A stretch of DNA of 64,000 nt from Candidatus Tectimicrobiota bacterium (GTDB lineage: Bacteria > JACPUC01). The translations under genes were made by a program, and so were the position numbers. Below are positions 1-64,000 of this stretch, in pieces (positions within the stretch are counted from its first letter, which is position 1; every line of letters starts with the position of its first letter). The notes beneath the pieces were generated by a model, which did not search any database, was not told the origin of the DNA, and worked only from the letters and a program-made list of their open reading frames with translations. The stretch spans positions 1 to 64,000 of the forward strand of contig JACPUC010000030.1 in NCBI GenBank assembly GCA_016192455.1. The letters run 5' to 3'.

Positions 1-472
1 CTGCCTGGGCGTTGACGCAGACAGGCGCCTGCGGGCAGGCAGGCGTCGTCCAGCTTCCTGAACCCGACGCACCAGGACGACGACCCCGCACCCTGACCTA
101 TCACCCCTGCCGGTAACCATTACCCCGACAGGCTCCTAGGCGGCAGGCTGCCGCAGTGACGGGCCTTCTCGAAAGCAATGGTGCAGAGGCTGCCGGCCGC
201 AGGCCGAGGGGGCCGGCCCGGCCGCCCCTGCGCGGCTGCCTCCCCCTGCACAGGTTGAGAGGCCGGAACGCGGTGCTGAATTGCCATTTCATCCGGTACT
301 GGTGTAGGCTACCGGCGGTCTCGGCAGGCCGGCGGTTCGGGGTCGTTTGAGAGTGCTCATGGCGGCCGCGGGGCAGCAGCGGTGGAGATGTCGCCGTCCG
401 GCGCCAGGTGAGACGCCGCAATCAGATCCAAGCAGATGACCCGCTGGATGGCGCCGGGTCCTGGAGAACGTT

Positions 473-2842
473 ATGCGGATACGAACCCTGTTCCACGCTG
501 CGCTGGCCGCCGTGCTGGCGCTGATGTTTTGGCTCTCAACGGCTTCTGCGTACGCCCCCGAGATCGTCAGCCTGCCCTTTGTGCAAGGCGGCGTCATTCA
601 ACCGCCACCCCTGAGTGGACCGTTTCATCGACTGCGCTGGAACCTGGGAGACTTTCCGCAGGGGCGCGTGCCCTTTATCGTGAATCCGAAGTCGCCGCCG
701 GGCGGCACCCTCATCCCGCTGCCCGCCCCTGATACCCTCTTCGAAATCGTCCGCACCACGCTCAATGTCTGGGAAGATATCCCCACGGCAACCATCAAGT
801 TTAACTTCAGCGCCCCCAGCGACGCGCCGTGCTGCGGCAAGCTGGACGGCATCAACCTCATCACCTTCGCCGATCCTCTTTCAGACGTCGGCCCGGGCGT
901 CGTTGCCACGACCACGGTGTACGCCGTCTTGGAGGCCGGTCCATTCCATCTCCCCGGAACAACCATCGACACGGTCATCGATTTCCCCGGCCAGCTCATC
1001 GAGACCGATTTCGCCTTCAACCCGCAGGTGGAACTGTCGGTGACGCAGATGTCCAACGCCATCGACATCCCCGGAACCATGTTCCATGAGATTGGCCATG
1101 CCATCGGCTTGGATCATACGGCGATCTTGACCTCCACCATGTTCCCCTTCGGCGACCGCGGTGATCTTGATGTGCGCAGCCCCGAGGTGGACGACGTGGT
1201 CGGCATCTCGGCGACGTATCCCGATGAGTCGGCGTTTTCACGCGCCTATGGCTCCATCCGCGGCTCCGTTACGACGACGGCGGACGCGCCGGTCTTCGGC
1301 GGGCACGTGGTGGCGGAAGAGGCAAGCACCGGGGTGGCGGTGGTGAGCGCCGTCTCCCAGCCCGATGGAACCTATGCCATTGAGGGCCTGCCGCCGGGAG
1401 AGTATCGCCTCTTTGTCGAACCACTCGACGGGCCGGTGCGGCCCACCAGTTTTGACCTCGGCTCGATCTTCACCTTCTCTCCCGACGCCTTCAAGACCAA
1501 GTACCGCGACGGAACCGCCACCGTCACCGCCGGCAACGGCTTGACCGGCATCGATATCAGCGGCGTCATCGCCGAGGACCCCACCTTGAACCTGACGAAG
1601 ATCAGCCGCGTCGGTGTTTTCGACCTTGCCGGCGGGACGGTCTTCTTCATTCCGCGCCCGTCGGGCGGCTTCGAGGTGACGCTTGATGCCCCAGCCGGCC
1701 TCGATTCCTCCTTCGTGACGGAAAAGGGAACCGGACTGGGCCTCGACGACGACGACTCGCAGGAGGTTGCTTTCTCCCGCGGCTTCACCTTCCCCTTCTA
1801 CGGCGCCACGCATAGCTCCATCTTCGTGAACTCGAACGGCGTCCTGACCTTCAGCGAAAACAACACCAGTTTCCCCGAGAGCAAGGAGGAGTTCCTGCGT
1901 TTTCGCCAGCCGTCCATCGCGCCCTTGTTCGTGGACCTCAATCCGGGAGTGAATGGCGTTGATGTCGGCGTGGGGGCCGATGTCTTCGCTAAGCAGGAGG
2001 CTGCGCGCTTCATCGTGACGTATTGGGAGCTGCCGCAGTTCGGCGGCACGGCGACGAGCACCTTCCAGGTGGTCCTGCACGCTCAGGGGGTTATCCAGTT
2101 CACCTACCAGGATGTCAGCGCCACCAATGGCATGTTTGGCGTCAGCCCTGGTGGTGATGAGGTCAGCGCCGCCGAGCTGAACGTCTCCGTCGATGCCCCC
2201 TTCACCAGCGAGCCGGGTCGCGCCGTCCTGCAAACGTTCTTCAATTTAAAGCAGGACGCCGGCGTGGCGTTCGAGCAGGGGGGATCGGTGATCATCAATC
2301 TGGAGGGGAGCGGCCTCGACGCCTCCAGAGCGACGATCCGTATCCCCGGCTCCGGTGTGGAGGTGCGGCAGATCGACGACCTCAGCGGCAGGTTCAACGT
2401 GCACCTCCGCGCCGCGGAAGATGCTCCCTTGGGCGCGCGCAACGTCGTCCTCGAACGAACCCAGGAGCCGCTCGAGCTTGCCGTCCTCACCGGCGCGGTC
2501 GAAGTGCGCCCCAAGACCTCCGCTCCCCAGCCGCCGCCCGTCGCCGCGCCGACGCTGAGCGTGACGCCGCCATCGATCACCACCAGCCAGCCGGTTGACG
2601 TGGTCATCACGGCCACCTTCCTCGGCGGCATCGACAGCGTCACCCGCTTCACCATCACGCTGGATGGCGTTGACATCACGGCTTCGATTCTGGCGGTTGG
2701 TGTCGTCTCCGCCGGCGAACGTTCGGCCTCCCTCACCGTGCCCGGCGTCAGGGTTGCCGCGGGGACGAACTTCACCGCCCAGCTCGACTTGACCACCACC
2801 GGCGGCTCCGCCTCGGCGACGTTCCAGGCCAACGTGCCGTAG
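473..2842 (+). CDS. Secreted matrixin-like zinc metalloprotease with C-terminal accessory domains
   Basis: Signal peptide-like N-terminus; HEIGHAIGLDHT matches HExxHxxGxxH, followed by a Met-turn-like TMFPF; carboxypeptidase-regulatory-like segment (GSIRGSVTTTADAPVFGGHVVAEEA...DGTYAIEGLPPGEYRLFVEP); NIDO-like central segment (FPFYGATHSSIFVNSNGVLTF). Confidence 0.85.
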   Translation: MRIRTLFHAALAAVLALMFWLSTASAYAPEIVSLPFVQGGVIQPPPLSGPFHRLRWNLGDFPQGRVPFIVNPKSPPGGTLIPLPAPDTLFEIVRTTLNVWEDIPTATIKFNFSAPSDAPCCGKLDGINLITFADPLSDVGPGVVATTTVYAVLEAGPFHLPGTTIDTVIDFPGQLIETDFAFNPQVELSVTQMSNAIDIPGTMFHEIGHAIGLDHTAILTSTMFPFGDRGDLDVRSPEVDDVVGISATYPDESAFSRAYGSIRGSVTTTADAPVFGGHVVAEEASTGVAVVSAVSQPDGTYAIEGLPPGEYRLFVEPLDGPVRPTSFDLGSIFTFSPDAFKTKYRDGTATVTAGNGLTGIDISGVIAEDPTLNLTKISRVGVFDLAGGTVFFIPRPSGGFEVTLDAPAGLDSSFVTEKGTGLGLDDDDSQEVAFSRGFTFPFYGATHSSIFVNSNGVLTFSENNTSFPESKEEFLRFRQPSIAPLFVDLNPGVNGVDVGVGADVFAKQEAARFIVTYWELPQFGGTATSTFQVVLHAQGVIQFTYQDVSATNGMFGVSPGGDEVSAAELNVSVDAPFTSEPGRAVLQTFFNLKQDAGVAFEQGGSVIINLEGSGLDASRATIRIPGSGVEVRQIDDLSGRFNVHLRAAEDAPLGARNVVLERTQEPLELAVLTGAVEVRPKTSAPQPPPVAAPTLSVTPPSITTSQPVDVVITATFLGGIDSVTRFTITLDGVDITASILAVGVVSAGERSASLTVPGVRVAAGTNFTAQLDLTTTGGSASATFQANVP

Positions 2843-3672
2843 CCGGGCGGCGCGGGGGACGCGGAGAGGCGGAGGGGAACCACGGATACACACAGATGGA
2901 CACTGATGATCCCTCTCTCCCTGGGAGAGGGCCGGGTGAGGGCGCCGAAGGCTATCCGTGTTCATCCGTGTTCATCTGTGGTTTCTTGTATGCCGCTGGT
3001 AGGGGCGGTTCGCGAACCGCCCCTACGATCGATGGTTTTCTCCATTCTCTGCGATCTCAGCGTCTCCGCGGTTGAACTCTACCGCCACGGCGCGGGGGAC
3101 GCGGAGAGGTGGAGGGAACCACGGATACACACAGATGGACACTGATGATCCCTCTCTCCCTGGGAGAGGGCGGGGTGAGGGTGCCGAAGGCTATCCGTGT
3201 TCATCCGTGTTCATCTGTGGTTTCTTACATGCCGCTGGTAGGGGCGGTTCGCGAACCGCCCCTACGATCGACGGTGTTCTCCATTCTCTGCGATCTCTGC
3301 GTCTCCGCGGTGGGGATTCACCGCCGAGGCGCGGAGGACGCGGAGAGGTGCAGGGGAACCACGGATACACACAGATGCACACGGATGAACCCTCTCCCCC
3401 TGGGAGAGGGCCGGGTGAGGGTGCCGAAGGCTATCTGTGTTCATCTGTGTTCATCTGTGGTTTCTTACATGCCGCTGGTAGGGGCGGTTCGCGAACCGCC
3501 CCTACGATCGATGGTGTTCTCCATTCTCTGCGATCTCTGCGTCTCCGCGGTTGAAATTCAGCGTCTCCGCGGTTGAACTGTACCGCCGAGGCGCGGAGGA
3601 CGCGGAGAACCACGGATAGACACAGATAGACACTGATATCCGTGTTGATCCGTGTTGATCCGTGGTTCCCTA
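2842..3672. repeat. Composite tandem repeat, ~240-bp unit, three units plus a partial fourth
   Basis: 'cacggatacacacagatg' recurs at 2881, 3120, 3360 and as 'cacggatagacacagat' at 3611 (spacings 239, 240, 251); each unit also carries the palindrome gtaggggcggttcgcgaaccgcccctac. Confidence 0.95.
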
Positions 3673-3689
3673 ATTCTCCTCTCACCTTT

Positions 3690-6533
3690 CTACCCACTCC
3701 TCTCTGGCCGCGCCGCGGCCCTTCCTTCCGCCACGATCTCCTCGATGATGGCCTCCAACCGCGGCCGCACCTCCGCCTCCAGGCGGGCAAACGCCTCGTC
3801 GCCGAGGTGTTGGCGGAGGAGTGCTATTTCTCTCTCTGGTTTGTCCGCTTCCGGCGACTGAATCTGCCGGAAGATGTCCGCCGAGCGCAGCCGGCAGGCC
3901 AGGGCGCGGTCGAAGCGTTGTTGTCGAACGAATGCCACGCCCAGGTTGCCGAGCTGGCTCCCCTCGCCGCGGCGGTCGCCGATCTCGCGGCTGATGACCA
4001 GCGCCTGCTTGTAGTGCTCGATGGCGCGCCCCACCTCGTCCCGGTGCCGGTAGCAGAGGCCCAGGTTGCCGAGGGCGTTCCCCTCGCCGCGGCGGTCGCC
4101 GATCTCGCGGCTGATCGCCAGCGCCTGCTCGTGGCAGTCGATGGCGCGCGGCGCGTCGCCCAGACCCTGGTAGCAGATCCCCAGGTTGCCGAGGTCGCTC
4201 CCCTCGCCGCGTCGGTCGCCGATCTCCCGGCTGATCGCCAACGCCTGCTTGTGGCAGTCGATGGCGCGCCCCACCTCGCCCAGGTCCTGGTAGCAGTTTC
4301 CCAGGTTGCCAAGGGCGTTCCCCTCGCCGCGTCGGTCGCCGATGTCCCGGTTGATCGCCAGCGCCTGCTCGAGGTGCTCGATGGCGCGCGGCACCTCGCC
4401 CAGGTTCCAGTAACAGATCCCCAGGTTGCCGAGGGCGCTCCCCTCCCCTTGCCGGTTGCCGATCTCGTGATGGATCGCCAACGCCTGCTGGTGGTAGTCG
4501 ATGGCGTGCCCCACCTCGCCCTGAAGCCTGTAACAGATCCCCAGGTTGCCGAGGTCGCTCCCCTCGCCGCGCCGGTCGCGGATCTCCCGGCTGCTCGCCA
4601 ACGCCTGCTTGTGGTAGTCGATGGCGCGCCCCACCTCGCCAAGGTCCTGGTAGCAGTTTCCCAGGTTGCCGAGGGCGTTCCCCTCGACGCGCCGGTCGCC
4701 GATCTCGCGGCTGATCGCCAGCGCCTGCTCGTAGTTGTCGATGGCGCGCCCCACCTCGCCCAGGTCCTGGTAGCACAGGCCCAGGTTGCCGAGCTGGTTC
4801 CCCTCGCCGCGCCGGTCGCCGATCTCGCGGCTGATCGCCAGCGCCTGCTCGTGGCAGTCGATGGCGCGCGGCACCTCGCCCAGGTTCTGGTAGCAGATTC
4901 CCAGGTTGCCGAGGACCGCGCCTTGGTGCTGCTTTTCCGAGAGTCGCGGCGGCTCCTCCGGATGTTGCGGCAGCAAGCGCTCGTACACCTCCACGAGCAG
5001 TCGCGCATGGCCCCACCGGTCGAGCCTCTCATCCAAGTCATGCGCGAAGAAGAAGCTACACGCCCCGTCGTAGTCGCGCGCTTCGCAGAGGTGGTGGAAC
5101 GTCTCCAGGAACTCGGGGTAGGTCTCCTGCGTGACCTCCGCGTGCGGGGAGGCGTAGTAGTTCGCGGCGCGCAGGTGGAGTTGCCGTTGCTGCTCCGGCT
5201 CGATGGTGCTGCTCAAATAGTCGCCGATGAGGTGGTGGACGCGGTAGGCCGGCGTCTCGTCGCGGTCCACGAGGTGAGCGAGGAAGAGTGGCGCCAGGAG
5301 GTTTTCCGTGTTGGCGTCGTCCTGCCCGCTGAGCGCCGTGAGCGCCGCGAAGGGGACGGGACGGCGCATCAGGCTGAGGCCGGCGAGCAGGGCGCGCTGC
5401 TCCTCGGGCAGGGGTGTGACAAGCTCGTCCAAGAGGTAGGTCTGAATCGCCTGCGTCCCCTGCGGCAGCTCGTCCACCACCTGCCGCAGGCCGCGCACCA
5501 CGGCGCGCGCCGCCAGCAGCTCAAGCAGCTTCGGGTAGCCGCCGACGCGCTGCGACGCCTGGCGTCGCAGTTCCACTGGCTCCGCCGCCAGGCCAAGGCG
5601 CCCCAGCACCGCCGCGCCGGCCCTCTCGTCGAGACCGCCGAGGCTGCCGCCGGCGATGCTGACGGCGTCATGGAGAAACGGCAGCCCCCGCCGCGAGGTG
5701 ACGATGAGGTGTCCCGTTTCCAGCAGGCCGTTCAGGCAGGCCAGCAGCTCGTTCAGCGGCTCCGCCGCCTCGCCCCGGTTCAGCACGCGCTCGTAGGCGT
5801 CCAGGAAGAGCGCCCCGCCGCAGGTCTCGATCTCCCGCGCCAGGAGCTGCGCCAGTTCGGCGGGCGTCGCCGTCGCCGCCGCCGCGTTGGACTGCCGCAG
5901 GCGCTCCGCCTGCTCCTGCGGCAGCCAGTCCGCCACGCGGTCAACCAGCACCCCCGGCGCGTCAATCGACTCCGCCTCGATCCAGATCAGCGTGCGCCCC
6001 TGCCAGTCCTTGGCGAACTCCTTCGCCAGCTCCGATTTCCCCGCCCCCGCGATGCCGTCGATGATCACCGTGCAGCGGTGGCCCCAAACCGCATCGCGCA
6101 ATTCCGCCAACTCGTCCTGCCGCCCCTCGAAGTTCGCCGTCGGGCGGGGAAAGACGTTCCTCGGTGGAGGTACAGGTACGGTTGGTGGAGGTGGCGAGGG
6201 GCCGGGGCTAATTGCTATGGCAATTGCGGTTGCTTGAGGCGCGGCAGTAGGGGCTGCTTTTACAGAAATCGTCTGCTTCCTTTTCTTGCGTAATTGCAAG
6301 CGAAGTAAAAGGAGCGCAATGAGGAGACCTGCTCCGGCTGTTTTTTGGAAACCAGAATCATGGAGTAACTGGGTGAGGGTGAGATCACGGTAGTAGAGCC
6401 AAATCCAACCTCCGAGGAACAAGGCTGCTATGTAAGCCCTGATGGGAACGGGCAAGAAATCCAGATAATGCCACGGCATAACTGCCCCACCCACGACTAC
6501 CAGCCAAAGCAAAGTCTCTATGCAGCATAGCAC
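3690..6533 (-). CDS. Membrane-anchored STAND/NB-ARC-like NTPase with C-terminal TPR array
   Basis: Two hydrophobic segments near the N-terminus; Walker A GIAGAGKS; Walker B-like ALFLDAYE; LIVTSRR sensor-like; eight ~40-aa TPRs (NLGNCYQDLGEVGRAIDCHKQALAISREIGDRRGEGNAL) plus a degenerate ninth. Confidence 0.88.
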   Translation of the reverse strand: MLCCIETLLWLVVVGGAVMPWHYLDFLPVPIRAYIAALFLGGWIWLYYRDLTLTQLLHDSGFQKTAGAGLLIALLLLRLQLRKKRKQTISVKAAPTAAPQATAIAIAISPGPSPPPPTVPVPPPRNVFPRPTANFEGRQDELAELRDAVWGHRCTVIIDGIAGAGKSELAKEFAKDWQGRTLIWIEAESIDAPGVLVDRVADWLPQEQAERLRQSNAAAATATPAELAQLLAREIETCGGALFLDAYERVLNRGEAAEPLNELLACLNGLLETGHLIVTSRRGLPFLHDAVSIAGGSLGGLDERAGAAVLGRLGLAAEPVELRRQASQRVGGYPKLLELLAARAVVRGLRQVVDELPQGTQAIQTYLLDELVTPLPEEQRALLAGLSLMRRPVPFAALTALSGQDDANTENLLAPLFLAHLVDRDETPAYRVHHLIGDYLSSTIEPEQQRQLHLRAANYYASPHAEVTQETYPEFLETFHHLCEARDYDGACSFFFAHDLDERLDRWGHARLLVEVYERLLPQHPEEPPRLSEKQHQGAVLGNLGICYQNLGEVPRAIDCHEQALAISREIGDRRGEGNQLGNLGLCYQDLGEVGRAIDNYEQALAISREIGDRRVEGNALGNLGNCYQDLGEVGRAIDYHKQALASSREIRDRRGEGSDLGNLGICYRLQGEVGHAIDYHQQALAIHHEIGNRQGEGSALGNLGICYWNLGEVPRAIEHLEQALAINRDIGDRRGEGNALGNLGNCYQDLGEVGRAIDCHKQALAISREIGDRRGEGSDLGNLGICYQGLGDAPRAIDCHEQALAISREIGDRRGEGNALGNLGLCYRHRDEVGRAIEHYKQALVISREIGDRRGEGSQLGNLGVAFVRQQRFDRALACRLRSADIFRQIQSPEADKPEREIALLRQHLGDEAFARLEAEVRPRLEAIIEEIVAEGRAAARPERSG
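3950..4920. repeat. 120-bp periodic intragenic repeat encoding TPR units
   Basis: 'ccctcgccgcg(g/t)cggtcgccgatctc' recurs with exact 120-bp phase at 3961, 4081, 4201, 4321, 4441 (diverged), 4561, 4681, 4801. Confidence 0.95.
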
Positions 6534-6591
6534 GTTTCGTTCGTCGTTGCGGCAAGGCGGTTGGTGATAAGGAAGGGAGGGTGGTCGTCGG

Positions 6592-6790
6592 GCTCGTGTT
6601 AGGTCTCACAAGTTCCATCACATCTTTGCGGCCTTGCTCGCTGTGTTGGCAAGGGGCCTGTGAGAGACCCATGCGCTCCCACACCCCTATTCCCCGCGAG
6701 CAGCGTAGCAGTTCGCGTAAGCGGGGTGCGCGCGGAACATTGTTCCGGGGACACGGTTCCCTCGCAGACTGAGGTTCCGGGCAGGGCAGG
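6592..6790. repeat. Intergenic repeat related to the element at 57237-57430
   Basis: gctcgtgttaggtctcacaagttc...ttggcaaggggcctgtgagagacccatg...gggacacggttccctcgcagactgaggtt parallels cctagtgttgcgtctcagaagttc...ttggcaaggggcttgtgaggaacccatg...gagacacggttccttcccagactgaggtt. Confidence 0.8.
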
Positions 6791-6854
6791 ATCATTGATC
6801 CTCGGATCATTGATCCTCGCCCGCCCCTACAAGTCCTGCCCGCCTACGTGAGCA

Positions 6855-7982
6855 TCAGCCTTGTAGGACGACCGCGGCGTGCATGCCCTCGAAGGAGGAG
6901 GCGAGGGCGAGGCAGGCTGGGGGGCGCTGGCTGGAGGATGCCGGCGCTCCTGGGGGCGGCGCCGAGCCGGCCAGCCAGAGGGCGCCGTAGGCGGCGTTCA
7001 GGCTGCCGCCCATGGCGCAGGTCTCGCCGGTCCAGCGCTTCAGGGCGATGCTGGGGGGGAGGCGCCCGGCTCCGAAGAGCTGGCGCAGCGCCTCCTGCTC
7101 CTGCTCATCCAGCAGCGTGCCGTTTTCGTTCAGGCAGATGAGCTGAATGGCGTCCGGGGCCAGCCTGGCGTCGCGCAGCGCCATGCGCATCGCCCGCAGC
7201 AGGCCGCTGGAGCCGGGATCGCCGGAGAGGCCGTAGCCCGCGCAGCGCGCGTAGACGCGGGCCCGGCGCGCAACGGCCTGCTCCTCCCTCTCGAGGAGGA
7301 GGCTGACGCAGCCTTCACCGAGGGGGATGTCCGTCTGCCCGCCGCCGAGCATGCCGAGCGCGGCCGCGTAGTAATCGAAGAGGCTGTCGCTCAAACAGTC
7401 TGCCCCGCACGCCAGCAAGGCATCCGCCCTTCTTCCCCGCAGGCTCTCCAGCGCGTAGGCGACCGCTCCCAGCCCCCCTGCCTCGCCCATGGACAACGTG
7501 CACATCACCCCTTGCAAGCCGAAGTGAATGGCGACGACCCCTGGGTGCATGTTCGAGGTGAGGGCCTCGGGGATGACGATGGGGCTGAGCTTCTGTGGGC
7601 CTTGCTCGAGCAGCTCGCGCCAGCCCCGCTCCCGGCTGATGGGGTCTCCGTGCGCGGAGGCGTAGATGATGCCGAGTCGTGGCGCGTCCATCGCCGGCGG
7701 CGCCAGCTCGGCATCGGCGAGCGCCAGGTGGGCGCCGAGCAGCGACAGCTCGGTCAAGCGCGACACATACCCGACGGAGCGGAAGGCGAGGTGATGGTCG
7801 AGCTGAAAGGGGCAGGCGGCGCGCGCGTCGCGCACCTGCGGCGGGGCTTCCGAAGGGGTCTCCCGGCGCGCCGGGGGCGAGGTGGCGAGGCCTGCCTGAA
7901 CGGCCTGCGCGCCGATCCCGAAACACGAGACAATGCCCATGCCGGTGATGACGACCGCCGGCGCACGCTGCGGGCTCTTCAC
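6855..7982 (-). CDS. Degenerate beta-ketoacyl synthase-like protein (CLF/KS-beta-like)
   Basis: KS N-terminus VVITGMGIVSCFG; active Cys position reads CTLS instead of TAC(S/T); HGTGT replaced by NENGTLLD; GHT replaced by GET. Confidence 0.75.
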   Translation of the reverse strand: MKSPQRAPAVVITGMGIVSCFGIGAQAVQAGLATSPPARRETPSEAPPQVRDARAACPFQLDHHLAFRSVGYVSRLTELSLLGAHLALADAELAPPAMDAPRLGIIYASAHGDPISRERGWRELLEQGPQKLSPIVIPEALTSNMHPGVVAIHFGLQGVMCTLSMGEAGGLGAVAYALESLRGRRADALLACGADCLSDSLFDYYAAALGMLGGGQTDIPLGEGCVSLLLEREEQAVARRARVYARCAGYGLSGDPGSSGLLRAMRMALRDARLAPDAIQLICLNENGTLLDEQEQEALRQLFGAGRLPPSIALKRWTGETCAMGGSLNAAYGALWLAGSAPPPGAPASSSQRPPACLALASSFEGMHAAVVLQG

Positions 7983-7985
7983 GGG

Positions 7986-9251
7986 CTAGCCTTCCTCCCG
8001 CGCTCGCCCCTTGCGTCGCCGAGGACGCTCCCGATCGCGCGGCGAGCCGGCCACGATGATCGAGGCGTTGCTGCCGCCGAAGCCGGCAGAGTTCGACATG
8101 GCGATCCTCAGCTCGGCGCGGCGCGGGAGATTGGGGACGTAGTCGAGGTCGCAGTCCTTGTCCGGTTCCGCATAGTTCAACGTTGGCGGCACCATCCCGT
8201 GCTGCAGGCTGAGGATGCAGGCGATGAGCTCGACGGCGCTGGCGCTGGCCGTGGTGTGGCCGATGAACGGCTTGATCGTGCTGATGGGGATGGCGCGGGC
8301 GCGCCGCCCGAAGATGGTCTTCACGGCGCGCGTCTCGGCGCTGTCGTTGTGGCGGGTGCCGGTGCCGTGGGCGTTGATGTAGTCGATCTCGTCCGCCCGC
8401 ACCGCCGCGTCGTCGAGCGCCGCGCGCATGGCGCGGGCAAGGCCGGCGCCGGTGGGATTGGGGCGGGTGATGCTGGAGGCGTCGCAGCTCTGGCCGTAGC
8501 CGAGAATCTCCGCCTGCATGGCGGCGCCCCGCCGCCGGGCTGAGTCGTAGGTTTCCAGGATGAGGACGGCGCCCGCCTCGCCGAGGAGCAGGCCGCTGCG
8601 GCGCCGGTCGAAAGGGCAGTACGTCCCCGCGGTGAGGGCGCGCAGCGCGTCGAAGCGCGCCTGTTCGAGGCGAGATACGTCGCTCACGGCCCCCGCCACG
8701 AAGATGGAGGAGTGCCCGGCGCGGAGCGTATCGAGGCCGAAGCCGATCGCCGTCGTGCCGGCAATGCAGGCATTGGTGAACGCCACGCACGGACCGGGAA
8801 GGCGGAGCAAGCGGGCCACGCGCACCGTGGCAAGGTGGTAGGAGCGTTCCAGCACCGCCGGCGCGGGGCAGGCCTGCCAGGGCTCGCCGGCGAGGTAGTC
8901 CCCCTCGCGCTCCTCGCCCCCCAGCGAGGCGATGCTGCAGCCGGCGTTGGCGGCGCGGAGCTGCTCGACGCTCAGGCCAGCGTGGCGCACTGCCTCCGCG
9001 GCGCACCAGAGGCCGAGCTTCGAGGTCTCATCCATGCCGGCCCAGGCGGCTTCCGCATGCACGCGGGCCCGGTCGCCGGGGGGAATCTCACCGGCAATGG
9101 GGGTGCGGAAGCCGGCGGGCTCGAAGGAAGTGATGGGAGCGATGGCGCTCTTAGCCGAGAGGAGCCCATGCCAAAAGGCCTCGATGCCATCCCCGAAGGG
9201 GGTGATGAGGTGCATGCCGGTGATAACGACGCGGGGTCTCTCGGTTTGCAT
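7986..9251 (-). CDS. Beta-ketoacyl-ACP synthase (FabF-like KS), catalytic residues intact
   Basis: VVITGMHLITPFG; TNACIAG (Cys); NAHGTGTRHND (His); KPFIGHT (His); SNSAGFGGSN; start taken at MQTERPRVV. Confidence 0.9.
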   Translation of the reverse strand: MQTERPRVVITGMHLITPFGDGIEAFWHGLLSAKSAIAPITSFEPAGFRTPIAGEIPPGDRARVHAEAAWAGMDETSKLGLWCAAEAVRHAGLSVEQLRAANAGCSIASLGGEEREGDYLAGEPWQACPAPAVLERSYHLATVRVARLLRLPGPCVAFTNACIAGTTAIGFGLDTLRAGHSSIFVAGAVSDVSRLEQARFDALRALTAGTYCPFDRRRSGLLLGEAGAVLILETYDSARRRGAAMQAEILGYGQSCDASSITRPNPTGAGLARAMRAALDDAAVRADEIDYINAHGTGTRHNDSAETRAVKTIFGRRARAIPISTIKPFIGHTTASASAVELIACILSLQHGMVPPTLNYAEPDKDCDLDYVPNLPRRAELRIAMSNSAGFGGSNASIIVAGSPRDRERPRRRKGRAREEG

Positions 9252-9282
9252 TGGGATGCGCTGGATGCTCGGCAGAGCGAGG

Positions 9283-9780
9283 CTAGGAGGAAGGTTCGCG
9301 GCGCGGCACGACTCCGAAGGCCATCTCCGCATCGGCGGCCACCTCGCCGGCCACCAGGCCCCGTCCCTCCACCATCCCTCCACTGGCGAGCGCTTTGAGG
9401 ACCGTCACTTCCAGGTAGAGCGCATCACCTGGAACAACCGGACGACGAAACCGCGCATGGGCGCTGCCAAACAGGAAGAGCTTGTCGTCGAACGCCGTCT
9501 GGGGGGTGCTTTTCCGGAACAGCAGGATCGTCGCCTGGCCGAGCGCTTCCAGGATCAGCGCGCCGGGCATGATCGGTCTGCCGGGGAAATGCCCCTGCAT
9601 GAACCACTCGTTGGCGGTGACGTTCTTCAGGCAGACGATGCGCCGATGCGGCTCGAAGGAGACAATCCGGTCAATGAAGAGGAACGGCGCGCGTTGCGGC
9701 AGGAGCTGAAAAATCTCGTCCTGGGGGGATGCGGTCGGCGCCGCCTGGGCTCCGCGAGCTTGCCGCGGGCGCTGCTGCAT
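9283..9780 (-). CDS. 3-hydroxyacyl-ACP dehydratase, FabZ-like
   Basis: LLPQRAPFLFIDRI...NEWFMQGHFPGRPIMPGALILEALGQ: FabZ hot-dog motif with catalytic His and Glu. Confidence 0.9.
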   Translation of the reverse strand: MQQRPRQARGAQAAPTASPQDEIFQLLPQRAPFLFIDRIVSFEPHRRIVCLKNVTANEWFMQGHFPGRPIMPGALILEALGQATILLFRKSTPQTAFDDKLFLFGSAHARFRRPVVPGDALYLEVTVLKALASGGMVEGRGLVAGEVAADAEMAFGVVPRREPSS

Positions 9781-9956
9781 GTGACGAATCTCCCGCCCCG
9801 GGCGGCCGCCGAGCCGGCCCTGACTCGAAAGACAGCGCTTCGTCCCCCGCGACCGGGCGCCGCGGAGCCGGAGATTCCCGCCGCGCGACACCCCTCGGGA
9901 CGCCCCAATACCTCCCTGCAACCTCCCCGCCGCGTCGGGCACCGCCGGCCTCGCGC

Positions 9957-10541
9957 TTACTTCCCGCCCTCGCCAAGGTACTGGCGCACCCGCTGGAGGA
10001 AGCCGTCGAGCGACAACTCGTCGGCGCCGCCTTCGCCGCCCGCCGCCACGATCTTCTTGGTTTTGGGGTCGAGGAGATCGACGCTCGAATTGATCGCCCG
10101 CACCCTCTTGGCGCCGCCGCCGGGATCAGCCACGACTCGGAACACCCCCTGGGATAACCCATAGATGAGATGCTCCCCGGCCTGCGTCTTGTGGAGGAAG
10201 AGGACAGCCTCCTCTTCCGGGGCGAGGGTCGGCGTGCCGGTGACTTTCATCACCAGCTTGCCGACGGTTCCCCCAAGCTGGCGGATGGTGAGGCTCTTCC
10301 GCCCCTCGCCCTTGAGAGTCTCGCTGACATCAACGGTGAGGTAGGTGTAGATTTTGCCCTTCTCCTCATCCCAGACGCTCCGCACGGTCTTGAACTTCCC
10401 CACCACGATTGCGTCTGCGTTGAGCGTCAGCTCCTTCAGGCTGTACCTCACCATGGTCGTCGCGGCTGCCGGCAGCGCCAGAAACGCCAGCATCCCCAGG
10501 ATGCAGCTCAGGGAGACCCCGATCCTCATGCTCCGCCCCAT
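9957..10541 (-). CDS. Predicted secreted protein of unknown function
   Basis: Signal peptide (ILGMLAFLALPAAATT); beta-rich body LTLNADAIVVGKFKTVRSVWDEEKGKIYTYLTVDVSETLKG. Confidence 0.75.
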   Translation of the reverse strand: MGRSMRIGVSLSCILGMLAFLALPAAATTMVRYSLKELTLNADAIVVGKFKTVRSVWDEEKGKIYTYLTVDVSETLKGEGRKSLTIRQLGGTVGKLVMKVTGTPTLAPEEEAVLFLHKTQAGEHLIYGLSQGVFRVVADPGGGAKRVRAINSSVDLLDPKTKKIVAAGGEGGADELSLDGFLQRVRQYLGEGGK

Positions 10542-10642
10542 AGGTCGTTCCTTTCACCTCATGCAACGAACCGACACCTTGCAGGGCCGGCAGTGCAGCG
10601 TCGTGCCCAACCAGCTCGGCGGCGACACCGAGGAGCCTCCGT

Positions 10643-11380
10643 TCAGGTGTAGATGCCGCCATCGACCTGCACCACGGCGCCGGTCATGTAGCTCGCCATG
10701 GCGGAGGCCAGGAAGACCGCCGCCGAAGCGACCTCCTCGGGCCGCCCGGTGCGTTGCAGGGGGATGGCGCCGAGGTCCACCCCTTTGGCGATGAAGGCGG
10801 CGGTCATGTCGGTCTCGATGAGGCCCGGCGCCAGCGCGTTGACGCGGATTCCCCAGTGCCCCACCTCCTGGGCGAGGGACTTCGTGAAGGCGATGATGCC
10901 GGCCTTCGAGGCGGCGTAGTTCGTCTGACCCTTGCGGCCGCTGAGGCCGGCGATGGAGGAGACGTTGACGATGGCGCCGCTGCGCTGGCGGATCATCTGC
11001 TTCACCACGGCGCGGCTCCACAGGTAGAGTCCCCGCAGATTGGTCGTGATCACCTCGTCCCAGGCTTCCTCGGACATCATGGGGAGGAGGGCGTCGCGCG
11101 TCACCCCGGCATTGTTCACCAGCACGTCAATGGTTCCGAACTCCGCCGTCACCGCCTCCGCCGTGGCGCGGATGGCCTCCGCATCGTTGGCGGGCGCGCA
11201 GCGCGCCGCGGCGCTGCCGCCCTCCCCGCGGATCAGCTCGCACACCTGGCGGGCCGCCTCGGCGTTGCGGTGGTACGTGAGGACAACCTTGGCGCCCTCG
11301 CGGCCATAGGCAACGGCGATGGCTCTGCCGATCCCCCGGGAGCCGCCGGTGACGATGGCCGTTTTCCCCTCCAGCAACAT
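10643..11380 (-). CDS. fabG: 3-oxoacyl-ACP reductase FabG-like SDR
   Basis: TGGSRGIG cofactor motif; NNAG; S...YAASK catalytic motif. Confidence 0.9.
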   Translation of the reverse strand: MLLEGKTAIVTGGSRGIGRAIAVAYGREGAKVVLTYHRNAEAARQVCELIRGEGGSAAARCAPANDAEAIRATAEAVTAEFGTIDVLVNNAGVTRDALLPMMSEEAWDEVITTNLRGLYLWSRAVVKQMIRQRSGAIVNVSSIAGLSGRKGQTNYAASKAGIIAFTKSLAQEVGHWGIRVNALAPGLIETDMTAAFIAKGVDLGAIPLQRTGRPEEVASAAVFLASAMASYMTGAVVQVDGGIYT

Positions 11381-11427
11381 GCGGCTCCCTCCCTCCTTGC
11401 CGGTCTCAAGGGCGGCGGCGCCGGCGC

Positions 11428-11706
11428 TCAGACGCCCTGCCCTTCCTTCAGCTTCTTGATCAGGCGCGCCAGGGTATCGACAGAGTAAAACTGCGCAATC
11501 GTCTCCTCGTCTTCCTTGATCCCCACCCCGAACTCCGATTCAATCCCGACAATAATCTCCAGGGCCTCAATGGAATCGAGACCTAGGCCCCCCTCTTCCT
11601 CCCCAAACAAGGGCTGCTTGTCGCCGATCTCCTGCGGCGAGATCTTCATCCGGATGCGTCGCACGATGAGGTCCTTCAGCGCTTTCTTGATGGTTTTCAG
11701 ATGCAT
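11428..11706 (-). CDS. Acyl carrier protein
   Basis: ~92 aa with GLDSIEALEIIVGIESEFGV: phosphopantetheine Ser in the DS(I/L)-E context; start at MHLKTIKKALK. Confidence 0.9.
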   Translation of the reverse strand: MHLKTIKKALKDLIVRRIRMKISPQEIGDKQPLFGEEEGGLGLDSIEALEIIVGIESEFGVGIKEDEETIAQFYSVDTLARLIKKLKEGQGV

Positions 11707-12998
11707 TGCTCGTCTCTCACCGGCGCTGCTGCTGCAATGACGACGCTGCTGCTGGCGCCGCCGAACGCGGCGCTGTGGCAGAGGAGGCTCCGTATCGAAG
11801 CAGCGCGCGGCACATTCGGCACGTAGTCCAGATCGCACCCGGGGTCGGGTTCCTGATAGTTGAGCGTGGCCGGGATTATACCTGTGTCCAGGGCGAAAAG
11901 CCCAGCCGCAAGTTGAAACAGCCCGGCGGCGGCGCCCGTCTCGCCGCAGGCCGACTTCGGGCAGGTGACGGGGATACGCGCCGCCCGCGCTCCGAGCACC
12001 GCTTTCAGGGCCTCGGTTTCCGCGGCGTCGAAGGCAGGCGTCGAGTTGGCGGCCGCGACGATGAGGTCAAGGTCGCCTGGGGAGCAATCCGCCTCGCGCA
12101 GGGCCGCCTGCATCGATCCGATCATGCCGCGCCCGTCCGGATGCAGCGCCCGGGGCTGCCGCGCGGCGTGGGAGGAGCCGCAGCCGGCGACCAGCCCAGC
12201 CACGTTTGCACGACGGGCGGCGGCATGCCGCTGCGTCTCCAGGACAACGGCGGCGGCCCCCTCGCCAAGGAGGAGACCTTTCCGGCGCGCATCGCAGGGG
12301 CAGGAACGCTGCGTTTCCCGGCGGCCGGAGGGGAGGAGCCGAAGCTGCGCGAAGATGCGCAGGAGGATGGCGGAGAGCTCCTCGGCGGCCACCACGAGGG
12401 CGCAGTCGATCCGTCCCAGGCGCAGGGACATGGCCGCCAGCTCCACGGCGGCAAGCCCGGAGGTGGAGCCGCTGACGAGCACGACGCTGGGGCCGGTGAG
12501 CTGCAACCGCAGGTTGATCTCCCCCGCCAGGGCCACGTAGGTGGTGTTCTGAAACTTCAGCGGGCTGACGACCGCGGCGCCCTGCGAGAAGAGATTGAGC
12601 AGGAACGCTTCCGCATCTTCGGTGGCCCCGAACCAGGTCCCCGCGAAGACGCCGATGCGGCTGGGATCGAGCTGGGCCAGCTCCAGGCGCGCGCTGGCGA
12701 TCGCCTCGTCCGCCGCCAGCACGGCGAACTGAACGAGGCGCGGCAGGCGGCAGAAGCGGTCGCTCGCATCGTAGTCCTGCGGCGCGAAGCCGCGCACCTC
12801 ACCCGCCAGGGTGCAGCGGATCGACCCCGGGTCGAAGCGCTCGATGGGCCGGATGCCGTCCTCCGCCGCGCGCAGCGCCTCGCGCCAACGGGCGCGCCCG
12901 ACGCCGAACGGCGACACGATGCCCATTCCCGTGATGGCAACCGCGGCGGCGTGGCGGGGGTCGGAGGCCGGAGAGCTGCGCGAGGCGGCGCGCTTCAT
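11697..12998 (-). CDS. Degenerate beta-ketoacyl synthase-like protein (CLF/KS-beta-like)
   Basis: VAITGMGIVSPFG KS fold motif and DLDYVPNVPR C-terminus, but VSGSTSG at the Cys site, AAANSTPAFDAAE at HGTGT, CGET at GHT. Confidence 0.8.
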   Translation of the reverse strand: MKRAASRSSPASDPRHAAAVAITGMGIVSPFGVGRARWREALRAAEDGIRPIERFDPGSIRCTLAGEVRGFAPQDYDASDRFCRLPRLVQFAVLAADEAIASARLELAQLDPSRIGVFAGTWFGATEDAEAFLLNLFSQGAAVVSPLKFQNTTYVALAGEINLRLQLTGPSVVLVSGSTSGLAAVELAAMSLRLGRIDCALVVAAEELSAILLRIFAQLRLLPSGRRETQRSCPCDARRKGLLLGEGAAAVVLETQRHAAARRANVAGLVAGCGSSHAARQPRALHPDGRGMIGSMQAALREADCSPGDLDLIVAAANSTPAFDAAETEALKAVLGARAARIPVTCPKSACGETGAAAGLFQLAAGLFALDTGIIPATLNYQEPDPGCDLDYVPNVPRAASIRSLLCHSAAFGGASSSVVIAAAAPVRDEQCI

Positions 12999-14293
12999 AC
13001 CGAGGCCCCTCCGGGAGGCTCCGCCGCGGTCCAGGGATGGCGGGGGAGCTCGGCGCAGGTCATGAAGACGAGGCAGACATTGTTCCCCCCGAAGCCGAAG
13101 GAGTTGGAGAGGGCGATGTGAATTGGTTGCCGACGCGCCACATTCGGCACGTAGTCGAGGTCGCACGCCGGATCGGGGGTCTCGTAGTTGATCGTGGGAG
13201 GCACAAAACCGCAGCGCATCGCCAGGATCGTGGCGATAGCCTCGAGCGCTCCGGCAGCCCCCAGGGTATGCCCCAGCATCGATTTCGTCGAGCTGATGGG
13301 AACTCCGTAGGCGGCGTCTCCGAAGACTGCCTTGATGGCGCGCGTTTCGGCGGCATCGTTCAACTGCGTCGCCGTGCCGTGGGCGTTGATGTACTGCACG
13401 GCGGCGGCATCGACGCCCGCGTCCTGAAGGGCGAGGTGCATGGCCCGCGCCGCGCCGCGGCCTTCCTTGTCGGGGGCGGTCATGTGGTAGGCGTCGCAGC
13501 TCAGGCCGTAGCCGGCCAGCTCGCAGTAGGCCATGGCCCGTCGGCGGCGGGCATGGTCGAAGCTCTCCAGGAGCAGCACCCCCGCGCCCTCTCCAAGGGA
13601 GAAGCCGCTGCGATGCTTATCGAAGGGGCGGATGCGCTCCTTCGTGAGCGCCTTGAGGACGCCAAAGCCGGCGAGCGTCAAGCGCGTCATGGGGTCGACG
13701 CCGACGGCCAAAATCACCGCGGCCTTGCCGCAGCGGATCACATCGACAGCCTGGCCGATGGCCATGGCCCCGGCTGAACAGGCAGTCGACACCGCGAAGC
13801 TCGGGCCGCGGAAGCCGAACTCCGCCGCCAGGTGATCGTTCACCGCATGGGGGGGGAAGGCGCAGAGGCGGGCGGCGTCCCTCGCCCGCCCACCACGGCG
13901 AAGGTAGTCTTCAGCGCCGAGCATGCCGCCAAGCGTGCTGCCTGTGACGAGCCCCCGCCGCTGCGCGGTCTCATCCGCGGCGGACTCGGCGGCGGACAGC
14001 GGCAGGCCGGCATCCCGCACAGCTTGCTCCGCCGCCAACTGCGCCAGCCACGAGGCGCGGTCAAGATCGCCGCCGGGACGTCTCCGCGTGCCGCGCTTGG
14101 CCCGCCGGCCTGGCGATCGGCGGGCAGCGTCCACCTCGCCGCCGTTCGAGGTTCGATAGCCGCTGGTATCGAAGGCCGTGATCGGGCGGATGCCCGATCG
14201 ACCAGCGTACAACCCCTCTGCAAAGGAAACCGTGTCATTTCCCAAGGAGGAGATTACGCCGAGTCCCGTGACCACCACGCGCTGAGCACTCAT
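12995..14293 (-). CDS. Beta-ketoacyl-ACP synthase (FabF-like KS), catalytic residues intact
   Basis: VVVTGLGVISSLG; STACSAG; NAHGTATQLND; KSMLGHT; SNSFGFGGNN; overlaps the next gene by 4 bp (ATGA). Confidence 0.92.
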   Translation of the reverse strand: MSAQRVVVTGLGVISSLGNDTVSFAEGLYAGRSGIRPITAFDTSGYRTSNGGEVDAARRSPGRRAKRGTRRRPGGDLDRASWLAQLAAEQAVRDAGLPLSAAESAADETAQRRGLVTGSTLGGMLGAEDYLRRGGRARDAARLCAFPPHAVNDHLAAEFGFRGPSFAVSTACSAGAMAIGQAVDVIRCGKAAVILAVGVDPMTRLTLAGFGVLKALTKERIRPFDKHRSGFSLGEGAGVLLLESFDHARRRRAMAYCELAGYGLSCDAYHMTAPDKEGRGAARAMHLALQDAGVDAAAVQYINAHGTATQLNDAAETRAIKAVFGDAAYGVPISSTKSMLGHTLGAAGALEAIATILAMRCGFVPPTINYETPDPACDLDYVPNVARRQPIHIALSNSFGFGGNNVCLVFMTCAELPRHPWTAAEPPGGASV

Positions 14294-15036
14294 CGTCGGA
14301 GGCTAGTGACCAGGATGTACCTAACACAGGGCTGCTGCCGCGTCCTTGCGAGCTGATCATTGAGTGACCGCGGCAGCGGGCGAATCCTCTCCACGCCTAA
14401 CCGGGAGAAGGAACCAGGGGATGATGCGGATACCATACACCACGCCGCCCCGCCATGGAAGAGCGGCCGGGCCGGTGGGGAACCGCGCCCCACACCCGGG
14501 GCTGCGCCTTCTGCGAGAGCTGCCCCCGGCGCGCATGGGGAGGAAATCGCCCGCCGGCTGGCGGGCAAGGGAGACGGGCCTTGCCTGTCTGCGCCTGCCC
14601 CGCGGCGGGGGAGGCAGGTGCTCCGCGCAGGCAGGCAGGAGCAAGAGAGGAGGCGGAAAGGAACGCTCGGCTCAGGCGAGCCGAGCGGCAGGGAGCGCCC
14701 GCGATGTCGCTGGACCGTTCGCGCAGGCGACGAAGGGCTGCGAATTCGCAGGGCTCGAATCGTCGGTAAGCGCCGCCAGCGGAACTGAAGACAAGGCAGC
14801 AGGGGAATCTCGGATTCCTTCCCCACCGTCTGCCGGGAGCCGCACCCCTTTGCGCGAGCTGCCGCGCAGCTCACAGGGACTGGGGGTGCCTGCCCGCCAC
14901 TGCCTACCTCCGCCGGCACGGCAGACAGGATGTGGCGCGAGGCAGGCGGGGGAGCCAGGGCCCCCCCACAAGAACTCCCCCTCCCGATGCCGCGAGCAAC
15001 GCATCGAATTCATCAGCGATCGTAGGAGACGCGACG

Positions 15037-16932
15037 CTAGGCGCTGGCCAGGGCCTTGCTGCAGGCGGCGCGAATGCGCTCGAGGTCGTCGGTGTAGAGC
15101 AACCCCAGCTTCGTCAGCAGTTGGCGCAACGCCTGGCTGGTGCTGTTCAGATCGACCTGCACGATGTTCGGCAGAGTGAATCGCTGGGCGTCGAGTTTCC
15201 CCAGGTGGCGGGTGATTTGAGGCAGGAGGTGTTCCTTCACCTTCTCCCAGTCCTCCTTGATGGGGAGGATGAGCAAGTCCACCTGGTTGCGCAGGGCGTG
15301 CAGGGCGTGGGCCACGCTCTCGGCTCGCCGCGCCTCGGCGCTCTCCGGTCGTCTCGCCGCGTGTTCTGGTTCATTCTCGCGCCGCGCCGTGCCGGTCATG
15401 CGTTGGTAAAGTACCTTGATGCCGAGCTCGGAGAAGAACGTCTCCATCGCCCTCCCCAGCGGGGTTGAGCGCGCCAGTTCGGTCACCGCCACCTGCTTGA
15501 GGCTGCCCGTGGCCGCGCCGACCAGTTGCTTCGATTCTTCGTAAAGCTGTTCCTTCAAGCTGGTGACGTATTCTTGTTCTTGATTGGATTTGGCCCAGCT
15601 TCTCAGCAGGCGCTTGGCGGTGAACTTCAAGCCGGCATCATAGAAGTCGCGCCGGGCCAGTCGGTTGAAGATCGATCCCCAGGAGTAGAAGCGGCGCATC
15701 GCCCCGATCGTTTCGGTCTGCAGTTCGTAGGGCGTTATTCCCGCGGGTCGATGCACGGCGTGGTGGCCGTCGAAGTGGCCCCAGTGCTTCGACAAGAACT
15801 CACGGCCCTGCTTCACGAAGGTGGCGTAATCACGCGAGCCGGGAATCGGCGTCAGGATCATGAACTGGATGCTGTCGATATTCCAGCGGCGGGCGAAGTC
15901 CTGCGTCTGCCGGATGGTCTCAACGCTGTCCTCGTCCGAGCCGAGGACGAACATGCCGTGGATTTTGATGTCGTGCTGATGAAGGGCGCGGATCGCGTGC
16001 TCGATGTTTTCCACGGTTTCATGCTTGTTGAAGAGATCGAGGGTCTGCTGGTTGATCGACTCGAAGCCTACGAAGGCGCGCCCGCAATTCGCCCGCTTCA
16101 TCAGCTCGAGCAGCTCGGGGTCGCGCGACAGCTCATGGCGCACCTGAGCGCCCCAGCGCGGGGTCAGCTTGTTGTCGATCATGCCGGTGAGGATTTCCTT
16201 CATGCGTTTGCGGTTCACATTGAAGATATCGTCGGCGAAGAAGAGGTAATCGATCCCCTGCCGCCGCACGTTGAAGGCGATCTCCTCCAGCACGCGGTCG
16301 ACCGAGTGGGCCCGCGAGCCCTTGCCATTGAACGTGGGCACGGAGCAGAAGGAGCAATCGAAGGGGCAACCCCGCGCCGTCATGATCGAGGCCACCTTGA
16401 TGCGTTTGGCCCCCCCACGGAGCAGCGAGTAATCGGCGATGGGGTTGTCGTCCAGGTTTGTCTTCAACGGGCGGTCCTGGTTGTGCACCTTCTCGCCATC
16501 GGCCCAGTAGCTCAGCCCGCGGATGGCGCTGCGGTCGCGATCCCCCTCCAGGGCCTCGAGCAACTCGACGATCGTCTCTTCCCCCTCGCCGCGCACCAGG
16601 TAGTCGGCCTCATCGAGCCCCTCATCCGGCAGGAAGGTGACATGCGTTCCCCCCATCACCACCGGGATGCCCGCGCGCCGCGCCAGCCGGGCAAGCTCAT
16701 AGGCGCGGGGCACGGTGGAGGTCAAGGCCGACAGCCCCACCAGATCGGCCGAGAGGAAGTCCTGCATGTCAACCGCACCCAGCTCTTCAATGTAGACGCT
16801 TACGTCGTAGCCCCGATCGCGCAGGATGGTTCCCAGCAGGACCGAACCGATGCGGGGAAACGGCACGTGGCTGTAAACATGAAGATAGGCGGATTTCGTC
16901 TCGACGAACACGATCTTCTTGATACGCTTCAT
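15037..16932 (-). CDS. B12-binding-domain radical SAM protein
   Basis: N-terminal cobalamin-binding-like region; radical SAM CxxxCxxC as CPFDCSFC; start at MKRIKKIVFVETK. Confidence 0.9.
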   Translation of the reverse strand: MKRIKKIVFVETKSAYLHVYSHVPFPRIGSVLLGTILRDRGYDVSVYIEELGAVDMQDFLSADLVGLSALTSTVPRAYELARLARRAGIPVVMGGTHVTFLPDEGLDEADYLVRGEGEETIVELLEALEGDRDRSAIRGLSYWADGEKVHNQDRPLKTNLDDNPIADYSLLRGGAKRIKVASIMTARGCPFDCSFCSVPTFNGKGSRAHSVDRVLEEIAFNVRRQGIDYLFFADDIFNVNRKRMKEILTGMIDNKLTPRWGAQVRHELSRDPELLELMKRANCGRAFVGFESINQQTLDLFNKHETVENIEHAIRALHQHDIKIHGMFVLGSDEDSVETIRQTQDFARRWNIDSIQFMILTPIPGSRDYATFVKQGREFLSKHWGHFDGHHAVHRPAGITPYELQTETIGAMRRFYSWGSIFNRLARRDFYDAGLKFTAKRLLRSWAKSNQEQEYVTSLKEQLYEESKQLVGAATGSLKQVAVTELARSTPLGRAMETFFSELGIKVLYQRMTGTARRENEPEHAARRPESAEARRAESVAHALHALRNQVDLLILPIKEDWEKVKEHLLPQITRHLGKLDAQRFTLPNIVQVDLNSTSQALRQLLTKLGLLYTDDLERIRAACSKALASA

Positions 16933-17771
16933 GAACCGTCCTTCTCGTGTGCTGTACCGCCGAAGGACGCGACCACCGCAAAGCCCCTGCTGCAAGCGCA
17001 TCTCAACGCCTGCCGCTTGGCTTGCTGCGTGGTCATGTCCGGTTCCTTGAGGAATAGAACCCCCGCCGATGCCGATGTTGGGCTGCGAAGAGCACTCCTG
17101 GCACGCCTCGGCGCCCGCCGGGGCCTGAGCGAATCAGGCCACCAAGAGCCACCCGCGGGGATAGGCGGACGAGGTCAAATGAGGTGCGACAGGGCGGCGT
17201 GACCGCCGCGTGCACAGACTGATGAACTATGGCACGAAACGTCGCCTGCCGCAACCCCTAATAGCCGCCCAGGTGCGAGGCCCCGATCGCCGCCGACACC
17301 ATGACGAGGCGGGCCGGCCTCGGCCTGTTCGTGTGCTGCCTTGCCGGCGGTGGCTGGCAGGCCAGGAGACGCGCCCCGTGATTGCATCTCGGCAAGGCGG
17401 TCACCTACGCGTCGAGTTTGTCCGCCGAGGTCCCGAGGTCCTGCTTTTCACCAACCTCATCCGTCGGGCGCCTCGCTGCAGAGTGGCGCGCAGACCTTCT
17501 AGCGGCGAGCGGCCGCTCAGGTCTCAACGCGGTCACGAGTGGGGCGTTCGGGGTGGGGAAGGAATGGGTGTGGTTTGGCGGCATGTTGCTCAGGACCCGC
17601 CGTGGCATGCTGCCCGTCAAGATCACGGGCAACGGCTGCCCTCCAGGGAGGCCGCGCCTCTCCTGGAGGCGAACCGCGCTTGCGTGCCACACCGCTGCCG
17701 CAACGGCGAGGCGCGGCGCCGCGCGGCCGCCTGCGCGCTGTTGATGTGTGTCGGGTAAGGAAGGAGTTAAG

Positions 17772-17848
17772 TGGGGTGGACGAAGGGATTTGAACCCTCG
17801 ACCACTGGAGCCACAATCCAGTGCTCTGCCAGCTGAGCTACGTCCACC
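17772..17848 (-). tRNA. tRNA-His (GTG)
   Basis: Reverse complement GGTGGACGTAGCTCAGCTGGCAGAGCACTGGATTGTGGCTCCAGTGGTCGAGGGTTCGAATCCCTTCGTCCACCCCA: cloverleaf, anticodon GTG, G-1/C73 typical of His, encoded CCA. Confidence 0.97.
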
Positions 17849-18464
17849 ACTGCGCGCTCGACCGATTGACGCCGTTGCTTCCTCGCAGGGAACCTGCATA
17901 TGGAGAGAGGACCTGCCCCTGGAAAGGTGGGCGAACCACTTCTCGCGAAGTGATTCTCATACCTAGGATACATGAGGCGTGTGGCGTTGTCGAGTGCTTT
18001 CGAGGTCGCTGCGTGTCAGCAAGAGAGCCTGGGGGCGGGGGCCGTCCGCTGCCGCTCCGGCGGAAGGAAATGGCGCCACGGTCGCGCCGATCCGTCAGCC
18101 GCCGGCTTCGAAGCCCATAGGTGGAGCTGTACAATCCTGGCCGATGAGCGGTAAAGTACAACGTTCGGCCAGGTGGTCAGGTTGGGCGGAGGCCGCGTCA
18201 CGGGGGTCACCCGGGGGTGGCGGTGGAAGTTTGACTTTCCCCGCGCTAGCGCCGAGAGGGCTTCAGCGCCAGCCCCGGTGACCTGCGGCGTGGAGGTGAC
18301 CGCATCACCCGAGGCGCGCGCCCGGTGGAAGCTCCGCCGCCGTTGAGGCAGGTACTTCGCCCAAGACCACGCTGCTCCGGCTGACGGATTCTCTGGCGGT
18401 CTGATCAAGTAGGAGGTTGTGCCCGGCAATCAGTTCCCTGCGGCTCGTGAAGGAGAAGAAACGA

Positions 18465-19025
18465 ATGGCTCAAGCGAAGATTCTGGCGATCTGTGGCAGC
18501 CTGCGGAAAGCGTCGTTCAATCGGAGAATTCTCGCCTTTGCGGTGCAAGGCGCGAGAGAGGCTGGGGGCGAGGTGGAGGAGTGCGACCTTGATCTGCCGC
18601 TGTACAACGGCGACATTGAGGCGCAGGGCCTGCCGCCCAAGGTCGTGGCGCTGCGCGACAAGATCGCCGCTGCCGATGGCCTGCTCATTGCCGCGCCGGA
18701 GAATAACCACGGGCTGAGCGCGGCGCTGAAGAACGCCATCGACTGGGCCTCGCGGCCCCCGAGCGTCTGGCCAGGGAAAGTTGCGGCATCCTGTGGAGCG
18801 ACGTCGGGGCTGTTCGGCACCGTGCGCGCCTCGATCCAGCTTCGCACCACGCTGGCGGCCGTGCAAGTAACCCTGCTGCCCCAGCACGTCTGGGTCTCCC
18901 AGGTGCACAAGAAGTTTGATGATCAAGAGAAGTTCGGCGATACCGAGGCGATTCAGAAGCTCAAAGAGCTTGGCGCCCTGCTGGTGAAGACGGTGGGGGT
19001 GACGGCCGTGGCGGTGGCATCGTAA
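18465..19025 (+). CDS. NADPH-dependent FMN reductase family protein
   Basis: AICGSLRKASFNRRIL flavodoxin-like P-loop; PENNHGLSAALKNAIDWASRP. Confidence 0.9.
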   Translation: MAQAKILAICGSLRKASFNRRILAFAVQGAREAGGEVEECDLDLPLYNGDIEAQGLPPKVVALRDKIAAADGLLIAAPENNHGLSAALKNAIDWASRPPSVWPGKVAASCGATSGLFGTVRASIQLRTTLAAVQVTLLPQHVWVSQVHKKFDDQEKFGDTEAIQKLKELGALLVKTVGVTAVAVAS

Positions 19026-19266
19026 AGGGGGCTGTCGGCGAGATGATCGCCAGGGGTGCTGCGCGGGCGCCCGACCGCGCAAGGGAACATGTGGGCACCC
19101 GGCAACTCCGAGTCAAATGGGCGTCAACTAAGCTCGCCAGGCCAAAGTCACAATATGTTGTGGTTGCAGCGCTAAGGACGCCTATATAGGGAGGGTGAGC
19201 GCCAGCCCAATCAAATAGCCATCAAATAGTGAGCAAATAGGCGTTTGGCTCGCCTCGCTCCCGGTT

Positions 19267-20733
19267 TTAAGCCCAGTAGGGGACGTAACTTGCGAATCTC
19301 CTCGAGTCGCTTTCGGGGTTGTAGAGCCGGATCAAGCCAGCCTCGACAGCGTCGCTGATCAGCCGCGAGACCTGCGCCCGGTTCTTCTCCTCAATTCCGA
19401 ACCGGTCCCGAAGCGTGCTGTTTGTCATCTGTTTCCGCTGCACGTACTGAAGGCACGCATGGAGGTAGCAGGCCCGAATGCGGTCAGCCTTGTCCATCTC
19501 GGCGAACGGCTTGTGCGCGAACAGAACGGCTCTGGTATGCCCGCCTTCAACTTCGAACAACGGTGCGGGCAGTTGGTACAATTCTGTCTGGAACACCACC
19601 TTGTCCACGCCACTGCCGCGCTCCTCGCAAATGCCCACTCGTCTGAGGAACGATGCCAGCGCCTCGTTCCGGGACTGCGGCGGCGTGTCCAGGAATCGCC
19701 TGGTGTCCATCAATGGCCTGCCGGGATTCGTAATCTCCAGCCGCCTATCGAACACCTCGACCATCGGCCCGGCCCCGGTTACCCTGAAGTCCTGGTGGAT
19801 GATCACATTGGCCACCAACTCGCGAATGGCCAACTCCGGGTACATCGGCACCGTCTTGCGCAGCGCCCCCCCGATTACCTCGTTTGCGGGCAGCATGCCC
19901 TTGAGGAAGCCAATGAGCCCCTCAAACCCGGCCGCATAGCCCATGTGCCCCTGGTGCTCCCGTTTCGTGCGCACCCGCCCCTCGCCGTCGTACTCGACGA
20001 CGCGCACCGCCTTGCGGGCAAGGTGCCGGAACCTCGACAGATCGGAAGCGAACAGGATCGCCCCAAGGTTCAGAATGTTCCACTGCCCGCCCTGACAGGT
20101 TTCGATCATGTGATCCTCCGCAAGGCGAGCCAGAATCCCGTCTCGCGCCTCTGGCAGCGGCACGTCCAGCAGCCTGAAGTAAGCCGGGTAGTCCAGCAGC
20201 GCCAGCACCTCCGAACCGCTCACCCTTTCAGTCGCCACCTGCTGCTCGAAGGGCGTCACGTCGAAGATTCGCCACAGTTCGCGCTCCTTCTCCGGGTAAT
20301 CTTTAAGCCTCTTCTTGTACGATCCGACCCGGATGTACTCCACGCCTTGAAACTGCACCGGCTGGTGCGCCGCCCGTGGAATCTCAACCATGGAAATCTG
20401 CTTGCCATCGGCAGCGAACTCCATGAAACGGAAGTGAATCCGTGGGCTCAGCAGGCGAAGGAGCCAGTTCTCAATCTCCTCACCCCCCTTCTTCGCCTGC
20501 GTCGGCCGAAACGACGTTCCCATCACGTCGTGCGTCTCGTCGGCCACGCCCCAAACTAAGTACGCGTTGGCCTTGCCCGATAAGGCAGCGGAATTAGCAA
20601 GGGCAGAAATGTACTCCCCGATCTCCTCCAAATTCGCAATGTTGCACTTAAACTCGACCCACTCCGTCTCTTTCGGGAGCTGGCGCAGCTCGCGCAGGAG
20701 GCCGGCGAGGTATTCCGGGCTGTCATTCCTCAT
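19267..20733 (-). CDS. ATP-binding protein with AlbA_2 (Schlafen-like) domain and C-terminal winged-helix-like region
   Basis: ETEWVEFKCNIANLEEIGEYISALANSAAL...YLVWGVADETHDVMGTSF; GHKL-like segment ELVANVIIHQDF...EVFDRRLEITNPG; EERGSGVDKV. Confidence 0.88.
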   Translation of the reverse strand: MRNDSPEYLAGLLRELRQLPKETEWVEFKCNIANLEEIGEYISALANSAALSGKANAYLVWGVADETHDVMGTSFRPTQAKKGGEEIENWLLRLLSPRIHFRFMEFAADGKQISMVEIPRAAHQPVQFQGVEYIRVGSYKKRLKDYPEKERELWRIFDVTPFEQQVATERVSGSEVLALLDYPAYFRLLDVPLPEARDGILARLAEDHMIETCQGGQWNILNLGAILFASDLSRFRHLARKAVRVVEYDGEGRVRTKREHQGHMGYAAGFEGLIGFLKGMLPANEVIGGALRKTVPMYPELAIRELVANVIIHQDFRVTGAGPMVEVFDRRLEITNPGRPLMDTRRFLDTPPQSRNEALASFLRRVGICEERGSGVDKVVFQTELYQLPAPLFEVEGGHTRAVLFAHKPFAEMDKADRIRACYLHACLQYVQRKQMTNSTLRDRFGIEEKNRAQVSRLISDAVEAGLIRLYNPESDSRRFASYVPYWA

Positions 20734-21052
20734 TCTCGGCTGCCTCCTCGACGAGTTCGGGCTCGTTATCTTCCGGCATCTCGTCGTCGATGCCTTCGTC
20801 CAGGTCCTTAGGCTCGGCCTCGGCTGTAATCCACCGAGCCTCCCTTTCGCGCACCTGCCTTATGATTACGCGCGCAGCAGGGAGCGTCTGTCTGTGCCTG
20901 CCTCTGCCGGCGATGCGGCCAGGGTCAACCCACAGGCTGGCGAGGGGAACCGTTCCTCGCATCTTCCCCGCTGCTACCAAGAGCAAGAAACCACGTTTCC
21001 CAGTGAATTTCCGGGCAATCCCACGATCTCGACCCGGGAAGAGGGAGAACAA
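20723..21052 (-). CDS. Small hypothetical protein, acidic C-terminus, overlapping the AlbA gene start
   Basis: ORF of 109 aa ending KDLDEGIDDEMPEDNEPELVEEAAENEE; 11-bp overlap with the downstream gene; no recognised domain. Confidence 0.35.
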   Translation of the reverse strand: MFSLFPGRDRGIARKFTGKRGFLLLVAAGKMRGTVPLASLWVDPGRIAGRGRHRQTLPAARVIIRQVREREARWITAEAEPKDLDEGIDDEMPEDNEPELVEEAAENEE

Positions 21053-21121
21053 ACGCTGCCTGGCGGACGCAGCGAGCCCTCCTGCCGCCGGCGTCTCCTT
21101 GGGCCGCGGTGCCCGACTGTC

Positions 21122-21331
21122 TCACCCCTCGTTTTCATCCGGCAGCAGCTCCAGGCGCTCCTGGTACTTCATGAAGCAGGGATCGCAGAGGCCGTGGGAG
21201 GGCCGCCATTGCGGGTTGCGCTCCGTTACCGCGCTCACGAGCTTCTGATCGGGGTTCTCCAGCCAGCGGCGGAACCTGTTTGAGGACCTGTTCAGTGGAC
21301 CAGCGCAGAGGGGACACCGGGTCTTTTCCAT
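21122..21331 (-). CDS. Small putative zinc-ribbon protein
   Basis: 69 aa with CPLC...CDPC pairs. Confidence 0.4.
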   Translation of the reverse strand: MEKTRCPLCAGPLNRSSNRFRRWLENPDQKLVSAVTERNPQWRPSHGLCDPCFMKYQERLELLPDENEG

Positions 21332-21567
21332 GAAAGTTCTCCGCCTGCTGAGGCGCCTGTGGCTGGTGGCGCACCAGGGTTTCAGGAACGAGGTCGGCGC
21401 TGCGACGAGGGAAGCTCCCGCCCGCCGGACTCCACCGCCATACTACCTGAGAGTGCGGCGCCGACCAAGGGCAACGCCGCGACGGGTTGAAGGCGACGGA
21501 TCTCCAGCGCGGCTCGCGGCGCCGGTGCGCCCGTGTGATCCGGGAGCAATACGGGAGGACTCGTTCC

Positions 21568-22059
21568 ATGAAGCTCTACCTCGTGCGGCATGGCCACGCG
21601 GAGGAGGCGAGTGTGGACCCGCAGCGCCCCCTCAGCGCCCGCGGCGAGGAGGAGGTGCGGCGGTTGGGCCGGCGTCTGAAGGAGCGCGCCCTGGCAGGAA
21701 GTGGGGCCCCGCCGGCGGTCTTCCACAGCGACAAGCTGCGCGCCAGGCAGACCGCCGCGCTGCTCGTTGAGACTCTCTTTCCGACAAGTGGGGCGACCGA
21801 GCGCTGGGGCCTGGGGCCGAATGATGACGCTGCCGCGTGGCTGCCGGAGCTGGCGGCGGCGGAGGAAGATGTCATGCTCGTCGGCCACCTGCCGTTCCTG
21901 GCCAACCTGGCTGGGTTGCTCCTGCGGCAGGGCGCCGCGGCGTCGGAGGGGATGGCTGCCGCCGAGATCGAGTTTCCCGCCGCGGGCGTCGTCTGCCTGG
22001 AGCGCCGCGGCAGGCGCTGGGAGCTGGCCTGGAACGCGGCGCCTGCTGGAACCGCCTGA
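21568..22059 (+). CDS. sixA: Phosphohistidine phosphatase SixA-like
   Basis: MKLYLVRHGHAEE RHG motif; SDKLRARQTA; VGHLPFL. Confidence 0.88.
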   Translation: MKLYLVRHGHAEEASVDPQRPLSARGEEEVRRLGRRLKERALAGSGAPPAVFHSDKLRARQTAALLVETLFPTSGATERWGLGPNDDAAAWLPELAAAEEDVMLVGHLPFLANLAGLLLRQGAAASEGMAAAEIEFPAAGVVCLERRGRRWELAWNAAPAGTA

Positions 22060-22367
22060 CGCGGCAGAGACATCGTAATCGAGTCGCCGGAAAAGCGCCG
22101 CAGCGGCATCCGCCCACCTTCCCCTTGTCGCGGCGACGGCAGGGGCCTCCGGCAGCACGGCGGCCAGAAATTGCTTGTCAGGAATTGCGACCTATACTAG
22201 TATCGACCGTCGCGCGGGGGGCCGGGAAGCACAGTGCCGCGACTGACCGACGAGCCGGGAAAGGGCGCCGGCGGACCGGCGATCCTGAAGTGCGCAAGGG
22301 TCGGCGCCGGCTGGCCGGCGGAAGCGGCGCGGCGCGCTCATCTTGACCTGTGCCGAGGCAACCGCTC

Positions 22368-22763
22368 ATGACATCACTCGAACGCCTCTTCTTCGGCGAC
22401 TACCAATCCATCAGCCCCTACCTGCCGATTCTCCTCTTTATCATCATCGCCGCCGGTTTCGCCATCGTCACCCTCTTCATCGGTTTCTTCGTGCGGCCGC
22501 GCCGGCCCGACCCGGAGAAACTCTCGCCTTACGAGTGCGGCATCGATCCGGTGATGGGCACGCGCGAGCGCTTCTCCATCCGCTTCTACGTCATCGCCAT
22601 GATCTTCCTCATCTTCGACGTGGAGGTGGTCTTTCTCTTCCCGTGGGCGGTCGTGTACAAGAAGATCGGCATCTTCGGCTTTGTGGAGATGATGCTCTTC
22701 ATTTTCATCCTCCTGGTGGGGTACTACTACGCCTGGAAGAAGGGCGCCCTGGAGTGGGTGTAG
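22368..22763 (+). CDS. nuoA: NADH-quinone oxidoreductase subunit A
   Basis: YECGIDPVMGTRERFSIRFYVIAMIFLIFDVEVVFLFPWA. Confidence 0.95.
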   Translation: MTSLERLFFGDYQSISPYLPILLFIIIAAGFAIVTLFIGFFVRPRRPDPEKLSPYECGIDPVMGTRERFSIRFYVIAMIFLIFDVEVVFLFPWAVVYKKIGIFGFVEMMLFIFILLVGYYYAWKKGALEWV

Positions 22764-22978
22764 GCCAGCCCACGCCGGCGAAGCGGCACTTTTGGGGGGG
22801 GACCCTCGATCCCCAACATCCCCTGCCCACGCGAAGGCGCAAGGCGCACTCGCGCCGGTGGGCTGCGCGAGGGGAGAATGTCCCCTCGCATCACCCTAGC
22901 AAGCGAGAAAAAGCCAGCGTGACGCATTGAACCTATCGAGCCGAACCACTTCCGATTCACCACAGGGTGAGTGCTGCA

Positions 22979-23593
22979 ATGGCTGACGAGACGGAACAGA
23001 CCCACGAGGAGGCGGAGCCCTTGGCTGCGGAGGCTGGGGCCGAGGAGGCTGGCGGCGAGACGGCGGCAGCCGCGTCTGCCGCGGCCGGCGCGTCGGGGCA
23101 GGAGGCGCTGCTGCGGGAGAATGTCATCGCGCGCAAGCTGTGGGAGCGCTTCCCGGACGCCATCCAGGTCGTCTACTGCGCCCTCAACCGCCCCGAGGAG
23201 TTGACCGCCCTGGTGGACCGGCAGCGGATCGTGGAGATTTGCCGCTTCTGCCATGATGATCCCGACCTCTACTTCAACCTCCTCTCCGACCTCTGCGGCG
23301 CCGACTACCCCGACGAGGAGGAACGCTTCACGGTCGTCTATCAACTCTACTCCATCCGGCACAACCAGCGGCTGCGGCTGAAGGTGAAGACGAAGGAGGG
23401 CGTGCCGGTGCCGTCGGTGACGAGCGTCTGGCGCACCGCCAACTGGCACGAGCGCGAAGCCTACGACCTGTATGGCATCGTCTTCGAAGGCCACCCCAAC
23501 CTCAAGCGCATCCTCATGCCGGATAACTGGGAAGGTTTCCCCCTGCGCAAGGAGTACCCGCCCGAAGGGCAGGGGATGCGGGAGAGGGTGTAA
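22979..23593 (+). CDS. nuoC: NADH-quinone oxidoreductase subunit C
   Basis: SVWRTANWHEREAYDLYGIVFEGHPNLKRILMPDNWEGFPLRKEYP; Ala/Glu-rich N-terminal extension. Confidence 0.95.
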   Translation: MADETEQTHEEAEPLAAEAGAEEAGGETAAAASAAAGASGQEALLRENVIARKLWERFPDAIQVVYCALNRPEELTALVDRQRIVEICRFCHDDPDLYFNLLSDLCGADYPDEEERFTVVYQLYSIRHNQRLRLKVKTKEGVPVPSVTSVWRTANWHEREAYDLYGIVFEGHPNLKRILMPDNWEGFPLRKEYPPEGQGMRERV

Positions 23594-23595
23594 CC

Positions 23596-24699
23596 ATGGC
23601 TATGCTGGAGACGTCGGAACTCGTCATGAACATGGGGCCGCAGCACCCCAGCACGCACGGCGTGCTGCGCCTGGTGCTCGACCTCGATGGCGAGATGGTC
23701 CGCGATGTCGAGATCCACGTCGGCTACCTGCATCGGGCGATGGAGAAGCTGGCGGAGAACCTCACCTATCCCCAGTTCGTCCCCTACACCGACCGCATGG
23801 ATTACACGGCGGCGCTGTCGTGCAACCTCGCCCTGGTGATGGCGCAGGAGAAGGTCGGCAGGGTGGAGGTGCCGCCGCGGGCGCAGTATCTGCGCGTCAT
23901 CCTCGTCGAGCTGCAGCGCATCGCTGCCCACCTCCTCTGGCTGGGAACGCACGCGCTCGATCTCGGCGCCATGTCGGTCTTCCTCTACTGCTTCCGCGAA
24001 CGGGAGAAGATTCTCGATCTCTTCGAGGACATCACCGGGGCGCGGCTGACCATTCACTGGATTCGCATCGGCGGCCTGCCGGCCGACGCCACCGAGGGCT
24101 TCGTGCCGGCGACGCGGGAGTTCTGCAAGGAGTTCCCCGGACACGTGCTGTCGTACGAGCGGTTGCTGACCGAGAACCGCATCTTCCGCAAGCGCACCGA
24201 AGGCGTGGCGGTGATCTCCGCCGAGGATGCCATCAACCTCGGCCTGACGGGTCCGAGCCTGCGGGGCAGCGGCGTCTACTGGGATATCCGCAAGGCCGAG
24301 CCGTACCTCGTCTACGACGAGGTCGACTTCGAGATTCCCATCGGCAAGAACGGCGATGTGTACGACCGCTACCTGGTGCGCATCGAGGAGATGCGGCAGT
24401 CGCTGCGCATCGTCGAGCAGTGCCTCGATCGCTTGCCCTCCGGGCCGATCATCAATAAAGTGCCGCGCATCTGGAAGGTGCCGACGGGCGAGGCGTACCA
24501 CCGCGTCGAGGCCCCCAAAGGCGAGTTCGGGGTGTACATCGTGTCGGACGGCACCGACAAGCCATGGCGCTGCCGCATCCGCTCGCCCTCCTTCGTGAAC
24601 CTGCAGTCGCTGCCGACGATGATCATCGGCGGGCTGGTCGCCGATGTGGTGGCGGCGATCGGCAGCATCGACGTGGTCATGGGCGAGTGCGACCGCTAG
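23596..24699 (+). CDS. nuoD: NADH-quinone oxidoreductase subunit D (49 kDa)
   Basis: MNMGPQHPSTHGVLRLVLDLDGE; C-terminal GSIDVVMGECDR. Confidence 0.97.
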   Translation: MAMLETSELVMNMGPQHPSTHGVLRLVLDLDGEMVRDVEIHVGYLHRAMEKLAENLTYPQFVPYTDRMDYTAALSCNLALVMAQEKVGRVEVPPRAQYLRVILVELQRIAAHLLWLGTHALDLGAMSVFLYCFREREKILDLFEDITGARLTIHWIRIGGLPADATEGFVPATREFCKEFPGHVLSYERLLTENRIFRKRTEGVAVISAEDAINLGLTGPSLRGSGVYWDIRKAEPYLVYDEVDFEIPIGKNGDVYDRYLVRIEEMRQSLRIVEQCLDRLPSGPIINKVPRIWKVPTGEAYHRVEAPKGEFGVYIVSDGTDKPWRCRIRSPSFVNLQSLPTMIIGGLVADVVAAIGSIDVVMGECDR

Positions 24700-24890
24700 C
24701 GAGTGGTCGCGCGGCGGCCGCCTCCAGCGGCGCCAGGCTGCTCGAGGGACCAGGGGCGGAAGGGCGTGGCGATCTCTTCCGCCCCGCCGTTGCTGTGCCG
24801 CCAGGGAGGAGGCACCTGTGGCGCGGGCCGCCCGCCGCTTGCTGGCCGAATCGAAGCCGCATGATGCCGAGCCGCTAACGAGGGAACCGC

Positions 24891-25856
24891 ATGCTCAACG
24901 CCCTCATCGAGACCGTCGTGGTACTGGTGAAGATCGCCGTCATCTTCGGCGCCGTCTCCCTGGTGGTCGCCTACCTGACCTACTTCGAGCGCAAGGCCAT
25001 CGCCCACATGCAGGTGCGCATGGGGCCGATGCGCGTCGGCTGGCATGGGCTGTTGCAGCCGATCGCCGACGGCATCAAGCTGATCGTCAAGGAAGACATC
25101 ATCCCCGCGCGGAGCGACCACCTCATCTTCCGCCTGGCGCCGTTCATGCTCCTGGTGCCGTCGCTCATCATCTACGCCGTCATTCCGTTGGGGGAGCGCG
25201 CCTGGGTCACGAACATCAACATCGCCGTCCTCTACGTCCTGGCCGTCTCCTCGTTGAGCGTCTATGGCATCGTGCTGGCGGGTTGGTCGTCGGGCAGCAA
25301 GTACTCCCTCCTCGGCGGGCTGCGCTCGGCGGCGCAGATGATCAGCTACGAAATCTTCCTCGGCTTCTCGCTCATCGGGCCGCTGATGATCGCGGGCTCC
25401 CTGAACTTGGTGGAGATCGTCAACGCCCAGCAGAGTGTCTGGCTGGTGGTCTATCAACCCCTGGCGTTCGTCCTCTTCATCTCGGCCGGTCTGGCGGAAA
25501 CCAACCGTATTCCCTTCGATCTTCCCGAGGCCGAGACCGAGCTGGTCGCCGGCTTCCACACCGAGTACAGCGGCATGCGCTTCGGCTTCTTCACGATTGC
25601 GGAGTACGCCAACCTCCTGCTGTTGAGCGTCATGGCCACGCTCGTTTTCTTCGGCGGTTGGCACGGGCCGCTGCTGCCGGGCTTCGTCTGGCTCCTCCTG
25701 AAGGTGGCGGTCTTTATCTTCCTCTTCTTCTGGCTGCGCGCCACCCTGCCCCGCTTCCGCTACGATCAGCTCATGCGGCTGGGCTGGAAGATCATGTTCC
25801 CCCTGGCGCTGTTGAACATTGCCGTCACCGGCATCGTTTACTACTTTGTGGTGTGA
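24891..25856 (+). CDS. nuoH: NADH-quinone oxidoreductase subunit H
   Basis: [53 protein letters not shown]. Confidence 0.97.
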
Positions 25857-26004
25857 TGGGGACGGCGAGCGAGGGCGACGAGGCGGCGCCGCCGCCCCTC
25901 TCGGCTCGGCCTTTCCTTGCTCGGCACGCTGGCGCGGTCGAGGGGATGAGGGTGGACGGGAGCGGCACGGCGGCCGCTGCGGCGAGAAAACAAGGAGACT
26001 GAAA

Positions 26005-26454
26005 GTGACCGGCCTGAAAAAGGCGCTGCGTAAAATCTTCCTTTGGGACTTCCGTGAGGGGATGGGCGTGACGCTCTCGCATCTTCCCAAGAAGACCTTC
26101 ACCCTGCAGTATCCGAAAGAGAAGCCGGTCATCCGGCCGCGTTTCCGCGGCACCTTCAAGCTCCTCATCGACGAGGGGGGCCGCGAAATCTGCAATGGCT
26201 GCAAGATGTGCGAGGTGGCGTGCCCGGTCGAGTGCATCTCGATGGACCGCGTCGGCAAAGGGAAGAACACCTGGGCGGAGCGCTTCGAGATTGACCTGAC
26301 GCACTGCATGTATTGCAACCTCTGCGTCGAGGCGTGTCCCAGCGACTGCATCATCATGACCGAGAGCTTTGAGACCTCCGGCTATGACCGGAACATCATC
26401 ATGACGAAGAAAGAGCTCTACGCAGATATTGACGGGCTGCGATTTAGGAAGTAG
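26005..26454 (+). CDS. nuoI: NADH-quinone oxidoreductase subunit I (2x 4Fe-4S)
   Basis: CNGCKMCEVACPVECI and CMYCNLCVEACPSDCI; inferred GTG start preceded by aaggag. Confidence 0.93.
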   Translation: MTGLKKALRKIFLWDFREGMGVTLSHLPKKTFTLQYPKEKPVIRPRFRGTFKLLIDEGGREICNGCKMCEVACPVECISMDRVGKGKNTWAERFEIDLTHCMYCNLCVEACPSDCIIMTESFETSGYDRNIIMTKKELYADIDGLRFRK

Positions 26455-26936
26455 AGTTGCGTGCAATGCGGTAACGCGGCGCGGAGGAAGGGGCGGGGGT
26501 GGTTGCCTTCGCTCTGTCGATGCAGGAACACTCAGAAGGGTGTGCGGCAGTTGGGCGGGCGAGAGGCAGTCGGGCCGTCGCTCCGTGGCGAGCAGGTTGC
26601 GACGATGAGGTTTCGCGATCCGCGGCTTACCATCTGAGGTCCGTCCCCGCGCAGAAGAGGCGCCTCATGCTGCTGGCGCAGTTGAGGCTGTTGGTGCGTT
26701 TGTTTGCGCATCTCCCCTGCATCTCATCGTTCCTCGTGTTGCCCTGAGCATCCCTCAGCCCGATCTTTCTGAAGCGGCGCCTCCTTTCAGGTTGGCGGCC
26801 TGCCGCATGGGTAAGCCGCAAGGGCAACCTGAAGGGGCGAGCGTGGTGCGGCCCACGCCCGGGTGCGCGCCGGGCGCCGGCAAGGGCGGCGGAACCGCGG
26901 CGGTGAGCCGCCACTTCGACACGACAGGCAGAGAGC

Positions 26937-27488
26937 ATGGACCTTTCCTTCCTGTTCTTCTACCTCTTTGCCGCGGTTGCCGTTGGCGCGGCGCTCGTGG
27001 TCGTGCTCAACCGCAACATCCTGCACTGCGCCATGGCGCTGGTGCTGATGTTCTTCGCCATTGCCGCCCTCTTCCTCATGCTGGGCGCCGAGTTCATCGC
27101 CGCCGTGCAGGTGCTGGTGTACGCCGGGGCCATCATGGTGCTCTTCCTCTTCGTCATCCTCCTCATCCAGATTGATCGCGTGCAGATGCTGCGCTTCGCG
27201 CATCGTCAGAGCCCGCTGGTGGTCATCATTGCGGTGCTGCTGCTGGCGGAGCTCCTCTACATGATCATCCGCGGCACCTTGGGCATCGCCCCGGGCGGGG
27301 CCGACGCGGCCGCCGCCGGCGCCGCGAGCGGCTCCACCGAGGCCTTCGGCGCTCTCCTCTATACGACCTATCTCTTCCCCTTTGAGGTCGCCTCGGTGCT
27401 GCTGCTTGCCGCGATGATCGGCGCCATCCTCCTGGCGCGTCTCGACAAGGAGGAAGTCGGGGGCGTGTCGCGGCAGGACATGAGCTAG
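26937..27488 (+). CDS. nuoJ: NADH-quinone oxidoreductase subunit J
   Basis: [24 protein letters not shown]. Confidence 0.95.
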
Positions 27489-27637
27489 CGCGCTGGGCCC
27501 GGCACGGAGCGGAGGGCGAGGCCGGGCGGGCCGCGCGGCGCGGCGTCGAGGGTTCTCGTCGAGGTGGGGAGCGGGGAGCTCCGCGGCCGCCGCGGGGTGA
27601 GCGGCACGGCGAGATCGGCAGGGGGAGCTTGCGTGCA

Positions 27638-27940
27638 ATGATCAGCCTCCAGCACTACCTAGCCCTTGGGGCCATCCTCTTCGCGATCGGGGTCGTGGGC
27701 GTCCTCACGCGGCGCAACGCCATCCTCATCCTCATGGCGATCGAGCTGATGCTTAATGGCGTGAACATCACGCTCATCGCCTTCGCCCGCCATGCCGGGA
27801 ACCTCACCGGGCAGATTTTCGTCCTCTTCATCATTACGGTTGCCGCGGCGGAGGCCGCGGTTGGTCTGGCCCTGGTCATCGCCCTGTTCCGCGGTCGAGA
27901 CACGCTCAATGTTGACGAAATCCACCTGCTGAAGTGGTAG
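27638..27940 (+). CDS. nuoK: NADH-quinone oxidoreductase subunit K
   Basis: [42 protein letters not shown]. Confidence 0.96.
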
Positions 27941-27959
27941 CACTGAGGGAGCACGGCAC

Positions 27960-29981
27960 GTGATCGAGTGGGTCTGGCTTATCCCCGCCCTGCCGGCCGC
28001 CGGGGTGATCATCAACGGTTTGCTCGGCAACCGCTACATCAAGGAGCGCGCCCACTACGTCGGCGTCGGCTCGACGGCGCTGTCGCTCCTGGTCGCCCTC
28101 TTCGTCATCGGCGCGGCCATCAAGAACCCCGGCCCCCACAACGTGCGGCTCTTCGACTGGGTGGTCGCCGGCAGCCTGCACGTCGATGTGGCCTTCCTCG
28201 TCGATCCCCTCAGCGCCGTCATGCTCTTCGTGGTCTGCGGAGTCGGCTTCCTGGTGCACGTCTACTCCATCGGCTACATGCGCGGCGACCCCGGCTACCC
28301 CCGCTTCTTCACCTGGCTGAACCTCTTCATGTTCTCCATGCTGCTGCTCATCCTGGGGAACAACTACCTGCTGATGTTCGTCGGCTGGGAAGGCGTGGGG
28401 TTGTGCTCCTATCTCCTCATCGGCTACTGGTTCGAGCGCAAGTCCGCCTCGGACGCCGCGAACAAGGCCTTCATCGTCAACCGCATCGGCGACGCCGGCT
28501 TCCTCCTCGGCATCTTCCTCATCTTCAAGACCTTCGGCAGCCTCGCTTACGCGCAGGTCTTCGCGGCAGCGCCGGGGGCGCTCAGCACCGGAGTGGCCAC
28601 CGCCATCGGCATCGCGCTGTTCATCGGGGCGGTGGGGAAATCGGCGCAGCTCCCCCTCTACGTCTGGCTGCCGGACGCCATGGAAGGCCCCACGCCGGTG
28701 AGCGCCCTGATCCACGCCGCCACCATGGTGACGGCCGGGGTGTACATGGTGGCGCGCAGCGCCGTCATCTACAACCTCGCCCCGGACGCCCTCCTGGTCG
28801 TCGCAGTGGTCGGCGCTCTCACCGCCATCTTCGCCGCCTCCATCGGCCTGGTGCAGAACGACATCAAGCGCGTCCTCGCTTACTCCACGGTAAGCCAGCT
28901 CGGCTACATGTTCCTAGCCCTCGGCGTCGGCGCCTACATCTCCGGCATCTTCCACCTCATGACCCACGCCTTCTTCAAAGGCCTCCTCTTCCTCGGCTCC
29001 GGCAGCGTCATCCACGCCATGAGCGGCGAGCAGGACATGCGCCGCATGGGGGCCCTGCGCAAGCACATCCCGATTACGGCCATCACTTTCTACATCGGCG
29101 CCCTGGCGATCTCCGGCATCCCCCCCTTCGCCGGCTTCTGGAGCAAGGACGAGATTCTCGCCGAGGCGTTCAAGAGCGGCCACTACGTGCTCTGGATCAT
29201 CGGCGTGGCGACGGCCCTGATGACGGCATTCTACATGTTCCGCCTCATCTACCTGACCTTCTACGGCGCCTCGCGGGTGGCGGAGCACGCCGCGCACCAC
29301 CTGCACGAGTCGCCGCCGTCGATGACGGCGCCGTTGGTGATCCTGGCCGGACTGTCGATCATCGGTGGGGCGATCCCCGGGTTCCCTCCCGAGAAGGGGA
29401 TGTTCCACGCCTTCCTGTCGCAGGTGCCGGGCATGGCGCCGGCGGGCGGGGGTCACGCCGGCCTGGTGGGGACGGCGCTGGCGGCGCAGGAGGGGGCCCA
29501 GGCGGCCCACGAGCTCTCCAGCGCCATGCACTGGTTCCTCATCCTCCTCTCGGTGGCCGTGGCGGTGGCCGGCTGGGCGCTGGCGAAGCACTTCTACGTG
29601 CGCCGCCCGCACCTCCCCGAGCGCCTGGCGCGGCGCTTCGGCGGTCTCTACCGGCTGCTGCTGAACAAGTACTGGGTGGACGAGATCTACGACGCGGTCA
29701 TCGTCAACCCGTGCAAGCGCTTCGCGACCTTCCTGTGGAACTTCGATGCCTGGGTGATCGACGGCATCGTCAACGCCACGAGCCGGCTCACCGTGCTGAA
29801 CGCCGATTTCTCCGCCTTCTTCGACCGCTACACCGTCGATGGGGCGGTGAATGGCCTGGCCTCGGTGCTGCAGGGCTGGGCGGGCGTTTTCCGCCGCCTG
29901 CAAACGGGCTTCGTGCAGAACTACGCCCTGGCGATGCTCCTGGGTATCTTCGCCATCGTCAGTCTCTACCTCTTTGTGTGA
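27960..29981 (+). CDS. nuoL: NADH-quinone oxidoreductase subunit L
   Basis: VGWEGVGLCSYLLIGYWFERKSASDAANKAFIVNRIGD; LPDAMEGPTPVSALIHAATMVTAGVY; GTG start. Confidence 0.96.
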   Translation: MIEWVWLIPALPAAGVIINGLLGNRYIKERAHYVGVGSTALSLLVALFVIGAAIKNPGPHNVRLFDWVVAGSLHVDVAFLVDPLSAVMLFVVCGVGFLVHVYSIGYMRGDPGYPRFFTWLNLFMFSMLLLILGNNYLLMFVGWEGVGLCSYLLIGYWFERKSASDAANKAFIVNRIGDAGFLLGIFLIFKTFGSLAYAQVFAAAPGALSTGVATAIGIALFIGAVGKSAQLPLYVWLPDAMEGPTPVSALIHAATMVTAGVYMVARSAVIYNLAPDALLVVAVVGALTAIFAASIGLVQNDIKRVLAYSTVSQLGYMFLALGVGAYISGIFHLMTHAFFKGLLFLGSGSVIHAMSGEQDMRRMGALRKHIPITAITFYIGALAISGIPPFAGFWSKDEILAEAFKSGHYVLWIIGVATALMTAFYMFRLIYLTFYGASRVAEHAAHHLHESPPSMTAPLVILAGLSIIGGAIPGFPPEKGMFHAFLSQVPGMAPAGGGHAGLVGTALAAQEGAQAAHELSSAMHWFLILLSVAVAVAGWALAKHFYVRRPHLPERLARRFGGLYRLLLNKYWVDEIYDAVIVNPCKRFATFLWNFDAWVIDGIVNATSRLTVLNADFSAFFDRYTVDGAVNGLASVLQGWAGVFRRLQTGFVQNYALAMLLGIFAIVSLYLFV

Positions 29982-30111
29982 AGGGCGCCGCGGCAGCGCG
30001 CCCGGCTTGCCGCCACGCCTGGACGACCCTGCGTCGCTGCATCGCCGATCCTCTTGCCAATTACTGGATGGGACGCCGGCGCGAGCATGAGCGAAGTCGT
30101 GGAGGGAGTCG

Positions 30112-31917
30112 ATGACACCGACAGAAATCCAGCACGCCTTGGGGGGATTCCCGATTCTTACGCTGGTGACCTTTATCCCCCTGGCGGGCGCCATCGTCCT
30201 GCTCTTCGTGAACAGTCGGAGCACGGGCCTGATCAAAGGCTTCGCGCTCGTGGTGACGCTCATCGACCTGGCGTTCTCCCTGCCGCTCTACACGCGCTTC
30301 GACCGCACCACCCACCTGATGCAGTTCGCCGAGCGCCACGAGTGGATCCCCTCCCTCGGCGCGCAGTACTACCTTGGCATTGATGGCATCAGCGTGCTTC
30401 TCATCCTGTTGACGACCCTGCTGGGCGCCGTCTCGGTCCTCTGCTCCTTCAAGGCCATCGAGGAGCGCCAGAAAGAGTACTACGTCAGCCTGCTGGTGCT
30501 GCAGACCGGCATGCTGGGCGTCTTCATCGCCCTCGACTTCTTCCTCTTCTACATCTTCTGGGAAGTGATGCTGGTGCCGATGTACTTCCTCATCGGCATC
30601 TGGGGCGGGCCGCGCAAGCTCTACGCCGCCATCAAGTTCTTCCTCTACACCCTGGCCGGCAGCGTCTTCCTGCTGCTGGGGATTCTGGCGCTCTACTTCA
30701 TCCATGGCGGCCAGACCGGCGACTACACCTTCGACATCGTGAAGCTCATCTACCAGGTGAAGCTCACGACCGGCCAGCAGTTCTGGATTTTCCTGGCCTT
30801 CTTCGTCGGCTTCGCCATCAAGGTGCCGATGTTCCCCTTCCACACCTGGCTGCCCGACGCGCATGTCGAGGCGCCCACCGCCGGCAGCGTCATCCTGGCG
30901 GGCGTTCTCCTGAAGATGGGCACCTACGGCTTCGTGCGCTTCAACCTGCCGCTCTTCCCGCAGGCCAGCCAAAGCTTCGTGCCGTTCATCGCCTTGCTGT
31001 CGATCATCGGCATCATTTACGGCGCCCTGGTCGCCATGGCGCAAGACGATATCAAGAAGCTGGTGGCCTACTCGAGCGTCAGCCACCTCGGCTTCGTGAT
31101 GCTGGGCGTCTTCGCGCTGAACGTGCAGGGCGTCTCCGGCGGCATGCTGCAGATGATCAACCACGGCCTCAGCACGGGGGCGCTGTTCTTGATCGTCGGC
31201 ATCATCTACGAGCGGCGGCACACGCGCATGATCGCCGACTTCGGCGGCCTGTCGAAGGTGATCCCGGTGTTCACGGTCATCTTCGCCATCACCATGCTCT
31301 CCTCCATCGGCCTGCCGGGACTGAATGGCTTCGTCGGCGAGTTCCTCATTCTCGTCGGCGTTTTTCAGCGCAGCATCATGTACGCCGCCTTTGCCGTCGT
31401 CGGCATCATCCTTGGCGCGGCGTACATGCTCTGGCTCTTCCAGCGCATGATGTTCGGCGCGGTGGAGAAGGCGGAGAACCAGAACCTACGCGACTGCACG
31501 GCGCGCGAAGTCATCTACATGCTGCCGCTGCTCCTCTTCATGTTCGTGATCGGCATCTACCCCAAGCCCTACCTGAGCATTCTTGAGCCGAGCGTGGCGA
31601 ACATTGTGCGCCAGGTGCAAGTGGACAGGACGCCGCAGGCTGCGGCCCAAAAGAGTGCCGAGCGCGACATGTTGCAGCGGGCGGTATCCCCGTCGGCGGC
31701 CCAGGAGCAGGCGCCGTCGCGGCTGGCTGGCGCGCGGCCGGCGGGGGTTGCCGGCGCCGGGGCTTCCAAGGCGGCCGTGCCGGTTGCGGGGGATGGCGCG
31801 ACGGGCGATGCGATCTCACCGTCGAGCGGCGCGCCGGCGGTCGCCGCGGCCGCGCCGTCGCTTCCTGCCGCGGCGGGCGTGCCCCAGCCCGCGCCGCATC
31901 GCCAGCCAGGTCGGTAG
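30112..31917 (+). CDS. nuoM: NADH-quinone oxidoreductase subunit M
   Basis: LGIDGISVLLILLTTLLG; LPDAHVEAPTAGSVILAGVLLKMGTYG; Ala/Pro-rich C-terminal extension. Confidence 0.96.
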   Translation: MTPTEIQHALGGFPILTLVTFIPLAGAIVLLFVNSRSTGLIKGFALVVTLIDLAFSLPLYTRFDRTTHLMQFAERHEWIPSLGAQYYLGIDGISVLLILLTTLLGAVSVLCSFKAIEERQKEYYVSLLVLQTGMLGVFIALDFFLFYIFWEVMLVPMYFLIGIWGGPRKLYAAIKFFLYTLAGSVFLLLGILALYFIHGGQTGDYTFDIVKLIYQVKLTTGQQFWIFLAFFVGFAIKVPMFPFHTWLPDAHVEAPTAGSVILAGVLLKMGTYGFVRFNLPLFPQASQSFVPFIALLSIIGIIYGALVAMAQDDIKKLVAYSSVSHLGFVMLGVFALNVQGVSGGMLQMINHGLSTGALFLIVGIIYERRHTRMIADFGGLSKVIPVFTVIFAITMLSSIGLPGLNGFVGEFLILVGVFQRSIMYAAFAVVGIILGAAYMLWLFQRMMFGAVEKAENQNLRDCTAREVIYMLPLLLFMFVIGIYPKPYLSILEPSVANIVRQVQVDRTPQAAAQKSAERDMLQRAVSPSAAQEQAPSRLAGARPAGVAGAGASKAAVPVAGDGATGDAISPSSGAPAVAAAAPSLPAAAGVPQPAPHRQPGR

Positions 31918-32017
31918 CCACGCAACCACGCGCCCTTCGTGAGGATTGGCGCGCAGCGCGGAGAGCCGCCGGAGGAACCATGACGCGAGAGGCGCCGGCA
32001 CGAAAGGAGTTGGCGGC

Positions 32018-33475
32018 ATGGAGCTGACGCTTCCGATCCCCAATCTGCGGGCGATCATGCCGGAGCTCGTGATGACCTTCTGGGCCTGCCTGGTCCTGGT
32101 GGTCGATGTCCTTATCTCCAAAGAACGCAAGACCTGGGTCGGCTACCTGGCGCTCGTGGGCACGCTGGTGACGATGGCGTTCACCCTGCCGCTGCTGGGG
32201 ACACGAACGAGCACCTTCAGCAACATGTTCCTCGTCGATGGGGTCGCCCTCTTCTTCAAGTTCATCTTCCTGCTCGCCACGGCCCTCGTCATTCTCGTAT
32301 CGCTGCGCTACCTGGATATCGAAGGCGTCAACCTGGGCGAGTACTACGCCATGATCCTCTTCGCCACCCTGGGGATGATGATCATGGCGGCCGGCAACGA
32401 GCTCATCACTATCTACCTCAGCCTCGAACTGATGGTGATCTCCACCTACGTGCTCTGCGGCTTCATCCGGCGCGACCGCCGCAGCACCGAGGCGGCCGTC
32501 AAGTACTTCCTCCTCGGCATCTTCACCTCCGCCATCCTGCTCTACGGCATGGCGCTGCTCTACGGCCTCACCGGCACGACGAACCTGACGGAGATCGGGC
32601 GCGCCCTGCAGGCAAAGAACCTGGGCGCCAACCCAGCGCTGCTCTTGGCGATGATCTTTCTGGCGGCGGGGCTGGGCTTCAAGGTGGCGGCGGTGCCGTT
32701 CCACATGTACGTGCCGGATGTCTACGAGGGCTCGCCGACGCCCATCGCCGCCTTCATCTCCGTGGGTCCGAAGGCGGCGGGCTTCGCCGTGCTGGCCCGC
32801 CTCTTCCTCGTCAGCCTGCCGGCCATCCGCCCCCAATGGGGCACGCTGCTCTGGGTGCTCTGCGTCATGACCATGACCCTGGGCAACCTGGTGGCCATGA
32901 AGCAGAGCAACATCAAGCGCATGCTCGCCTACTCGAGCATCGCCCACGCCGGCTACGTGCTCATCGGTCTGGTGGTGGCCAACGAGATCGGCCTGGCAAG
33001 CGTCGTCCTCTACATGTTCGTCTACGCCTTCATGAACATCGGCGCCTTCAGCATGGTCATCCTCATGTGCAAGCGCGGCGACCGCGGCGAGCGCATCGAA
33101 GACTTCCGCGGCCTGGCGCGCAGCCACCCCTGGGCGGCGATCGCCTTCCTCGTCTTCTTCCTCTCTCTCGCCGGCATTCCCCCCACCGGCGGGTTCATCG
33201 GCAAGTTCTACCTCTTCTCCGCCGCCATCCAGGCGAACTACGTCTGGCTCGCCGTCATCGGCGTGGCGAACAGCGCCCTGTCGGTGTACTACTACTTCCG
33301 CGTCACCATGCTCATGTACATGAGCGATCCGAGCGGGGAGATTCGCCTCACCCTGTCGCCCAGCCTCGTTTTCGCCCTCGCCGTCATGGTCATCGGCACG
33401 CTGGCGATCGGCCTCTATCCCAGCCCGCTCATCGCCGCCGCCCGCGCCTCCATGGCCCCCATCTTCGGACCCTGA
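32018..33475 (+). CDS. nuoN: NADH-quinone oxidoreductase subunit N
   Basis: LGIFTSAILLYGMALLYG; PDVYEGSPTPIAAFISVGPKAAGFAVLAR; SLAGIPPTGGFIGKFYLFSAA. Confidence 0.95.
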   Translation: MELTLPIPNLRAIMPELVMTFWACLVLVVDVLISKERKTWVGYLALVGTLVTMAFTLPLLGTRTSTFSNMFLVDGVALFFKFIFLLATALVILVSLRYLDIEGVNLGEYYAMILFATLGMMIMAAGNELITIYLSLELMVISTYVLCGFIRRDRRSTEAAVKYFLLGIFTSAILLYGMALLYGLTGTTNLTEIGRALQAKNLGANPALLLAMIFLAAGLGFKVAAVPFHMYVPDVYEGSPTPIAAFISVGPKAAGFAVLARLFLVSLPAIRPQWGTLLWVLCVMTMTLGNLVAMKQSNIKRMLAYSSIAHAGYVLIGLVVANEIGLASVVLYMFVYAFMNIGAFSMVILMCKRGDRGERIEDFRGLARSHPWAAIAFLVFFLSLAGIPPTGGFIGKFYLFSAAIQANYVWLAVIGVANSALSVYYYFRVTMLMYMSDPSGEIRLTLSPSLVFALAVMVIGTLAIGLYPSPLIAAARASMAPIFGP

Positions 33476-33791
33476 CCCCTTCTGCGCAGGTGCGGCGGCG
33501 CGCAGCCGTCCTTTTTTGCCTCGAAGGCGATTGCTGCCGCGCGCCTTGCACCCGTTCCCCTGCCTGCATCGTCTCCGCGCCTCGGATGGGGGGGCGGAGT
33601 TCACCCCTGGCGTGGCGGGAATAGACTCCGCGCCCCTCCCGTTTCGGTAGCTGGGAGGCTCCCGCGCCGCCAGCACCGTGAGGCTCTCTGTCAACTCTTG
33701 TCGAGGATGAGGCGGAACACCATACTTTCCTGTGAAGGTCTACAACGGTCCCAACACGGAGGAGAAGAGGTCTCCGAGGAGGTCAGCAGCC

Positions 33792-34208
33792 ATGCGGGGT
33801 TCTACCCTTCGATCAATGGCGCTCGTGCTCGGTGTCAGTCTGCTCCTGCTCTTGAGCCCCGGCTTTAGCCAGATGGCCCCGGCCCAGATGCAGAGTCACT
33901 CGGGCGACAATCTCGGCAACATCTGGCAGGATATCCTGCACAACGGCCTGCGTGGGCAGTGGGCGGAGTATCTGAGGACGCAGTGGGAGCATAAGGACAA
34001 GGTCGTCGACGCGTACTTCTCGCACTTCGACACGCTGTACATCGTCTTGCGGAAGCAGGTGAAGAGCGAGGAAGCGGCGCTGCGGCAAGCCCTGGAGAAG
34101 AGCTACGAGGAGCGCGTCTGGAACGTTGATGAGGGAGGCGCCGCACTGAGCGAGCACCGCTTGGGGCTGCCGAACTACGTGCGCCTGATGGTCAGGTACA
34201 AGGGATAA
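33792..34208 (+). CDS. Predicted secreted/lumenal small protein of unknown function
   Basis: Signal peptide MALVLGVSLLLLLSPGFSQ; start at MRGSTLRSM; followed by a candidate terminator. Confidence 0.65.
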   Translation: MRGSTLRSMALVLGVSLLLLLSPGFSQMAPAQMQSHSGDNLGNIWQDILHNGLRGQWAEYLRTQWEHKDKVVDAYFSHFDTLYIVLRKQVKSEEAALRQALEKSYEERVWNVDEGGAALSEHRLGLPNYVRLMVRYKG

Positions 34209-34231
34209 GGTTCACCAGTTTGTGCGCCATG

Positions 34232-34266
34232 ACGCCGCCGAAGCACTCGGCGGCGTTATTGTTGGC
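34232..34266 (+). terminator. Candidate intrinsic terminator hairpin
   Basis: Perfect 10-bp stem acgccgccga/tcggcggcgt with 5-nt loop agcac, followed by tattgttgg, 24 bp after the stop at 34208. Confidence 0.6.
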
Positions 34267-34442
34267 GCGCCCGGCGTGAGGCCGCCCGCGCCTGTTCCTG
34301 GGGCGGCTTGACCGCGTTGCCGTGGGCTGTTAGGATTCAAGGGGTTAAGCGGCCGGAGAGGCTTCTCTCGCGGCTCCCCCGAGGCGCAGTCACACTGCTG
34401 CGATCACCAGCCTTCCCGTGTTCCTGGACATCAAAAGGGGCA

Positions 34443-36041
34443 ATGATGGCGAACCGCACGAAGTACGGGTATGGCTTTCCGGAAACGCTCAACATCAACG
34501 ACTACACGCTGGACCACGTTGTTCGCCAGGGCATGGGAAAGAACGTGGCGCTCTACTTCGGTGACGACCGCGTCACCTACCTGGAGCTGCAGGAGCGTAT
34601 CAATCGCTTCGGCAATGCCCTGCGGAAGCTCAACATCCAGCGTGGGACGCACCTCCTCTTCCGCTCCCATAACTGCCCCGAGTACTGGATTGGCGTCCTG
34701 GGGGCCATGAAGATCGGCGCCGTGCCGGTGATCTCCAACACCCTCTTTCGCAGCCGTGAGCTGGAAGCCATCATCAACAGCAACCAGTGCGTGGCCGTGG
34801 TGACCGAGCGCGACTACCTGGGGCCCCTCAACCAAGTCCAGCCGCGCTGCCCCTCCCTGAAGCATGTCATCCTGGTCGGCGACGACGCCGAGAAGGGGGA
34901 GCTGAATTTCACCGACCTCCTCAACAGCGGCGGCCCGGAGCTGGCGGCGGCGCGGCTCCACTGGCGCGAGCTGGGGTTCATCATCAACACCTCCGGCACC
35001 ACGGGCGAGCCGAAGGGCGTCATGCACGCGCATACCTGGTGCTGGTGCTGGGGCAAACCCTTCACCGAGCAGATGGTGCGGACAGGCCCGGAGAGCATCG
35101 TCTACCAGCCCCAGGAGATCAGCTTCTCGTATCCGTTCGGCACCCTCTTCTTCTACCCCCTCATGTATGGGGCCGCCTCGGTGCTCACCCCCGGCCGCCC
35201 GAGGAACGAAGAGGACAATTTCGCCATCATCCAAAAGTATCGCGTCACCCACTTCTACACCGTGCCGACGCACTACCGCATCCTCCTGGCCCTGGAGAAC
35301 GTCGAATCGAAGTTTGACCTGAGCTCCCTCACTTACTGCCTCAGTGCCGGCGAGCCGATCACGGTGGAGCACTTCAACGCCTGGCGCCGTCGGTTCGAGG
35401 TGGACATCTGCGATGTGATCGGCCAGACCGAGCTGCACGCCTTCGTCGGCAACCTGCGGGGCCTGCCGATTAAGCCCGGCTCGATGGGCAAGACGATCGA
35501 GCCGCACATCGTCACCATCCTCGACGACAACGGCAACGAGGCGCCGCCGAACAAGGCAGGACACCTCGTGGTGAAGGAGGACGATCCCGGCGTCTGCCTG
35601 GGCTACAAGAACATGGAGGAATCCTGGCGGAGCGTGCTGAAAAATGGCTACTACTACACGCGCGACTATGCCTCCCGCGATGAGGACGGCTACTACTGGT
35701 ATGTGTCGCGCTCCGACGACATCATCGTCAGCCGCGGCTACCTGGTGTCGCCGAAGGAGGTGGAGGACGCCCTCGCCGAGCATGAGGCGGTCTTCGAGCC
35801 CGCCGTCGTCGCCAGCCCGGACCCGACCATCGGCCAGAAGGTGAAAGCCTTCATTACCCTGAAGCCGGGGTACGAAGCGAGCGATCAACTGGCGCGGCAG
35901 ATCATCGACTACGTGAAGGGGCGCATCGCTCCCTACAAGGCGCCGCGCGAAATCTCCTTCCGCAGCGAGCTGCCGAAGACGCCCACCGGCAAGATTCAGC
36001 GCAAGGCCCTGCGCGATGAGGAGCTGGCGACCTCTCGATGA
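34443..36041 (+). CDS. AMP-dependent acyl-CoA synthetase/ligase (benzoate-CoA ligase-like)
   Basis: NTSGTTGEPKGVMHAH AMP-binding motif; DIIVSRGYLVSPKEVEDAL; C-terminal PKTPTGKIQRKALR. Confidence 0.93.
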   Translation: MMANRTKYGYGFPETLNINDYTLDHVVRQGMGKNVALYFGDDRVTYLELQERINRFGNALRKLNIQRGTHLLFRSHNCPEYWIGVLGAMKIGAVPVISNTLFRSRELEAIINSNQCVAVVTERDYLGPLNQVQPRCPSLKHVILVGDDAEKGELNFTDLLNSGGPELAAARLHWRELGFIINTSGTTGEPKGVMHAHTWCWCWGKPFTEQMVRTGPESIVYQPQEISFSYPFGTLFFYPLMYGAASVLTPGRPRNEEDNFAIIQKYRVTHFYTVPTHYRILLALENVESKFDLSSLTYCLSAGEPITVEHFNAWRRRFEVDICDVIGQTELHAFVGNLRGLPIKPGSMGKTIEPHIVTILDDNGNEAPPNKAGHLVVKEDDPGVCLGYKNMEESWRSVLKNGYYYTRDYASRDEDGYYWYVSRSDDIIVSRGYLVSPKEVEDALAEHEAVFEPAVVASPDPTIGQKVKAFITLKPGYEASDQLARQIIDYVKGRIAPYKAPREISFRSELPKTPTGKIQRKALRDEELATSR

Positions 36042-36086
36042 GCGGCGCCGGCGCCTCGGGCCAGCACGGAGTTGAAAGAAAAGCAG

Positions 36087-36141
36087 CCGCAGATTGCGCA
36101 GATTCCACAGATTCAATCCGCGTCATCTGCGCAATCTGCGG
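36087..36141. repeat. Intergenic inverted repeat (cagatt/aatctg type)
   Basis: ccgcagattgcgcagatt (36087-36104) is the near-perfect reverse complement of atctgcgcaatctgcgg (36125-36141). Confidence 0.85.
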
Positions 36142-36231
36142 ATTCGCAAGGAAGAAGGAATTGAGGAGAGTGACGGGGGGATGACCACCTGCCGCGAAGA
36201 CCGCTGCCCAAGGCGGCCGAAGGATGAGGGA

Positions 36232-36450
36232 ATGATGGGCCTGTTCATTGACGTGGAGATCAAGCCGCAAAGCTGCGAGGCCGGCTGCCGGGCCTGCATC
36301 GAGGTCTGTCCCGTCGACATCTTCGCCATGAATGGCGATCAGGTGGTGTCGCTGGAAGAGAACGAGGACGAGTGCACCCTCTGCGACCTCTGCCTGGAGC
36401 GCTGCCCCGTCGATATCATCACCATCAACAAGCTCTACGCCACGGCGTAA
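36232..36450 (+). CDS. 4Fe-4S dicluster ferredoxin-like protein
   Basis: CEAGCRACIEVCPVDIF and CTLCDLCLERCPVDII; start could alternatively be 36181. Confidence 0.85.
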   Translation: MMGLFIDVEIKPQSCEAGCRACIEVCPVDIFAMNGDQVVSLEENEDECTLCDLCLERCPVDIITINKLYATA

Positions 36451-36519
36451 GGCTGGGTCTGCGAAGGTTTCCAACGAGGTTTCTTGTGGGGGACCCTTGC
36501 TCCCCCACACCCCTATCCC

Positions 36520-36547
36520 GTAGGGGCGGTTCGCGAACCGCCCTTAC
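36520..36547. repeat. Copy of the gtaggggcggttcgcgaaccgcccctac palindrome
   Basis: gtaggggcggttcgcgaaccgcccttac: one mismatch to the copies at 2999, 3238 and 3478. Confidence 0.9.
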
Positions 36548-36610
36548 AAGGCGGGGTGCGCGAGGGGGCATTGCTCCCTCGCCTTTCCCTTTCTACAAGG
36601 TGAGACTTCC

Positions 36611-38305
36611 CTACCCTTTTCCCTTCCTCAGTTCCGCCGTGGCAGCCTCGTCAATGCCGCGGCCATCCTCGCTGATCACAACTTTGTAGAGCCTCCGCGC
36701 GTTTTCGCGCGACACGAAGCCGTTGCGCACGTCCTCCAGGACGAACTGCGGGTCGCGCTCCTCCGGCGGGTAGAAGCCGCCGCCGCCGGCAAACTCGATG
36801 GTCACCTCGTGGCCGGGCTTTAGCACGTGCTTCTTCTTGGCGTGCAGGTGCTCTTTGCCGTTGAGGATGACCGCGCCGACCGTTCCCTCCTTGCCCCCCT
36901 CGTATCCCAGCGCCGGGTGCTTCGTGCGCTCGTAGAGGCAGGAGAGCACCGCCGGCTTGTCGCTGCGGATGCTCAGGGTGAAGCGCTGCCCCAGGCCGCC
37001 GCGGTACTTGCCGGCGCCGCCCGAGTCGGGGATGAACTCCTTGCGCGAGATGAACAGCGGCGAAGTGTTTTCCGTCACCTCGACCGGAGAGTTCTGCACG
37101 TTCGTCGGGAAGCTCTTCGCCGACAGGCCGTCGGTGGTGGGACGCGCCCCCATGCCGCCGGTGGCGAAGTAGTTCTTGACGAAAATCTCGCCGTCGCTCG
37201 TGTAGCCGTTGAGCTGCGTGATGCCCAGGGAGCTGCTCTCGGCGTTGACGAGCTGCGGGGCGATCTTCGCCAGGGCGCCGTAGATGGCCGGCGCCGCCAT
37301 GTGGCCGATGAGGTGCCGCCCCGCCACCGGCGCCGGGAACTTGGCGTTCATTACGCACCCCTCCGGCGCCGTCACCTTGATGGGACGGAAGCTGCCGTCG
37401 TTGTTCGGCACCTCCGGGCAGAGAGCCGCTTTCAAGGGATAGGTGGTGTAGGCATGGGTGTAGTTCAGCACCACGTTGATGCCGCGATCCACCTGCGGGC
37501 TGCTGCCGGCGTAGTCGGCGAGAATCTCCCCCTCCTTCACGTGCAGGGTGACGGCGATCGTCAACGGGTCGTCGAAGCCGTCCACCACGATGCTGTGCGA
37601 GTAGGAGCCCTCCGGCAGCGTGCGGATGGCGTCGCGCATCGCCTGCTCGGATTTCTCCAGCAGCACGTTCGCCAGCGGCGTCAGGGAGTCGAGCTGGTTC
37701 TGCTCGAGGAACTCCGCCAGCTTCTGGATGCTCACCTCATTGGCGACGATCTGCGCGTTCAGGTCGCCCCACACCGGCTCCGGCATGCGCACGTTGGCGG
37801 TGATGATCTCGAAGAGGGTCTTATTTGGTTTGCCGGCCTCGTAGAGCTTCATGATCGGGATGGCCAGCCCTTCCTCGAAGACGTCCGAGGCTTCGGCGGA
37901 GAGGACGCGCCCGCCGATGTCCTCGACGTGGCAGGTGCTGGCGGCGAAGGCCTGCAGCACCCCCTTGATGAAGATGGGGGTGACGATGGTGATGTCGTGC
38001 TTGTGCCCCGACATCAGCCACGGGTCGTTCGTCAGCAGCACGTCGCCCGGTAGCAGCGTCTCCGGCGGGTAGCGCTTCAGGAAGTGCTTCACGCCGGTGG
38101 CCATGGAGTTGATGTGCCCCGGCGTGCCGGTCTCCGCCTGGGCGATCATCGTGCCCGCGCGGTCGAAGATGCCGCAGGAGAGGTCCTCCGTCTCCCGCAC
38201 GATGGTCGTGAACGAGGTGCGGATGAGCGCTGCCGCCTGCTCGTTGACGATCGAGATGAGACGGTTCCACAAGACTTCGAGGCGGATGGGGTCGAAGGTG
38301 GTCAT
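36611..38305 (-). CDS. Hydantoinase B/oxoprolinase family protein
   Basis: FDPIRLEVLWNRLISIVNEQAAALIRTSFTTIVRETEDLSCGIFD; LLTNDPWLMSGHKHDITIVTPIF. Confidence 0.95.
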   Translation of the reverse strand: MTTFDPIRLEVLWNRLISIVNEQAAALIRTSFTTIVRETEDLSCGIFDRAGTMIAQAETGTPGHINSMATGVKHFLKRYPPETLLPGDVLLTNDPWLMSGHKHDITIVTPIFIKGVLQAFAASTCHVEDIGGRVLSAEASDVFEEGLAIPIMKLYEAGKPNKTLFEIITANVRMPEPVWGDLNAQIVANEVSIQKLAEFLEQNQLDSLTPLANVLLEKSEQAMRDAIRTLPEGSYSHSIVVDGFDDPLTIAVTLHVKEGEILADYAGSSPQVDRGINVVLNYTHAYTTYPLKAALCPEVPNNDGSFRPIKVTAPEGCVMNAKFPAPVAGRHLIGHMAAPAIYGALAKIAPQLVNAESSSLGITQLNGYTSDGEIFVKNYFATGGMGARPTTDGLSAKSFPTNVQNSPVEVTENTSPLFISRKEFIPDSGGAGKYRGGLGQRFTLSIRSDKPAVLSCLYERTKHPALGYEGGKEGTVGAVILNGKEHLHAKKKHVLKPGHEVTIEFAGGGGFYPPEERDPQFVLEDVRNGFVSRENARRLYKVVISEDGRGIDEAATAELRKGKG

Positions 38306-38374
38306 GACATGGCGTCCTTTCACGTCCTTTCCCGCTGCGTAACTTCGCGGCACGATCTCGAATGGGAGCTCACG

Positions 38375-38480
38375 TCAGTCAAGGGCAGCCAGAATTCTTT
38401 TCGCTTCGCCGACGAAGGCTTCCGACGCCGCGAGCGCCGAGTCTGCATCCTGTTCGGCAATCTCAGCATACACCCTGCAC
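38375..38480 (-). pseudogene. Possible C-terminal remnant of a HEPN-domain partner of the MNT gene
   Basis: VYAEIAEQDADSALAASEAFVGEAKRILAALD resembles HEPN C-terminal helices; lies directly 3' of the MNT gene. Confidence 0.4.
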
Positions 38481-38846
38481 CTCGTTGTCCGGTTCCGCGT
38501 CGTTCCGGTCATACAAGGTTCGGCCTTCCTCAATGACGAACCGCATGAACGACGTGGATCGGCGCACCTCAACGGCATACTGTTCGGGCGACATGAAGAC
38601 CAGGCTGACGATCACGTCTGTCTCGATAATGAGATCGGTACGCAGCGTGCGGACTGCCTCGCGAAGCGCCCCATCTCCTTCCAGGACGATGAGCAGATCG
38701 ACGTCGCTCTCATCGCTGGCATCGCCGCGGGCCCAGGAGCCGAAAAGGATGATCTCCTGCAACGCCCTCCCGGCCAGCTCGACCGTCTGCTGGACGAAAC
38801 TCTCGAGGGCCTTGTCCGTCACCTGGCGTGTTGCTTCACTCAACAT
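38463..38846 (-). CDS. MNT-type minimal nucleotidyltransferase-domain protein
   Basis: IILFGSWARGDASDESDVDLLIVLEG (GSxARG...SDxDL). Confidence 0.88.
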   Translation of the reverse strand: MLSEATRQVTDKALESFVQQTVELAGRALQEIILFGSWARGDASDESDVDLLIVLEGDGALREAVRTLRTDLIIETDVIVSLVFMSPEQYAVEVRRSTSFMRFVIEEGRTLYDRNDAEPDNEVQGVC

Positions 38847-38923
38847 GCGCTTGGGTCATCCCTTGTTGGAATCTTTATCATTATCATTCCGAGAGAGCCC
38901 TATCCCCTCGCGCGCCCTTCATC

Positions 38924-38952
38924 GTAGGGGCGGTTCGCGAACCGCCCCCTAC
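38924..38952. repeat. Copy of the gtaggggcggttcgcgaaccgcccctac palindrome
   Basis: gtaggggcggttcgcgaaccgccccctac, one extra C. Confidence 0.9.
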
Positions 38953-39021
38953 AGCTCGCGGTGAAAATTCGGGGGAGCCATGATCCCCCGCGAATCAGAC
39001 GGCTCCGCACGCCGGCGCTGG

Positions 39022-41103
39022 TTACGGCAGGTCGAGGATCAGGTTGAGGTTCTCATCGACGCGCGCGGCGGCGCCGGGGCCGATGACGACGGTCGACTCG
39101 CGCTCCTCCACCACGGCGGGACCCCGGAACGATAGGCCCGGTCCCAGCTTGTAGCGGTCATAGACGCGGCAGGGAGCATGCCCGCCGTTCTCCTCGAAGA
39201 AGACGAGGCGCTCGCCCTTGATGGCCTGCGCCGCGTCCCCGACCGCCTCCTCGGCGACCGGCCGGGCGATGCGCGGGTCGGGGCCGGTGACGAGCACCCG
39301 CCAGGAGACCCCTTCGACGTCGGCATCGGGGTTCAGGCGGTGGTAGAGCTTCTCGTAGGTGGCGTCGAAGTTGCGGCGGATGTCGGCGCGGGAGACCTGC
39401 CGCAGCACGCCGGCGGGGATCGGCACGGGCACCTCGAAGCCCTGGCCGCGGTAGCGCATGTCGCAGGTGCGCAGGCAGCGCACCTCCCGCCGCGGCACGC
39501 CGGCCTGCAACAGCAGCTCCGTCCCCTGGCGCTCCATCTCCTCGTAGAGGGCGTTGATGGCCTCGAGGTCGAGGTCTTCGATGCGGCCCATGTGGGTGCG
39601 CACGAGGTCGAAGGAGATCGGCGCCACCAGGAAGCCGAAGGCCGACAGCACGCCCGCGCCCAGCGGGCAGATGAGCTGCCGCATGCCGAGCTTGCGCGTC
39701 ACGCCGTAGGCATGCACCGGCCCGGCGCCGCCGAAAGCCATCATGGCATACGCCTTGGGGTCCTCGCCCTGCTCGACGGCGTGGATGCGCGAGGCGTTCG
39801 CCATGTTCTCGTTGACGATCTGGTGAATACCCCAGGCGGCGCGCACCAAGTCGAGTCCCAATGGTTGCGCCACGTGCCTCTCGATGGCGGCGCGGGCGCC
39901 CTCGAGGTCGAGCTTCATCTCCCCGCCGAGGAAGAAGTTGGGATCGAGGTAGCCCAGCACCAGGTCGGCGTCGGTCACGGTGGGGAGTGTGCCGCCGAGG
40001 CCGTAGCAGGCCGGCCCGGGATCGGAGCCGGAGCTCTCCGGCCCCACCTTCAGGAGGCCCATTTTGTCGATATGCGCAATGCTGCCGCCGCCCGCCCCGA
40101 TCTCGATCATCTCGATCACCGGCAGCTTGATCGGCAGGCCGCTGCCCTTCTTGAAGCGGTAGACCTTGGCGACCTCGAAGTCGGACGTGGTGTGGGGTTT
40201 GCCCTCCTTCACCAGGCAGGTCTTGGCGGTGGTGCCGCCCATGTCGAAGGAGATGACGTTCGGCAGGGCGAGCTGCCGCGCGTAGTAGGCCGCGGCGATG
40301 GCGCCGGCGGCGGGGCCCGACTCGAGGACGCGCACGGGGTAGCGCGACGCCGTCTCCGGTGTGGTGATGCCGCCGCTGGAGAGCATGACGTAGAGCCGCC
40401 CCGCGAAACCAAGGCCGCGCAGCGTGTCGATGAGCCGGTCAATGTAGCGCTCCATGATCGGCTGCGTGTAGGCGTTGGCGGCGGTCGTGGAGGTGCGGTC
40501 GTACTCGCGGATCTCCGGCATCACCTCCACCGACAGCGACACCGCCACGTTGGGGGCCAGGCGCGTGATGATGCCGCGCATTGCCAGCTCGTGGGCGGGG
40601 TTGCGGAAGGAGTGCAGGAAGACCACGGCGATGGCCTGCACCTCCTCCTCGAGGAGCTCCTTCACGGCCTGTTCGGCGCCGGCCTCGTCGAGCGGCGTCA
40701 GCACCCTGCCGGTGTGATCGAGGCGTTCCGCCACCTCCTTGCGCCGCGAGCGCGGCACCAGAGGCGGCGGCATCTCGAGGAAGATGTCGTACAGGTCGTA
40801 ACGGTTCTCGCGCGCGATCTCCAGCGTGTCGCGGAAGCCGGCGCTGGTGATGAGGCCGGTCCTCACCCCCTTGCGCTCGATGAGCGCATTCGCCACCAGG
40901 GTGGTGCCGTGGATGATATTGCCGAGTTCCTTGTAGGAGAGCCGCAGCCGATCCACGCTCTCCTGGAGCGACTGCGCCGCGCCGACGGAGGGATCGTGCG
41001 GGGTGGTCAACACCTTGCCCCGAAACGATTCGCCCGTCTCGCTGTTGAGGAGGATGATGTCCGTGAACGTTCCGCCGATGTCGATGCCGATGTGATACAC
41101 CAC
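39022..41103 (-). CDS. Hydantoinase A/oxoprolinase family protein
   Basis: MVYHIGIDIGGTFTDIILLN; VISFDMGGTTAKTCLV; AFGGAGPVHAYGV. Confidence 0.95.
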   Translation of the reverse strand: MVYHIGIDIGGTFTDIILLNSETGESFRGKVLTTPHDPSVGAAQSLQESVDRLRLSYKELGNIIHGTTLVANALIERKGVRTGLITSAGFRDTLEIARENRYDLYDIFLEMPPPLVPRSRRKEVAERLDHTGRVLTPLDEAGAEQAVKELLEEEVQAIAVVFLHSFRNPAHELAMRGIITRLAPNVAVSLSVEVMPEIREYDRTSTTAANAYTQPIMERYIDRLIDTLRGLGFAGRLYVMLSSGGITTPETASRYPVRVLESGPAAGAIAAAYYARQLALPNVISFDMGGTTAKTCLVKEGKPHTTSDFEVAKVYRFKKGSGLPIKLPVIEMIEIGAGGGSIAHIDKMGLLKVGPESSGSDPGPACYGLGGTLPTVTDADLVLGYLDPNFFLGGEMKLDLEGARAAIERHVAQPLGLDLVRAAWGIHQIVNENMANASRIHAVEQGEDPKAYAMMAFGGAGPVHAYGVTRKLGMRQLICPLGAGVLSAFGFLVAPISFDLVRTHMGRIEDLDLEAINALYEEMERQGTELLLQAGVPRREVRCLRTCDMRYRGQGFEVPVPIPAGVLRQVSRADIRRNFDATYEKLYHRLNPDADVEGVSWRVLVTGPDPRIARPVAEEAVGDAAQAIKGERLVFFEENGGHAPCRVYDRYKLGPGLSFRGPAVVEERESTVVIGPGAAARVDENLNLILDLP

Positions 41104-41112
41104 GCGCGTCCT

Positions 41113-41964
41113 TCAATCTGCTCGGGCGGAAGTGACAGGAGTGAGAGGGAGGTTCAGCACCTTGGCGGCATTCAGCCCGAGAATCTTCGCCTTCGCCGCG
41201 GTGCTGAGGGGAAGCGCCTCGATCCCTTCACGGCCTTTCCTGAAGCCTGGCGCGCCAGGCCAGTCGGTTCCCCAGATCACCTTGTCGGCATTGCGTTCCA
41301 GATCGGGGAAGAGGGTGAGGAGATTGCGGATCGGTAGGCCGGAAATCTCCATGTAGACGTTCCGGTGCAGGCGGGACAGGAAGAAGCACTGCTCGTGCCA
41401 CCAGCCGCGCCCGGCGTGCGCCATGATGAGCTTCAGGCTGCGGAAGTCCGCCGCCACCTCATCCACCGCCAGGGGATCGCAGTACTTCAGCTTCGAGCCG
41501 AGGAAGATGGACGAACCGATGTGCATGAGGATCGGCAAGCCGCGCGCGCTCGCCTCTTCGTAGAGCGGGTAGAGCCGCGGGTCATTGACGTAGAAGTGAT
41601 CCGAGTGGGGGATGAGCTTGATGCCCCGGAACCCTTCGGCGGCCCAGCGCCGGGCGGCCTCGCCGGTGTCGGGCTCGGTTGCGGGGTTGCAGCGCGCGAA
41701 GGGGAGAAGCCGCGGCTGGTCGCGGCAAAAGTTCAGGGTGAACTCATTCGTGGGGTAGCGCCCGGTGATGAGGCAGCAGTAATCGATCCCCTCCCGATCC
41801 ATGAGCGCCACCAGACGCTTGGGGTCCGTGTGATGCTCCTCGTCGATCACCTCATAGAGGCCGCTTGTCTCCTTGAAGCGATTGTTAAGCTCGTAGTGCT
41901 CCTTTTCCCACTGCCAGGGATCGATGACATGGATATGGAAATCGATGACCGGAGAGGAAGCCAT
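41113..41964 (-). CDS. Amidohydrolase family (amidohydrolase 2) protein
   Basis: VIDFHIHVID metal ligands; LIMAHAGRGWWHEQ; IWGTDWPG. Confidence 0.9.
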   Translation of the reverse strand: MASSPVIDFHIHVIDPWQWEKEHYELNNRFKETSGLYEVIDEEHHTDPKRLVALMDREGIDYCCLITGRYPTNEFTLNFCRDQPRLLPFARCNPATEPDTGEAARRWAAEGFRGIKLIPHSDHFYVNDPRLYPLYEEASARGLPILMHIGSSIFLGSKLKYCDPLAVDEVAADFRSLKLIMAHAGRGWWHEQCFFLSRLHRNVYMEISGLPIRNLLTLFPDLERNADKVIWGTDWPGAPGFRKGREGIEALPLSTAAKAKILGLNAAKVLNLPLTPVTSARAD

Positions 41965-42258
41965 ACTCGATGTCTACCCCTGCGCTGCGTTCATGGTGTG
42001 TGCCGCGAGGAGGTGCCGTTGGTCGCTGGCGGGAAAATGGCATGCGCCGGAAGATCGGCGATCCCCTGCGAGGTGTGGTCAGCCGCGCCTGCCTGGGCAT
42101 CGCGCGCAAACAGCCCCACACCGGCGCTCCCTCAGGCGCGAAGGCCTCATCCGGGCAAGCACGGAGCGCGCGCGGGGAGGAGACCTCCCCCCCGGACGCC
42201 TCGGCGCGCACGCCCAAGCATCATGGAGCGAGTGGTCGTGGCGCGACAGACGGGATCG

Positions 42259-42555
42259 TCATGACGCCACCTTCCGCGCGCGTCGGTCGGCGGCCGCGGC
42301 GAGCGCAAAATCCTTCTCGGTGAGCCGACCCGCATCGTGGGTCGTGAGGCTCAGCCGCACCTTGTTCCAGGTGATGAGGATGTCAGGGTGGTGCGCCGCC
42401 GCCTCGGCCTCCTCGGCCACCTGATTCACGAACGCCATGGCCTGGACGAAATGCTTGAAAACAAACGTCTTCCTGATTTCGTCACCGTGGCGTTCCCAAC
42501 CCGGCGTTGCGGCCAGGCGCTGGCCCACCTCCGCCTCGCTCAGGGGATTTGCCAT
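42259..42555 (-). CDS. 4a-hydroxytetrahydrobiopterin dehydratase
   Basis: FKHFVQAMAFVNQVAEEAEAAAHHPDILITWNKVRLSLTTHDAGRLTEKD (PCD/DCoH motif). Confidence 0.93.
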   Translation of the reverse strand: MANPLSEAEVGQRLAATPGWERHGDEIRKTFVFKHFVQAMAFVNQVAEEAEAAAHHPDILITWNKVRLSLTTHDAGRLTEKDFALAAAADRRARKVAS

Positions 42556-43094
42556 GACGCACTTCGGTCCTCCGCTTGGCGAGGGATGACGTGCACAAAC
42601 AAGAAATATAGCAGAGACGTTCAGCTTCGGCTACCTCATTGCGAGACATCGGTCTCGCCCGCTGCGCAGGTTTATCCGTCCTGCGAAGATTTCCGCTGTG
42701 CCCTCCCGCACCCGCAACGCACCCCTGGCAGGGTGCCAGGCGCCGAGCCGAAGAGCAGCAGCGACCGCCGATCGCCTCGCCGGCGCCGCGCTCGTCATCC
42801 CGCCCGCGATGCCCGTTGGGCAAATTCTTCCTGCCCGCCAGAAACTTGGCACTCCAACTCCGCCGCCTCGCGGCTCGGCGAACTGGCGCGGGGCGGGGAG
42901 CGAAGGCGCGGGAAGGTCGCGGCTCCCCCGCATGCCGCGGCATCACCAGCCGCGCCGAGCGAGGCCCGTGGCGTCCAGCGGACGGGCGGTTGCCGGCCCC
43001 GGCTTCAGAGCGGCGGCCTCTTGCCGCTAAAGGTATGATAATTGCTGTCTTAACGCGCAGGGGTTTCCTTCTCCACGGGTAGGCAGACTTTTCC

Positions 43095-44252
43095 ATGAAC
43101 CGCTGGTTGCCGGAAGTCCAACAGGTTCAGAAGCTCGTGCAGTTCGCGGTGCGGGATCTCAACGCCGCCATTCAGGAGAACGATGCCGAGGCCAAGGCGG
43201 AGGGGAGACAGCCGCCTCATCTGCAAGGCGTCTCGCGGCGGCGCCTGCGCGACGTGGAGCGATTGGTCGAGGAGCTGTCGAGGGAGTATGAGCGCCAGTT
43301 GCGGGGGAGCGAGGAGCGCATCGCCAGCCTTCAGCGCGAGCTCGAGGCCGCGCGGGGAGAGAAGCCGGCCGCGGGCGAGGCCGCCCCGCCGGCGAGTCGG
43401 CAGGCGGGACCCCCAAACGCCGCTCCGCCGCAGGACGGGGTGGAAGATCTGCGGGCCGGCCTGCTCCGACTTGAGATCGAGGTCGCCGCGGAGCGCGAGC
43501 GCTCCGCGGAGTTCGAGGCGCAAATTGAGGTTGAGCGCCGCACGCATGCGGAGGAACTGCGTCTGGCGCAAGAGCAGGGCAACCCCGCCGGGGCGGGGAG
43601 CGAGGAGATCAGCGCGCTGCACCGGGAGTACGAGGCCCTCGGCAGCCGGTTCCGCGACTTGCAGCGGGAACACCACCGCCTGCTGGAGGCCGAGCGGCGG
43701 CGTGAGCAACGTCAGGCAGAGGCTGCCGGCGATCCCGCCAGCGGCCCAGTCAATGGCGCGCAGCTCGATGCCCCCGCGCCCAGGCAGGTCCTTACCACCG
43801 CGCAGGAGGAGCGCAGGCTCATCCTGGAGCAGTTTGAGGACTCGACGTTCCCCGCAGAGGCCGGCACTGTTGCGGCCGCGCCGCACGCTCCCACCGTCGC
43901 CGTCGGCAGTATCGCGCGGGCCCTTGGGCACCAGGAGCCGAGCCGCAACTCCCACGCTGATCAGGCACGGCGGCTTTCGTCGCACACCGCGCCGGGAGAG
44001 GCGGAGGAGGCGGAGCTCAGCCAGCGCCTCTCATACTGGCGCGACCGCTTTGCGAGCCTGCGCCGCAATGCGCAAGAGAAAGAGCACCACCTGCTTGCCG
44101 AACTCCAACAGCAGGAAAACGTGAACGGGCACCTCCGCCGGCAGCTCGAGGCGAAAAGCGCCGCCCAGGCGCGGCTCGGCGAGCTGGAGATGGCGCGCCA
44201 CGCCTCCGTGCTGGCGGCCCTGGAGGCTTGGGTCGCGCCCGCGAACACCTGA
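43095..44252 (+). CDS. Coiled-coil protein of unknown function
   Basis: Glu/Arg/Ala-rich heptad-like sequence across most of 385 aa; N-terminus MNRWLPEVQQVQKLVQFAVRDLN. Confidence 0.7.
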   Translation: MNRWLPEVQQVQKLVQFAVRDLNAAIQENDAEAKAEGRQPPHLQGVSRRRLRDVERLVEELSREYERQLRGSEERIASLQRELEAARGEKPAAGEAAPPASRQAGPPNAAPPQDGVEDLRAGLLRLEIEVAAERERSAEFEAQIEVERRTHAEELRLAQEQGNPAGAGSEEISALHREYEALGSRFRDLQREHHRLLEAERRREQRQAEAAGDPASGPVNGAQLDAPAPRQVLTTAQEERRLILEQFEDSTFPAEAGTVAAAPHAPTVAVGSIARALGHQEPSRNSHADQARRLSSHTAPGEAEEAELSQRLSYWRDRFASLRRNAQEKEHHLLAELQQQENVNGHLRRQLEAKSAAQARLGELEMARHASVLAALEAWVAPANT

Positions 44253-44419
44253 TGTCTTGAGGGATACGGGGATGCACGCCGGGAGGAAGGACAGGGGCAT
44301 CGCGGCGCGCGGCAGCGGGCCGGGGCCGCGACGCGCAGGGATACCGGTCGCGCTGGGGTCTCCGGGGCGGCGGTTTCCAGCCACCGCCTCCCCCCCACGG
44401 TTGCGGAAGGCTCACCGTC

Positions 44420-45058
44420 ATGCGTAAAGACCGCTGCGACGGGAACGGCTCTCCCCTGCCTGCGCCGCACGCCGAGGCGTCGGTCTCAGCGGAGTTCCCG
44501 GCGGCCGCGGCCAAGGCGCCACTGCGGCAGCTCGTGGGACTCCTGAGGGGGAGTTTCGCGACGGCGGAGCAGCTCCGTCTCTTGCAGGATCAACTGGCGC
44601 AGGCTTTCCTCCTCATCGAGGCGGAACAGCAGGAACGCAACACGGCGGCAGCGCAACTCAAGGCGGTGGAGCAGCGGCTGGCGCGCCTTGAGACGTCGAT
44701 CTCCGACCTGGGGCAGGCGCTGAAGCAGCTCCGAGACAGCGCGCCCGCCGGCAGCGAAGACCTGCCGAAGCTGCGGGCGAGCGTCGCGACCCTGCGGGAC
44801 AAGCTGGCGACGTTAGACGCGCAGCTCTCCAGCGAGCAGGAGGCCAGAGAGAAGCTCGACTTCAAGGTGCACCTGCTCGATGAGGCTGCTCCCTCCCTGC
44901 CGTTCGATTACGAGCATACGGCCGGTCTCGCGGCACGCATCTCCCTCCTCGAAGCCAAGCTCAACGAGCTCGTCGAGATCGAGCGCTCCCACCTGGCTGA
45001 ACTGCGCGGTCTCACCGGCGGCTCCTCCGCAGCCGGCAAGCCAGGGCGCGACGTTTGA
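44420..45058 (+). CDS. Coiled-coil protein of unknown function
   Basis: Heptad-like LLQDQLAQAFLLIEAEQQERNTAAAQLKAVEQRLARLETSISDLGQALKQL. Confidence 0.65.
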   Translation: MRKDRCDGNGSPLPAPHAEASVSAEFPAAAAKAPLRQLVGLLRGSFATAEQLRLLQDQLAQAFLLIEAEQQERNTAAAQLKAVEQRLARLETSISDLGQALKQLRDSAPAGSEDLPKLRASVATLRDKLATLDAQLSSEQEAREKLDFKVHLLDEAAPSLPFDYEHTAGLAARISLLEAKLNELVEIERSHLAELRGLTGGSSAAGKPGRDV

Positions 45059-45159
45059 GCTCCCAAGCCGCCATGAGACGGACGCCGCGGCGCTCCCAGG
45101 CGGCGCCCGCCGCGCTTGCCGCGCGCCTCGACCGAGGAGCTCTGCCGCGGCACGGCGGT

Positions 45160-46062
45160 TCAACCTGCCGGCGCGCTCCGTTCAGCGGCCCGACCCGGAG
45201 CAGCGTCGGCCGGCAAGGCTTTGCCTCTCTCGTCCGAGACCTCGTCACTCACCTCCTCCAGGAATTCCTGCACGGCAGCGCGGAAGAGTTTCGGCCGCTG
45301 CATGACGAGGCCGTGGTCGGCGCCGGGAACCCAGGCGCAGCGGCTCCGCGGCAGCCACGCCGCCAACTCGCGCAGCATTTTCTGGTAGAGCGGCTGACTC
45401 TCCCCGCCGCCGATCAGCAGCACCGGCGCCCGCAGCTCGCGCAAGCGGGCCTCCGGAACAGAGAACTCCAGCGCCGCCTCCATGATGTTCAGCAGCAACG
45501 GCGGCGGCAGCGCATAGAGATCCTTGCCGGCTGGGCCCCTGAGGAGCTGCTCATAGGTCTTTGGGTAGACCGAGGAGAGCCAAGTGCGGAGCGCCGTCTC
45601 CGGGCGTCCCGCCTGCACCTCGGCAACGGCTTGGCGGACAAGCGTGATCGACCGCTCCTCCTCGGCGGCAAGCGGCATCGGGAACCTAAAGCCGATCACA
45701 TTCGGCTCGACGAGGATGAGCGCCTTGATGCGCCGGCGCTGGCGCAGCGCGAACTCGAGGGAGGCCAAGGCGCCGCCGGAGTAGCCGAGGAGCGTCAGCC
45801 GCTCGATGCCCAGGTGCCGGCAGAGCTGGTCGAGGTCGTCGGCAAGATCGCCGACGCGGTAGGGCAGGGCGTGCTGCGGTGGGGCGCTTCGCCCCTGGCC
45901 GCGGCGATCATAGAGAATCACCCGGTGGGCTGCGGCGAAGGTGGGAACGAAAGGCGCCCATACCCGGCTGCTCGAGGCATCATGGTGCACCAGCACGAAG
46001 GGTTCGCCCGAGCCGTGCTCCTCGTAGTAGGTGGGCAGTCCTCCCAGGGTGACGACGGGCAT
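45160..46062 (-). CDS. Alpha/beta hydrolase
   Basis: VTLGGLPTYYEEHGSGEPFVLVHH; nucleophile GYSGGA; DRRGQGRS; start at MPVVTLGG. Confidence 0.88.
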   Translation of the reverse strand: MPVVTLGGLPTYYEEHGSGEPFVLVHHDASSSRVWAPFVPTFAAAHRVILYDRRGQGRSAPPQHALPYRVGDLADDLDQLCRHLGIERLTLLGYSGGALASLEFALRQRRRIKALILVEPNVIGFRFPMPLAAEEERSITLVRQAVAEVQAGRPETALRTWLSSVYPKTYEQLLRGPAGKDLYALPPPLLLNIMEAALEFSVPEARLRELRAPVLLIGGGESQPLYQKMLRELAAWLPRSRCAWVPGADHGLVMQRPKLFRAAVQEFLEEVSDEVSDERGKALPADAAPGRAAERSAPAG

Positions 46063-46299
46063 GCTCGCTCCGAGGACATCTTTCGCGGTGGCGCCGCGCC
46101 GGCGTGCTTCGGCGGCGAAACCGCGCCCCCGCCAGACCCGAGGAACAGGGCACTCCATCCTTGCGGCGCGGATCACCGGCGGGGCGTGGAACCGCGCGGC
46201 AGCAATGAACCCCCGCGCCGGGAGCAAGCTTGGGACGCCGCCTGACTAGGACCTCCCGAGGCGGCCTGGTCTCACCCGCCGAACCGTCTCGCCTGAGTG

Positions 46300-47034
46300 T
46301 TACAAGTGTTTCCTGAAGAAGGCCAGGGTGCGCGGCCAGGCGTCGGCCGCGGCCTCGGCGTGGTAGGCTGGGCGGTCCTCGCAGAAGAAGCCGTGGCCGG
46401 CGCCCTGGTAGACCTTGAACTCGGTCGGCACGCCCGCGGCTTTCAACGCCTCCTCGAGACGATGGACATTCGCCACCGGGATGGACTGATCCTCCGAGCC
46501 CCACAGGCCCTGCACCGGGCACCTCACCTGGGAGACCAATTTCAACGGCTCGATCGGCACCCGTTCATTGATCTCGCCGCCCACAATGCCGCCCCCGTAG
46601 TAGACCGAGGCTGCCGCGAAATCATCCAGGCGCGCCGCGGCCAAGTAACTGAAGCGGCCCCCCATGCAGTAGCCGATGATCCCCAGCCCTTTGGGTTTGA
46701 CGGAGGCGTCCTGTTTCAAGTAGGCAACGGCCCGGCTGATGTCCGCGATCATCTTGTCATCGTAGAGGGTGCCGCGCAGGGCGAAGGCCCCTTGCAGGTC
46801 GGAGTACGGCTTCGTGCGCTCTTCCAGCCGGTAGAAAAAGTCGGGGCAGACCCCCACGTAGCCGGACTCGGCAAATCGCCGCGTCACCGACTGCATGTGG
46901 GAGTTGACGCCGAAGATTTCCATGATGATCACCAGGGCGGGATGCGGTCCCCGGCCTTGCGGCCGGGCCACGTAGAGCGGCATCGGCCGGCCGCCCTCCC
47001 CAGGCGCCTCGTGAAACCCTGCTTCGATTGGCAT
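46300..47034 (-). CDS. Dienelactone hydrolase family protein
   Basis: VIIMEIFGVNSHMQSVTRRFAESGYVGVCPDFF; Cys nucleophile GYCMGGR. Confidence 0.92.
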   Translation of the reverse strand: MPIEAGFHEAPGEGGRPMPLYVARPQGRGPHPALVIIMEIFGVNSHMQSVTRRFAESGYVGVCPDFFYRLEERTKPYSDLQGAFALRGTLYDDKMIADISRAVAYLKQDASVKPKGLGIIGYCMGGRFSYLAAARLDDFAAASVYYGGGIVGGEINERVPIEPLKLVSQVRCPVQGLWGSEDQSIPVANVHRLEEALKAAGVPTEFKVYQGAGHGFFCEDRPAYHAEAAADAWPRTLAFFRKHL

Positions 47035-47162
47035 GACACGCCCCCTCCTCTCAACTCATGTCAGGTGATTTTTCTATTTTCTCCTGTACCACGCTGCACC
47101 CACGGATGCAAGCCGGGCCCCGTCAATCGTCGGCCGCCGGGCAGGCGGGCTGCGGCGCGCTC

Positions 47163-47879
47163 TCAGCCGTAGAGCGGTTTCGGCGGCTCAACGACGATCT
47201 CCAGCGTCATGGCGCGGGGCGACTGGTTGGCCAGGAAGACCACGGCGGCGGCGATGTCCTCCGGGTTGATCCAGGTCTCCGGTCGGCCGCCGAAGCCGCG
47301 CGTGCGCTCGTGTTCGATGGTGCCGCGCGGCAGCACCACGGCCGCCTTGACGCCGGTGCCTCGCAGCTCCTCGGCGAGCGCCTTCATCATGCCGAGGACG
47401 GCATGCTCGGAGGCGCAGAAGGCGCTGAAGTTTGCGGTGCCGTCGTGGCCGCCGCCGGAGGTGATGCTGACGATGGCGCCGCTCCCCCTGGCCAGCATGC
47501 CGGGCAGCACCCGCCGCGTGCAGAGGAAAGCGGCGCGCGACTTCACGCTCATCACCGTGTCCCACTCCTGGGGTGAGGTCTCGTGCAGGGGTTTGGAGAA
47601 GTAGTACCCGACGTTGTTCACCAGCAGGTCGATCTGGCCCCAATGTTTGAAGGTGGCCGCGACAAGCCGATCGACATCCTCAACAAGGGTCACGTCGCCC
47701 TGCAACGGCAGCACCTCGGCGCCGGCGGCCTCGACCTCGCGGGCCGCGCTCGCCAAGGTCTCCGGCGTGCGGCCGATCATGGCGAGGCGGGCGCCGCGGC
47801 GCGCGAAGTCGAGGGCCAGCACCCGGCCCAGGCCGCGGCTGGCGCCGGTGATCACGGCAACCTTGCCGGAAAGTTCCAT
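47163..47879 (-). CDS. Short-chain dehydrogenase/reductase family protein with non-canonical catalytic residues
   Basis: VITGASRGLGRVLA; LLVNNVGYY; YxxxK position reads FCASE; start at MELSGKVAV. Confidence 0.88.
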   Translation of the reverse strand: MELSGKVAVITGASRGLGRVLALDFARRGARLAMIGRTPETLASAAREVEAAGAEVLPLQGDVTLVEDVDRLVAATFKHWGQIDLLVNNVGYYFSKPLHETSPQEWDTVMSVKSRAAFLCTRRVLPGMLARGSGAIVSITSGGGHDGTANFSAFCASEHAVLGMMKALAEELRGTGVKAAVVLPRGTIEHERTRGFGGRPETWINPEDIAAAVVFLANQSPRAMTLEIVVEPPKPLYG

Positions 47880-48096
47880 GCCTGCTCCTTTCGCTGTGTT
47901 CCCTGGCGTTTGGTTCCCCGCCGTGCGTTGCGTGGTACGCCAATCTTGACGATACTCGAATGCAAGACGTCGGCAGGAGGGTACCTCCGTCGGCAGAGCG
48001 TGGGCAAGCCTCGCGGCGGGCGCTGCTGAAGAGAGGCTGAAGGGTGAGCGCCGCCCGCGCGCGGTTCGGCATTCCAGCGGCGGGGAGCAAGGAGCC

Positions 48097-49338
48097 ATGT
48101 GGCGAGCGAAGCGGCTCTATGATGTGGGGGGCGTGCTCCTGCCGCGACCGTTCAAGCTGCGGCGGTTGGGGCATTTTGGACTCAACGTCGCCAGCATCGC
48201 CGACAGCCTGCGCCTCTATCGGAACCTCCTCGGCTTCAAGGTTTCCGATGTCCTCGACTTTGGCGGCGTGCCGCACCTGGCGGAGATCGTCGCCGGCCTC
48301 GCCGAGACGAGCGGCGTCTTCATGCGCTACGGCACCGATCACCACGCCTTCGTGCTCTTCCCGAAGGATCTCATGGCGCGGCGGGGAGAGCGGGCGCCGG
48401 CGCGCCAGGACAACACCATCAACCAGATCACCTGGCAGTGCGGCAGCCTGCGGGAGGTGGTCGAGGCGGCGGCCTACTTTGAGGAGCGCGGCGTGCCGGT
48501 GCTGCGCGCCGGACGCGACATGCCGGGGAGCAACTGGCACGTCTACCTCGAGGACCCGGACGGCCACGTCAACGAGCTCTACTACGGCATGGAGCAGATC
48601 GGCTGGAACGGCCTCTGCAAGCCGCTGCCGATGTATGACCGCAAGTTCGACGCCGCGCCGCCGTTGCCGCAGCCCTCCGAGGAGGCGGAGGTCGTCGCCG
48701 CGCGGGCAAAGGGGGTGGACCTCGCCGCCGGGCGCCCGCCGGAGTTCAACGAGGACGGCAGCTACGACGTTGAAGGGGTGCTGCTGCCGCGGCCCTTCAA
48801 GATCACCAAGATCGGGCCGGTGAACCTGTTCGTCGAGGATGTGGCAGCCTCCCTGCGGTTCTACCGCGATATCCTGGGGTTCGTCTTCACCGAGGAGGCG
48901 ACCTGCCATGGGCGCCGCTGCCTCTTCCTGCGCAACGGCACGGAGCACCACGCCCTGGCGCTCTTGCCGCGCGAGTTGCGCGCTGACCTCGGCCTCGGCC
49001 CTCAGACCTCCTGCATGGCCTTCGGCCTCGAGGTGGGCAGCTACCGGCAGCTCCGCGAGGCGGTGCGCTTCCTGCGCCAGCGCGGGCTGCGGCTCATGGA
49101 GGGCATGCCGGCGGAGCTCCACCCCGGCATCGACTACGCCGCCTACGTCCAGGACCCCGACGGCCACTGCCTCATGCTGTACTTCTGCATGGAGCAGCTC
49201 GGCTGGGACGGCACGCCGCGCCCACCCGAGCTGCGCCGGCGGCTGACGGCCCGGGCCGCCTTCGACGACTGGCCGGAAACCCTGCCCGCCCAGCCCGATA
49301 CCTATGTCGATCAAGTATTCCAGGGGCCGCTGGGGTAG
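48097..49338 (+). CDS. Tandem VOC (glyoxalase/extradiol dioxygenase) family protein
   Basis: Two halves, each starting YDV(G/E)GVLLPRPFK and followed by SLR(L/F)YR(N/D)(L)LGF and EDPDGHVNELYY / QDPDGHCLMLYF. Confidence 0.9.
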   Translation: MWRAKRLYDVGGVLLPRPFKLRRLGHFGLNVASIADSLRLYRNLLGFKVSDVLDFGGVPHLAEIVAGLAETSGVFMRYGTDHHAFVLFPKDLMARRGERAPARQDNTINQITWQCGSLREVVEAAAYFEERGVPVLRAGRDMPGSNWHVYLEDPDGHVNELYYGMEQIGWNGLCKPLPMYDRKFDAAPPLPQPSEEAEVVAARAKGVDLAAGRPPEFNEDGSYDVEGVLLPRPFKITKIGPVNLFVEDVAASLRFYRDILGFVFTEEATCHGRRCLFLRNGTEHHALALLPRELRADLGLGPQTSCMAFGLEVGSYRQLREAVRFLRQRGLRLMEGMPAELHPGIDYAAYVQDPDGHCLMLYFCMEQLGWDGTPRPPELRRRLTARAAFDDWPETLPAQPDTYVDQVFQGPLG

Positions 49339-49728
49339 GCGGGCGGCGCTGCGCTCGGCTCCGTGATGCTGCTGATTCCCTCCGTAGACTTGCGGCGAGG
49401 GGAGACCTCTCCCCTCGCACCCAGCCCTCTCACCGCATGCCTGGCTTCCCTCCCCGCGCGTCGCCCCGGCGCGCTCTCCTCCTCTCCCCCTGGGTGGATG
49501 ACCAGGAGGCGGCCCCTCTTCGTGTCGTTGCCATGGAATCATGGGTCTCAGGAAATCTAAAACAATTTTTATCTAAAACTTGACATCCCCAGACTCAATT
49601 CTTAGGTTTCGAGTGAGCCGGGACAAGAATGAAAACGTCTTAGGCACTTGGGCATTCCAGAGCGTTCCACCGTGATGAGCAAGCTGAAACCGTGCTGTGG
49701 CTCATCCGAACCAAGGGAGGTAGGATCA

Positions 49729-50193
49729 ATGTCACTGCTTGTGAAGAGGACCCCATTCCATGGCTTGAGTTCGCTGCCGAGCCTGTTCGACCGCTTCTTC
49801 GAGGAGCCGTTCCCCTTCTTCGGGCTTAGTCGGCCCTTTGCCTGGGAGCCGGAAGAGCCGGAACGCGCGTTCCAGCCGGCGGTGGACGTCCGCGAGACCA
49901 ACACCAGCTATGAAGTCCGCGCCGAGGTGCCAGGCCTGAAGAAAGAGGACCTCACCATCGAGGTGCTGGACGGCGTGCTCAGCATCAGCGGCGAGAAGAA
50001 GACCGAGCGCGAGGAGGAGAAGAACGGCGCCACCCTGCGGGAGCGTCAGTATGGCTCCTTCCGGCGCGGCTTCTACGTGGGTGAGGAGATCACCACCGAG
50101 GAGATCCAGGCCCACTACAAGGATGGCGTGCTGACGGTGACGGTGCCCAAGAGGGAGAAGGTCCGCAAGCTCGTCAGCATCACCGAAGGCTGA
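49729..50193 (+). CDS. Hsp20/alpha-crystallin small heat shock protein
   Basis: FQPAVDVRETNTSYEVRAEVPGLKKEDLTIEVLDGVLSISGEKK; GVLTVTVPK. Confidence 0.95.
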   Translation: MSLLVKRTPFHGLSSLPSLFDRFFEEPFPFFGLSRPFAWEPEEPERAFQPAVDVRETNTSYEVRAEVPGLKKEDLTIEVLDGVLSISGEKKTEREEEKNGATLRERQYGSFRRGFYVGEEITTEEIQAHYKDGVLTVTVPKREKVRKLVSITEG

Positions 50194-50490
50194 CGATGAA
50201 CCCGTTGAGACCATCCCGGTGCGTGCCGGCACCCCGCGGCGCCGGGCGCGGTCTCAACCCCGGCACGCGGCCGGGTCCAGGAGAACCGCAAGGCAAGACG
50301 CGCACCCGCCCGGCCGGGAGGGCGCCGCAGGTACGAGGCAGGCAGCCGTTCATGCTCCTGCCTCGCGTCGTCTGCGCGCCTGTCACGCACATCTTACTGG
50401 GGGAGTCCAGGGAGTCGGCGTACGGCGCCCCGCCGGTATGGCGCGGCGCACCCCGCTCCCACGACGCCCCCCGGTGAGGGGAGGTCCACC

Positions 50491-50796
50491 ATGGCGATGC
50501 CGCGCTTCACGGAAAAATCACAGGAGGCTCTGCTCGAGGCGGAACGCCTGGCGGAGGCTCGCGGCCATGCCTCGGTGGAGGCGCTGCACCTGCTCGCCGC
50601 GCTCGTCGCGCAGCAGGACGGCGTCGTCCCCCTGGTGCTGCGCGCCGCGGGGGTCGAGGCGGCGGGCCTGGCGCGGCAGATCGAGGCCGCGCTGCACCGC
50701 CTGCCGGTGGTGCAGGGCGCCGTGCAGCGCGCGCCGGGCGAATCCCTGCGCGCGGCTTTGCGGCGCGCGGAGGAGGCGGAGCCGGTGGCTGTCTGA
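50491..50796 (+). CDS. Orphan Clp N-terminal domain protein (ClpB N-domain-like)
   Basis: FTEKSQEALLEAERLAEARGHASVEALHLLAALVAQQDGVVPLVLRAAGV; ends after ~100 aa with no AAA+ module. Confidence 0.8.
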   Translation: MAMPRFTEKSQEALLEAERLAEARGHASVEALHLLAALVAQQDGVVPLVLRAAGVEAAGLARQIEAALHRLPVVQGAVQRAPGESLRAALRRAEEAEPVAV

Positions 50797-50927
50797 GACG
50801 GCCAGGCTTCGCCCAAACGGGAGATTCCCGCTCGCTGAGCAGAGAGGGCGAGGGAGCACTGCCCCCTCGCGCACCCCTTCTGCGCAAGCTGCTGCGCAGC
50901 TTGCGGGGAGCGGCAGGGGAGGAGGGA

Positions 50928-51956
50928 TTAGCCAGCCTCGGCGTTCTGCGTGGTTTGTTGAGACGGCACTCGCAGGTCGTGGAGGAGACGTTCAAAGCTC
51001 TCGTTGTATTCGCTCGGCACCTGCCACTTCCGGAAGTCGCCGACGTGGCGGCTGTTTTTCCTGTCTTCCCAGATGTCGTGTACCCATTGCGGTGGAGATT
51101 TCTCCAACGCAGTATCCAGACGGATTGGGAACACCACTTTCTTATCGCGCCGTTTCTCCTCCTTCCGGGCCAGTTCCACCTCCTCTTTCACGCGAACGCT
51201 CTTAATTGAGTTACGCGAAAGGATGAGGAGGAGTTTATCATGCTCCTTGATCGCCTTATCGATCATTTCAGGGGGCAGCTCGCCAATCTTCACGTCCTCC
51301 GAGTATTTCCAGCAAGGAACCCCTTTGTCCCACAAATCATCGTAAAGTTTCTTCGCAAACTTCTCATCTTTGTTGGAGTGGCTGATGAAGCAGGAAGAAT
51401 ACTTCTTCTCTAATAGTTTTGATAGGTTCTCGATGAGATCTTTCGGCAGGCGGCAGCCGCGCAGGAAGGCAGGCGGAAGAAGGCCGGAAATTTGCAGGGT
51501 GTGGAAGTCGATGCTACTGCGGCCAAGGTGTACACAGGTTTCCAACCCTCTGGCATGAGATAGATTAGTGTCCCCAAAAATAGTCAGGTAAAGCTTGGCT
51601 CCCTCCAGGTCAGCGTCCGTAAGGTTGGCCCATGCTAGATTTGCCCCTTGCAGGTCCACGCCGCAGAGGTTTGCGCTAGTTAAGTTCGCCACCCTCAGAT
51701 CTGCTGAGCCTAGGTTTGCCTTGCATAGCTTTGCGCCCGGGAGGTCCGCTCCTTCGAGGCGGGCTACTTGGAGGTTTACTCCGCAAAGTTTCGCATCGTG
51801 AAGCTTTGCGTGCGAAAAATTCACCCAGCGGAGATCTCTACTACTTCTTAGGTCTGCCCCGCTGAGGTCTGGTCGAATTCCAGGTTCCTGTTCCCTCCAC
51901 TTATTCCAAACCTTCACGCCTTGATTGAGGATAGCGAGGTGTTCCGGGTTCGCCAT
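50928..51956 (-). CDS. Pentapeptide-repeat protein with C-terminal TIR domain
   Basis: A(N/D)LxxA(N/D)L repeats at aa ~30-115 (LEGADLPGAKLCKANLGSADLRVANLTSANLCGVDLQGANL); TIR: SSCFISHSNKDEKFAKKLYDDLWDKGVPCWKYSEDVKIGELPPEMIDKAIKEHDKLLLILSRNSI. Confidence 0.92.
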   Translation of the reverse strand: MANPEHLAILNQGVKVWNKWREQEPGIRPDLSGADLRSSRDLRWVNFSHAKLHDAKLCGVNLQVARLEGADLPGAKLCKANLGSADLRVANLTSANLCGVDLQGANLAWANLTDADLEGAKLYLTIFGDTNLSHARGLETCVHLGRSSIDFHTLQISGLLPPAFLRGCRLPKDLIENLSKLLEKKYSSCFISHSNKDEKFAKKLYDDLWDKGVPCWKYSEDVKIGELPPEMIDKAIKEHDKLLLILSRNSIKSVRVKEEVELARKEEKRRDKKVVFPIRLDTALEKSPPQWVHDIWEDRKNSRHVGDFRKWQVPSEYNESFERLLHDLRVPSQQTTQNAEAG

Positions 51957-52106
51957 ATCCGGCTCCGTGGCTGGAATCACGCCCCCCGCGAGTGCGCCTG
52001 CGCACTCGCGTAAGCAGGGGGTGTGGGGGATCAATGATCCCCCACGACGTCTCCCCCCAATAAAGACCTTCCCCCTCGCGCACGGAAGCCTGGCGTGCCG
52101 CCGTGG

Positions 52107-53171
52107 TCACAGCTTCTCCGGCGCCACCCAAGTGCCGCGGTCGAACAGGCCCTGGATGGTTTGGCGCAGCAGTTCCTTTCTTGCCTCCTTGCCCTTCGGG
52201 GGTTCGGTCATGAAGGTGTTCTTCGGGTAGATGGGGTTGCGGTAGATGGGGGCGTACTGCTCGGTGCGCAGGTCCTTCAGCCAGTTGCCGAACATCGACT
52301 TGGCGCGAAACTCCCGCAGGCCGTCGATATCGATGGTGGCGCTGACGTAGGAGTCCCCCTGCGGCGTGTAGCGGGAGATGACGTTGCCGCGGTAGTCGAC
52401 GATCATCGAGTTGCCGCCGGCGAAGTCGATGGGGAAACGCTGCCCGTCGCCCACCATGCCGGCGCAGCTTCCGGTGTTGGGAGAGATGACGTAGCAGTTG
52501 TTATCGAGGGCGCGGGAGCGGTTCTGCAGCTCAAACCAGCCGTTGCCCACCCAGGGCTCGACGTAGCTGGGCCGGTAGATGACCTCGGCGCCGTTCATGG
52601 CGAGGCCGCGCGCCGGCTCGGGGTAGCTCCCCTCCATGCAGACCATGGTGCCAAGGCGGCCGATCTCCGTATCGGCGACGGGGTAGAAGGCGTCCAGGTC
52701 ATCGCCGTAAAGCTCCACCCAGCGGTCCCAGAGGTCGTGCGGCGTCGCCGAGGGCTCGTTGGGGTAGACCTGCAGCTTGTGGTACTTGTGGATGATCTCG
52801 CCTTTCGGGTTGAGGATGAAGACGACGTTGAAGTAGCGGTCCTTGAACTCCTTCTCCTTGGCGCGCACCTGGCCGATGAGGTAGGTTTTCAGCTCCTTAG
52901 CCTTGGCGGCGAGGATCTCCGTCTCCATCCCCGGCACCTCGGTCATCAGCTCGCGGGCGGCCTTCACGTGCTCCATGTTCAGCATCGAGTCGGTGAACCC
53001 CTGGATGGCGCCTTCGCCGAGCGCCACGAGCTTCACCGGTGCCTCGAGGGAGGCGAGCCAGAAGGCGGAGTCCAGCACGCGGCAGATGTGCTCGAGGTTG
53101 ATCTTCGTGTCATCGCGGTGCTTGACGGTGTAGAACGTCGTTTGCAGGCCCAGGGCGCTGTACTTGTCCAC
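52107..53171 (-). CDS. Carbon-nitrogen hydrolase (nitrilase/aliphatic amidase family)
   Basis: ALGEGAIQGF (Glu), KYHKLQ (Lys), MVCMEGSYPEPAR (Cys). Confidence 0.88.
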   Translation of the reverse strand: MDKYSALGLQTTFYTVKHRDDTKINLEHICRVLDSAFWLASLEAPVKLVALGEGAIQGFTDSMLNMEHVKAARELMTEVPGMETEILAAKAKELKTYLIGQVRAKEKEFKDRYFNVVFILNPKGEIIHKYHKLQVYPNEPSATPHDLWDRWVELYGDDLDAFYPVADTEIGRLGTMVCMEGSYPEPARGLAMNGAEVIYRPSYVEPWVGNGWFELQNRSRALDNNCYVISPNTGSCAGMVGDGQRFPIDFAGGNSMIVDYRGNVISRYTPQGDSYVSATIDIDGLREFRAKSMFGNWLKDLRTEQYAPIYRNPIYPKNTFMTEPPKGKEARKELLRQTIQGLFDRGTWVAPEKL

Positions 53172-53324
53172 GATGGTCTCTGCCTCTCAAGGAGGGGAGC
53201 GCCGGGCTCCCCTTGGGGTAGGCGCGGGGACAGGTGGGATGGCGCGGGACACCTGCCCCCCATCTCTCTGCGGTGCGGCTGGGCAGCGGCTGCCATGGCC
53301 GGCGAGAGCGCGGGCCGCCTTGGC

Positions 53325-54506
53325 TCAGCGCACCACCACCCACTTGCCGTCCTTCACCTGCACCACGTAGATCTCCTTGTCGGAGTCGCCGTCGGCACGG
53401 ACGCTGATCTTGCCGGAGACGCCCGGGTAGTCCTTCATTTTGGCGAAGGCGTCGCGGATCTTCGCCCGGTCAGCGTCGAGGTCCTCCGGCTTATTGGTAA
53501 CGCCTGAGGACTCAATGACCTGCTTCAGCATGTAGATGACGTCGTAGACGTACCAGGCGGAGTTGTCCAAGCGCTTGCCCTTCGACTTCACGAGAAACTT
53601 CTTAATGAAGTTCTGGACCCTGGGGTCGGGGTTATCTTCCCAAGCGCCGGCGACCGCGATCGTGCCCTCCCCGGACGCCCCGGCGATGCGGATGTAATCC
53701 GGCGCCATGTTTGCGGTGCTCCCCACGATCGGCTTGGTGAATCCCTGTTGGCGCGCCTGCCGGGTAATGTTCGCGCCGGCGTTGTAGCTCGTGGCGAGCA
53801 CCAGCCCGTCGGGATTGGCGGCCTTGATGCGCGTGACCTGGGCGCTGTAATCGATGTCCGCCTTCACGAAGGTGACGGAATCCACGACCTGGATGCCGTT
53901 GTCCTTCAAGAGCTTCGGGAAGATGATGGTGCCTTCGGCCTTAAAGAGCGCTTCGCTGGCGTCGTAGATGACGGCGGCGGTCTTGATGCCGTACATCTCC
54001 TTCCACTTCCTCACCGTTGGCTCCAGGGACTTGTCGCTCGGCAGCGACACCCGGAAGGCCCAGGGGCGATTCTTCGCGGCGATGCCCGGCGCTGCGGAGG
54101 AGGCCGAGATGGCGACAATCTTGAAGCGATTGGCGACGGGAAAGGCCATCTCGCACTCGGTGCTGGTGAACGGCCCGATGATGGCCAGCGCCTTATCGCT
54201 GGTGGCCACCTTGCGCACCAAGTTGATGGCTTCCTCGGGCTTTGTTTGGGTATCGTACATCGGCAGCTCGACCGGCACGCCGCCAATGCCGCCCGCGGCG
54301 TTGATCTCCTCTTGGGCCACTTCCAGGGCGTACTTCTGCAGCCAGCCCTGATCGGCGAGGAAGCCGGTGAAGGGAACAAGGATGCCGATCTTCACCGACG
54401 TGCCGGCGAGCTTGGCGGCGTGGGCGGGAGAGGCAAGGACCATCAGCGTCACGACCAAGACCGCCAGGAGCGAGACCGCAAGCTTAATTCTCGACACAGA
54501 TTTCAT
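53325..54506 (-). CDS. Branched-chain amino acid-type ABC transporter substrate-binding protein
   Basis: Signal peptide; VKIGILVPFTGFLADQGWLQKYALEVAQEEINAAGGIGG; IIGPFTSTECEMAFPVANRFKI. Confidence 0.93.
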   Translation of the reverse strand: MKSVSRIKLAVSLLAVLVVTLMVLASPAHAAKLAGTSVKIGILVPFTGFLADQGWLQKYALEVAQEEINAAGGIGGVPVELPMYDTQTKPEEAINLVRKVATSDKALAIIGPFTSTECEMAFPVANRFKIVAISASSAAPGIAAKNRPWAFRVSLPSDKSLEPTVRKWKEMYGIKTAAVIYDASEALFKAEGTIIFPKLLKDNGIQVVDSVTFVKADIDYSAQVTRIKAANPDGLVLATSYNAGANITRQARQQGFTKPIVGSTANMAPDYIRIAGASGEGTIAVAGAWEDNPDPRVQNFIKKFLVKSKGKRLDNSAWYVYDVIYMLKQVIESSGVTNKPEDLDADRAKIRDAFAKMKDYPGVSGKISVRADGDSDKEIYVVQVKDGKWVVVR

Positions 54507-54811
54507 GGAACTCCTCCTTTCAACCAGGGGAAGGATGCGCCGCGCCGGCGTGGCGCCCTATGGGTGGCTGCTTGCTCCCTTTTCTTGCACCTTCGGCGAC
54601 TTGTCAAGGACCTTCCTGTGCCGACCTGGCTCGCCGCGGCCTGCCTGCGTGGGCCCGGCTGTCGGCGCTGCGACGGCGGTCAGGACGTTCCCTTGACAGT
54701 CTCTGGGAGGGTGCAGCACTATACCCGTTTTAGACGCTGCCGGGGTTGCCGCGCGCCTGAAGGAGGGCGCGGCGCCGGGCGGCGCATGTCGGACCTGCGT
54801 GAGGGGGAACG

Positions 54812-56905
54812 ATGTATCGCTCCATCTATGTACCCGTGGATGCCTCGGAGCATGCGCGTCGCGCCGCTGACCTTGCCGTGGAGCTGGCGCGCCGCTGCGG
54901 GGCGGCTCTGACCGGCAGCCACGTCGTCGAGGACCCACTCGCCGCGACGCGCCTGGCGCTCCTGCGCAGGACGCCGGCGGGCGCCCCGTTCTCCGCGGGA
55001 CCCCACGTGGTGGAGGGCGAAACCTCCCATGGGGAGTCGGCATTGCGGCCATCGCGGGCCGCGGCGCCGCCAGGGGACGGCGCGTCGCCCGCCGTGGCGG
55101 AAGCCTTCGCCTCGCTGGCGCAGCGCAGCGCCGCCGCCGGCCTGACGTTCGAGCGCAAGACCCTGCGCGGCAGCCATCACCGGCTCCTCGCGCGCGACAT
55201 CGAAGCCGGCGCGTACGATCTGGTGATCCTCGGCGCCCACGGCGGCGGGGCCGTCAAGGAGAGCCTCATCGGCAGCGTCTGCGAGCGCGTCGTGCGGCGA
55301 GTCAGCACGGATACGCTGATCGTCCGCGCGACGGCGCCGCTGCGGGATCAACTGCGGGGCGGCATCGTGGTGGGGATTGACGGCAGCCCCCAGAGCATGG
55401 CCGGGCTGCTCACCGCGGTCGAGTTGGGGCGGCTCTTCGAGACGCCGGTGGAAGCCGTCGCGGTCTACGACCCCTATCTCCACTACACGATGTTCAACGG
55501 CATCGTGGGGGTGCTCAACGAGCAGGCCTCGCGGGTCTTCCGCTTCAAGGAGCAGGAGCAGCTCCACGAAGAGATCATCGACACGGGTCTGGCGAAAATC
55601 TACCAGTCGCACCTGGAGATCGCCCAACAGATCGCCCGCGAGCAGGGCGCCTCCCTCAAGATCACCCTCCTGGACGGCAAGGCATTCGAAAAGATGCTCC
55701 TCTACCTGCGGCGCCAGCAGCCCTGGCTGGTTGTCCTGGGACGCTACGGCGTGCATCGCGACGGGGAGAGCGCCGAGCTGGGAAGCAACACCGAGAACCT
55801 GCTGCGCTCGGCCCCCTGCAACGTGCTGCTGACGGCCCGCACGTTCTACCCTCGCATCGACCTGAAGGCCGAGGAGAGCATCGCCTGGACCGAGGAGGCC
55901 CAGGAGCGCATGAAGCGGGTGCCGCCGTTGGTGACGGGGATCGCGCGCACGGCCATTCTGCGCTATGCCATCGAGCGGGGACACTCGGTGGTGACGTCGA
56001 AGGTCATCGATGAAGCGATGCACATCTTCATGCCGGAGGGCACGGCGCGCGCCATGGGGGATGCCGCCAAGAAGCTGGCCGCGGCCACGGTCGAGGGCGA
56101 TGCGCGGATGCGCAGCATCTGCACCATCTGCGGCTATGCCGCCAAGGAGGAGCAGCCGCGCAAGTGCCCGGTGTGCGGCGCCGGCGCTGAGTCGTTCCAG
56201 CACATCGACCGCCAGGTCGTGCAGGCGATCATCGACAGCGAGGGAGGGGTGCAGGTCGAGGAGACCTTCGACGGCGTGGCGCTGAAGTGGACCGTCGAAG
56301 CGCGGGCGCTGCTGCGCGGCATCGAGGATACCTACCAACGCCGGCGCGCCAAGGCGCGCATTGAAAAGCGCGCCCGCAGTAGGAAGCTGAGCGCCATTAC
56401 GGCGGACTTCGCCCGCCCCATCATCGAGGAAGCCAGCGGCGTCGAGCTGGGCGGGGCGCCTCCCATGCAGGCGCCGGTAACGGCCGCCCCAGGCTCTGCG
56501 GACGCCGCCGCGGAGGGGGCCGAGGCTGATGCGGCGCGCAGCCCCTTCGTGTGGCTCGATGAGGCGGTGCAGAGGCTGCGGCGCGTGCCGGCGGGCTTCA
56601 TGCGGGAGATGACGCGCTCGCGGATTGAGGCCCTCGCCGCCGAGCGCGGGGCAACGACCATCACCCTGCGCCTTGCCGAGGACGCCATCGGCCAGGCGCG
56701 CCAGGTGATGGACTCGATGGTGGGGGCCTACATGAGCGAGGAGGGCCGCAGCACGCTCCGCCGCGCCGCCGCGTCGCCGCAGGTCGGGGTCGGCGATGAT
56801 GCGCAGCCGGGGACGATCAAGAGCGCCACCCGCAGCCGCGACGTGCCACGGCTCAATGAGGTGACGTTGGCCCCCTACCCGAAGCCGAACGAGGCAACGA
56901 ACTGA
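54812..56905 (+). CDS. Multidomain UspA-like / PCP_red-like / rubredoxin-like protein
   Basis: MYRSIYVPVDASEHARRAADLAVELARR (Usp); GIVVGIDGSPQSMAGLL (second Usp); WTEEAQERMKRVPPLVTGIARTAILRYAIERGHSVVTSKVIDEAM and WLDEAVQRLRRVPAGFMREMTRSRIEALAAERGATTITLRLAEDAI (PCP_red-like); CTICGYAAKEEQPRKCPVCGAGAESF (rubredoxin-like). Confidence 0.85.
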   Translation: MYRSIYVPVDASEHARRAADLAVELARRCGAALTGSHVVEDPLAATRLALLRRTPAGAPFSAGPHVVEGETSHGESALRPSRAAAPPGDGASPAVAEAFASLAQRSAAAGLTFERKTLRGSHHRLLARDIEAGAYDLVILGAHGGGAVKESLIGSVCERVVRRVSTDTLIVRATAPLRDQLRGGIVVGIDGSPQSMAGLLTAVELGRLFETPVEAVAVYDPYLHYTMFNGIVGVLNEQASRVFRFKEQEQLHEEIIDTGLAKIYQSHLEIAQQIAREQGASLKITLLDGKAFEKMLLYLRRQQPWLVVLGRYGVHRDGESAELGSNTENLLRSAPCNVLLTARTFYPRIDLKAEESIAWTEEAQERMKRVPPLVTGIARTAILRYAIERGHSVVTSKVIDEAMHIFMPEGTARAMGDAAKKLAAATVEGDARMRSICTICGYAAKEEQPRKCPVCGAGAESFQHIDRQVVQAIIDSEGGVQVEETFDGVALKWTVEARALLRGIEDTYQRRRAKARIEKRARSRKLSAITADFARPIIEEASGVELGGAPPMQAPVTAAPGSADAAAEGAEADAARSPFVWLDEAVQRLRRVPAGFMREMTRSRIEALAAERGATTITLRLAEDAIGQARQVMDSMVGAYMSEEGRSTLRRAAASPQVGVGDDAQPGTIKSATRSRDVPRLNEVTLAPYPKPNEATN

Positions 56906-57236
56906 CCTCACCCCGAAGCGTGCCGAGCGCGAAAGCTCGGAACGGCTCGCCATCCTCGGCGGCGCAGTTGGGTGCGGCAGGCTCCCATCGAGTTGGCCCT
57001 TGGCATCTTTGCAGGGAACTCCACGCGCGGGAGCCTCTCTTACTGAATCGAGGCGAACCCGTGGGTGAGTGTCGGCTCAGGCTGGCTTTACCTTTGCGGC
57101 TGGGAAAGGCAGCGCCGGGCCGCCCGTGCCTCCGGGGGCGCTCCGCAGCCTTTCCAACGCAAGACATGCCGCGGTCTTAACGAGCGATGAGCGCGGCAAC
57201 ACGGACCCGAGGCGGATGCCGAGGGGCAACGTCGAA

Positions 57237-57748
57237 CCTAGTGTTGCGTCTCAGAAGTTCGCTCACACCGTTGCGGCGCTGCTCGCTGCATTGGCAAGGG
57301 GCTTGTGAGGAACCCATGCTCCCCCACACTCCCATCCCATAGGGGTGATTCGCGAACCGCCCCTCCAAGCCGGGGCGCGCGAGGAGACACGGTTCCTTCC
57401 CAGACTGAGGTTGCGGGCGGGGCAAGCCCCGCCCCTACGATCAGCCCCCGCGGGCGCAGTTGGGGAGAAGGTCCCCTCTCAGGAGTAGGTGATGGAACGT
57501 AGGGGACACGATACTGGCGTTGCGTCTCCTAAGTTCGTTAACTACCTTAGCAACATTGTTGCCAAGGCGAGGCGGTTTTTGTGCGAGGAAGCCGCGCCTC
57601 ATCCCTCAGCGATGGGCGCGCCCCGATTGCGCTAGCCGCTGCGCAACGCACGGGGAATGGGGCTGTGGCGAAGCAAGGGTCCCCCACAAAAAAATGAAGC
57701 CTGCAACGCATCAACTTTGCCAGGGAACTTTTGAGACGTAACACGAGG
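57237..57748. mobile_element. Candidate non-autonomous element (MITE-like) with 24-bp imperfect terminal inverted repeats
   Basis: cctagtgttgcgtctcagaagttc (57237-57260) versus reverse complement of 57725-57748 cctcgtgttacgtctcaaaagttc: 21/24 identical; further internal copy at 57513-57536; no coding capacity. Confidence 0.55.
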
Positions 57749-57790
57749 TGTGATGAACCTGATCTTGCACCAAGAGGGAGGAACGACTCA

Positions 57791-58534
57791 ATGAGCATCT
57801 GTGGAAGAAACCTGAAGGGGTGGGTCTGGGGGCTCTTCCTTGCCCTGCTCGTGCTCGGCCTGACGATGAGCGCCTCAGCGTACCAGGCTGAGGAGGTGAA
57901 GAATGGCGGCACGATCACCGGCAAGATCCTCTTCAAAGGGACGCCGCCCCCGCGCGAAACGTTGAAGGCCTCGAAGGATACCGAAGTGTGCGGCACGGAG
58001 GTGCCTTCCGAGGCGCTCGTTGTGGGCGAGAACAAGGGCATCCAATGGGCCATTGTCAGCCTTGTCGATATCAAGAAGGGCAAGGGCGTCGACAAGAAAG
58101 CAACGGTTGAGCTCGATCAGAAAGGCTGCCACTATGTTCCCCACGTCGTGAAGGTGCCGGCGGGCGGAACTTTGACCGTGCTGAACTCCGACGGCATCCT
58201 GCATAACATCCACACGTACAGCAAAGTGAACAAGTCGGTGAACAAGGCTCAACCGAAGTTCCGCAAGAAGCTTCTCATCGACAACACCTTCAAGGATCCT
58301 GAGCTGGTCAGTGTGAAGTGCGACGCGCACGCCTGGATGAGCGGTTACATCCTCGTCGAGGAGCATCCGTACCATGCCGTCACGAAGGCGGATGGGAGCT
58401 TCTCGCTTTCTGACGTCCCTCCCGGCACGTATAAGGTGGAGGTGTGGCAGGAGAAGCTCGGCAAAGTCACCAAAGAGGTGAAAGTGGAGGCTGGAAAAGC
58501 AACGACCCTGGATGTCGAGCTTGCCGCCATGTAG
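57791..58534 (+). CDS. Secreted cupredoxin-like/carboxypeptidase-regulatory-like protein
   Basis: Signal peptide; GGTITGKILFKGTPPPRE; VPAGGTLTVLNSDGILHNIHTYS; VKCDAHAWMSGYILVEEHPYHAVTKADGSFSLSDVPPGTYKVEVW. Confidence 0.82.
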   Translation: MSICGRNLKGWVWGLFLALLVLGLTMSASAYQAEEVKNGGTITGKILFKGTPPPRETLKASKDTEVCGTEVPSEALVVGENKGIQWAIVSLVDIKKGKGVDKKATVELDQKGCHYVPHVVKVPAGGTLTVLNSDGILHNIHTYSKVNKSVNKAQPKFRKKLLIDNTFKDPELVSVKCDAHAWMSGYILVEEHPYHAVTKADGSFSLSDVPPGTYKVEVWQEKLGKVTKEVKVEAGKATTLDVELAAM

Positions 58535-58909
58535 TCTCTTGGTTGACCGGCGGGAACGGCGGGGCCGGCTGGAACGGTGGGGGTGGACCCCCAGGCAGTC
58601 GGCCCCTCCTGCCGCGCCACACGATGGGGAGAGGTTTGCCGGCCATCTTTCCGCCGCCGTCGCGGGAAGTGCCGCGGCGAAAGCTGCGCGCCCTTGCTGA
58701 AGGGTTTGAATCGGGCCGCCGTCACGCTCCAAGCGGCCCAGGCGTTGGCTCACAGCGTCAGGCGCGGGGAGTGTGAAACGCAGTCCACTGCGGGCGAGAC
58801 TCCCCCCCTCGCGCCCCGGCGCGACTCAGCCCGGCCTTGCCAGCGGCAGGTGCGGGTGCTGCCTCTTCCCGAAAGGGGCGGGAGCGGAGCTGCTACGCTT
58901 GTGGGCGCC

Positions 58910-59323
58910 ATGAAGTTCCATACGGAATATCGCACCTTCCATACCCAAAAGCATCGCGAGTACCTTAACATCACCCGCGAAGTTGAAGAGGTGGTGGCAA
59001 AGAGCGGCATTGCGGAGGGGATGGTGCTCGTTTCCGCCCTGCATATCACGGCGGGGGTCTACATCAACGATGCGGAGTCCGGCCTTCTGCAGGATATCGA
59101 GGACTGGCTGGAGCGCCTGGCGCCGAGCGGGCCAGACTATCACCACCATCGCAGCGGCGAGACCAACGGCGACGCGCACCTGAAGAACCTCCTCATCGGC
59201 CATCAGGTGCTGGTGCCAGTGACCGAAGGGCGTCTTGATCTGGGGCCATGGCAGCAGGTGTACTACGCGGAGTTCGATGGTCAACGCCCCAAACGCCTCA
59301 TTATCAAGGTCATGGGTGGTTGA
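58910..59323 (+). CDS. YjbQ/UPF0047 family protein
   Basis: [37 protein letters not shown]...[50 protein letters not shown]. Confidence 0.93.
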
Positions 59324-59453
59324 GCCTGGGACCGCTGGGGATGCGGCGCAGAAAAAACTGCTTGACGGAAACTTCCAGCCATTTTACTAGGGATAACGAC
59401 TATCAGGCGTACCCCAACCCGCAAGCCTCACGAGAACTGCCTGAGACCCGTTG

Positions 59454-60296
59454 ATGTCGCTGAAACTCGCCGCATTCGAAATTCTGCGCGCCTGCCGCGC
59501 CTCACTCCCCGCTAGAGAACTTGCCCAGCGCCTCTTCAAGAGTCCGTGCATTCCTCCGTCGTTGAGCGAGACGCTCATCGCCACGTTATTCTCGCAAGAT
59601 GAGCGGTTCGTCCGCGACAACGGGGAGAGATGGCGTCTTTCCTCTGTCTGCCTGCAGAGCAGCCTCTTTCACGACTTCATCGAGCTGGCGTCGTTTTGTG
59701 TCGTCGATGTCGAAACCACGGGAGGCAAACCGCCGGCCGACAAGATCACCGAGCTTGCCGCGGTGCGGGTGCAAGGCGGGAAGCAGGTGGGGGAGTTCTG
59801 CGCCCTGGTGAACCCTGGGCGGCCGATCCCGCCCTTCGTGGCTCGATTGACGGGGATCAACGATGGCATGGTGGAGAAGATGCCGTCGATCGAGGAGGTG
59901 CTGGAATCGTTCCTGTCGTTTTTGGGAGAGAGCATCTTCGTCGCTCACCACGCCTCGTTCGACCGGCGCTTCCTCAACGCGGCCCTCGAAGAGGTGGGGC
60001 GACTCCCCATGGCGAATCCCGAGCTCTGCAGCGCGCGTCTGGGGCGTCGTTTCCTGCCGCACGTGCGTAGCTCATCCCTCGACAGCCTGGCGGCCTACTT
60101 CGGGATTGAGATCCCGTACCGTCACCGCGCCTTCGGCGATGCCCGCGCCACGGGTGAGCTCCTCCTCCGCTACCTGGAGATGGCGGCCGACTTCGGCATC
60201 CACAGCCTCAGCGCCCTGCTCGCCTTCCAGAAGCAGGCCCGCAAGCAGCCACGGGCCCGGCGCCACCGCAAAAAAAAGCAGGCAGCCTCGTCCTGA
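59454..60296 (+). CDS. DnaQ-like 3'-5' exonuclease domain protein
   Basis: FCVVDVETTGGKPPADKITELAAVRV (ExoI, DxE); IFVAHHASFDRRFL (ExoII); HRAFGDARATGELLLRYL (ExoIII); basic C-terminal tail. Confidence 0.9.
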   Translation: MSLKLAAFEILRACRASLPARELAQRLFKSPCIPPSLSETLIATLFSQDERFVRDNGERWRLSSVCLQSSLFHDFIELASFCVVDVETTGGKPPADKITELAAVRVQGGKQVGEFCALVNPGRPIPPFVARLTGINDGMVEKMPSIEEVLESFLSFLGESIFVAHHASFDRRFLNAALEEVGRLPMANPELCSARLGRRFLPHVRSSSLDSLAAYFGIEIPYRHRAFGDARATGELLLRYLEMAADFGIHSLSALLAFQKQARKQPRARRHRKKKQAASS

Positions 60297-60312
60297 GCTG
60301 CCTGCTTTTTTT
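60270..60312. terminator. Bidirectional intrinsic terminator hairpin
   Basis: A-tract, then gcaggcag (60278-60285) pairing with ctgcctgc (60298-60305), then ttttttt; lies between convergent genes. Confidence 0.88.
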
Positions 60313-60426
60313 GCTGCCGTATCCTGGCCTGGGGGAGTGTGCCGCTTCAAGAGCCTAAGGGGCGGTCCGCGTTCTTCCGCGCTGCCGCCGAAGCCGTGGA
60401 GTGCAGCCGCCGGTGCTGCGCCGTCA

Positions 60427-61071
60427 TCACGAGCCTACCGGCAGCATCATCACGCGGGCAAGGCGTTCCAGTGCCTTGTTCTGAATCTGTCGGATGCGCT
60501 CACGGGTAAGGTCAAATTCCTGACCGATCTCTTCCAGGGTTCGCTGTGGCCGGTTCTGGATGCCGAGCCGCTGCATGAGGATCTCCCGCTCGCGGTAGGG
60601 GAGCTTCTGCAGCCACTGGAACGCCATGGGGTCGTCTCCGCAGAGGGCCTCCACCACTTCAGGATGCCTCTCCGGCAGGCTCGGTCCTTCATGTCCAAAC
60701 TTCGGCCGGCGGGGAATCTTATACTCCCGCATGCGGGCCAGGATGGAAGACTTGCTGTACCCCATGTTGTCGGCGATCTGGGCGGCCGTCAGGCGCTTCT
60801 CGAGGTACTCGCGCCGCAGCGTCTCGGCATCAATAGCGGCCCGATGCGGGCGGCCCTTGCCGTTGATGTCCACTTCCTTGAAAAAGCGCTCTGGGTCGAT
60901 GTGAAAGGCCGCGAGGATCTTGTGGATGCTCTCGTTGCTTGGCACACGACGACCGCGCTCGAAGTAGTAGATCGCCGTCGGACTTAAGCCGGCAAGCTCG
61001 GCGAACTTCTTCCGCGACAGACCGAGAACACTTCGTATCTCGAAAATCTTTTCGTGTATCGTCATCTTCAT
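60427..61071 (-). CDS. XRE-family HTH / sigma-70 region 4 fusion regulator
   Basis: N-term EIRSVLGLSRKKFAELAGLSPTAIYYFERGRRVPSNESIHKILAAF (XRE); middle EKRLTAAQIADNMGYSKSSILARMREY (HTH-like); C-term LPYREREILMQRLGIQNRPQRTLEEIGQEFDLTRERIRQIQNKALERLAR (sigma-70 r4). Confidence 0.9.
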   Translation of the reverse strand: MKMTIHEKIFEIRSVLGLSRKKFAELAGLSPTAIYYFERGRRVPSNESIHKILAAFHIDPERFFKEVDINGKGRPHRAAIDAETLRREYLEKRLTAAQIADNMGYSKSSILARMREYKIPRRPKFGHEGPSLPERHPEVVEALCGDDPMAFQWLQKLPYREREILMQRLGIQNRPQRTLEEIGQEFDLTRERIRQIQNKALERLARVMMLPVGS

Positions 61072-61967
61072 GGTCAGCTCGACATCCTCATGTTAACGGG
61101 GTGGGAGGTACAGGCAGCGGTCTCGCCCCCCGGCAGGGACCGCCTCTCAGGAGCAGCAACGAACGGACGACCGGCAACACCAAACCCCCTTGACGCGAAA
61201 GCAGCACACGCCCTTCCACTTCTCTGTCACGATGGTTGAAATATATACACGAACACAACTGATGTCAAGAAGCAGCCTGCACATTTTTCATGGTAGATGC
61301 TGGAAATTCCTAAGCTTGCGGACGAGCCCCTGAAACTTCTCAACACTACCCCCCCGGTCAAACGCTAACACTTCACGATGAAAAGATTTGAAGTCGGTTC
61401 AGAGACAAGAGCCCGACCTCCGCAGGAGCTGGCGCGAGGCGAGATGGCGGCCCGCCGCAGCCGGGACCGAGTCACCGACGCGCCCTGCCACAACCGAGGG
61501 AGCCGCTGCTTCTTCCCCCTCTCTGCATCACAGATGGGAGAATATGTCAAGTAGATTACCGCTTCCTCCTTGGGCCCTGGAGCTTGGCACTCCTACCCCG
61601 CCGGCGGATGCTTGCCAGGGCACACCTTGCACTGCCGCTGCATTGTGGCCCCCTCGGCGCTTCGCGGTGCAGGGCGTTCACCATGGGAAACGCTCCCCGC
61701 AACCTGCTACCCCAAACTTCCAGAAGCGCTCCATTGCTCCTTAACATTTAGGAGACAAGACAAGTGTCAAGGAAGTTCCCATGTCCTGCGCCGTTTGTTG
61801 ATGAGGGGCAGCCGCCGGCGCCTGCCCGCCAGCCTGGTCGCCCAAGTTCGGCGGTCGCGCCGCGGCGGCCGACAGGGGAAGGGCGATGGCGCCCGGGCTC
61901 GATGGCGCCAGGCAGGGCGGCCGCCCCGGAGCTGGGGCGCGCAAGCGACTCGGGCGCCGCGTGGCGC

Positions 61968-62843
61968 TCATGAGGGGTAGAGCGCCAGCACGAGCACTCC
62001 GAACATCGTGCACAGCCCGCCGAGGATAGCGGCAGGAGTGAACTGCTCATAGCGGCGCATGAAGAGGGCTCCGAAGATGAGGGTGCCGAGAGGATTGCTG
62101 TTCACAATCGGCGAGATGGTGATCAGGTCGCCGTGGCGCAGGGCGGTAAAGTAGAGGGCATAGGCAATGGTGATGGAGAGACCGGCCAGGGTCAGGTAGG
62201 GGAGATCACGGCGGGCGGCGCGCCAGGGTCCCAGCGCGGGGCTGAGCACCCGAACGATTCCGAGCAGAGCAAGGGCCGCCGTGGTGGCCAGGGCGCTCCC
62301 CAGCATCGGCGCGCCACCTTGCAACAGCGCCTCCTTGCGCAGAACCATGGCCCCGGAGAAGCAGATGGCTGAGGCCAGGGGGTAGATGAGGTCGCTCCGT
62401 TTGAACGCCTTGACCTGGCGCTCGAAGGAGATCAACGCCACCCCCAGAACCACCGTCACCGCCCCGATGGCGGTCGGCAGCGTCAGGCGTTCGCCGAAGA
62501 AGATGATGCCCGCCAGGGCGGCGAAGAAGGGGGCGACCGCCGTCAGTGGCGCGGCGCGCGCCATGCCGACGCGGATGATGCCCTCGAAGAAGAGGTACCA
62601 GGAGAGCGCCGGAGAGAGGAACCCCGAGAGCACGAAGTAGAGGCCGGCGCCCAGGCCCGCAAGCTCGAGCTGGCCGAAGAAGGCGGCTACGAGCCAGAGG
62701 CCAAGGCAGGCGACGGCCACCGAGAAGAGGACGCCAGCGAAGGTGGAGGTGCCCCGCAAGCCGAGCCGGACCAGGATCGTTTGGGCGGAGAAACTCAGGG
62801 AGGTGAGGAGAGCCAGGATCTCTGGAGTCATGCCGGTCTTCAT
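61968..62843 (-). CDS. EamA/DMT family transporter
   Basis: ~10 hydrophobic segments, two EamA-like halves (ALTAVAPFFAALAGIIFFGERLT; SPIVNSNPLGTLIFGALFMRRYEQFTPAAILGG). Confidence 0.87.
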   Translation of the reverse strand: MKTGMTPEILALLTSLSFSAQTILVRLGLRGTSTFAGVLFSVAVACLGLWLVAAFFGQLELAGLGAGLYFVLSGFLSPALSWYLFFEGIIRVGMARAAPLTAVAPFFAALAGIIFFGERLTLPTAIGAVTVVLGVALISFERQVKAFKRSDLIYPLASAICFSGAMVLRKEALLQGGAPMLGSALATTAALALLGIVRVLSPALGPWRAARRDLPYLTLAGLSITIAYALYFTALRHGDLITISPIVNSNPLGTLIFGALFMRRYEQFTPAAILGGLCTMFGVLVLALYPS

Positions 62844-63236
62844 CCCTTCCTGGCGGCGAGCGACGCGCAGCCGCGGCGCACGGCGTTCGCGCCGCCCAGG
62901 CGAGCAAGCCGGGCACGGAACCCCGCGGGACGTGCCAGCCGTCGCACCGACCTTGTACCTTGACTGCCAAGGAAGTTCAAATGGCGGGGAGCGGGGGGCC
63001 CCAGTTCTCCTCCAACGAATGCCTCCCGCTGGCGTGGCCATTAGGGGGCTTTCACCTTGACAAAACCTGAGGAGACTGTTAGGCAGCAAGGCAGGGAGCG
63101 TCATCGCGATCATCGTGGCGGAAGTTCCACAGGGTGGCTCGCGCTCCTCGGTGGCGCGCGCGTCGGGTTTCGCGGCCCAGGTTTTGCGGTCTCGCGCGCC
63201 GGACCAGCCTTCGTGCTACAGCTCAAGGAGTGCCCC

Positions 63237-64000
63237 ATGGCAAAAGACCTGCGTAGCTTCCTCGAAGATCAACAGCGCTGCTTCCCGGAGGAGTTCCTCA
63301 CCATCAAGAAGCCGGTGGACCCGCGAAACTGGGACATCTCGGCGATTCTTGAGCACTTGCGCCGCCAGGGACGCTTCGAGATCACGATGTTCGAACAGCC
63401 GCTGGGGATGAACGGCAAGCCCTCCCCCTTCCGCACCCTCTACAACGCCTTCGCCACGCGCCAGCGCTGCGCTGATGCCATCGAGTTTGATCGCGAGCAG
63501 TGGAAGATGCCTCTCAGCGAGGAGTTCGGACGCCTCGAAGAGCAGGTGGTGGAGCCGGTCACCGTGGCGCCCGGCCAGGCGCCCGTCAAGGAGGTGGTGC
63601 AGCGAGGGGAGGAGTGCGATGTCGGGGTCTTTCCCGGCGCCCGTTACCACCATGCCGACATCGGCCCCTACTTCGTCATGACCATGGTGCTGAAGGATGA
63701 AGAGGGAGGGTTCTACGACATCTCCTTCGCCAAGAACCTCTACAAGGGGCCGCGCAAAGTCTCGGCTTCTCTCACCTTGCCGCACCTGAAGCGCATCTTC
63801 GAGCAGAATGAGAAAAAGGGGAAAGAAACCCCGTGCATCATCGTGCTGGGGCATCACCCGGCCTTCTACTGGGGCTCGCTGGCGCTGACGCCGTTTGGGA
63901 ATGACGACTACCGCACCGTGGGGGCGTTCCTGCGCGAACCCCTCCGCTTGACCCCCTCGGAGACCTGGGGAAGCGACTTCATGGTGCCGGCGGACGCGGA
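63237..64000 (+). CDS. UbiD-family decarboxylase, partial (runs off the right edge)
   Basis: ATG at 63237 with aaggag upstream; open to the edge; MAKDLRSFLEDQQRCFPEEFLTIKKPVDPRNWDISAILEHLRRQGRF...PGARYHHADIGPYF...CIIVLGHHPAFYWGSLALTPFGNDDYRTVGAFLREPLRLT. Confidence 0.85.
   Translation, partial: MAKDLRSFLEDQQRCFPEEFLTIKKPVDPRNWDISAILEHLRRQGRFEITMFEQPLGMNGKPSPFRTLYNAFATRQRCADAIEFDREQWKMPLSEEFGRLEEQVVEPVTVAPGQAPVKEVVQRGEECDVGVFPGARYHHADIGPYFVMTMVLKDEEGGFYDISFAKNLYKGPRKVSASLTLPHLKRIFEQNEKKGKETPCIIVLGHHPAFYWGSLALTPFGNDDYRTVGAFLREPLRLTPSETWGSDFMVPADA

Follow-up and report, generated by a model that had tools for sequence, protein, structure and literature searches.

What might a bacterium do with a protein that joins universal stress protein (Usp) domains to PCP_red, a domain named after protochlorophyllide reductase, and to a rubredoxin-like Cys4 knuckle? 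Such a protein is encoded in the window analysed here, which is the first 64,000 nucleotides of contig JACPUC010000030.1 from Candidatus Tectimicrobiota bacterium (GenBank assembly GCA_016192455.1). Genes in this GC-rich genome were called with a codon-scored caller, and the open reading frame given by a first-pass annotation was recovered exactly (Table 1). An antisense frame of 744 aa (54719-56953, minus strand) was rejected as a high-GC coding artefact, as the family matches and the homologs lie in the plus frame. A chance reading frame was also rejected, because 25 homologs with 38-54% identity are aligned over the architecture and the four cysteines of the knuckle are invariant. The taxonomic spread, a point raised in the first-pass annotation, is wide. 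Homologs are found in Rhodothermales, Calditrichota, Marinimicrobia, 'Deltaproteobacteria', and Rhodospirillaceae; the one from Rokubacteria is a C-terminal fragment. Further homologs come from genomes of several other families. As judged from the alignment, the gene encodes a real protein, and its architecture is conserved across many unrelated bacteria.

Table 1. Coordinates of the fusion gene, its modules, and a possible partner gene in the window
Feature	Position	Strand	Basis or remark
Usp-Usp-PCP_red-rubredoxin-PCP_red-PCP_red protein, 697 aa	54812..56905	+	ORF, Pfam, 26-sequence alignment, AlphaFold2/Foldseek
Usp domain 1, aa 1-172, GxxGx9GS nucleotide motif (G141, G144, G154, S155)	54812..55327	+	Pfam PF00582; glycines invariant
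Usp 1 insert, degenerated, aa 39-99; 6/32 homolog-conserved columns kept	54926..55108	+	alignment; model mostly disordered there
Usp domain 2, about aa 185-342; G310, G313, G324 invariant	55364..55837	+	Pfam, alignment, Foldseek
Usp 2 helical insert, intact, aa 220-268 (H224, H252, H267, Y225, D257); 28/29 conserved columns	55469..55615	+	alignment
PCP_red 1, aa 359-402	55886..56017	+	Pfam profile, 47.5 bits
Rubredoxin-like Cys4 knuckle, aa 437-462; C437, C440, C452, C455 invariant	56120..56197	+	Pfam RUBY_RBDX 3.1e-8; alignment
PCP_red 2, aa ~493-533	56288..56410	+	24.1 bits alone; Pfam three stretches; AlphaFold2
PCP_red 3, aa ~581-625	56552..56686	+	Pfam profile, 44.9 bits
Plastocyanin/CarboxypepD_reg-like protein, possible partner	57731..58534	+	downstream of fusion gene; 38% identity to L012 copy

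All three kinds of domain that had been read from the letters are supported by Pfam profiles. Usp (PF00582) matches two stretches (4.4e-37, 128 bits against a cut-off of 24), RUBY_RBDX matches the knuckle (3.1e-8, 33.3 bits against 26.5), and PCP_red (PF08369) matches three stretches (5.3e-25, 87.6 bits against 32.5). The first-pass annotation thus had the identity of PCP_red right and its number wrong: it counted two copies, having overlooked the middle one. This second module, which sits after the knuckle, scores under the cut-off by itself and is modelled by AlphaFold2 with the same helix-helix-strand-helix pattern. In the AlphaFold2 model as a whole both Usp domains take the Usp fold and the three PCP_red modules are helical; confidence is low in a linker (545-572) and in the tail (654-697). 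Among the 26 aligned sequences the four cysteines and the glycine motifs of both Usp domains are invariant. The GxxGx9G(S/T) motif of the second Usp domain has one extra residue in the window protein, and the third PCP_red module is absent from two sequences (L121 and L122). The knuckle presumably binds iron or zinc, two metals that sequence does not tell apart. The protein has no equivalog match in NCBIfam, and no output domain of a DNA-binding, kinase, or cyclase kind was found in it.

The Usp part is of the tandem type. Foldseek matched the model to tandem Usp structures, the best being 3ab8_A (TTHA0350, ATP-bound; E 3.8e-14, TM (target) 0.74). Like the fusion protein, the tandem-type universal stress proteins (TTHA0350, Rv2623, and UspE/YdaA) have one Usp domain following another, with the glycines of GxxGx9G(S/T), and the fold predicted for the fusion protein is theirs (Foldseek E 4e-14 to 3e-12). 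These solved relatives have about 235-311 residues in their structures and lack PCP_red and rubredoxin modules. New in comparison with them are the tie of the fusion protein to a bd-like complex, described below, and its long conserved inserts. In the family both Usp domains are interrupted by a long helical insert in which histidines are conserved (H44 and H85; H224, H252, and H267). The first insert has largely decayed in the window protein and the second is kept (Table 1). Residues 54-90 of insert 1 are largely disordered in its AlphaFold2 model, where a canonical homolog has high-confidence helices. The same genome encodes a two-Usp paralog (contig C2, L046:1435-2442, minus strand) with 31 of the 32 conserved columns of insert 1 and four of the 29 of insert 2. 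This reciprocal loss suggests that the two proteins work as a pair. On the simplest reading each insert would be of importance, and the task would be shared between the window protein and its paralog, possibly in a hetero-oligomer.

PCP_red has been known as a part of BchB/ChlB, one of the subunits of the protochlorophyllide-reducing enzyme (PMC7242693). While BchB/ChlB (dark-operative protochlorophyllide reductase subunit B) has one C-terminal PCP_red domain, the fusion protein has three and is missing the nitrogenase-like catalytic domain. It scores 58.6 bits on the NCBIfam BchB model, against an equivalog cut-off of 509, and its best stretch (aa 352-403, E 5e-16) covers only the C-terminal positions 479-530 of 535. 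None of the other PCP_red matches in the window's genome (frames of 173, 331, and 700 aa) looks like BchB. A role in phototrophy, or a BchB fragment, was rejected, since there is no nitrogenase-like part in the protein and no BchB in the genome. The genome also encodes a 319-aa protein with three PCP_red domains (L025:7189-8148, plus strand), which has a homolog in genome G005 (L053:1273-2181). Elsewhere the order PCP_red-rubredoxin-PCP_red-PCP_red recurs in two proteins from two genomes (L108:3182-4609 and L109:2195-3625, both minus strand); they have no Usp, and the cassette is joined in them to a Haem_oxygenas_2 domain ('iron-containing redox enzyme'; 8e-31 and 5e-32). Because this haem-oxygenase-like catalytic partner stands where the fusion protein has Usp, the cassette looks like a recombinable unit. 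In an 807-aa homolog (L020:62-2485) PCP_red matches five stretches, and a second cysteine-rich knuckle lies among these. Several C-terminal PCP_red domains also follow radical SAM/SPASM domains in three proteins encoded beside Usp-PCP_red proteins (L154:1495-3312, with three Pfam stretches; L149:922-2907; L151:615-2459). The first-pass annotation could name no described protein with the domain order of the fusion. In the open-access papers searched, likewise, neither this architecture nor any PCP_red protein outside chlorophyll synthesis or protochlorophyllide reductase was described. The domains are known, but their arrangement and association are new.

In Rhodothermales and Calditrichota the fusion gene is part of an operon with the order bd-like subunit, diheme cytochrome c, membrane cytochrome c, cytochrome c with EB_dh (a heme-b domain), radical SAM protein with PCP_red, a protein of ~115 aa (p112), fusion protein, Mrp-like ATPase, and a CxxC protein of ~160 aa with PCP_red. 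At several of these loci cytochrome oxidase and plastocyanin-like genes are nearby. In G005 the parts of the operon are present but scattered. In the window's genome the parts are spread over three contigs: C29 (L086) has the genes for the bd-like subunit and three cytochromes, C30 (L025) those for the Mrp-like, CxxC-PCP, and three-PCP_red proteins, and C27 the fusion gene. A radical SAM-PCP_red gene was not found in this genome, which is 88% complete. A local operon within the window was rejected: upstream, the Peripla_BP_6 gene is transcribed divergently, and about 0.8 kb separates the fusion gene from the next gene downstream. Promoter and terminator scans gave nothing above shuffled sequences. 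Homologs of the downstream plastocyanin/CarboxypepD_reg-like protein adjoin cytochrome oxidase genes in syntenic clusters.

The link to the bd-like subunit is also seen across genomes. Genomes were searched with the PCP-Rbx-PCP-PCP part of the fusion protein (aa 350-640, E <= 1e-12) and with the bd-like subunit of the window's own genome (E <= 1e-60). In a broad sample of 386 genomes, 15 have both proteins, 363 have neither, eight have the bd-like subunit only, and none has the fusion protein only (Fisher p 1.3e-21; the genomes are not independent, and 10 families are represented). Within the phylum of G039 both are found in 64 genomes and neither in 15, with two fusion-only and four bd-only cases. 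Restricted to genomes with a completeness of 90% or more and no more than 5% contamination, this phylum gives 49 with both, seven with neither, and no discordant genome. The association is weak in the phylum of G005 (both 52, bd-only 14, fusion-only five, neither six; p 0.03), where any match over the cut-off was counted as fusion, five partial forms included. The bd-like subunit was not found in two genomes with the fusion protein (G042 and G051) or in one with the two-Usp form only (G032); these assemblies are incomplete or of unknown quality. Several of the eight bd-like genomes that lack the full fusion have shorter Usp-PCP_red forms. In G369 and G235 these are encoded beside a radical SAM gene, and in G233 the bd-like, radical SAM-PCP, and Usp-PCP genes are side by side. 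In 42 genomes examined for the domain itself, PCP_red is present in all 15 fusion-positive and six of the eight bd-only genomes, and radical SAM-PCP_red in 14 and six, respectively; both are absent from all 19 controls, which were the first listed negatives and not a random draw. Of 14 named reference genomes, one has PCP_red, that of Synechococcus elongatus. The similarities of fusion and bd-like proteins are correlated over 18 genomes (rho 0.70; 0 of 2000 permutations as high), which could also come from shared ancestry alone. Overall the linkage of the fusion protein to the bd-like subunit is strong.

The co-occurring subunit resembles CydA. That of the window's genome (L086:7648-9477) matches Cyt_bd_oxida_I at 8e-13 (48.1 bits against 26.2), and its H73, E164, and H240 are invariant among 24 relatives. 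In the alignment to the bd oxidase subunit of the solved structure 5doq, H73 and E164 fall on the heme-ligand positions of CydA and H240 is one residue off. Like the OR-N oxidases of Nitrospira and Nitrospina (PMC3578206, PMC10839748, PMC12342949), the subunit is CydA-like and accompanied by cytochromes c. The bd-like OR-N proteins are described as putative cytochrome c-oxidising O2 reductases (PMC3578206, PMC10839748, PMC12342949). In term searches, PCP_red was not mentioned in these three papers, nor were Usp and radical SAM in PMC3578206 and PMC10839748.

Among profiles, the partner radical SAM protein has its best matches to NirJ2 (1e-101) and AhbD (5e-92), and stays under both equivalog cut-offs (340.6 and 309 bits, respectively, against 500). 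NirJ, NirJ2, and AhbD, of heme d1 and alternative heme biosynthesis, are the families most similar to it; it differs from them in having one to several C-terminal PCP_red domains added. Radical SAM members of the NirJ/AhbD group act on heme precursors (PMC7242693, PMC10548856). The ATPase of the operon belongs to the NUBPL/Mrp family (5e-70), and its PDB matches include iron-sulfur cluster carriers. Since the fusion gene tracks one respiratory complex and its partners are of the tetrapyrrole type (radical SAM) and the iron-sulfur carrier type, the group resembles a set of proteins for assembly or maturation.

The reading we prefer, with a probability of roughly 55%, is that the fusion protein is an accessory protein of the cytosol that serves the cytochrome c-linked bd-like complex specifically, most likely in its maturation. 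The target would be composed of the CydA-like subunit, diheme and monoheme cytochromes c, and the cytochrome c with the EB_dh heme-b domain. The maturation set would include the fusion protein, the NirJ2/AhbD-like radical SAM protein with PCP_red, the Mrp-like ATPase, and the small CxxC-PCP_red protein. As PCP_red is known from BchB/ChlB and the partner radical SAM protein falls in the NirJ/AhbD group, this set would ready or deliver a cofactor, most likely a tetrapyrrole. The fusion protein itself would probably handle or mature the tetrapyrrole or metal cofactor of the bd-like oxidase. Its tandem Usp part would bind ATP, and the two His-containing helical inserts could form a ligand site. 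The PCP_red modules may be recognition or docking modules common to the set, and the knuckle might pass electrons to a modifying enzyme or position that enzyme. The domain architecture and its conservation, the synteny and co-occurrence with the bd-like subunit, and the reciprocal loss of inserts in the paralog pair are observations; ATP binding, the knuckle metal, tetrapyrrole handling, and cofactor maturation are what we infer.

A more far-reaching form of this reading is advanced only tentatively. The Mrp-like ATPase and the PCP_red proteins (the fusion protein, the radical SAM-PCP protein, and the small CxxC-PCP protein) would together be a hitherto undescribed pathway, either for making the modified heme (e.g., a chlorin or a cofactor like heme d) of cytochrome c-linked bd-like oxidases or for inserting it, and PCP_red would be a general tetrapyrrole-handling module common to bd-like respiration and chlorophyll synthesis.

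Neither co-occurrence nor synteny can tell maturation and regulation apart. The fusion protein could be a dedicated regulator that senses ATP together with redox state or O2 (or NO) through Usp and the knuckle, and tunes the expression or activity of the bd-like chain. The Usp fold with its nucleotide motif, the invariant cysteines, and the co-occurrence with an oxygen-type oxidase agree with such a role. We nevertheless consider it unlikely: an output domain was not found in the protein, its gene lies between the radical SAM and Mrp-like genes, and PCP_red is also present in the radical SAM protein, the small CxxC protein, and the iron-containing redox enzyme, which points to biosynthesis or assembly. 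The oxygen- or redox-responsive stress sensor proposed in the first-pass annotation was drawn from domain names only and is not favoured by the context, in which the gene tracks a bd-like CydA and cytochromes c over 10 families, fusion-only genomes being absent from the sample of 386. The protein is more likely an accessory of the bd-like oxidase than a general redox stress sensor, although it may have a sensing role within the assembly or maturation set.

More doubtful than the dedicated regulator is a function in iron-sulfur rather than heme maturation, in which the protein and the Mrp-like P-loop protein would supply the radical SAM protein, or some other protein of the set, with clusters. 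The adjacent NUBPL/Mrp family ATPase and the Cys4 knuckle fit this, but the knuckle is of the rubredoxin and not the scaffold type, PCP_red is known from a tetrapyrrole-binding enzyme, and the bd-like and EB_dh/cytochrome c subunits are heme proteins in which an Fe-S site is not evident. Usp proteins are common and often close to respiratory genes, but an ordinary stress protein, associated with the bd-like subunit through shared ancestry or the lifestyle of the carrier genomes, is very improbable in view of operon linkage in several phyla, fusion-only genomes at 0/386, near-perfect concordance in the phylum of G039, and a strongly conserved domain order.

In the literature, the bd-like oxidases found in nitrite oxidisers and in many uncultured bacteria figure as putative terminal oxidases of unproven composition and function (PMC10839748, PMC12342949). 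The conserved accessory set found with these oxidases supplies concrete genes, open to deletion and purification, for asking which cofactors the oxidases carry and how they are built. The set also suggests that a domain whose only name so far comes from protochlorophyllide reductase has a role beyond photosynthesis, and that one branch of the universal stress protein fold has a specific function. If the cofactor hypothesis were proved, the system would be more than known domains newly arranged.

Two other genes of the window, both on the minus strand, were noted. The gene at 60427-61071 encodes a 214-aa protein with an HTH_3 domain and sigma-70 region 4. The gene at 50928-52034, with a low codon score for this genome, encodes a pentapeptide-repeat protein whose C-terminal domain is of the TIR type (TIR_2, 6.5e-21), possibly a signalling or defence protein.
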